Of a DNA stretch of 34,303 bases, positions 1 through 34,303 are shown piece by piece (the stretch's first letter is position 1; each line of letters starts with the position of its first letter). The DNA comes from Guptibacillus hwajinpoensis. Its GTDB lineage: Bacteria; Bacillota; Bacilli; Bacillales; Guptibacillaceae. The position numbers and the translations under genes were made by a program. The stretch lies in NCBI RefSeq assembly GCF_001039475.1, contig NZ_LELK01000004.1:1-34303 (forward strand), written 5' to 3'. The notes below the pieces were generated by a model. The model was not told the DNA's origin, did not search any database, and was given only the letters and a program-made list of their open reading frames with translations.

Positions 1-5
1 TTATT

Positions 6-35
6 AATATACCATATTAACTCAGTTGGCGTCAA
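6..35 (-). promoter_or_regulatory. rRNA-type promoter P2, pointing out of the window
   Basis: On the minus strand this reads TTGACG, an 18-base spacer, then TATATT (positions 35-30 and 11-6), preceded by an A-rich stretch resembling an UP element. It has the same -35, spacer length and -10 as the promoter at 91-120. In Bacillus, tandem promoters just beyond gyrA drive an rrn operon; the rRNA itself would lie left of position 1 and is not visible. Confidence 0.7.
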
Positions 36-90
36 CAACTTTTTAAATTCTTTTTTTGCGTGTCGACCAGTTCGTAACGGCGACTTAAAT

Positions 91-120
91 AATATATCAT
101 GTTTCAATTTGCCTCGTCAA
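91..120 (-). promoter_or_regulatory. rRNA-type promoter P1, pointing out of the window
   Basis: On the minus strand: TTGACG (120-115), 18-base spacer, TATATT (96-91). A long A-rich tract lies upstream (about 121-145 on the plus strand), as in rrn UP elements. A third TTGACG lies at 176-171 on the minus strand, followed 17 bases later only by a poor -10 (TAAAAC), so it may be a weak or dead promoter. Paired with the identical arrangement at 6-35. Confidence 0.7.
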
Positions 121-228
121 CACTTTTTAATAAGTTTTTTAAAACCAGTTTTAGAAGGTTTTGGAGACACCGTCAAAGCGACGGAATTCCATCTTACCAT
201 TATGATTATCGGCTTGCAATAGTAAAAC

Positions 229-262
229 AAAAAAAAGAAGAGGATTTCTCCTCTTCTTTTTT
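229..262 (-). terminator. gyrA terminator
   Basis: A 14-bp perfect stem (231-244 with 249-262) and a 4-base loop, flanked by A and T runs. It lies a few bases past the gyrA stop codon and could work in both directions. It separates gyrA from the outward promoters. Confidence 0.85.
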
Positions 263-270
263 AAACAGTC

Positions 271-2829
271 TTATTCTTCGTCATTTGAATCGCTAGTATT
301 ATCTTCATCAGGGACTTCTTGAGCTTCAACATCGATGATCTCTTCTGCACCAACTTCTTCAGTAACTGCATCCTCATCACTGTCTTCGCCTTCAATACCC
401 TCTTCATTAATTTCTACTTTCGCTACAGTGGCAACGGAGTCACCTTCACCTATACGAATTAATCGTACACCTTGCGTGTTCCGTCCGGTTTGTGAAATAT
501 CCTGTACATCGATACGGATAATCACTCCGCTTTCAGTGATAATCATACACTCTTCTTCAAGAGTAACCGTCTTAAGCGCGGTTAGTATGCCTGTACGGTC
601 TGTAAGGTTACACGTCTTAATTCCTTTACCGCCTCTAGTTTGAACGCGGTACTCTTCAATAGGTGTGCGTTTACCGAATCCTTTATCCGTGACAATCAGG
701 ACATCCTGATCTTCGTCTAGAATACCAATCCCTACAACCTGATCGTTCTCTTGAAGAGAGATACCCTTAACGCCAGTAGCTGTCCGTCCCATTGAGCGAA
801 CATCTTCTTCATGGAATCGAATAGCCATCCCCTGTTTTGTTCCCATAATAAGTTCTTTTGATCCATTAGTAAGACGAACGCCCATTAACTCATCATCTTC
901 TTTGAAGTTGATTGCAATTAAGCCGCCTTTACGAATGTTTGCAAATGCAGATAGTGGTGATCGTTTAACAACACCTTGCTTCGTTGCAAAGAAAACGAAC
1001 CAGTCATCAACAAATTCTTCTATAGGAATAATAGCAGTAATGTATTCGTCTTTCTCAATCTGAAGAAGGTTAATAATTGGAATTCCTTTTGCGGTACGGC
1101 TCAACTCCGGAACTTCATAACCTTTAAGTCTGTATACTTTACCCTTATTCGTAAAGAAGAGAATCGTATTATGAGTGAGTGTGGTAAATAAATGCTCCAC
1201 AAAATCACCATCATTGGTTCCCATTCCTTGTATACCACGACCACCGCGTTTCTGACTCCTATACGTATCAATAGGAAGACGCTTAATATAACCTTTGTGG
1301 GTTAGCGTAATGACAATGTTCTGTTTTGGAATAAGATCTTCATCTTCAATCATGTCGAATCCGACAGTAATTTCAGTACGACGCTTATCAGCGAATCTTT
1401 CTTTCACTTCAGTCAACTCTTCGCGAATGATTTCAAGAACTTTCTCATCATCTGCAAGAATAGCTTTTAATTCAGCAATTCGCTTCATTAATTCCTGGTA
1501 CTCGGATTCGATCTTATCTCGCTCAAGTCCTGTAAGACGCTGAAGACGCATATCAAGAATGGCCTGAGACTGATCGTAGCTAAGAGAGAACTTACTCATG
1601 AGTCCTTCTCTAGCAATATCTGTTGTTTCAGAAGCTCTAATTAATTTAATTACTTCATCTAAATGATCAAGTGCAATTCGTAAACCTTCTAATATATGTG
1701 CTCTTGCTTCTGCTTTATTAAGCTCAAATTGCGTCCTTCTTCTAATAACGACTTTCTGATGCTCAAGATAATGTTCAAGACACTCTTTAAGCGTTAGTAC
1801 TTTTGGTTGTCCATCAACTAGAGCAAGAGTGTTAATTCCAAAGCTCGTTTGAAGAGCAGTCTGCTTATATAAGTTATTTAATAGTACATTAGCATTTGCA
1901 TCTCTACGAACTTCGATGACGACACGCATACCATTACGGTCAGATTCATCGCGAAGATCAGTGATTCCTTCAATCTTTTTATCACGAACAAGCTCTGCGA
2001 TTTTTTCGACGAGACGTGCTTTGTTAACTTGATAAGGAAGCTCAGATACAATAATTGTTTTCTTACCGTTGCTGTATTCTTCAATATCCGCCTTAGCACG
2101 TTGGATGATCGATCCTCGTCCAGTGGTATACGCTTTACGAATTCCTTCACGACCTAGGATTTCAGCTGCAGTTGGGAAATCAGGACCTGGTATGAACTCC
2201 ATCAATTCTGGAATCGTAATTTCAGGATTCACACTTAATTCAAGAAGACCTTCAATAACTTCTCCTAGATTGTGAGGAGGAATATTAGTTGCCATCCCTA
2301 CCGCAATTCCTGATGCACCATTTACGAGAAGGTTCGGGAACCTTGCCGGAAGTACGATTGGTTCTCTTTCAGAACCATCATAGTTATCTTGATAATCAAT
2401 GGTGTCTTTATTAATGTCTCGCACCATTTCCATTGCGATCTTTGACATTCTTGCTTCTGTGTAACGCATGGCAGCTGCTGAGTCACCATCAATCGAACCA
2501 AAGTTACCGTGTCCATCTATCAACATATTACGATAGCTGAAGTCCTGAGCCATGCGCACCATTGTGTCGTACACTGCAGAGTCACCGTGCGGGTGATACT
2601 TACCGATAACTTCGCCGACAATACGTGCAGACTTCTTGTAAGCTTTATCAGAAGTCATTCCTAGGTCGTTCATGGCATACAAAATACGACGATGAACAGG
2701 TTTAAGTCCATCTCGTACATCAGGAAGGGCACGACTCACAATAACGCTCATCGCATAGTCCATGAAGGAGGTGCGCATTTCCTGACTAATATTTATTTCT
2801 TTAACTCTCGATCTTTCCATATCAGACAT
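271..2829 (-). CDS. gyrA: DNA gyrase subunit A
   Basis: Breakage-reunion subunit of DNA gyrase, which with GyrB introduces negative supercoils using ATP. The chosen ATG at 2829 gives 852 residues and has GGAGG 8 bases upstream; an in-frame TTG at 2844 would overlap that ribosome binding site and is unlikely. Visible features: the catalytic tyrosine Y123 in [13 protein letters not shown], the quinolone-resistance region HGDSAVYD with S84 and D88 (sensitive-type residues), and C-terminal beta-pinwheel repeats including a GyrA-box-like QTRGGKG. The last 45 or so residues are a very acidic tail. gyrB lies upstream on the same strand with a hairpin between the two, so gyrA may be partly independently expressed. 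Confidence 0.98.
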
Positions 2830-2955
2830 ACGGAAAACCTCCAATTATACTCTTGTTCATCTACTAACAATAAATCGTAGGGGGGTATGAATGGCCAGAT
2901 TTTAAAGGGAACATTTAATCTACTACCACTGACTTTTCATCCATTAACAGCAGAA

Positions 2956-2974
2956 AAGGGGGATTGCCCCCCTT
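2956..2974 (-). terminator. G/C hairpin between gyrB and gyrA
   Basis: On the minus strand, AAGGGGG, a short loop, then CCCCCTTTTC. It starts 12 bases after the gyrB stop. The U run is short, so it may be a partial terminator or an mRNA-stabilising hairpin rather than a full stop. Confidence 0.6.
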
Positions 2975-2985
2975 ATCTCTTATTC

Positions 2986-4929
<1,944 letters not shown>

Positions 4930-4990
4930 CTACATTTCTCTATCAAAGATAGACTCAATCCAGTTTGCTGAATATCAGCCATCCTGGTTT

Positions 4991-5269
4991 TTAAGATGAT
5001 TCTCCATTTATTGTTGTTTCAACACTTTCTGAAACTGTATAAGCTCGTCTTTTCAGCGTAAGTGAAGATAAAGGAGACAAATAAACCGTGTCAGTAGTTA
5101 TAACGATCGATTTAGTTAAATCACCGCCGATGTCTTCAACCAGCTTGTCTTTCTGGTGGCGATACAAAAATTCACTAGTAATTTCTGCTTCCTCCATAAC
5201 CTGCCAATCAAAAATGCCGACGACATCTCTCGATTGAACGACAACGTCCTCTCCTAAGTGTATAAACAC
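4991..5269 (-). CDS. remB: Extracellular matrix regulator RemB (DUF370)
   Basis: A 92-residue DUF370 protein, called YaaB or RemB in B. subtilis, where it promotes matrix gene expression. It begins MFIHLGEDVVVQSRDVVGIF and has PLSSLTLKRRA near the end, both typical of the family. Two GTG codons stand in tandem at 5272 and 5269; the second is chosen because it gives the family's M-[YF]-IHLG N-terminus and better spacing from GAGGTGA. The gene starts 9 bases after the recF stop, so it is probably translated from the dnaN-recF transcript. Confidence 0.88.
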   Translation of the reverse strand: MFIHLGEDVVVQSRDVVGIFDWQVMEEAEITSEFLYRHQKDKLVEDIGGDLTKSIVITTDTVYLSPLSSLTLKRRAYTVSESVETTINGESS

Positions 5270-5278
5270 CACTTCACC

Positions 5279-6397
5279 TCATTTCACCTTTTCGATTAGA
5301 CCAGCCTGCACTTGAAAAGTCGTTGCTTTCTCAAGTGTTTCATGATTAATCCCTTCAACGCTTGTCGTAGTAACGAAGGTTTGGACTTTCCCTTGAATTG
5401 TATTTAAAAGATGCGACTGTCTGAAGTCATCTAATTCTGACAGTACGTCATCGAGTAGAAGCAATGGGTATTCGCCTACTTCACTATGAATCAATTCAAT
5501 CTCAGCTAGCTTAAGCGATAAAGCAGTTGTACGCTGTTGTCCTTGCGATCCATACGTTTGAACATCCTTGCCGTTTACAAAAAACGACAAATCATCGCGA
5601 TGAGGACCCGCAAGCGTCACGCCACGCTCAACTTCTCTCTCTTTAATTTTATCAAACTTTTGCTTATATCCATCTACTATTTTCGACAAATCTGTTGGTT
5701 CTGATACCTCAACCGTAGGATTATAATGGATCTCAAGTTTTTCGAGACCTCTACTGATTCCATAATGAATCGGTTCAGCCCATTTTTGAAGGAGTTGAAC
5801 GAATCGAACTCTACGTATATAGATATTCGCTGCTGCTTCAATCAATTGTTCGGTCAAAATGTCTAACATCACATAATCTGGTTTTTTTTGATAACGAAGA
5901 GTTTTCAACAAACTGTTTCTTTGCTGTAGAAGCTTCAAATATCGACCAAGATAATACAGGTATACTGGTTGAACCTGGCCAATTTCAATATCAATAAACC
6001 GACGACGCACACCTGGATTACCTTTAACAAGGTTGAGATCTTCAGGTGCGAACATGACAACATTCAGTGCACCGATGTAATTACTGAGCTTCTGCTGTTC
6101 CAATTGATTTAACTTGGCTTTTTTACCTTTATGGGAAATAACCAGTTGGAGGGAAAGGGGACCGTTTCGCTTTTCTATTCTACCTTCTATTTTAGCATAT
6201 TCCTCGTCCCAATTGATTAATTCTTTATCTCTTGGTGTACGATGCGATCTGGCCATAGCCAGTACATAGATGGCTTCCATGATGTTTGTTTTGCCTTGGG
6301 CATTCTCCCCAAGAAAAACGTTAACGTTATTTTCAAACTGAAGTTCCTGCTTACCGTAATTTCGATAGTTGGTAACTTTTAATGTGTTTAGATGCAA
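5279..6397 (-). CDS. recF: DNA replication and repair protein RecF
   Basis: SMC-like ATPase that loads RecA at single-strand gaps together with RecO and RecR. It has 372 residues. Walker A is GENAQGKT (30-37), the signature region is YGSQGQQRT and Walker B is [12 protein letters not shown]. The start is a TTG at 6397, giving [14 protein letters not shown], which aligns with the N-terminus of B. subtilis RecF; the upstream ribosome binding site (GGGGG) is mediocre. It lies 14 bases after yaaA, in the classic dnaN-yaaA-recF cluster. Confidence 0.96.
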
Positions 6398-6411
6398 CGG
6401 GAAACCCCCAT

Positions 6412-6624
6412 TCAGCTAGATACAACAAACTCCCCGACTCCAGGAATCATAATTTCATCCTGATCAAATAACTTTCTGCCACGTCGGTCTTCCAATTCTC
6501 CGTTTACATAGACCTCATACTCTGACAGAAACCACTTTGCCATACCGCCTGTATTGATTACTCCCGCTTCTTGAAGAAGCTGCCCAAGAGTAATGTATTC
6601 TTTTATTAATTTAATTTCATTCAT
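6412..6624 (-). CDS. yaaA: S4-domain RNA-binding protein YaaA/RlbA
   Basis: A 70-residue single S4-like domain protein. It is the conserved small gene between dnaN and recF, linked in Bacillus to ribosome assembly (RlbA). The RNA-binding signature is visible in [21 protein letters not shown] and [15 protein letters not shown]. The ATG at 6624 has AGGTGA 6 bases upstream. It is separated from dnaN by about 200 bases holding a terminator-like hairpin. Confidence 0.93.
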
Positions 6625-6751
6625 ACTCGTTCACCTCATTCTCCTTCTATCAACTTTTCTTAATCGAATCTGAAGGATGACAATAGTTTATTATACCTCT
6701 TTTTTTCGTAAAACGCATGAGTATTGGCACGAAAAGTTTCAAAAGCTTTAC

Positions 6752-6792
6752 GAAAAAGAGAAAGCCGCTGGAAGTATACTCCTCAGCAGCTT
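6752..6792 (-). terminator. dnaN terminator-like hairpin
   Basis: A 9-bp stem (762-770 with 784-792 of the 6000s, one G-U) with an inner near-palindrome around GGAGTATACT, followed on the minus strand by an interrupted U-rich run. It lies 30 bases after the dnaN stop. Some readthrough into yaaA-recF is likely. Confidence 0.65.
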
Positions 6793-6822
6793 AATTTTAT
6801 TTGATTTTCATGCTAGCAAATA

Positions 6823-7965
6823 TTAATAAGTGCGGACCGGTAAAATCAACTGCATAATAGCCGCACCCTCGATCGGCTTAATTAAGAACGGGCGCATAGC
6901 TCCTGTGAAACTGATCGTCACTTCGTTTGAATCCATTGATCTTAATGCGTCCATCATGTACTTCGCACTGAAAGAGATTTTGAGTTCTTCACCATCAAAT
7001 GAATGGGATTGAACTTGTTCAATAACTTTTCCGATCTCAGGCGAGTTTGAAGAAATCTCCAAAGTAGAATCTTCAATGCTTGCGAGTTTCACGACGTTGT
7101 TTCTACCTTCACGAGCAAGAACTGATGCACGATCAATCGCTTGTAAAAGCTCTTTAGCCGAAACTGTAACGTTTGTTTTATTATCATTTGGAATCAGACG
7201 GCTGGTATCAGGATAGTTTCCATCAAGAAGTCTTGAAAAGAATAAGATGTGATTGGATTTAAATAGAATTTGGTTCTCCGTCACCGTAATATCCACAAGT
7301 TCTTCATTGTCGTCAATGATCTTAGATAGTTCACTCAAGCTTTTACCAGGAATCACAACATTCGAGAATGAAAGCTCGTTGCTATTTGGTTCAACCTTCA
7401 CAGTTCGAAGTGCAAGTCTGTGACTATCTGTTGCAGTACAGTTCAACTCACCATCTTCTAACTTCCAGTTTACACCTGTTAACACCGGTCGAGTTTCTGA
7501 AGTAGAAACAGCGAAAACGGTTTGTCTAATAATGTTTTTGAGAAGGTCTGCTTGAATTTGGAAACCTTCTTGTGCTTCTACTTCTGGTAGACGTGGATAT
7601 TCTTCAGGATCTAATCCGTTTAGGTTGAACTCTGAAGAACCAGAACGAATTCTAGTTGTTAAACTATCAAATACTTCTACTTCAACCTGATCACCAGGTA
7701 GTTTTTTTACAATATCTGAAAAGAAACGTGCTTGAAGAACGATACTTCCCATCTTAGAAATTTCAACGATTTGTTTATCATTTTCCTCTGAGGGAATGAA
7801 ACATTCGATTGAAATGTCAGAATCACTGCCTGTAAGAGTCACCCCTTCATCACTCGCAACAATTTTAATCCCCGTTAGAATAGGAATTGTTGTTCTTGAA
7901 GATACAGCTTTCATTACATCCGATACGTTTGAAACAAGATGGTCTCTTTCAATCGTGAAACGCAT
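6823..7965 (-). CDS. dnaN: DNA polymerase III beta sliding clamp
   Basis: Forms the dimeric ring that tethers the replicative polymerase and binds many repair and replication partners. It has 380 residues, the family's normal length, with three topologically similar clamp domains. The N-terminus MRFTIERDHLVSNVSDVMKAVSSRTTIPIL and the C-terminal MQLILPVRTY match Bacillus DnaN. The ATG at 7965 has AGGAGG 6 bases upstream. It lies downstream of dnaA on the same strand, across the unwinding region of the origin, and is probably co-transcribed with dnaA. Confidence 0.98.
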   Translation of the reverse strand: MRFTIERDHLVSNVSDVMKAVSSRTTIPILTGIKIVASDEGVTLTGSDSDISIECFIPSEENDKQIVEISKMGSIVLQARFFSDIVKKLPGDQVEVEVFDSLTTRIRSGSSEFNLNGLDPEEYPRLPEVEAQEGFQIQADLLKNIIRQTVFAVSTSETRPVLTGVNWKLEDGELNCTATDSHRLALRTVKVEPNSNELSFSNVVIPGKSLSELSKIIDDNEELVDITVTENQILFKSNHILFFSRLLDGNYPDTSRLIPNDNKTNVTVSAKELLQAIDRASVLAREGRNNVVKLASIEDSTLEISSNSPEIGKVIEQVQSHSFDGEELKISFSAKYMMDALRSMDSNEVTISFTGAMRPFLIKPIEGAAIMQLILPVRTY

Positions 7966-7974
7966 AATTAACCT

Positions 7975-8161
7975 CCTAAATAAATGACCCTAATAATGTA
8001 TTTATTACTTAAAAAAAGTCGTAGTCTTACTAGTAGGGGCTGTGAATGTGTGGATAAGTGTTCACAAACCCATGGCACTGTTGCTATCTACCTGTGGATA
8101 CTATGTTAGTAACTAGTGATAATTGTACACACTCTATTAACTAATATCCACAAAAAGAAGA
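7975..8161. other. oriC unwinding region between dnaA and dnaN
   Basis: A perfect DnaA box (TGTGGATAA, 8049-8057) is followed, moving toward dnaN, by a GC block (8036-8040), a run of triplets on the minus strand (CTA CTA GTA AGA CTA CGA, 8036-8019), then an A/T tract (7990-8017). This matches the order of the B. subtilis basal unwinding system: DnaA box, GC patch, DnaA-trios, AT-rich DUE. Further boxes are TGTGGATAC (8093-8101) and ATATCCACA (8144-8152). The call rests on motif order and location; melting is inferred. Confidence 0.85.
8018..8036 (-). promoter_or_regulatory. DnaA-trio-like element
   Basis: About six triplets with central T or A steps read on the minus strand, immediately next to a GC block and an upstream DnaA box, and leading into A/T sequence. 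DnaA-trios are where the DnaA filament engages a single strand during origin opening in B. subtilis. Confidence 0.75.
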
Positions 8162-9514
8162 TTAACCATTTTTTAGTTGTTCCACAATATCGTGTACTTT
8201 TTTCTGAAGTTCAGTATCAGAATCAACTAATCTTGAGATTTTCTCGTGAGCATGAATTACAGTTGTATGATCTCGTCCGCCAAACTCCTCCCCAATCTTA
8301 GGAAGTGAGAAATCTGTAAGCTCTCTTGAGAGGTACATCGCAATCTGACGAGGAAAAGCAACAGATTTCGTTCTTTTCTTTGCCGCAAAATCCTCAAGCT
8401 TTACAGAATAATGATCTCCGATAACGGTTTGAATATCATGAATCGTAATAACTCTCGGTTTGGAAGAAGGAATAATGTTCTTCAATGCTTCTGCTGCAAG
8501 ATCTGCGTTCATATCTTGATTGATTAAGGAAGAATAGGCAACAACTCTTATAAGTGCACCTTCAAGCTCTCTTATATTTGTATCAATCTGATTAGCAATG
8601 TACAGCATAACTTCATTTGGAATATCTAATCCCTCTGCTTTTGCCTTCTTTCGAAGAATTGCGATTCTTGTCTCAAGATCAGGAGGTGTAATATCCGTAA
8701 TTAATCCCCACTCAAAACGTGAGCGCAAACGATCTTCCAACGTTGGAATTTCTTTAGGTGGTCGATCACTGGAGATTACAATCTGTTTGCTTTCTTCATG
8801 CAGGGCATTAAATGTATGGAAGAATTCCTCTTGTGTTTGTTCTTTTCCGGCTAGAAATTGAATATCATCGATCAATAGCACGTCTACATTCCGATATTTG
8901 TTGCGGAAATTAACGGTTTTATTGTCGCGAATCGAGTTAATGAACTCATTCGTGAATTTTTCAGATGATAAATAAACTACTTTTGCATTTGGATTATGCT
9001 CAATTACATAGTGGCCAATAGCATGCATTAAGTGAGTTTTTCCAAGTCCTACTCCCCCATAAATAAAGAGTGGATTATAGGCCTTGGCAGGCGCTTCGGC
9101 TACTGCAAGAGAAGCGGCATGCGCAAAGCGATTTCCAGATCCGATAACGAACGTGTCAAACGTATATTTAGAGTTAAGAACACTTTGCGGGTGTTCTTCC
9201 TGGGCTGGGTTAGCCTTAGGCTTCTTCTTCATAGACTGTTCGATATCAAGGTCAGTATCCGACTGATTCTGGGGAATAATAAACTTTGCTCTTAATTCAC
9301 TACCTGTAAGCTCCAGGAGTGTTTCAGTGATTAAACTTGAATATCTGGACTCGAGCCAGTCCCGCGCGAACTCGTTGGGTGCAGTAATGATAATGGTGTC
9401 GCCTTCCATTCTGTTTGCTGAAGTTGATTTCAACCACGTTTCAAAACTGGGTTTACTTAGTTTTTTTTCGATTTCTGATAAGGCTTGCTGCCAGAGATCC
9501 GTGATGTTATCCAA
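8162..9514 (-). CDS. dnaA: Chromosomal replication initiator DnaA
   Basis: AAA+ initiator that binds DnaA boxes and melts the origin. The start is the TTG at 9514, giving 450 residues beginning (M)[17 protein letters not shown], which aligns with B. subtilis DnaA; it has AAAGGAGG 7 bases upstream. The frame stays open a further 35 codons to an ATG at 9619, but that has no ribosome binding site and adds non-conserved sequence. Visible parts: domain I (1-80), a variable linker (81-115), Walker [10 protein letters not shown] (153-161), Walker B LLIDDIQF (213-220), and the DNA-binding helix-turn-helix [14 protein letters not shown] (412-425). The upstream DnaA boxes suggest autoregulation. Confidence 0.98.
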
Positions 9515-9624
9515 CGAAGTCCCTCCTTTTGTTCCCAAAATAAAAACAGGCTGTAACCGCTGACGATATTCGCCTAATACGCCAACGTACAACCTTTGTA
9601 TAGCCGTTTGAATATTCATTAATA

Positions 9625-9652
9625 ATTATACTATCCACAGAATCGAAGTGAA
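9625..9652 (-). promoter_or_regulatory. Candidate dnaA promoter
   Basis: On the minus strand TTCACT (652-647), a 16-base spacer and TATAAT (630-625) of the 9600s. A DnaA-box-like CTATCCACA (9631-9639) lies between the two hexamers, which would let DnaA repress its own gene. The -35 is weak, so the call is tentative. Confidence 0.4.
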
Positions 9653-9963
9653 TCATATAATATAGAAGAAAGTCGAATTATCGACTGAGTTCACAGGGTT
9701 GTGGACTTAGGCATAAACACCCCTGAATAACTGTCCACATGTTTATCCACAGTCTGTGGACTTTTAATAACATGACTAATCTTATTCACGAGTTAAAACA
9801 CAAATATCATAACAAATGAATCGCGTTATTGCAATGATTTCGGGGAAGTTATCCACAGAGCACATATCTTGTGGATTTAAACTGTCCACAGTACTAGATT
9901 TTGTGTAGAACCTGTCGATAACTGATGTGCATAACTGAAAAATGTCGAAAAAAGTTATCCACA
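9631..9963. other. oriC DnaA-box cluster between dnaA and rpmH
   Basis: Three perfect TTATCCACA boxes lie in the plus orientation at 9743-9751, 9849-9857 and 9955-9963, at near-regular 106-base intervals. Near matches are CTATCCACA (9631-9639), TGTGGACTT (9700-9708 and 9755-9763), CTGTCCACA (9731-9739 and 9882-9890) and TGTGGATTT (9870-9878). This is the counterpart of the incA/incB clusters upstream of B. subtilis dnaA. No gene is seen in 9515-10152; the short open frames there run through boxes and are not coding. Confidence 0.92.
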
Positions 9964-10075
9964 CTCAATTTTTGGAACTGTGGTTATTCAATGGTTGTTC
10001 AGATTCTAGCCAAGTTGATAGATCGGGGAGAGAAACTACGCCTGTTAGAGTTAGTAGAGAAATTCAAGAAGAAAC

Positions 10076-10105
10076 TTGACAATTAGTACCCTTTTTTATT
10101 ACAAT
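10076..10105 (+). promoter_or_regulatory. rpmH promoter
   Basis: TTGACA (10076-10081), an 18-base spacer and TACAAT (10100-10105). Transcription would start near 10112, about 40 bases before the rpmH start codon. Confidence 0.75.
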
Positions 10106-10152
10106 GACTTGGACTGTCTTTATACAGTTTATCCTCAGGGAGGTGTAATAGA

Positions 10153-10287
10153 ATGAAAAGAACGTTTCAACCAAACACGCGTAAACGTAAAAAAGTTCAC
10201 GGTTTTCGTGCACGTATGAGCTCAGCTAACGGACGTAAAGTTCTAGCTCGTCGTCGCCGTAAAGGTAGAAAAGTATTGTCTGCATAG
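10153..10287 (+). CDS. rpmH: 50S ribosomal protein L34
   Basis: A very small, basic 44-residue protein of the large subunit: [18 protein letters not shown] at the start, then [26 protein letters not shown]. The length and sequence are exactly those of bacterial L34. The start ATG has GGGAGGTG upstream. It is the first gene rightward from the origin and has its own promoter. A strong terminator overlaps its stop codon, so the downstream rnpA depends on readthrough. Confidence 0.98.
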
Positions 10288-10314
10288 ACCACTGATCATC
10301 AGTGGTCTTTTTTT
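10287..10314 (+). terminator. Terminator/attenuator between rpmH and rnpA
   Basis: A perfect 9-bp stem (10287-10295 with 10299-10307), a 3-base loop and a run of seven T. The stem includes the last base of the rpmH stop codon. It would cut rnpA expression relative to rpmH. Confidence 0.85.
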
Positions 10315-10364
10315 AAGATAAGGTTTATAATATGCTTATCCAAGTAACACTGGGAGTGTGCGGA

Positions 10365-10739
10365 TTGAATAGCAACTACCGGATTAAAAAGAATTCTGAG
10401 TTTCAAAACGTATTTAAAAACGGAAGCTCAACTGCAAACAGACAATTTGTTGTGTATGTTTTAAAGCGAAATGATCAACCTCAGTTCAGACTTGGTCTTT
10501 CAGTAAGTAAGCGAATTGGAAATGCTGTAACGAGAAATCGTGTAAAGCGACTTGTACGCGAATCATTTCATCAGCTATCTGATCAAATCAAGTTTCCTTA
10601 TGATTTTGTCGTTATTGCTCGAAAGCCTACATCTGATATGAGTTTTGAAGAGGTAAAAGGCAGTTTAATACATGTGCTCAATCGGGCTCGTGTCTTAAGG
10701 GGTAGTAAACACGTTGGAAAAGGAAGGGATGTTAAATGA
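10365..10739 (+). CDS. rnpA: Ribonuclease P protein component
   Basis: Basic protein subunit of RNase P that helps the catalytic RNA mature tRNA 5' ends. The best start is the TTG at 10365 (124 residues, [20 protein letters not shown]), matching the family N-terminus; an ATG at 10332 would add 11 unrelated residues and overlaps the terminator region. The signature [24 protein letters not shown] is split by its conserved RNR motif and is clearly present. It overlaps yidD by 4 bases (ATGA), a sign of translational coupling. Confidence 0.95.
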
Positions 10740-10957
10740 AGAAGCTGTCTATGATGCTAATTCGCGTCTACCAGAAATTCATTTCTCCTTTAACCCCTCC
10801 ATCGTGTCGTTTTTACCCATCTTGCTCTCATTACAGCTTCGAATCATATCAAAAACATGGGTTTTTGAAAGGCTCATGGTTGACGGTTAGAAGAATTTCA
10901 AAATGCCATCCATTTCATCCTGGGGGATTTGATCCTGTGCCAGATCGTAAGAAATAG
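10736..10957 (+). CDS. yidD: Membrane protein insertion efficiency factor YidD
   Basis: A 73-residue small protein of the YidD (DUF37) family, believed to assist YidC-dependent membrane insertion. It shows the hallmark [11 protein letters not shown] (about residues 24-34) and the C-terminal [13 protein letters not shown]. An N-terminal amphipathic stretch likely associates with the membrane. It starts inside the rnpA stop codon. It lies between rnpA and yidC as in many bacteria; B. subtilis itself keeps its homologue elsewhere, so this is the ancestral arrangement. Confidence 0.95.
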
Positions 10958-11015
10958 TGGCATTGCTTTACCTACATATATAGTTGTTGAGATATGATTG
11001 CAAGGAGGATGAAGC

Positions 11016-11783
11016 GTGAGGAAAAAAGTAACCCTCGCATTTCTATTAATTGGTCTCATTGCAGTGCTTTCAGGCTGTAATGTTAACGAACCAATTGATG
11101 CAGAAAGCACTGGATTCTGGAGTGTGTATATTGTATATCCACTTTCCGCGACTTTAACATATTTCGCGGATTTAACTGGTGATGGGAATTACGGTCTGTC
11201 TATTATGATTGTTACAATCTTAATTCGACTTCTATTACTTCCATTAATGATTAAACAGACGAAAAGTTCGAAAGCAATGCAAGAACTGCAGCCACAAATG
11301 CAGAAACTTAAAGAAAAATACAGCAGTAAAGACCAGAAGACGCAGCAGCAACTTCAGCAAGAAACGATGCAGCTCTTTCAACAAAATGGAGTTAATCCAC
11401 TTGCAGGTTGTTTACCAATTCTGGTTCAAATGCCGATTCTATTAGGATTTTATCATGCTATTATGCGTACTCAAGCAATTGAAACACATAATTTCCTCTG
11501 GTTTAGCCTTGGATCTCCAGATATTATTCTGGCATTGACTGCAGGTATAACAACGTTTATTCAACAAAAAATTATGATGGGTAGCGGTGGAGCTGTTCAG
11601 CCACAAATGAAGATGCTTCTATACGTTATGCCGATTATGATTATTGTTTTTGCTATCAACTTCCCTGCAGCACTTGCGCTTTACTGGGTAGTCGGTAACA
11701 TCTTTATGATTATACAAACTTACTTTATTACGAAACCTGCCACAAAAACCGCTGAAACGGATACGGGGGGAGCGAAAAAGTGA
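11016..11783 (+). CDS. yidC: Membrane insertase YidC (SpoIIIJ-type lipoprotein)
   Basis: Oxa1/YidC insertase that places proteins in the membrane; the SpoIIIJ form is also needed for sporulation. It has 255 residues with a GTG start at 11016 and AAGGAGG 7 bases upstream. There is an N-terminal lipoprotein signal with lipobox LSGC (Cys21), then five membrane segments. The conserved groove arginine is R71 in [12 protein letters not shown]. The segment [20 protein letters not shown] is typical of the family. The stop codon overlaps the jag start (GTGA). Confidence 0.96.
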
Positions 11784-12400
11784 GAAGCGTTACGGTAACG
11801 GGGAAAACGATTGAGGAAGCAATGAAAGATGCGCTGAATCAAATCGGAACTGTGCAAGAGAATGTTGATATTGAAGTGCTAGAGCAACCTAAAAAAGGAT
11901 TTTTAGGTTTTGGAGGAAAGCCAGCCCGCATCAAAGTGACTAAGAAACTAGACATCATGGAGCAAACGAGTACTTTTTTACAAGAAGTCATTAGCAACAT
12001 GGGAGTTGAAGCCAGTATAGAGGGTAGAAGAGAAGATCGAGACCTTTACTTTACTCTTTCTGGTGAAAAAATAGCCATTTTAATAGGGAAACGTGGCCAA
12101 ACTCTTAATTCACTGCAATATTTAACGAATCTTGCCGCAAATCGATTTTCTGACCGATTTGTTCGTGTCGTTCTCGATGCAGAGAATTATCGTGAAAGAC
12201 GAGAAGAGACGTTGAAGAAACTCGCTGATCGTCTTGCGGACAAAGCGATGGTTACGAAAAGGGACATACAGCTAGAACCGATGCCGTCGCTTGAACGAAA
12301 AGTTATCCATCTTTATCTGAAAGACAAAAAGGGGATTTCAACTCACTCTGATGGAAATGATCCACATCGCCGTGTGGTAATCGTTCCACGTAATAAATAA
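11780..12400 (+). CDS. jag: RNA-binding protein Jag/KhpB
   Basis: A 206-residue SpoIIIJ-associated RNA-binding protein (KhpB), the partner of KhpA, implicated in cell elongation control in Gram-positive bacteria. Domains in order: Jag-N (1-50, containing [14 protein letters not shown]), a KH domain (about 70-140, with [15 protein letters not shown]) and R3H (about 145-206, ending [11 protein letters not shown]). The start is a GTG overlapping the yidC stop by 4 bases, so the pair is translationally coupled. Confidence 0.95.
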
Positions 12401-12404
12401 TGTT

Positions 12405-12436
12405 AAACCTTCGGGCATGTGCCCGGAGGTTTTTTT
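12405..12436 (+). terminator. Terminator after jag
   Basis: A 13-base-per-arm stem (12405-12417 with 12420-12432, one mismatch) around a 2-base loop, running into seven or more T. It ends the rpmH-jag unit. Confidence 0.9.
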
Positions 12437-12467
12437 GAGGAAAAAGAAGATGGATTCTACTTATTTT

Positions 12468-12708
12468 AGGCTCTTTTATAAAAGATTCTTTTCTAAAAGG
12501 TTGTGTCTTTTGAAACAATTATTCAATATAAAACGACACTTCGCAAATTGGAGCGGAAGGATGGTCGACTCCTGCGGGACTAGCGGGACAGGTGAGACCT
12601 CGCAGGAGCGTAAGCGACGAGGAGGCTCACCGCCCGCCCCGCGGAAAGCGAGCATTCTGGAGCGGAAATTAACTCACTCTTATAGCAACAATGTCTACGA
12701 AAAGAGTT
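12468..12708 (+). repeat. R1 structured repeat, copy 1 (decayed left side)
   Basis: The GC-rich core (12550-12670) starts and ends with GGAGCGGAA. It contains GCGGGACTAGCGGG paired with CCCGCCCCGC, and GGTGAG paired with CTCACC. The basal pair is imperfect here (GGATGGTCG against CGAGCATTC). Outer ends are AGGCTCTTTT on the left and AAAAGAGTTT on the right. Compared with copy 2, part of the left arm is missing. The open frames that cross it are artefacts of the repeat. Together with 12709-12929 it fills the gap between jag and mnmE. Confidence 0.85.
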
Positions 12709-12791
12709 TCGTTTTTTAGTCGGAAAAGGTTCATTCCCCGCTGGGCATACTTATTTCTTTTTTGATGAAAATGGGTTACACTAAAAGGTAT

Positions 12792-12840
12792 TGTGGATTA
12801 GTCTGTCATGTTAATGATTAGAGTTATCCACTGTGGATAA
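12792..12840. promoter_or_regulatory. Secondary DnaA-box group upstream of mnmE
   Basis: TTATCCACTGTGGATAA (12824-12840) is a 17-base perfect palindrome formed by two overlapping, oppositely oriented DnaA boxes, one of them exact (12832-12840). A third near-box, TGTGGATTA, is at 12792-12800. The group lies about 90 bases before the mnmE start and 3 kb from the main origin cluster. Binding by DnaA is likely from sequence; the role is unknown. Confidence 0.75.
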
Positions 12841-12929
12841 TTGGTTAAACTAATACTAGCACTCTTTATTATATAAGAAAGTTGTTAATAGATAGCACAC
12901 TATTTTTTAAATAAGAGAGGTGAATACAA

Positions 12930-14306
12930 GTGGAATATGAAACAATTGCCGCGATATCGACTCCAATGGGAGAAGGTGCGATTGCGATTGTCCGTCTTAG
13001 CGGTTCAGAAGCGGTGGAGATTGCCGATCGATTGTATAAAGGAAAGCAAGCACTGAACTCAGTGGATTCTCACACCATTCATTATGGGCATCTTATTGAT
13101 CCGGATACAGATGAGGTAGCAGAAGAGGTCATGGTTTCTCTCATGAGAGGACCACGAACATTTACAAGAGAAGACATTGTGGAAATTAACTGTCACGGTG
13201 GACTTGTATCAGTTAATAGGGTTCTGGAGCTTGTTCTTAGGAGTGGAGCTCGCCTAGCTGAGCCGGGTGAGTTTACAAAAAGAGCATTTCTAAACGGAAG
13301 AATTGATTTATCACAGGCTGAGGCAGTGATTGATCTTATTCGCGCTAAAACGGATCGAGCAATGAATGTCGCATTGAATCAAATGGAAGGTAGACTTTCG
13401 ACGCTTATTGCGAAACTCAGACAACAGTTGCTAGAGACGGTAGCGCATGTAGAGGTTAATATTGATTACCCTGAATATGATGCAGAAGAAATGACACAGA
13501 ATTTATTAACAAGTCAACTAAAAGAAGTAGAAGAAGAAATAAGGAGTATCCTTATTACAGCAAGGCAGGGTAAGATTCTTCGTGAAGGACTTTCGACTGT
13601 TATTGTAGGAAGACCAAACGTAGGGAAGTCTTCTCTACTGAATAGTCTTGTTCACGAAAATAAAGCGATTGTGACAGATGTACCTGGCACGACACGCGAT
13701 GTTATCGAGGAATATGTTAATGTAAGGGGCGTGCCGCTCAGACTCGTTGACACAGCAGGTATTCGTGAAACAGAGGATCTTGTTGAACGAATTGGGGTTG
13801 AGCGCTCGCGTGAACGCCTAAAACAAGCGGATCTTATCTTACTTGTTCTTAATTATAACGATGAATTAACCGATGAAGATAAAAAGCTATTCGAAGCTGT
13901 TGCAGGTATGGATGTTATTGTCATTGTTAATAAAACGGATCTTGATGAGAAACTAGATTTATCAAAAGTGAAAGAGTTAGCAGAAGAACACCCAATGATT
14001 ACGACTTCTTTAAAGAATGAAGAAGGAGTAGATGAGCTTGAAAAGTCTATTTCTGAACTTTTCTTTGCTGGTTCAGTGGAATCACAGGATTTAACGTATG
14101 TATCGAATTCTAGACATATTGCATTGCTTGAACAGTCAAGGAAGACACTAGAAGATGCATTAGTCGCTGTAGAAGCGGGCATGCCAGTTGATATGGTGCA
14201 AATCGATATAACGCGCACGTGGGAGCTTCTAGGCGAAATCATTGGAGATACTGTTTCAGATAGCTTAATTGACCAGTTATTCTCGCAGTTCTGTCTTGGG
14301 AAATAA
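12930..14306 (+). CDS. mnmE: tRNA modification GTPase MnmE
   Basis: With MnmG, makes the 5-carboxymethylaminomethyl modification at U34 of tRNA wobble positions. It has 458 residues with a GTG start at 12930 after GAGAGGTGA. The N-terminal formyl-THF-binding domain is about 1-118, helical segments flank the G domain, and the G domain has GRPNVGKS (227-234), GTTRD, DTAGIRE and NKTD. The C-terminal FCLGK supplies the conserved catalytic cysteine. mnmG follows after 24 bases. Confidence 0.97.
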
Positions 14307-14330
14307 GTAGATTAAAGGAGGAATACGGCA

Positions 14331-16214
14331 ATGGGTTACAAAGCCGATTCTTATGATGTTATTGTTGTCGGAGCAGGTCATGCAGGTGTAGAAGCGGGGC
14401 TCGCTTCAGCGAGAATGGGTGCTAAAACACTCATGCTTACACTGAACCTGGACTCTGTCGCATTTATGCCGTGTAATCCAAGTGTAGGAGGACCTGCAAA
14501 AGGAATTGTGGTGCGGGAAATTGATGCACTTGGTGGAGAAATGGGAAGAAATATAGACAAAACGCATATTCAAATGCGTATGTTGAATACAGGTAAAGGA
14601 CCTGCTGTACGCGCACTGCGTGCACAGGCTGATAAAGTGCAGTATCAAAGTGAAATGAAAAGAACCATCGAAGAGCAAGACAACCTTACGCTACTGCAGG
14701 GAATGGTTGAGAAACTGATTGTGGAAGATGGTGTCTGCAAAGGGGTTGTTACGAAAACTGGTGCAGAGTTCGAAGCGAAATCAGTTGTTCTAACAACAGG
14801 AACGTTTATGCGCGGACGCGTTATTCTTGGGGACCTTTCGTATGAAAGTGGGCCGAATAACATGCAGCCTTCTGTTAATCTGTCTCATCACTTGGAGGAG
14901 CTAGGCTTTGAAATGGTTCGTTTTAAGACTGGTACACCTCCGCGAGTAAATAATAAATCGATTGATTATAGCAAAACTGAAATTCAGCCAGGTGATGAAA
15001 AGCCTCGTGCCTTCTCATATGAAACAACAGAATTCATTACAGATCAGCTTCCTTGCTGGTTAACGTATACGGGTGAAGAAACGCATAAGCTCATAAATGA
15101 TAACCTTCATCGATCTCCAATGTATTCAGGGATGATTGAAGGAACTGGCCCACGTTACTGTCCTTCTATTGAAGATAAAATTGTTCGATTTAATGACAAG
15201 CCGCGTCATCAAATCTTCCTTGAACCAGAAGGCCGTAATACGAAGGAAGTCTATGTGCAGGGGCTTTCAACAAGTCTTCCTGAAGATTTGCAGCAAAAAA
15301 TTCTAAAAACAGTACCTGGTCTTGAGAATGTTGAAATGATGCGTGCAGGCTATGCAATTGAATATGACGTTGTAGTGCCTACTCAATTGTGGCCGTCTCT
15401 TGAAACCAAAACAGTTAAAAACCTCTTTACTGCAGGCCAGTTAAACGGAACATCAGGATATGAAGAAGCTGCAGGTCAGGGAATTATGTCTGGAATTAAC
15501 GCTGCAAGGAATGCACAGGAGCGTGAAGCGGTCATTCTCGATCGCTCTCAAGGATACATTGGTGTTATGATTGATGACCTTGTAACGAAAGGGACGAATG
15601 AGCCGTACCGTCTGTTAACGTCTCGTGCAGAGTATCGTTTGCTCCTTCGTCATGATAATGCAGACTTACGATTAACTGAGCTAGGCTATGAAATCGGCAT
15701 GATTCCGAAAGAACGCTATGATCGTTTCCTTGCTAAGAAAGAAATGATTGAGCAAGAAATGAAGCGTCTTGAGAAAATTGTCATTAAACCGAGCGAACAG
15801 GTTAATGCTGTTCTTCCAGAAAATAGTACTGAATTGAAAGAAGCGATGCACGCGGCTAATCTCTTAAAGAGACCAGAAGTCACGTATCAGGAAATTCATC
15901 AACTAGCACCAGCTGATTATGAAATTCCTGAAGATGTTGCAGAACAAGTTGAAATTCAAATTAAATACAGTGGCTATATTAACAAGAGTCTTCAACAAGT
16001 AGAGCGTATGAAGAGAATGGATGAGAAGAGAATTCCTGATGGCATTGATTACTTTGCGATTGGTGGACTTGCAACTGAAGCGAAGCAGAAGCTGGATGAA
16101 GTTCGTCCACTTTCGATCGGTCAGGCATCTCGCGTCTCAGGTGTAAACCCTGCAGACGTTTCAATTCTACTTGTCTATATTGAACAAGGTAAGATCGCAA
16201 AAATTGCAAAATAA
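14331..16214 (+). CDS. mnmG: tRNA modification FAD enzyme MnmG (GidA)
   Basis: FAD-dependent partner of MnmE in wobble uridine modification. It has 627 residues, normal for the family. The Rossmann motif GAGHAG (14-19) binds FAD; the conserved [10 protein letters not shown] and GTFMRGRV segments follow. The C-terminal helical domain that contacts MnmE and tRNA ends with [26 protein letters not shown] precedes the ATG at 14331. rsmG starts 19 bases downstream. Confidence 0.97.
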
Positions 16215-16233
16215 TGTTTAAAGCGGAGGGGCT

Positions 16234-16947
16234 ATGAACGAACAACAGTTTCAGGAGTTGCTGATGGAGAAAGGGATTACTCTTTCTCCCGAGCAGCTTC
16301 AACAATTTCAAACATACTACGAAGTGTTAGTTGAATGGAACGAGAAAATGAATCTGACGGCTATTACTGAAAAAGAAGAAGTGTATGAAAAGCATTTCTT
16401 CGATTCCATTATGGCGGCGTTCTCTTTTGATTTCTCTTCTAATTATCATATTTGCGATGTAGGAGCTGGAGCCGGCTTTCCAAGTCTCCCAATCAAAATT
16501 TGCTTTCCACACTTGAAGATCACCATTGTCGATTCACTTAACAAGCGAATAGGCTTTTTGGAACATCTTTCTTCAGAACTTAAACTAGAAAATGTGTTCT
16601 TTTATCACGATCGTGCTGAATTATTTGGTAAAAACAAATCTCATCGTGAAACGTATGATGTTGTCACTGCGAGAGCGGTAGCACGCATGTCAGTTCTTGG
16701 TGAGTTATGTCTACCTTTAGTTAAACAGAATGGTTATTTTGTTGCTCTAAAAGGCCCTAACGTCGAAGAAGAACTCGATACAGGCAAGCAGGCAATCAAG
16801 ATGCTTGGGGGAGAAGTAGAGAAACTTGACACCCTCACTCTGCCAGGTGAAAAGAGTGAGCGAAACATAGTAACGATTCAAAAAATCAAAACAACTCCAA
16901 AGAAATATCCAAGAAAGCCAGGCACACCAAATAAAAATCCTTTATAA
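16234..16947 (+). CDS. rsmG: 16S rRNA (guanine-N7) methyltransferase RsmG (GidB)
   Basis: Methylates N7 of G527 (E. coli numbering) in 16S rRNA; its loss gives low-level streptomycin resistance. It has 237 residues, with the SAM-binding loop GAGAGFP (77-83) in [18 protein letters not shown] and the conserved VTARAVARM segment. The C-terminus is basic ([16 protein letters not shown]). The ATG at 16234 has GCGGAGG upstream. Last gene of the mnmE-mnmG-rsmG set. Confidence 0.96.
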
Positions 16948-16976
16948 TAGAAATGGACTGCATTTGAACGGATAAT

Positions 16977-16992
16977 TGTTTCACATGGAACG
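16977..16992. other. Degenerate parS-like site upstream of noc
   Basis: TGTTTCACATGGAACG matches the 16-base parS consensus at 13 positions. It lies between rsmG and noc. It could be a weak ParB site, a Noc regulatory relic or chance. Confidence 0.35.
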
Positions 16993-17065
16993 CTCGCTAT
17001 GACAGAAGGATTTTGTTTTAGAGCAGCGAATCAGTTAAGGAATCGATTAAAGGTGGTGTTAGGCG

Positions 17066-17905
17066 ATGAAGCATACGTTTTCACGTCTTTTCGGTTTGAA
17101 CGATGAGAAGAACGAGACGATGGAAGCAGAACAAGAAGAAGTGAAACAACTTCTTGTTGAGGAAATTACTCCGAACCGTTTCCAGCCTCGAACAGTTTTT
17201 ATAGATGAGAGAATTGCTGAACTATCTCAAACGATTAAAACTCACGGTATAATACAGCCCATTGTGGTGAGAGAGCGCGATGGTAAGTACGAAATTATTG
17301 CCGGGGAAAGACGCTGGAGAGCTGTAAAGAAGCTTGGATGGGAAAGAATCCCTGCAATTGTTAAGGAATTTAACGATTCGCAAACTGCATCCATAGCCCT
17401 TATAGAAAACCTTCAGAGGGAAGAACTAACTGCAGTCGAGGAAGCTATGGCATATGCACAGCTTATTGAACTTCACGATTTAACCCAAGAAAGCCTTGCA
17501 CAACGTCTTGGTAAGGGGCAATCTACAATTGCAAATAAGCTCAGACTGTTGAAGCTTCCGGAACCTGTACAACAAGCTCTTCTTCAGAAGCAAATTACTG
17601 AGCGGCATGCTAGAGCCTTAATACCGCTCAAAAACCCTGAGAATCAAGTGAAATTACTTGCAGAAGTGCTTGAAAGACAATGGAATGTTAAGCAGACTGA
17701 AGAACGTGTTGTTCGTATGCTTGAAGGCACTGCGTCAAAACCGAAGCCTAGAAAGAAATCAGTTAGTAAGGATATGCGTCTAGCGGTGAATACAATACGA
17801 CAGTCTCTTGATATGGTAACTGAAACGGGATTGTTAATTGATACAAATGAAGAAGATCACGACGAATATTATCAATTTACTATTCGCATTCCTAAAAAGA
17901 AATGA
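17066..17905 (+). CDS. noc: Nucleoid occlusion protein Noc
   Basis: A ParB-family CTP-dependent DNA-binding protein that blocks FtsZ ring assembly over the nucleoid. It has 279 residues. The short N-terminal amphipathic segment ([11 protein letters not shown]) fits the membrane-binding helix of Noc. The ParB-like CTPase region contains [12 protein letters not shown] and GERRWRA, followed by a helix-turn-helix ([19 protein letters not shown]) and a C-terminal dimerisation region. It is told apart from ParB by its position just after rsmG, that N-terminus, and the separate parB 900 bases on. Confidence 0.94.
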
Positions 17906-17932
17906 ACTCATCCAAACTGGGTGAGTTTTTTT
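17905..17932 (+). terminator. noc terminator
   Basis: A 9-bp stem with one G-U (17905-17913 with 17919-17927), a 5-base loop and a T run. The stem overlaps the noc stop codon. Confidence 0.85.
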
Positions 17933-18066
17933 ATGATTTATTTCTTGAGAAATAGCTTGAAATAGAGTGATACAGAATATGGAAAAAATAATAAAAGAAC
18001 ATCTAATTATTTTTAAACATGATAAAATGAGAGAAAGAATGGCTGTTTAAGAGAGTAGGTGACATC

Positions 18067-18828
18067 TTGGCGAATATCATTGCTATAGCGAATCAAAAAG
18101 GCGGCGTTGGGAAGACAACAACGTCTGTAAATGTTAGCGCATGTCTCGCATATCTTGGAAAAAAAGTATTACTCGTTGATATTGATCCACAGGGAAATGC
18201 CACGAGCGGTGTAGGTATTGAAAAAGGGGACATTGAACATTGTGTCTATAATATTCTAGTCGATGATCGAGATGCAGAAGAGATTATACAAGAGACAATT
18301 GTAGAGAATCTTCATGTGATACCGTCTACGATCCAACTTGCTGGAGCAGAGATTGAACTCGTTCCAACCATTTCCCGGGAAGTTAGGTTAAAAAGGGCTC
18401 TTATGAAAGTTGATAAAAACTATGATTATATCATTATCGATTGTCCGCCTTCCCTAGGATTGTTAACAATCAATTCCCTCACTGCTGCTAATGCAGTACT
18501 TATACCTGTTCAGTGTGAGTACTATGCTCTTGAAGGATTGAGTCAGTTGCTAAATACGGTTCGTCTAGTTCAAAAGCATTTGAATGTTGACTTGGAAATT
18601 GAAGGGGTACTTCTTACAATGCTGGATGCTAGAACAAACCTCGGCATTCAGGTAATTGAGGAAGTGAAGAAGTATTTTCAGGAGAAAGTATATCGTGCGA
18701 TCATTCCACGAAATGTGCGATTAGGCGAGGCGCCAAGCCATGGAAAGCCAATTATCGTATATGATCCAAAATCTCGAGGAGCCGAAGTATATTTAGATCT
18801 TGCAAAGGAAGTGTTAGGCAATGGCTAA
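18067..18828 (+). CDS. parA: Chromosome segregation ATPase ParA (Soj)
   Basis: A Walker-type ATPase that works with ParB in origin segregation and in Bacillus controls DnaA activity. It has 253 residues with a TTG start at 18067 preceded by AGGTGA. The deviant Walker A is KGGVGKTT (11-18), with Walker A' DIDPQGNAT and Walker B YIIIDCPPSLG. It overlaps parB by 8 bases, so the two are coupled. Confidence 0.97.
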   Translation: MANIIAIANQKGGVGKTTTSVNVSACLAYLGKKVLLVDIDPQGNATSGVGIEKGDIEHCVYNILVDDRDAEEIIQETIVENLHVIPSTIQLAGAEIELVPTISREVRLKRALMKVDKNYDYIIIDCPPSLGLLTINSLTAANAVLIPVQCEYYALEGLSQLLNTVRLVQKHLNVDLEIEGVLLTMLDARTNLGIQVIEEVKKYFQEKVYRAIIPRNVRLGEAPSHGKPIIVYDPKSRGAEVYLDLAKEVLGNG

Positions 18829-19666
18829 TCGTGGATTAGGGAAAGGGATTAATGCATTTTTCCCTTCTCAGAAAGAGGACGAGAGAGTCAAAGAAATCCC
18901 GATAAAAGAATTGCGTCCAAACCCCTATCAGCCACGAAAGGTTTTTAACGCAGATGCGATAGAAGAATTAAGTGCTTCAATTAAAACATTCGGTGTGCTT
19001 CAACCTTTAATTGTACGACAAAGTATTAAAGGGTTTGAAATTGTTGTAGGTGAACGACGCTATAGAGCTTCTTTAGAAGCTGGATTAAAAACAGTTCCAG
19101 CTGTTGTAAAAGAATTAACCGATAGAAAGATGATGGAGATTGCGCTTATTGAAAATCTTCAGCGTGAGAATCTAAATCCGATTGAAGAGGCAATTGCCTA
19201 TCAGAAACTCATGAAGGAAACAGATGTTACCCAAGAAGAACTATCCAGCCGTCTTGGTAAAAGCCGCTCACATCTTGCGAACTTTCTTCGTCTGCTACAG
19301 CTTCCAAATGAGGTACAAGAGTACATATCAGAAGGTAAGCTGACAATGGGTCATGGTCGTGCCATCCTTGGTTTAAAGAAGAAAGAAGCTAGAAAAGCTC
19401 TAGCAGATCGAGTTTTGAATGAGAAGATGAACGTTAGACAGTTGGAACAATTAATTACCCAACTTAATCAAAGTGTTTCACGTGAAACAAAAAGAGGGGA
19501 TAAACCAGATCCATTTTTGAAAGCGAAAGAAAACAGCCTTCGCGAACGGTTTGGTACCTCCGTTTCAATTAAGAAATCGAAGAAAAAAGGCAAGATCGAG
19601 ATTGAATTCTTTTCAGAAGAAGATTTAAATCGTATTCTTGAAGTGTTAGAAAAAGAAGATAACTAA
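18821..19666 (+). CDS. parB: Chromosome partitioning protein ParB (Spo0J)
   Basis: A CTP-dependent clamp that loads at parS and spreads, recruiting condensin and stimulating ParA. It has 281 residues: the box II-type CTP-binding [25 protein letters not shown], the helix-turn-helix SSRLGKSRSHLANFLRLL and a basic, then acidic C-terminal dimerisation region. The gene itself contains a perfect parS site. A terminator follows 2 bases after the stop codon. Confidence 0.97.
   Translation: MANRGLGKGINAFFPSQKEDERVKEIPIKELRPNPYQPRKVFNADAIEELSASIKTFGVLQPLIVRQSIKGFEIVVGERRYRASLEAGLKTVPAVVKELTDRKMMEIALIENLQRENLNPIEEAIAYQKLMKETDVTQEELSSRLGKSRSHLANFLRLLQLPNEVQEYISEGKLTMGHGRAILGLKKKEARKALADRVLNEKMNVRQLEQLITQLNQSVSRETKRGDKPDPFLKAKENSLRERFGTSVSIKKSKKKGKIEIEFFSEEDLNRILEVLEKEDN
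19474..19489. other. parS centromere site inside parB
   Basis: TGTTTCACGTGAAACA, a perfect 16-base palindrome identical to the consensus ParB-binding site. As in B. subtilis, it lies within the parB coding sequence (encoding SVSRET). Confidence 0.97.
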
Positions 19667-19667
19667 C

Positions 19668-19702
19668 AAAAGCATAAACTGAACTCAGTTTATGCTTTTT
19701 TA
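19668..19702 (+). terminator. parB terminator
   Basis: A 15-bp perfect stem (19668-19682 with 19685-19699), a 2-base loop and a T run. It ends the parA-parB unit. The leader of the next gene begins within or after it. Confidence 0.92.
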
Positions 19703-19748
19703 TAAGTTTAGAAAGAGTAAATTGAAACAACTAAATTGGGGTGTTAAT

Positions 19749-20897
19749 GTGATTTATCTTGATCAAGCTGCATCATCTTTTCCGAAGCCAGTTGAAGTGA
19801 TTCATGCTATGACTGAAGTTATGACAGAATATGCTGCAAATCCAGGTCGAGGTGGCCATGCGTTGTCTATGCGAGCAGGTAGCATCATTGATCGTACAAG
19901 ACAAGCAATGGCAACTTTCTTTGGTTTTGATCATCCAGATCGTGTTTGTTTCACATCGAATGCAACTGCTGCCTTAAATCAGGCAATTAAAGGTCTCCCA
20001 TTTGAAAAGGATGATCATGTATTAACAACTTCTTATGAACATAACTCGGTCCGACGTCCGCTTGAATATCTTAAGAAAACAAAAGGAATACATGTCGATT
20101 ACGTAAATACAGGTGAAACGGAAGTCTTTGACCTAGAAGCTTTCGCGAAAAAGATTACACCTCACACAAAGCTGATCGTTGTTTCGCATGGGTCGAATTT
20201 AACTGGAAAAATTATGCCTATTGAATTAATTGGTGAATTGGCACGAGAACAAGATATTCCTTTTCTAGTAGACGCAGCTCAAACAGCTGGTATTCTTCCT
20301 ATTCACATGACGAATATGAACATTGATCTTCTTGCATTCCCTGGCCATAAAGGGTTACTTGGTCCGCAGGGAACGGGCGTACTAGTTGTAGGGAAGGGTA
20401 TTGACTTAACGCCAATTCATCATGGAGGTACTGGAAGTAGCTCTGAGCTAATCGATCAGCCAGACTCTCTTCCTGAGCGTCTTGAAAGTGGGACATTAAA
20501 TACGCCAGGCATTGCTGGATTGTTAGCTGGTTTAACAGTTGTAAAAGCAATGGGGATCGATTCTATAAGAGCACATGAAAAAAGGTTAACAGAACTTTTA
20601 ATTCGCGGTTTAGAGAATATTCAATTTGTAACTACTTATGGACCAATAACGGATAGGTTAGGCGTTGTTCCTTTCTCGATAGAAGGAATTGATAGCCATG
20701 AAATCGCCATTATTCTTGATCAACATTATAAAATAGCGGTCCGAGCAGGTCTTCATTGTACTCCGCTAGGACATGAAACAATCGGGACAAGTAGTCAGGG
20801 TACTGTAAGGGTGAGCGTCGGACCTTATAATACTGAAGAAGAGATTCGCAAGGTAATCAAAGCGATTGAGGAAATTGTGGATGGGTACTTTGGGTAA
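19749..20897 (+). CDS. Class V aminotransferase / cysteine desulfurase-like protein
   Basis: PLP-dependent enzyme of the NifS/Csd superfamily, 382 residues from a GTG at 19749 (MIYLDQAASSFPKP); open frame upstream runs through the parB terminator and is not coding. The PLP lysine is K201 in FPGHKGLLGPQGTG, and a candidate persulfide cysteine is C337 in AGLHCTPLGH. Related proteins are annotated as cysteine desulfurase family, but the true substrate is not known. No SufU or IscU partner is adjacent. DUF554 starts 11 bases downstream. Confidence 0.85.
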   Translation: MIYLDQAASSFPKPVEVIHAMTEVMTEYAANPGRGGHALSMRAGSIIDRTRQAMATFFGFDHPDRVCFTSNATAALNQAIKGLPFEKDDHVLTTSYEHNSVRRPLEYLKKTKGIHVDYVNTGETEVFDLEAFAKKITPHTKLIVVSHGSNLTGKIMPIELIGELAREQDIPFLVDAAQTAGILPIHMTNMNIDLLAFPGHKGLLGPQGTGVLVVGKGIDLTPIHHGGTGSSSELIDQPDSLPERLESGTLNTPGIAGLLAGLTVVKAMGIDSIRAHEKRLTELLIRGLENIQFVTTYGPITDRLGVVPFSIEGIDSHEIAIILDQHYKIAVRAGLHCTPLGHETIGTSSQGTVRVSVGPYNTEEEIRKVIKAIEEIVDGYFG

Positions 20898-20908
20898 GGA
20901 GATGTAGG

Positions 20909-21625
20909 ATGGTTTTGTTAGGGACAATCGTAAATGGAGCTGCAATCGTAGTAGGCACATTAGTTGGAACAGTGAGTAGTAGAATTCCAGAGCGTATGAA
21001 AACAACAATTATGCAGGGATTAGCGCTTGTTGTGGCCGTTATCGGACTACAGATGGCAATGAAAAGTGAGCAGTTCCTTATCGTTATAGGTAGTCTAGTA
21101 CTTGGCGGCATGCTTGGTGAGTACTGGAATCTTGAAGGTAAGCTTAATCAATTGGGTAAATGGATTGAAATGAAAACAGGCGCTGCATCTGAGGGGAGCG
21201 TTGCACAAGGCTTCGTAACCGCTACTCTCGTCTATGTTGTAGGTGCGATGGCGATACTAGGTGCGCTTGATAGTGGGCTACGTAATGATCATTCTATTCT
21301 TTTTACTAAATCCCTCATTGATGGATTTACAGCAATTATGTTTACAGCAACACTTGGATATGGTGTATTGTTCTCAGCTATCCCTGTGATGATTTATCAA
21401 GGGATTATTGCTTTGTTTGCATCACAGATTAATCAGTTCGTCCCACAAAGCCTTCTTGATGCTTTTATTGCGGAAGTAACTTCAGCAGGTGGCATTATGA
21501 TTCTTGCTATTGGGCTCAACCTGTTAGGGATTATTAAGATTAGAGTAGCCAATTTTCTGCCGGCCCTCTTAATTGCAGCGTTTCTTGTTACGTGTGTTTA
21601 TCTCGTACAAACTAACTTTTTATAA
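20909..21625 (+). CDS. DUF554 membrane protein (YdfK-like)
   Basis: A 238-residue integral membrane protein of family DUF554, function unknown. About seven hydrophobic segments are visible, with the conserved N-terminus LGTIVNGAAIVVGTLVG and the internal GGMLGEYWNLEGKL. AAGGAGA precedes the ATG. It is 11 bases after the aminotransferase gene, so the two probably form an operon. The R1 repeat copy 2 begins inside its stop codon. Confidence 0.88.
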   Translation: MVLLGTIVNGAAIVVGTLVGTVSSRIPERMKTTIMQGLALVVAVIGLQMAMKSEQFLIVIGSLVLGGMLGEYWNLEGKLNQLGKWIEMKTGAASEGSVAQGFVTATLVYVVGAMAILGALDSGLRNDHSILFTKSLIDGFTAIMFTATLGYGVLFSAIPVMIYQGIIALFASQINQFVPQSLLDAFIAEVTSAGGIMILAIGLNLLGIIKIRVANFLPALLIAAFLVTCVYLVQTNFL

Positions 21626-21911
21626 GGCTCTTTTCGTAGAAATTGTTACTATAGCGGGTTAATTTCCGCTCCAATCAGCTAAGTGTGATTTTTTCAATAA
21701 TTGTTGCTTTTGAAAGATTTTCGTATAGAAAAAGCCACACTTCGCTAATTGGAGCGGAAGGATGCTCGACTCCTGCGGGACTAGCGGGACAGGTGAGACC
21801 CCACAGGAGCGTAAGCGACGAGGAGGCTCACCGCCCGCCCCGCGGAAAGCGAGCATCCTGAAGCGGAAATTAACCCACGCTTATAGCAACGATGTATACG
21901 AAAAGAGCCTT
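21624..21911 (+). repeat. R1 structured repeat, copy 2 (most complete)
   Basis: A 288-base element with imperfect inverted ends of about 50 bases (21624-21672 and 21861-21911), starting AAGGCTCTTTTCGTA and ending TACGAAAAGAGCCTT. Inside are two arms. One is a hairpin whose base pairs CCAATCAGCTAAGTGTG (21671 on) with the strand ending at 21752, 15 of 17 positions. The other is the GC-rich core (21751-21871) with GGATGCTCG/CGAGCATCC, GCGGG/CCCGC and GGTGAG/CTCACC stems. The layout resembles a three-way junction. The ends overlap the stop codon of the DUF554 gene. No open frame encoding a transposase is present. Confidence 0.88.
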
Positions 21912-21937
21912 TCATAAATTGGTAAGAGCTCTGATAT

Positions 21938-21977
21938 AAAGAATGCCCCTTTCTCATTTGAGGAAGGGGCATTCTTT
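21938..21977. terminator. Bidirectional terminator-like hairpin at the end of yyaC
   Basis: A perfect 14-bp stem (21938-21951 with 21964-21977) with an inner CTC/GAG pairing. It overlaps the yyaC stop codon and lies between the R1 repeat and yyaC, where the two transcription units converge. T runs are short on both strands. Confidence 0.75.
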
Positions 21978-22602
21978 ATGGGAGTTGAAGGAGATCGTCC
22001 CCCCAGTTGCTTACTCTGTTCTTTTCGGTTGGTGTTTCTAAAAGTGATTCAATGGAGTGGAAGAGGCCATTTGCCATTACATCAGCCATTTTCATGACTA
22101 GATTTAATCTTGTGTTCTGTAATACGAAATATTCCATAAAGCCACTTACATTAACAATGCCAGTTAAGTGAATGTCTCCTACTTCAGGAAGTTCCTTTTT
22201 TACACCTGCACCTGGTTTAACTGGTCCTTCGCCAGCAGTAATAATGCCAACGGAATGCAGTCTTCCAAGACAAGCATCAATTCCAATAATAAATGGTTTT
22301 GTATGTTGTTGGTGAATCGAAGTCATAACATCATTTAAATTTACGGCATGAACAGGTGATTCGAGCGTACCATATACTGTTGCTTTTGGTTTCAACTGTT
22401 GCAGTTTCGTGCCAACTAGCGGTCCAAGTGCATCTCCTGTTGATCGATCGGTCCCAATACAAACAATCACAATTGAATCCATTCTTCGCGCTGGTAAAAG
22501 AACTGAAAGCCTCTCACTAAGTGTTTGCATAGCAAGAGTATCCTCATGATGGATTCGATACGCAGCAGGCTTTTTTTGAAAAAACTTGTCTCGAAGATTC
22601 AT
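21976..22602 (-). CDS. yyaC: Spore protease YyaC (GPR-like, DUF1256)
   Basis: A 208-residue protein of the YyaC family, related to the hydrogenase-maturation and GPR spore protease fold. In B. subtilis it is made in the forespore; the substrate is unclear. The motif GTDRSTGDALGP (50-61) carries likely active-site acidic residues, and GIDACLGRLHSVG follows. The ATG at 22602 has AAAGGAGAG upstream; 20 more open codons reach 22662 but are not conserved-looking. It is the only minus-strand gene right of the origin. Confidence 0.92.
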   Translation of the reverse strand: MNLRDKFFQKKPAAYRIHHEDTLAMQTLSERLSVLLPARRMDSIVIVCIGTDRSTGDALGPLVGTKLQQLKPKATVYGTLESPVHAVNLNDVMTSIHQQHTKPFIIGIDACLGRLHSVGIITAGEGPVKPGAGVKKELPEVGDIHLTGIVNVSGFMEYFVLQNTRLNLVMKMADVMANGLFHSIESLLETPTEKNRVSNWGDDLLQLP

Positions 22603-22630
22603 AGGATTCTCTCCTTTGTAATAGTAGTAA

Positions 22631-22660
22631 CAGTATACGGAATTCTGATGTGATCTATAC
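22631..22660 (-). promoter_or_regulatory. Candidate forespore (sigma-F-type) promoter of yyaC
   Basis: On the minus strand GTATA (22660-22656), 15 bases, then CCGTATACTG (22640-22631). The second element fits the AnAnTR part of the sigma-F -10 but lacks its leading GG. Support comes mainly from yyaC being forespore-expressed in B. subtilis. Confidence 0.35.
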
Positions 22661-22675
22661 ATAAAGCTGGATATT

Positions 22676-22688
22676 TTACAATTTGTAA
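22676..22688. promoter_or_regulatory. Small palindrome between divergent genes
   Basis: TTACAATTTGTAA, perfect apart from its central base, lies in the 130-base gap between yyaC and the YkvI-like gene. It could be an operator for either gene; no regulator is identifiable. Confidence 0.3.
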
Positions 22689-22732
22689 TTTCACTTCAAA
22701 CGTATAAATGAGTTGGTGAAGGAGGGAATGCC

Positions 22733-23755
22733 ATGTGGAGCGGTGGATTGAAATGGCTGTTTCTCATATTGGGAACAATGATCGGTGCTGGATATGCTTC
22801 TGGAAGGGAACTCTGGCAATTTTTTGGTCACGAAAGCGTACTTGCTATCATGCTATTTACCGTCATGTTTAGCATCTGTTGCTATGTCATTATGAAAATA
22901 AGTTATGAAACAAAATCCACACATTACCTTCCAATACTTGAACGATTAGTAGGAAAAAAGCTGACAGGTATCTATGATTTACTTATTATTCTCTATTTAT
23001 TTACAACAACAATTGTGATGTTTGCAGGCGGCGGGGCAACAATGGAAGTGGTTCATCTGCCATACTGGTTGGGTATTGGAATTCTCGCTATCCTTGTTGT
23101 TATCCTTTTCTTCTGGGATATAAATGGGATGTTATCTATGAATGTGATTATTCTTCCTCTTCTTATTCTACTGTTACTTGCAGTGCTTTCTCTATTTATT
23201 CTTTCCAGTCCAACAGCTTTGCTATTCGAATGGACAAAGCAGTCTAACTGGCCATCCGCTTTTACCTTTACAGCTCTTAATATTCTGCCTCTCGTAGCAG
23301 TGCTTTCAGCAGTAGGTCATCAAATTAAGCGAAAAGGTGAGATATGGATTGCAAGTCTCGGTAGTGGTTTGATATTGGGGGGAGTTTCGTTTCTCTATAA
23401 TCAATCATTAATTCAAGTTGCACATGATTTACTTGTTTATGAAATTCCACTGTTTGCAATCTTAAAAAACTATCCTTATTACATGATTCTAATTATGTCA
23501 GTGCTATTATGGTCAGCGATCTATACAACTGCTGTAAGTGGCGTATTTGGTCTTACTTCTCGCTTTCGTGATCTGCTCGGTCTTCCTTTATGGATGGTGG
23601 CCGTCATAATAGTAACGATCATGCTTCCTTTTACGACATTCGGCTTCTCTGCGTTAGTTGGTTTTTTATACCCTCTGTATGGTGTACTTAACCTTTATAT
23701 TTTAGCATCGATCTTGATTTTCCCAGTTCTAAAAAGGTATGATTTGTTATCATAG
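22733..23755 (+). CDS. YkvI-family membrane transporter-like protein
   Basis: A 340-residue integral membrane protein resembling the YkvI family of the APC superfamily. The first helix contains LILGTMIGAGYASGRELWQFF, the unwound-helix signature with a GAG turn seen in such carriers. About ten hydrophobic segments follow. The substrate is unknown. GAAGGAGGG precedes the ATG. The mscS gene begins 25 bases downstream, suggesting an operon. Confidence 0.85.
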   Translation: MWSGGLKWLFLILGTMIGAGYASGRELWQFFGHESVLAIMLFTVMFSICCYVIMKISYETKSTHYLPILERLVGKKLTGIYDLLIILYLFTTTIVMFAGGGATMEVVHLPYWLGIGILAILVVILFFWDINGMLSMNVIILPLLILLLLAVLSLFILSSPTALLFEWTKQSNWPSAFTFTALNILPLVAVLSAVGHQIKRKGEIWIASLGSGLILGGVSFLYNQSLIQVAHDLLVYEIPLFAILKNYPYYMILIMSVLLWSAIYTTAVSGVFGLTSRFRDLLGLPLWMVAVIIVTIMLPFTTFGFSALVGFLYPLYGVLNLYILASILIFPVLKRYDLLS

Positions 23756-23780
23756 CACTAGAAACTGGGAGGGATAATGG

Positions 23781-24653
23781 GTGGATTGGTTTGAACCTAT
23801 ATACGACTATTTATCCAATCGAGAACTATGGGCAGATTTGTTGCTCAGAACAATTAAGATTATTGCAATTCTAGTCGGGACGTGGCTTTTTCTTCGAATT
23901 GCAAAATCTACACTGGGTAAAGTCTTCGCTATTCGTTTAAGGAGCCCGCTTCGCTTATCGGAACGAAGAGAAGCCACACTCATTCGATTAATCGAAAATA
24001 TCCTAACATACGTTGTTTACTTCATTTCCCTAGTCATGATTTTAAGTGAGTTTGAAGTCGATGTTACGACTTTGATCGCCGGAGCTGGTGTCGTTGGTCT
24101 AGCTGTTGGTTTCGGGGCACAGAACCTTGTTCGGGATATCATTACAGGGTTCTTTATCATTTTTGAAAAACAATTCTCTGTAGGCGATTATGTTCGTATT
24201 TCAGGTGTTGAAGGCTTCGTAGAAGAGATCGGATTACGTGTGACGAAGATTAAGAGTTGGACAGGAGAACTGCATATTCTGCCGAATGGTAATATAAATC
24301 AAGTGACGAACTACTCGATCCATAATAGTATTGCTGTTGTAGATGTAAGTATTGCCTATGAAGAGCAAATTCACGAAGCTGAAGCAGTGATTATTGATTT
24401 AATGGACGAGTTGTATGAGAAGTTCGATGCGATGATTGTGAAGCCAGAGTATCTAGGTGTACAGGATCTTGGCGCATCAGAAGTCGTTCTTCGTATCATT
24501 TCTGAAGTACAACCAATGGAGCATTGGGTAATTGGACGAGAAATTCGTAAAGCAGTGAAACAACGACTTGATGAAAGTGGTATTGAAATTCCATTCCCGC
24601 GTGTTGTCATGTACCAGCGTGACGAGCAGGGTGAAGTGAAAGAAAAAGCATAA
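23781..24653 (+). CDS. Small-conductance mechanosensitive channel (MscS family)
   Basis: Opens under membrane tension to release solutes on osmotic downshock. It has 290 residues from a GTG at 23781 with GGGAGGG upstream (the nearby ATG at 23777 is out of frame and stops at once). Three membrane segments are visible. The pore helix and its exit are VGLAVGFGAQNLVRDIITGF (about 107-126), followed by the beta domain FSVGDYVRISGVEGFVEEIG and a cytoplasmic C-terminal domain. It most resembles the single-domain YkuT type. Confidence 0.93.
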   Translation: MDWFEPIYDYLSNRELWADLLLRTIKIIAILVGTWLFLRIAKSTLGKVFAIRLRSPLRLSERREATLIRLIENILTYVVYFISLVMILSEFEVDVTTLIAGAGVVGLAVGFGAQNLVRDIITGFFIIFEKQFSVGDYVRISGVEGFVEEIGLRVTKIKSWTGELHILPNGNINQVTNYSIHNSIAVVDVSIAYEEQIHEAEAVIIDLMDELYEKFDAMIVKPEYLGVQDLGASEVVLRIISEVQPMEHWVIGREIRKAVKQRLDESGIEIPFPRVVMYQRDEQGEVKEKA

Positions 24654-24666
24654 AGGGGGGATCCTT

Positions 24667-24864
24667 ATGTCTGATAAAGAATTTGGTTTAAAAGACGTGG
24701 TGGAAATGAAAAAGGCTCATCCGTGTGGAGAGAATCGTTGGAAAGTCATTCGAATGGGTGCAGATATTCGTATTAAGTGCCTGGGGTGTGAACATAGTGT
24801 CATGCTTCCTCGTAAAGAATTTTCTCGGAAACTGAAGAAGGTTCTTGAACACGCTGAATCGTGA
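24667..24864 (+). CDS. DUF951 protein (YyzM-like)
   Basis: A 65-residue conserved small protein of unknown function, family DUF951. The pattern AHPCGENRWKVIRMGADIRI followed by KCLGC gives three cysteines in a CG-x-CxxC arrangement that could bind zinc; RMGADIRIKCxGC is the family hallmark. It starts 13 bases after mscS with GGGGGG as ribosome binding site and ends in a terminator. It is usually found just upstream of ychF and rpsF in Bacilli, as here. Confidence 0.9.
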   Translation: MSDKEFGLKDVVEMKKAHPCGENRWKVIRMGADIRIKCLGCEHSVMLPRKEFSRKLKKVLEHAES

Positions 24865-24889
24865 CCGTCCACTAAGGGGCGGTCTTTTT
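24863..24889 (+). terminator. Terminator after the DUF951 gene
   Basis: GACCG(T)CC pairs with GGGGCGGTC around a short loop, followed by five T. It overlaps the stop codon of the DUF951 gene. Confidence 0.85.
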
Positions 24890-24912
24890 CATTGGGAACA
24901 AAAGGTAGACGC

Positions 24913-24991
24913 TTGTTTTTTTACGCTTGCATCTCTATAATTGGAAAAGGTATGTCCTTTGTTGAACATGATAAATTAAACAGTCTATAAA
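24913..24991 (+). promoter_or_regulatory. Tandem promoter candidates for ychF
   Basis: First: TTGTTT (24913-24918), 17 bases, TATAAT (24936-24941). Second: TTGAAC (24962-24967), 18 bases, TATAAA (24986-24991). A small hairpin (ATGGCT/AGCCAT, 24991-25008) followed by TCTTTT lies in the leader and could attenuate transcripts from the first. The start codon is 53 bases on. Confidence 0.5.
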
Positions 24992-25060
24992 TGGCTCATT
25001 TAAGCCATCTTTTATAAAAATAACGCCTTTTGAGGCAGATACATTGAAGGAGTGACCGAG

Positions 25061-26161
25061 ATGGCATTAACCACCGGTATTGTAGGACTTCCTAATGTTG
25101 GGAAGTCAACTTTATTTAACGCAATTACACAAGCTGGAGCTGAATCAGCTAACTATCCATTCTGTACGATTGACCCAAACGTAGGAATTGTTGAAGTTCC
25201 AGATGAGCGTCTTCAGAAATTAACTGAGCTTGTAAAGCCAAAGAAAACTATTCCAACTGCATTTGAATTTACTGATATTGCTGGAATCGTAAAAGGAGCT
25301 AGTAAAGGCGAGGGACTTGGTAACAAATTCCTTTCTCATATTCGTCAAGTAGACGCGATTTCTCAAGTTGTTCGCTGTTTTGACGATGAGAATATTACAC
25401 ACGTTTCTGGTAAAGTAGATCCAATTTCTGATATTGAAACGATTAATCTTGAGCTTGTTCTTGCAGATCTTGAATCAGTAGAGAAGCGTATTGCTCGCGT
25501 TCAAAAAATGGCGAAGCAGAAAGATAAAGAAGCGCTTGCTGAGTTCAACGTACTTACTAAGCTTAAGGAAGCGTTCGAAGAAGAACAGCCAGCTAGAAGT
25601 GTGGAACTAACTGAAGAAGAAGAGAAAATTGTTTACGGCTTTCATTTGTTAACGAAAAAGCCTGTTCTTTATGTTGCAAACGTTGATGAAGACGATCTTC
25701 TTGATCCGACTGACAATGAATATGTTGCTAAAGTTCGTGAGTATGCTGCGAAAGAAGGCGCAGAAGTTATTGTTGTTTGTGCAAAGATTGAGTCTGAACT
25801 TGCAGAGCTTGATGGCGAAGAGAAAGATGCATTTCTTGAAGATATCGGCATTTCTGAACCTGGATTAAACAAATTAATTCGCGCTTCTTACGATCTTCTA
25901 GGTCTAGCTACTTATTTCACTGCTGGTGAGCAAGAAGTTCGCGCATGGACTTTCCGTCTTGGTATGAAAGCACCTCAAGCTGCTGGAATCATCCACACTG
26001 ACTTTGAGCGCGGATTTATCCGTGCAGAAATCGTAGCTTATGATGACCTAGTTGAAGCTGGAACAATGGCTATCGCGAAGGAAAAAGGAAAAGTTCGACT
26101 TGAAGGAAAAGAGTACATCGTAAAAGACGGAGACGTTATCCATTTCCGTTTTAACGTATAA
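25061..26161 (+). CDS. ychF: Redox/ribosome-associated ATPase YchF (OLA1 family)
   Basis: An Obg-related P-loop protein that prefers ATP and associates with ribosomes. It has 366 residues from the ATG at 25061, with AAGGAG 8 bases upstream; an in-frame GTG at 25052 is discounted. The P-loop is GLPNVGKST (9-17), and the specificity motif is NVDE in place of the usual NKxD, which explains ATP use. A coiled-coil insertion (about 130-200) and a C-terminal TGS domain ending GDVIHFRFNV are visible. Same place as yyaF in B. subtilis. Confidence 0.96.
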   Translation: MALTTGIVGLPNVGKSTLFNAITQAGAESANYPFCTIDPNVGIVEVPDERLQKLTELVKPKKTIPTAFEFTDIAGIVKGASKGEGLGNKFLSHIRQVDAISQVVRCFDDENITHVSGKVDPISDIETINLELVLADLESVEKRIARVQKMAKQKDKEALAEFNVLTKLKEAFEEEQPARSVELTEEEEKIVYGFHLLTKKPVLYVANVDEDDLLDPTDNEYVAKVREYAAKEGAEVIVVCAKIESELAELDGEEKDAFLEDIGISEPGLNKLIRASYDLLGLATYFTAGEQEVRAWTFRLGMKAPQAAGIIHTDFERGFIRAEIVAYDDLVEAGTMAIAKEKGKVRLEGKEYIVKDGDVIHFRFNV

Positions 26162-26200
26162 GATAGATTTTTTTGTAATAGATTTTTGTTTTTGAACTAA

Positions 26201-26387
26201 TTTTCTTAAAAAAGCCCACATTTAGCTGATTGGAGCGGAAGGATGCTCGACTCCTGCGGGACTAGCGGGACAGGTGAGACCCCACAGGCGCAATGTTCTT
26301 TTGCGCCGAGGAGGCTCAGCGCCCGCCCCGCGGAAAGCGAGCATCCTGGAGCGGAAATCAGCCTACAGTATTGTTTTCTAAGAAAAA
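26201..26387 (+). repeat. R1 structured repeat, copy 3 (short form, altered apical hairpin)
   Basis: The core (26232-26359) shares the GGATGCTCG/CGAGCATCC and GCGGG stems with copies 1, 2 and 4. The apical segment, however, is replaced by GGCGCAA and TTGCGCC (26287-26306), a 7-bp hairpin absent from the others. The outer stem is also different: TTTTCTTA (26201-26208) pairs with TAAGAAAA (26380-26387), and GCTGATT with AATCAGC. The side arm of copy 2 is absent. It lies 40 bases after ychF. Confidence 0.85.
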
Positions 26388-26407
26388 ATTCCAAATGAAA
26401 CGTGGAC

Positions 26408-26436
26408 TTGCTAATAAAGAATTGATTTGGTATAAT
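26408..26436 (+). promoter_or_regulatory. rpsF promoter
   Basis: TTGCTA (26408-26413), 17 bases, then TATAAT (26431-26436) with a TGG extension before the -10. Transcription would start near 26443, giving a leader of about 80 bases. Confidence 0.75.
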
Positions 26437-26469
26437 CTAAAGCTGTGAGTAATTATCTTTGTATACTTA

Positions 26470-26514
26470 CTCCTTGCTCTTAATTACCATTAAGAGCCGT
26501 TAGACCAAAAGGAG
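26470..26514 (+). promoter_or_regulatory. S6:S18-type autoregulatory leader
   Basis: A perfect 9-bp hairpin, GCTCTTAAT (26476-26484) with ATTAAGAGC (26489-26497), loop TACC, is followed at once by CCG (26497-26499). Below it, CTCCTT (26470-26475) can pair with AAGGAG (26509-26514), covering the rpsF ribosome binding site. The known rpsF leader binds the S6:S18 complex through a CCG trinucleotide beside a helix, so this fits feedback control of rpsF-ssb-rpsR. The structure is read by eye. Confidence 0.75.
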
Positions 26515-26523
26515 GTGAACGGA

Positions 26524-26820
26524 ATGCGTAACTACGAAATTATGTACATTATCCGTCCAAACATTGAAGAGGATGCACAGAAGGCTCTTGTCGAGCGTTT
26601 CAACGGAATCCTTACTGACAATGGTGCGGAAATTAATGAAACTAAAGAAATGGGTAAGAAGCGTCTTGCTTATGAAATCGAGAATTTCAACAGCGGGATC
26701 TACATGCTTCTTAACATTAACAGTAATACTGAAGCGATTGATGAATTCAGCCGTTTGATGAAAATCAACGACGATGTTCTTCGTTTCATGACGATCAACC
26801 TAGAAGAAGCTAAAAAGTAA
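26524..26820 (+). CDS. rpsF: 30S ribosomal protein S6
   Basis: A 98-residue S6 that pairs with S18 on the small subunit platform. It starts [26 protein letters not shown] at the ATG 26524, with AAGGAGGTGA upstream; a GTG at 26515 lies inside that binding site and is rejected. The segment [21 protein letters not shown] is split as usual between strand and helix. First gene of the rpsF-ssb-rpsR operon. Confidence 0.97.
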
Positions 26821-26846
26821 TTGTTCTATAAATAGGAGGGGTTCTG

Positions 26847-27359
26847 ATGCTGAATCGCGTCGTATTAGTTGGACGTTTAACAAAAGACCCTGAATTGCGT
26901 TATACCCCTAGTGGCGTAGCGGTTGCGAACTTCACACTTGCTGTGAATCGCCCGTTTACGAATCAGCAGGGAGACCGCGAAGCTGATTTTATCAACATTG
27001 TTGTATGGCGCAGACAGGCAGAAAATGCAGCCAATTTCTTGAAAAAAGGCAGCCTTGCTGGTGTAGATGGACGAGTTCAGACTCGCTCTTATGATAATAG
27101 CCAGGGACAGCGTGTGTTTGTGACAGAAGTGATGGCTGAAAGCGTCCAATTTCTCGAGCCTAAAGGTGCAAACCAAGGCGGTGGCGGAAGCAGCAACAGT
27201 AGCAACTACGGTGGCGGCAACCAAAACAGAGAAACCGGCGGTTACGGGAATCAGAACCAAAATCGTGATAACAACCGTGATCACTCCAATTTTGGAGATG
27301 ACCCGTTTGCGAGCGATGGCAAGCCGATCGATATTTCAGATGATGACTTGCCGTTCTAA
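26847..27359 (+). CDS. ssb: Single-stranded DNA-binding protein
   Basis: Coats single-stranded DNA during replication and repair and recruits partner proteins. It has 170 residues. The OB fold (1-105) starts [21 protein letters not shown] glycine/asparagine/glutamine-rich disordered linker follows (about 108-158). The C-terminal tip DISDDDLPF is the partner-binding hook. It starts 26 bases after rpsF with AGGAGGGG and is 63 bases before rpsR. Confidence 0.97.
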
Positions 27360-27422
27360 TACTCTCTGTTTCGAGCGGTGAAAACAGAGAACGAATTTTA
27401 AATGCAAAGGAGGTAACTACCC

Positions 27423-27659
27423 ATGGCAAGACCAGGTGGACGCAGAGGTCGTCGTAAAAAGGTTTGTTTCTTCACAGTAAACAAAATCACTTACATCGAC
27501 TATAAAGATACAGATCTTCTTAAGCGTTTCGTATCTGAGCGTGGAAAAATTCTTCCACGTCGTGTAACAGGTACTAGCGCTAAATATCAACGTCAATTGA
27601 CTCGTGCGGTTAAACGTGCTCGTCAAATGGCTTTATTACCATACGTACTTGGTGAGTAA
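27423..27659 (+). CDS. rpsR: 30S ribosomal protein S18
   Basis: A 78-residue basic protein with the typical [19 protein letters not shown] and the [20 protein letters not shown] region that contacts S6 and 16S rRNA. The ATG at 27423 has AAAGGAGGT upstream. Only one cysteine (in KVCFF) is present rather than a multi-cysteine zinc-binding form. Last gene of the operon, followed by a terminator. Confidence 0.97.
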
Positions 27660-27664
27660 GCTTT

Positions 27665-27697
27665 AAAAAGCAGCGGGATTTGTCCTGCTGCTTTTTT
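27665..27697 (+). terminator. rpsR terminator
   Basis: A stem of about 13 bp with one G-U (AAAAGCAGCGGGA against TCCTGCTGCTTTT), a short loop and six T. It separates the ribosomal operon from the HPr-like gene. Confidence 0.9.
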
Positions 27698-27749
27698 GTA
27701 TACTTGTTTGACCTATTGACTCATGTTCCTAGTAACTTCAGAATATGTG

Positions 27750-27776
27750 GTTTACGACCTCTTGTAGGTCGGGTAT
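27750..27776 (+). promoter_or_regulatory. Candidate general-stress (sigma-B-type) promoter
   Basis: GTTTAC (27750-27755), 15 bases, then GGGTAT (27771-27776). This matches the sigma-B consensus GTTTaa/GGGTAT at 5 of 6 and 6 of 6 positions; the spacer is at the long end. No good sigma-A promoter is visible in the gap. The intervening CGACCT/AGGTCG is also a 6-bp inverted repeat. Transcription would start near 27783, at the foot of the next hairpin. Confidence 0.45.
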
Positions 27777-27781
27777 ATGTA

Positions 27782-27804
27782 TCCTTACAGAGAATCTGTA
27801 AGGA
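27782..27804 (+). promoter_or_regulatory. Hairpin overlapping the ribosome binding site of the HPr-like gene
   Basis: TCCTTACAG (27782-27790) pairs perfectly with CTGTAAGGA (27796-27804) around the loop AGAAT. The 3' arm contains most of the AAGGAGG ribosome binding site (27800-27806) for the ATG at 27818. The folded mRNA would be poorly translated. Confidence 0.7.
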
Positions 27805-27817
27805 GGATGCTAGGATA

Positions 27818-28117
27818 ATGAACAATATTGAAACCAATTCAATTAAGCTAACAGCTAAGCTTAATATGAATTCTCTCATTTCTTTTGTGAAAGAAGCTAA
27901 GTCATTCAAGAGTAACGTAGCCCTCTACCGAAACGGTCATAGTATCAATGGTAAGAACTTAACTAGCGTTATTACATTTAATCTTTCAGTTAAAGAAAAT
28001 GATTCGATTCTTATGATTACAGATGGTGAGGACGCGGATAAGGCATCTACGCATTTAGTGGATTGGCTTAATAAAGAAATGGATAGCGTTTCTGAAACAA
28101 CTTTATCTTTAATGTAG
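27818..28117 (+). CDS. HPr-fold protein lacking both phosphorylation sites
   Basis: A 99-residue protein from the ATG at 27818, with AAGGAGG 11 bases upstream. It aligns by eye along its length with HPr: VALYRNGHSINGKN matches VNLEYNGKTVNLKS, and DGEDADKASTHLVDWL matches the C-terminal helix. The catalytic His15 position is asparagine (N16, in KLNMNS instead of GIHARP) and the regulatory Ser46 position is also asparagine (N47). It therefore cannot act as a PTS phosphocarrier and differs from Crh, which keeps Ser46. Its partner and role are unknown. It is a single-gene unit with its own terminator. Confidence 0.7.
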   Translation: MNNIETNSIKLTAKLNMNSLISFVKEAKSFKSNVALYRNGHSINGKNLTSVITFNLSVKENDSILMITDGEDADKASTHLVDWLNKEMDSVSETTLSLM

Positions 28118-28124
28118 AAAGTAT

Positions 28125-28153
28125 AAGGCTGTTTCCTAAGCAGCCTATTTTTA
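28125..28153 (+). terminator. Terminator after the HPr-like gene
   Basis: AGGCTG (28126-28131) pairs with CAGCCT (28141-28146), then ATTTTT. A short but plausible terminator 8 bases past the stop. Confidence 0.65.
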
Positions 28154-28170
28154 ATGCACACTATTCAAAT

Positions 28171-28250
28171 AAATGAAAAATTTGCTGAAACGGGCAGAAA
28201 TTCTTACAATGTAGTAAGGGGATTTCGACCCGTTTTTAATTTCATAAAAT
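28171..28250. other. Long interrupted hairpin with T run
   Basis: AAACGGG (28188-28194) pairs with CCCGTTT (28229-28235). Inside are AAAT/ATTT and CTTAC/GTAAG pairings around the loop AATGTA. Outside, ATGAAA and TTTCAT can extend it. Five T follow the inner stem on the plus strand and A/T tracts lie on both sides. It could be a bidirectional terminator or part of a small RNA. Confidence 0.5.
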
Positions 28251-28300
28251 ATTGATCTATTAAGTAGGGAATTTATTGATGATCAATGGAGGATTTATAG

Positions 28301-28348
28301 ATAATGGTTCCATTGCTTGGTGGGAGTAGGCGGCTGCTTCCGCTTTAC
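28301..28348 (+). repeat. Array half unit A0
   Basis: Resembles only the 3' half of an A unit (ATGGTTCCA, TGCTTG, then CTTCCGCTTTAC). The 5' half and thus the hairpin are missing, suggesting an eroded end of the array. Confidence 0.7.
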
Positions 28349-28350
28349 GA

Positions 28351-28467
28351 GATCTAGCTACAGTGGCCAGGCTCTCGATCACTTCACCATTACCAATGAA
28401 CACAAAAAGCGTGTTCAAATGAAATGCTCCATCGCTTGTCGGACCTAGACGGCCACTTCCGCTTTAC
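28351..28467 (+). repeat. Array unit A1
   Basis: A-type, 117 bases. The start GATCTAGCTAC deviates from the consensus and the apical stem (ATTACCAATGAACAC against GTGTTCAAATGAAAT) is partly unpaired, so this is the most decayed complete A unit. Confidence 0.85.
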
Positions 28468-28471
28468 ATTA

Positions 28472-28590
28472 GATCCAGCTGCGCGGGCCAAATCCGCAGG
28501 CTGTTTCGCCCAATCGAATGAGACAAAAAGCGTCCCACTCTCATGGGCTCCAACATCCTGCGGATTTAGGCGGGCCCGCTCCCGCTTTAC
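28472..28590 (+). repeat. Array unit B1
   Basis: B-type, 119 bases. A perfect 11-bp inner stem, AAATCCGCAGG with CCTGCGGATTT. Near the apex it has GTCCCA where other B units have GTCTCA. Confidence 0.9.
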
Positions 28591-28592
28591 AT

Positions 28593-28710
28593 GATCCAGC
28601 TGCAGTGGCCAGACCCTCTGTCACTTCACCATTCAATTTGAACACACAGAACGTGTTCAAGTTGAATGGCTCCAGTGCCTGACGGGTCTAAGCGGCCACT
28701 TCCGCTTTAC
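28593..28710 (+). repeat. Array unit A2
   Basis: A-type, 118 bases. Outer stem AGACCC/GGGTCT; apical stem CCATTCAATTTGAACAC with GTGTTCAAGTTGAATGG, 17 positions with one G-U; loop ACAGAAC. Confidence 0.9.
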
Positions 28711-28712
28711 AT

Positions 28713-28831
28713 GATCCAGCTGCGCGGGCCAAATCCTCCGGCTGTTTCGCCCAATCGAATGAGACAAAAAGCGTCTCACTCTCATGGGCTCCAACATCCT
28801 GCGGATTTAGGCGGGCCCGCTCCCGCTTTAC
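28713..28831 (+). repeat. Array unit B2
   Basis: B-type, 119 bases. The inner stem is weakened by TCCTCCGG in place of TCCGCAGG; the rest is as in B1. Confidence 0.9.
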
Positions 28832-28835
28832 ATTA

Positions 28836-28953
28836 GATCCAGCTGCAGTGGCCAGCCCCTCTGTCACTTCACCTTACAACTCGAACACAAAGAACGTGTT
28901 CAAGTTGTAAGGCTCCAGTGCCTGACGGGTCTAACCGGCCACTTCCGCTTTAC
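28836..28953 (+). repeat. Array unit A3
   Basis: A-type, 118 bases. Apical stem CCTTACAACTCGAACAC with GTGTTCAAGTTGTAAGG, 16 of 17 paired; loop AAAGAAC. The stem sequence differs from A2 and A4 on both arms. Confidence 0.9.
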
Positions 28954-28957
28954 ATTA

Positions 28958-29075
28958 GATCCAGCTGCGCGGGCCAAATCCTCCGGCTGTTTCGCCCAAT
29001 CGAATGAGACAAAGAGCGTCTCACTCTCATGGGCTCCAACATCCTGCGGATTTAGGCGGGCCCGCTCCGCTTTAC
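28958..29075 (+). repeat. Array unit B3
   Basis: B-type, 118 bases. Same TCCTCCGG variant as B2, loop AAAGAGC, and the shorter CCCGCTCCGC tail shared with B4. Confidence 0.9.
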
Positions 29076-29079
29076 ATTA

Positions 29080-29197
29080 GATCCAGCTGCAGTGGCCAGG
29101 CTCTCGATCACTTCACCATTACCATTGAACACAAAAAGCGTGTTCAATGGTAATGGTTCCAGTGCTTGTCGAGCCTAACCGGCCACTTCCGCTTTAC
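29080..29197 (+). repeat. Array unit A4
   Basis: A-type, 118 bases. Outer stem AGGCTC/GAGCCT; apical stem ACCATTACCATTGAACAC with GTGTTCAATGGTAATGGT, 18 perfect pairs; loop AAAAAGC. Confidence 0.92.
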
Positions 29198-29199
29198 AT

Positions 29200-29317
29200 G
29201 ATCCAGCTGCGCGGGCCAAATCCGCAGGCTGTTTCGCCCAATCGAATGAGACAAAGAGCGTCTCACTCTCATGGGCTCCAACATCCTGCGGATTTAGGCG
29301 GGCCCGCTCCGCTTTAC
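29200..29317 (+). repeat. Array unit B4
   Basis: B-type, 118 bases, with the perfect inner stem of B1, loop AAAGAGC and the short tail of B3. Its end is two bases from the yybS ribosome binding site AAAAGGAG. Confidence 0.9.
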
Positions 29318-29333
29318 GAAAAGGAGTAGACTA

Positions 29334-30260
29334 TTGAAGAATCATACTGTTAGGCAGTTAGTTGAAGGTGCAGCGCTTGCAGCTGTGTTTGGTGTTTTAT
29401 TTCTTATTACGACTTATGTTCCGCTACTTGGTTCACTGACTTTGTGGACGTTGCCTGTGCCGTTTATTTTGATGATGGTAAGGAACGGTCCTAGTAGTTC
29501 GTTTGTGATGTGGGGCGTTACGATTGTTCTTGGGTTTTTGATTGCAGGTATTCCCTCTCTTATTGCTTCCCTTATGTTTGGAATTGGAGGTTTAACAGCG
29601 GGGTATCTTTATTATCGTCATAAATCAGCACTAGCTGTTTTGATTGGTAGTAGCGTAGCTTATGTGATTAGTCTTGTTCTTGTTTTCATCTCAAGTATTT
29701 TACTGATTGGACAGAATCCTGCTGACCTTGCTATAGAAATGTTTAATCAATCAATTCGTCAGGCTGAAACTTTTTCTAATATACTTGGTCAAGATAGTGA
29801 CCAGTTTGACCAATTAATGCAGCAGGTTGAAATGATTCGCTATCTTATTCCCACCGCTCTTTTTATGCTTGGCGTTGTAATCGCCCTTATTTCTCAACTC
29901 ATTTCTGTTCCGGTATTGAAAAGGGTAGGGGGCTTCAAGCCACCGGTATTTAAACCAATCCGAGAATGGGCATTTCCGAAGAGTTTTTTATGGTATTATT
30001 TAGTTGTTACCATTTTAATGATGGTTGGATTAGAAGAAGGATCTACTGCTTTTGTAGCAGCCATTAATGTTTATTCTGTTTTAAATGCTCTGATTTTCGT
30101 TCAGGGCCTTGCTGTCATTTACTTTTTTAGTCATCAAAAAGGTTGGCCAATTGTTGTGCCAATTCTATTAACTCTTCTTGGTTTCGCATTAACAACATTT
30201 GTTGTTATCATTGGGATTATTGATCTCGGTTTTGAATTGCGTAGAAGAATGAAATCATAG
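29334..30260 (+). CDS. yybS: YybS family membrane protein (DUF2232)
   Basis: A 308-residue integral membrane protein of family DUF2232 with about eight hydrophobic segments. It starts MKNHTVRQLVEGAALAAVFG from a TTG at 29334 with AAAAGGAG 8 bases upstream. In Bacillus it always precedes gdpP; its function is not established, though the fold resembles membrane components of small-molecule uptake systems. The hairpin array ends directly before its ribosome binding site. gdpP follows after 15 bases. Confidence 0.92.
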   Translation: MKNHTVRQLVEGAALAAVFGVLFLITTYVPLLGSLTLWTLPVPFILMMVRNGPSSSFVMWGVTIVLGFLIAGIPSLIASLMFGIGGLTAGYLYYRHKSALAVLIGSSVAYVISLVLVFISSILLIGQNPADLAIEMFNQSIRQAETFSNILGQDSDQFDQLMQQVEMIRYLIPTALFMLGVVIALISQLISVPVLKRVGGFKPPVFKPIREWAFPKSFLWYYLVVTILMMVGLEEGSTAFVAAINVYSVLNALIFVQGLAVIYFFSHQKGWPIVVPILLTLLGFALTTFVVIIGIIDLGFELRRRMKS

Positions 30261-30275
30261 GTAGGAGCTGAAAAT

Positions 30276-32252
30276 ATGCCAAAGTTTTTAACGAAACGGT
30301 GGCATGGTTATCATGTGGTAGCCTTGTTCGTCATTTCCATCCTGTTTATCGGCATCATCACCTATTACAATTGGATACTTGGTATCGGGAGCGTACTAGT
30401 CATGACGCTTCTTGTTTATACAGCCGTTCGCGCTGAGTCTACCTTTCAGGATGCCCTTCGAGATTACGTCTCCACCCTTTCCCATCGTGTTAAAAAAGTA
30501 GGGGACGAAGCTCTTATGGAAATGCCGATTGGAATCTTGCTGTACGATGAGGAATATCACATTGAATGGACTAACCCCTTTTTACCAACCATGATTGAGA
30601 AAGAGCAGTTAATTGGGCATTCTTTGAATGATATTTCTGAGAAAATTATCCCGTTTGTTAAATCCGAAGCAAAAGAAGAAATACTAACGATTAACGATCG
30701 TAAGTACAAAACGTATTTTAAACAGGAAGAGCGACTTCTATATTTCTTTGATGTTAGTGAAAAAGTAGAGATTCAACGTCTTTACAATGAGGAAAAAACC
30801 GTTGTTGGTATTATTTACCTTGATAATTATGAAGAGGTGACTCAAGGACTTGGCGACCAAGTGCGAAGTAATCTTAACAGCTCAGTAACGTCTATCTTAA
30901 ATAATTGGGCTGATGAGCAGGGGGTTTTCCTGAAACGTAGTTCTTCAGAGAAGTTCTTCGCTGTTCTGAATCAAAAAATTCTTCACGAGCTAGAGAAAAA
31001 TAAATTCTCAATTCTTGATGAAGTCCGTGAGGCTACTTCTAAAGAAAACATCTCAATTACCCTCAGTATAGGAATTGGTAGTGGTCATAGTACGCTTACT
31101 GAACTTGGACAGCTTGCTCAGTCTAGTCTAGATTTAGCGCTTGGACGTGGTGGCGACCAAGTTGCAATCAAGCCAACAACCGGTAAGGTAAAGTTCTATG
31201 GTGGGAAAACGAATCCGATTGAGAAGCGTACTAGAGTTAGAGCACGAGTGATTTCCCATGCGTTAAGGGAGCTTGTCCTTGATAGTGACCAGGTTATTAT
31301 TATGGGACACAAGAACCCGGATATGGATTCTATTGGTGCTTCAATTGGTATCTTAAAAGTTGCGCAGGCAAATGGTAAGGAAGGTTCGATTGTTTACGAT
31401 CAGAATCAAAAAACCAGTGGTGTATCACGATTAATGGAGGAGATTGAAGGGAACGAGCAGCTATGGGCTCGCTTTATCGATCCAGAGGATGCAATTGAAA
31501 GTTGTACACCTAATACTCTTCTCGTGGTTGTTGATACGCATAAGCCTTCACTTGTTATGGAGGAGCGACTTTTACAAAAGCTCGATCATGTTGTCGTTAT
31601 TGATCACCATCGACGAGGAGAAGAATTCATTAAGGATCCAGTTCTTGTATATATGGAACCTTATGCATCTTCTACGGCAGAACTTGTTACGGAACTGTTT
31701 GAATATCAACCAAAACGCCTTAAGATGGACATTATGGAAGCGACAGCTCTACTGGCTGGTATTATTGTTGATACGAAAAGCTTCACGCTTAGGACAGGCT
31801 CGAGGACGTTTGACGCTGCTTCTTATTTAAGGGCACATGGAGCGGATACCGTTCTTGTACAGGAATTCTTACGTGAGGACATTGATCAGTATATACGTCG
31901 AGCAAGAATAATTGAAAAAGCCCACATCTATCGCAACGGAATTGCAATTGCGCTAGGGGAAAAAGACCAAACCTACGATCAGGTTTTAATTGCACAAGCT
32001 GCAGACACATTGTTATCAATGAGCGGCGTTATTGCATCATTTGTTATTTCTAAGCGAACTGATGGTAAAATAAGCATTAGTGCAAGATCGCTTGGTGAAG
32101 TAAACGTTCAGATCATCATGGAAGGACTTGATGGTGGTGGGCATTTAACAAATGCTGCAACTCAAATTGATTCAGGTTCCATTGAAGAAGCTGAGAGTTT
32201 ACTTAAAGAAACGATTGATGATTATTTAGAAGGGGGAGAAGAAGAATCATGA
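30276..32252 (+). CDS. gdpP: Cyclic-di-AMP phosphodiesterase GdpP
   Basis: Breaks down c-di-AMP to pApA, controlling potassium balance, cell wall stress and beta-lactam tolerance. It has 658 residues: two membrane segments (about 14-52), a PAS-like domain (about 75-160), a degenerate GGDEF domain (about 170-310) and the catalytic DHH/DHHA1 pair. Metal-binding motifs are GHKNPDMDS (near 345), [16 protein letters not shown] (near 440) and the DHHA1 motif GGGHLTNAA (near 622). TAGGAG precedes the ATG. It overlaps rplI by 4 bases. Confidence 0.97.
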
Positions 32253-32692
32253 AAGTAATTTTCTTAGAAGACGTTAAAGGTAAAGGTAAAAAAGGTGAAG
32301 TGAAGAATGTAGCGGATGGCTATGCACGAAATCACCTACTAAAGAATAATCTTGCTGTTGAAGCAAATAATGCAAATATGAAGACCTTGCAAGCGAAGCA
32401 GAAGAGCGATGACAAAAAAGCTCAACAAGAGCTCGATGAAGCAAAGGCGCTTAAAGAAACAATTGAAAGTCTTGAAGTTGAACTTCAAACGAAGTCTGGT
32501 GAAGGTGGTCGTCTTTTTGGCTCTATTACAAGCAAGAACATTGCAGAAGAGCTAAAGAAGCAGGACATCAAAGTGGATAAGCGTAAAATTGAACTTGATG
32601 AACCAATCCGTTCCCTTGGTTACACAGATGTACCGATTAAATTGCACCATGATGTAACAGCAACAGTTAAAGTACATGTGGTTGAGCAATAG
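32249..32692 (+). CDS. rplI: 50S ribosomal protein L9
   Basis: A 147-residue L9, an elongated protein on the large subunit. The N-terminal domain [20 protein letters not shown] and [11 protein letters not shown] is followed by the long connecting helix (about 45-75) and the C-terminal RNA-binding domain with [17 protein letters not shown]. It starts within the gdpP stop codon (ATGA), so translation is coupled. Confidence 0.97.
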
Positions 32693-32740
32693 TAGGTAAT
32701 CACGGGTGGAAAATAGCGATATGCTCAGGGGGAAAACAAC

Positions 32741-34102
32741 ATGAGTGATTTATTTGCTGACCGCACGCCACCTCAGAATATTGAAGCTGAACAGGCAGTA
32801 ATTGGTGCGGTTTTCTTAGAAATAGACGCCCTTACGACAGCAACTGAAGTTCTTCAGCCAGAAGACTTTTACCGAGCGGCCCATCAGAAGATCTTCTCAG
32901 TGATGATTGAACTCTCTGAGAAAGGCGAGCCTGTTGATCTGGTCACTGTGACTTCAGAGCTTCAGGATCGCAAACTTCTTGAGGAAATTGGCGGTGTGTC
33001 TTATCTAAGTGATTTAGCTAATTCAGTACCAACAGCTGCCAATGTTGAGTATTATTCAAAAATTGTTGAAGAGAAATCAATATTAAGACGTTTGATACGT
33101 GCAGCAACTGATATTGCTTCTGACGGATATGCAAAAGAAAATGAGATAGAGAATCTTCTTTCAGAAGCCGAGAAATCCATTATGGAGGTCTCTCAGCGTA
33201 AGAACACAGGAGCATTTATCTCCATTAAAGATGTTCTTGTAACGGCTTATGATAATATTGAATTGCTTCAGAACAGTACGGAAGATATTACAGGCATCCC
33301 TACAGGATTCTCTGAACTTGATCGTATGACAGCAGGCTTTCAGCGCAACGACTTGATCATCGTTGCGGCACGACCATCTGTAGGTAAGACGGCATTTGCT
33401 CTTAACATTGCTCAAAACGTCGCTACGAAGACGGATGAAAATGTTGCAATTTTTAGCCTTGAGATGGGTGCTGAACAGCTTGTCATGCGTATGCTTTGTG
33501 CCGAAGGAAATATTGATGCTCAGCGCCTACGTACAGGTGGATTGACAGGAGATGACTGGCAGAAGCTTACGATGGCTATGGGAAGTCTCTCGAATGCGGG
33601 TATTTATATTGATGATACCCCAGGTATTCGAGTGGGCGACATACGCGCTAAATGTAGGCGGTTGAAGCAGGAAAAAGGTCTTGGCATGATCTTGATTGAC
33701 TATATGCAGCTTATACGAGGAAATGGATCTGGCGAGAACAGACAGCAGGAAGTTTCCGAAATATCGAGATCTTTAAAAGGGATAGCACGTGAGCTTGAAG
33801 TACCTCTAATTTCTCTTTCACAGCTCTCACGTGGCGTTGAGTCAAGACAGGATAAACGACCAATGATGTCCGACATACGTGAGTCTGGGAGTATCGAGCA
33901 GGATGCTGATATCGTAGCATTCTTATACCGAGATGATTATTATGATAAAGAGTCTGAGAATAAAAACATCATTGAAATTATCATTGCGAAGCAGCGAAAT
34001 GGTCCAGTAGGAACAGTGGAGCTTGCCTTTGTTAAGGAATATAATAAGTTTGTTAATCTGGAAAGGCGTCATGACGAAAGTGATATGCCACCAGGTGCTT
34101 AA
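32741..34102 (+). CDS. dnaB: Replicative DNA helicase DnaB (DnaC in B. subtilis)
   Basis: Hexameric 5'-3' helicase at the fork. It has 453 residues: N-terminal primase-interacting domain (about 1-105), a linker, and a RecA-like motor with Walker A ARPSVGKTAFA (near 210), IFSLEMGAEQLVMRML, Walker B LIDYMQLI and the arginine-finger region. SLSQLSRGVESRQDKRPMMS is present. No intein is seen. It starts 48 bases after rplI with AGGGGG upstream and ends the operon at a terminator. Confidence 0.97.
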   Translation: MSDLFADRTPPQNIEAEQAVIGAVFLEIDALTTATEVLQPEDFYRAAHQKIFSVMIELSEKGEPVDLVTVTSELQDRKLLEEIGGVSYLSDLANSVPTAANVEYYSKIVEEKSILRRLIRAATDIASDGYAKENEIENLLSEAEKSIMEVSQRKNTGAFISIKDVLVTAYDNIELLQNSTEDITGIPTGFSELDRMTAGFQRNDLIIVAARPSVGKTAFALNIAQNVATKTDENVAIFSLEMGAEQLVMRMLCAEGNIDAQRLRTGGLTGDDWQKLTMAMGSLSNAGIYIDDTPGIRVGDIRAKCRRLKQEKGLGMILIDYMQLIRGNGSGENRQQEVSEISRSLKGIARELEVPLISLSQLSRGVESRQDKRPMMSDIRESGSIEQDADIVAFLYRDDYYDKESENKNIIEIIIAKQRNGPVGTVELAFVKEYNKFVNLERRHDESDMPPGA

Positions 34103-34127
34103 AAAGCCTCAGTTTGAGGCTTTTTTT
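34101..34127 (+). terminator. dnaB terminator
   Basis: AAAAAGCCTCA pairs with TGAGGCTTTTT around a 3-base loop, then more T; it overlaps the dnaB stop codon. A second small hairpin, AAGAGCC/GGCTCTT (34145-34166), ends within the next repeat. Confidence 0.92.
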
Positions 34128-34157
34128 GTTGGCTATACTGAGAGAAGAGCCCATTTT

Positions 34158-34303
34158 AAGGCTCTTTTCGTAGACATTGTTGCTTTTACTGTAGAGAGAA
34201 TGATTTCCGCTCCAGGATGCTCGCTTTCCGCGGGGCGGGCGGTGAGCCTCCTCGTCGCTAACGCTCCTGTGGGGTCTCACCTGTCCCGCTAGTCCCGCAG
34301 GAG
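34158..34303 (-). repeat. R1 structured repeat, copy 4 (reverse orientation, cut by window end)
   Basis: Starts AAGGCTCTTTTCGTAGAC like the left end of copy 2, then ATTTCCGCTCC and the core in reverse orientation (CGGGGCGGGCGGTGAG onward). It continues past the right edge. The side arm of copy 2 is missing on this side, as the GC core follows the terminal stem directly. Confidence 0.85.

Follow-up and report, generated by a model that had tools for sequence, protein, structure and literature searches.

The kinds of element nearest to the hairpin repeats described here are, as far as the cited parts of the literature characterize them, REP elements with their RAYT proteins (PMC8266576), the attC sites of integrons (PMC2727003), the pneumococcal repeats (PMC3049150) and Bhal-1 (PMC2267715). 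REP elements are palindromes of 20-40 bp with a GTAG or CGTC tag, according to the cited portion of PMC3733652. Like REP elements and REPtrons with TnpA-REP (RAYT), our repeats are interspersed, intergenic and non-autonomous, form a single-strand hairpin and occur in high copy number. Unlike REP elements as portrayed there, the unit of our family comprises 113-115 nt, the GTAG/CGTC tag is missing from the invariant columns of 51 gapless units, the units stand in direct tandem arrays with target flank in the linkers, and there are carriers without Y1 and, in three genomes, no Y1 beside the listed arrays.

A further comparison is offered by CALIN arrays, which are arrays of integron attC sites, and attC sites have conserved R boxes (GTTRRRY/RYYYAAC). 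In the part of PMC2727003 on which we draw, attC sites are sequence-variable, structure-conserved imperfect palindromes whose bottom strand folds and which form direct tandem arrays, traits that recur in our repeats, with the minus strand as the better-folding one. In contrast to attC sites, the units here have no gene cassettes between them, copy target flank into their linkers and lack conserved R boxes, the consensus ends of the 51 gapless units reading TCYAGCTGC and CCGCTTT. The MITE-like repeats BOX, RUP and SPRITE of pneumococcus (PMC3049150), bcr1 of B. cereus and ERIC are, in the sources as cited, likewise non-coding and mobile, with secondary structure and without a transposase of their own; set against their usual arrangement, our repeats differ by a fixed orientation after terminators, tandem stacks with a truncated first copy and an order-wide spread. 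As in MITEs, we found no coding capacity, interspersed copies, presence or absence at orthologous sites and a target-site duplication, here of variable length. The ends of our unit are imperfectly inverted (positions 4-16 pair with 100-112), and no autonomous relative was noticed among the sequences examined. Finally, Bhal-1 of B. halodurans is described as an intergenic stem-loop family of 74 bp with 36 copies (Cozzuto 2008, PMC2267715). It is thus, like ours, an intergenic stem-loop repeat of a Bacillales genome and, compared by description only, may be part of the hairpin family presented here.

The repeat array ahead of yybS and its family

The window, by which we mean the whole stretch of 34,303 nt that was analysed, carries the gene order ssb, a small HPr-like ORF, the repeat array, yybS (DUF2232), gdpP, rplI and a DnaB helicase gene; genes beside ssb we take to be rpsF and rpsR. 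The small ORF (27680-28117, plus strand, with an ATG at about 27820) lies between rpsR and the array, contains a PTS-HPr-like domain (Pfam PF00381, 7e-9) and is followed on its 3' side by a terminator-like hairpin found by consensus scan (28126-28146, plus strand). The array itself (28306-29315) consists of units of about 114 nt with short linkers between them, all on the plus strand, and contains no ORF of ≥90 aa. It opens with a 5'-truncated first copy or stub (28306-28346, direct repeat D4), which corresponds to the 3' portion of a unit with the end CCGCTTT and has counterparts in other arrays of the family. Then follow, each identified as a model match, A1 (28353-28465, stems mostly broken), B1 (28474-28588, also supported by its fold), A2 (28595-28708), B2 (28715-28829), A3 (28838-28951), B3 (28960-29073), A4 (29082-29195) and the 3'-most unit B4 (29202-29315), again ending in CCGCTTT. 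Directly 3' of the array begins the yybS-like gene (29334-30260, plus strand; Pfam PF09991, 2.6e-60), whose likely ribosome site AAAGGAG, as read from the sequence, abuts the array end. Orthologues of yybS were obtained from seven records named Bacillus sp. NTK071, Pseudalkalibacillus and Alkalihalobacillus. The stretch from the HPr-like ORF to the array includes a block (28176-28235, reading e.g. TTTGCTG...GGGCAGAAATTCTTACAAT...GACCCGTTTTT) which by eye is kept in seven relatives with small differences. This block is probably the yybS promoter together with a small hairpin, and the array would therefore sit in the yybS leader.

The first-pass annotation had pointed out that the apical stems of A2, A3 and A4 differ in sequence yet stay paired, which we can confirm with 16, 16 and 17 Watson-Crick pairs of 17. 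The arms are CCATTCAATTTGAACAC/GTGTTCAAGTTGAATGG in A2 (16 Watson-Crick pairs and one G.U), CCTTACAACTCGAACAC/GTGTTCAAGTTGTAAGG in A3 (16 of 17, with one C.A) and CCATTACCATTGAACAC/GTGTTCAATGGTAATGG in A4 (17 of 17, or 18 counting one further A-T). The swap reported for the outer stem is complete in A4 (AGGCTC/GAGCCT, 6 of 6 pairs) and in A2 (AGACCC/GGGTCT, 6 of 6), but A3 has AGCCCC/GGGTCT with only 5 of 6 pairs. A1, which lies in the same segment and was omitted from that account, opposes AGGCTC to GGACCT and has mismatched apical arms. The statement on the stems is thus right but selective, with A1 broken and one lower-stem mismatch in A3. RNA folding z-scores of -2.19 (A1), -8.88 (A2), -6.73 (A3) and -9.58 (A4) were obtained, and the interleaved B units fold too (z -3.65 to -6.43).

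What had been overlooked is that the A units are part of a genome-wide and order-wide interspersed family. At least 93 covariance-model matches in about 32 clusters were found in the genome of the window, and all 14 genomes of the genus (Pseudalkalibacillus, by the names of the orthologue records) carry the family with at least 45-101 matches each, 150 candidates being scored in either case. Within the order, 78 of 105 genera are represented among the carriers, with matches in 169 of 249 genomes (up to 15 candidates scored per genome). A phylum-wide sample gave matches in 3 of 299 genomes, all within the order, its listing including one more genome of the order and seven of the same class without a match; its other genomes are more distant, and the class outside the order is thinly sampled. 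Units from other genera are built alike: covarying stems enclose a conserved loop of the AAARARC type, and CGCTTT closes the unit. Rfam gave no match at gathering score across the window, and a permissive scan of 28200-29400 yielded six matches, all of them microRNA-type hairpins far below gathering. The family had no match in plasmid and phage collections, and we found no description of it in the open-access literature; it is hence without a name in Rfam or in the open-access literature searched.

Besides the main types we noted a more distant subtype (L059, L063, L113) with GAGGTCTTAAG...CTTAAGCTTGTCG stems, which has its ends and linkers in common with the main types. By eye, three loci (L064, L065, L071) contain hybrid units, in which the conserved apical loop links the 5' arm of one subtype to the 3' arm of a different one and which cannot form the apical stem. 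A second interspersed motif with repeats around TATATCCGCG lies upstream of the arrays in L072 and L082, and a similar short repeat, GCTAATA/GGACAATAAA, is present upstream in L057 and near L128.

Covariation of the stems and the strand that folds

An initial alignment, which covered 28 units from all types, showed compensated double changes in 18 of the 27 predicted pairs. The larger set consists of 51 distinct gapless A-type units from this genome and its relatives, chosen for a length of exactly 114 nt, an anchor motif at each end, the loop letters CAC/GTG and a TCC around position 77. Over 40 pairs, 93.3% of the cells are paired, as compared to 79.6% in shuffled controls and at most 44.8% with slid partners, and compensated double changes were found in 22 of the 40 pairs. 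Cells changed on both sides number 296 (89.5 when shuffled) and the covariation score is 0.365 (0.114 when shuffled), values reached by none of 500 shuffles in either case; the number of further pair types, on the other hand, was not above the shuffles (151 of 500). Columns 14/102 show all four Watson-Crick types (GC 23, CG 9, AT 8, TA 6). The unit filter fixes the letters of pairs 49-51/59-61 and partly those of pairs 4-6/110-112, which hardly vary and contribute no covariation. The comparison of A units from this genome and relatives, put forward with the first-pass annotation as a check, thus revealed compensated changes far above both kinds of control, and its proposal that the folded form is under selection is supported by covariation extending far beyond the array of the window.

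The mismatches that remain indicate which strand folds. A fold of the plus strand would tolerate G.U and not A.C, and since the reverse was observed, the strand whose fold selection sees is the complement (minus strand) of the strand read, a point that the first-pass annotation had missed. A-type units, 107 of the 264 distinct full units under the same anchor choice as in the covariation set, were considered well-paired with at most three mismatches; these contain 29 A.C against 3 G.U (22:3 in distinct contexts, p 1.6e-4) when five column pairs that pair badly are left out, a choice made after seeing them, and 50 against 8 with all columns retained. Among units that had no part in these counts, which supply 96 distinct apical contexts, those with the same loop gave 23:2 (unfiltered 26:4), C-type units 8:0 (unfiltered 19:5) and units from distant genera 10:1, while the B-type units (2:0 to 3:2) are uninformative. 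Without the pairing filter the bias in A-type units is weak (40:28, p 0.18, with the five columns out; 74:34 with all columns), as would be expected if decayed copies are neutral. These gapless-unit counts replace an earlier count (26 A.C to 2 G.U isolated in the apical stem, 24 G.U to 5 A.C in the lower stem), which was distorted by a gapped alignment and by a few column pairs. Folding energies agree in direction: the RNA minimum free energy is lower on the minus strand in 256 of 263 distinct units, with DNA parameters it is lower in 107 of 107 A-type units, and the consensus energy is -55.7 on the minus as compared to -35.9 on the plus strand. G.U or G.T is accepted by RNA and by single-stranded DNA alike, so that either molecule fits.

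Insertion sites and polarity of the arrays

At the window locus arrays are present in four of the relatives (L051, L054, L055, L056) and absent from two (L052, L053), and by eye L050 has only a truncated stub. When the flanks of ten clusters from the genome of the window were sought in relatives, 16 of 31 orthologous regions, spread over seven of the ten loci, were without an HMM hit, where empty may mean never inserted or lost. At the L074 locus the empty site of G001 reads ...GTCGCTTTTGTTATTCCC and the occupied form ...GTCGCTTTTGT[units]CCGCTTTTGTTATTCCC, with GTCGCTTTTGT ahead of the first unit and CGCTTTTGTTATTCCC behind the last in occupied sites. A target-site duplication is present at the L074, L124 and L125 sites, and by eye the duplicated lengths vary from about 9 to 15 bp including CGCTTT. 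The linkers resemble the array's own 3' flank (mean common prefix 3.37 as compared to 1.93 permuted, reached in 0 of 2000 permutations; 100 arrays, orthologous ones being counted separately and hence not independent), also where neighbouring units differ in subtype (L079), and the units therefore appear to duplicate target flank. The first linker has only 0 or 1 nt in common with the 3' flank in 15 of the 100 arrays, and GTTAGAT occurs in some linkers only.

For the anatomy of the arrays, six copies linked to rRNA or tRNA or to contig edges (L085, L086, L087, L147, L164, L166) were left out, the rRNA context being confirmed for the last three, and 104 of the 105 arrays counted contain a full unit. 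In 87 of the 104 an xGCYTT motif precedes the first full unit by no more than 22 nt (control 98 of 2869). The first hit is visibly 5'-truncated to the HMM in 36 of 104 arrays, whereas no last hit is 3'-truncated and only two internal hits are truncated; L066, L140 and L173, by contrast, have a first hit that ends prematurely. Stubs too short for the HMM are common by eye in the clusters of the window's genome (31 of 32 read, L087 left out). Stubs standing alone were sought there by the A-type end pattern, which gave 71 hits, two of them outside known clusters, and three control hits. One of the two, L128, is a genuine stub-only site 3' of a terminator; the other, L129, was dismissed as a chance match, its surroundings being without similarity. 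A single genuine site is less than would be expected from simple random 5'-truncation. At one and the same locus the first unit keeps its 5' end in G002 (L113) and is truncated in the genome of the window (L063), so that erosion of the first copy accounts for some of the truncation. The first full unit is less stable than the last in 48 of 74 arrays and more stable in 24 (Wilcoxon p 0.022), although the HMM scores of first and last units do not differ (38 to 33, p 0.40). Taken together, a polarity of decay along the arrays is suggestive.

Regarding the orientation of neighbouring ORFs, which were called by simple frame scans rather than a gene finder (several plus-strand distances of 0-2 nt are open-frame artefacts), the upstream ORF points in the plus sense of the element in 69 of the 85 arrays with both neighbours called, one of 86 arrays being undetermined. 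In 63 of 86 arrays (control 24 of 169) the 180 nt upstream contain a terminator-like hairpin. Of 85 arrays, 46 have a plus-strand ORF as their nearest downstream one. A minus-strand frame at least 80 codons long has its stop 0-7 nt away from the end of the array in 34 of 86 cases (4 of 193 control anchors), counting real stops only; 12 stops lie inside the array end. The 34 stops, from the genome of the window, G008 and G009, adjoin (G)AAAAGCGG, with which the minus strand starts. Copies in the 23S-5S spacer were found at five loci (L147, L164, L166, L188, L189), where they start 7-8 nt past the 23S end and have their minus strand in the rRNA sense; five high-scoring matches were among those listed for G095. 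An orientation set by the replication strand, an impression from strand lists, was dropped, as the 23S-5S copies oppose the rRNA and most other arrays follow the upstream gene.

Mobile hairpin, minus-strand RNA and other readings

With moderate confidence, we regard the repeat as a hairpin element that is non-autonomous and strand-specific, has a length of about 115 nt and stacks at gene ends, the array of the window being made up of eight full units and a truncated first one. Such an element would move as a folded single (minus) strand whose fold is recognized by a putative trans-acting enzyme. Its target would be the 3' arm of a terminator with its T-tract (CGCTTT), either used or mimicked; insertion would duplicate the CGCTTT-bearing target, and stacks would arise as further copies insert, one after another, at an array's 3' end. 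If only foldable copies are mobilised, compensated stems would spread, while copies that cannot fold, such as A1 and the hybrids, would decay. A mobile hairpin whose minus strand has to stay foldable would explain the covariation, the strand bias, the decayed copies, the empty sites and the target duplication together.

The main rival is a function of the minus strand as RNA, for instance in the 3' UTR of a convergent gene or in pre-rRNA, where usefulness to the host would let selection keep the stems. The tolerance of G.U-type mismatches, the lower RNA free energy and the internal mispairs, which read as purine-purine on the minus strand, all suit such an RNA, as do the minus-strand frames that end next to 34 of 86 arrays (4 of 193 in the control) and the five spacer loci in rRNA sense. 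We nevertheless hold this reading to be unlikely, as presence at a locus varies between species, 46 of 85 arrays have their nearest downstream ORF on the plus strand, no promoter-like site was found on the minus strand in 28305-29600, and in the window it is plus-strand RNA that would arise if transcription of the yybS operon comes from upstream. Compensated stems can also be imagined without any selection on the fold, if DNA template switching between the hairpin arms (quasi-palindrome correction) regenerates complementarity; it has been proposed, and in the cited part of PMC8794818 is supported, as a source of compensatory changes. Consistent with it, the pair table contains many swaps of transversion type (G-C to C-G, A-T to T-A), and among unit pairs differing at five sites or fewer, 5 of 9 double changes are of this type. 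These nine, one in each of 9 out of 56 comparisons, are however single, isolated pairs that changed doubly and stayed paired, not blocks. In addition, two mispairs persist that copying from arm to arm would erase: T32.C79 in 28 of 28 units of all types chosen regardless of it, both columns being invariant, and in 51 of 51 A-type units, where the right-hand letter is partly imposed by the filter; and T23.C89 in 51 of 51 A-type units and in 25 of 28 of all types, the remaining three having G-C. Neither does template switching predict strand-asymmetric mismatches. It is therefore disfavoured, with little probability left to it, and the regeneration by a copying mechanism that the first-pass annotation had offered beside selection has the conserved mispairs and the mismatch asymmetry against it.

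As regards the enzyme that would move the hairpin, group IIC introns insert after terminators, and an RNA-templated element using target-primed reverse transcription would share this placement as well as a fixed 3' end with variable 5' truncation (36 of 104 first hits as compared to no last hit) and a target duplication of varying length. We consider this improbable: RVT_1 has no match in the genome of the window and none in 10 of the 14 genomes of the genus (it is present in four), on which ground we reject mobilisation by a reverse transcriptase as the main reading. Moreover, the A-type pattern yielded a single genuine stub-only site, the differing truncation of L063 and L113 points to partly later erosion, and the folding strand is the minus strand. 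Mobilisation of a REP-type element by RAYT (Y1, TnpA-REP) proteins appears very improbable to us, even though each of the 14 genomes of the genus has 2-6 Y1 matches, many of them within reading frames that stay open for about 190-300 codons, and the REP model, in the cited part of PMC8266576, also uses a single-strand hairpin substrate. In G000, G008 and G009 no Y1 lies beside the listed arrays (the nearest, a partial match of 84 bases, is about 5 kb away, the others more than 20 kb), and 12 of 20 named Y1-less genomes of the order carry the element, with 40 more Y1-less genomes outside this count. The Y1-less carriers and the distance of Y1 from the listed arrays rule out RAYT as a requirement, and neither Y1/RAYT nor reverse transcriptase is convincing as mobiliser. 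One RAYT-like Y1 protein of 206 aa is encoded at L130:1369-1989, directly upstream of an ORF which presumably is dprA-like.

Returning to the mobile, minus-strand hairpin, we tentatively put forward, as a possibility short of an expectation, that it represents an unnamed kind of gene-less mobile element of about 115 nt with order-wide distribution, which would be folded on its minus strand, home 3' of intrinsic terminators, duplicate the CGCTTT target and stack in polar arrays whose units record the order of insertion, the old and eroded ones lying 5' and the new and intact ones 3'; its mobilising enzyme would be something other than Y1/RAYT or a reverse transcriptase. Stem covariation, strand choice and mobility can be told apart in the large natural data set that the family provides, and it poses the testable question of which enzyme moves a gene-less hairpin found in most sampled genomes of the order. 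Being located at gene ends, in 23S-5S spacers and, in the window, probably in an operon leader, the arrays may affect expression.
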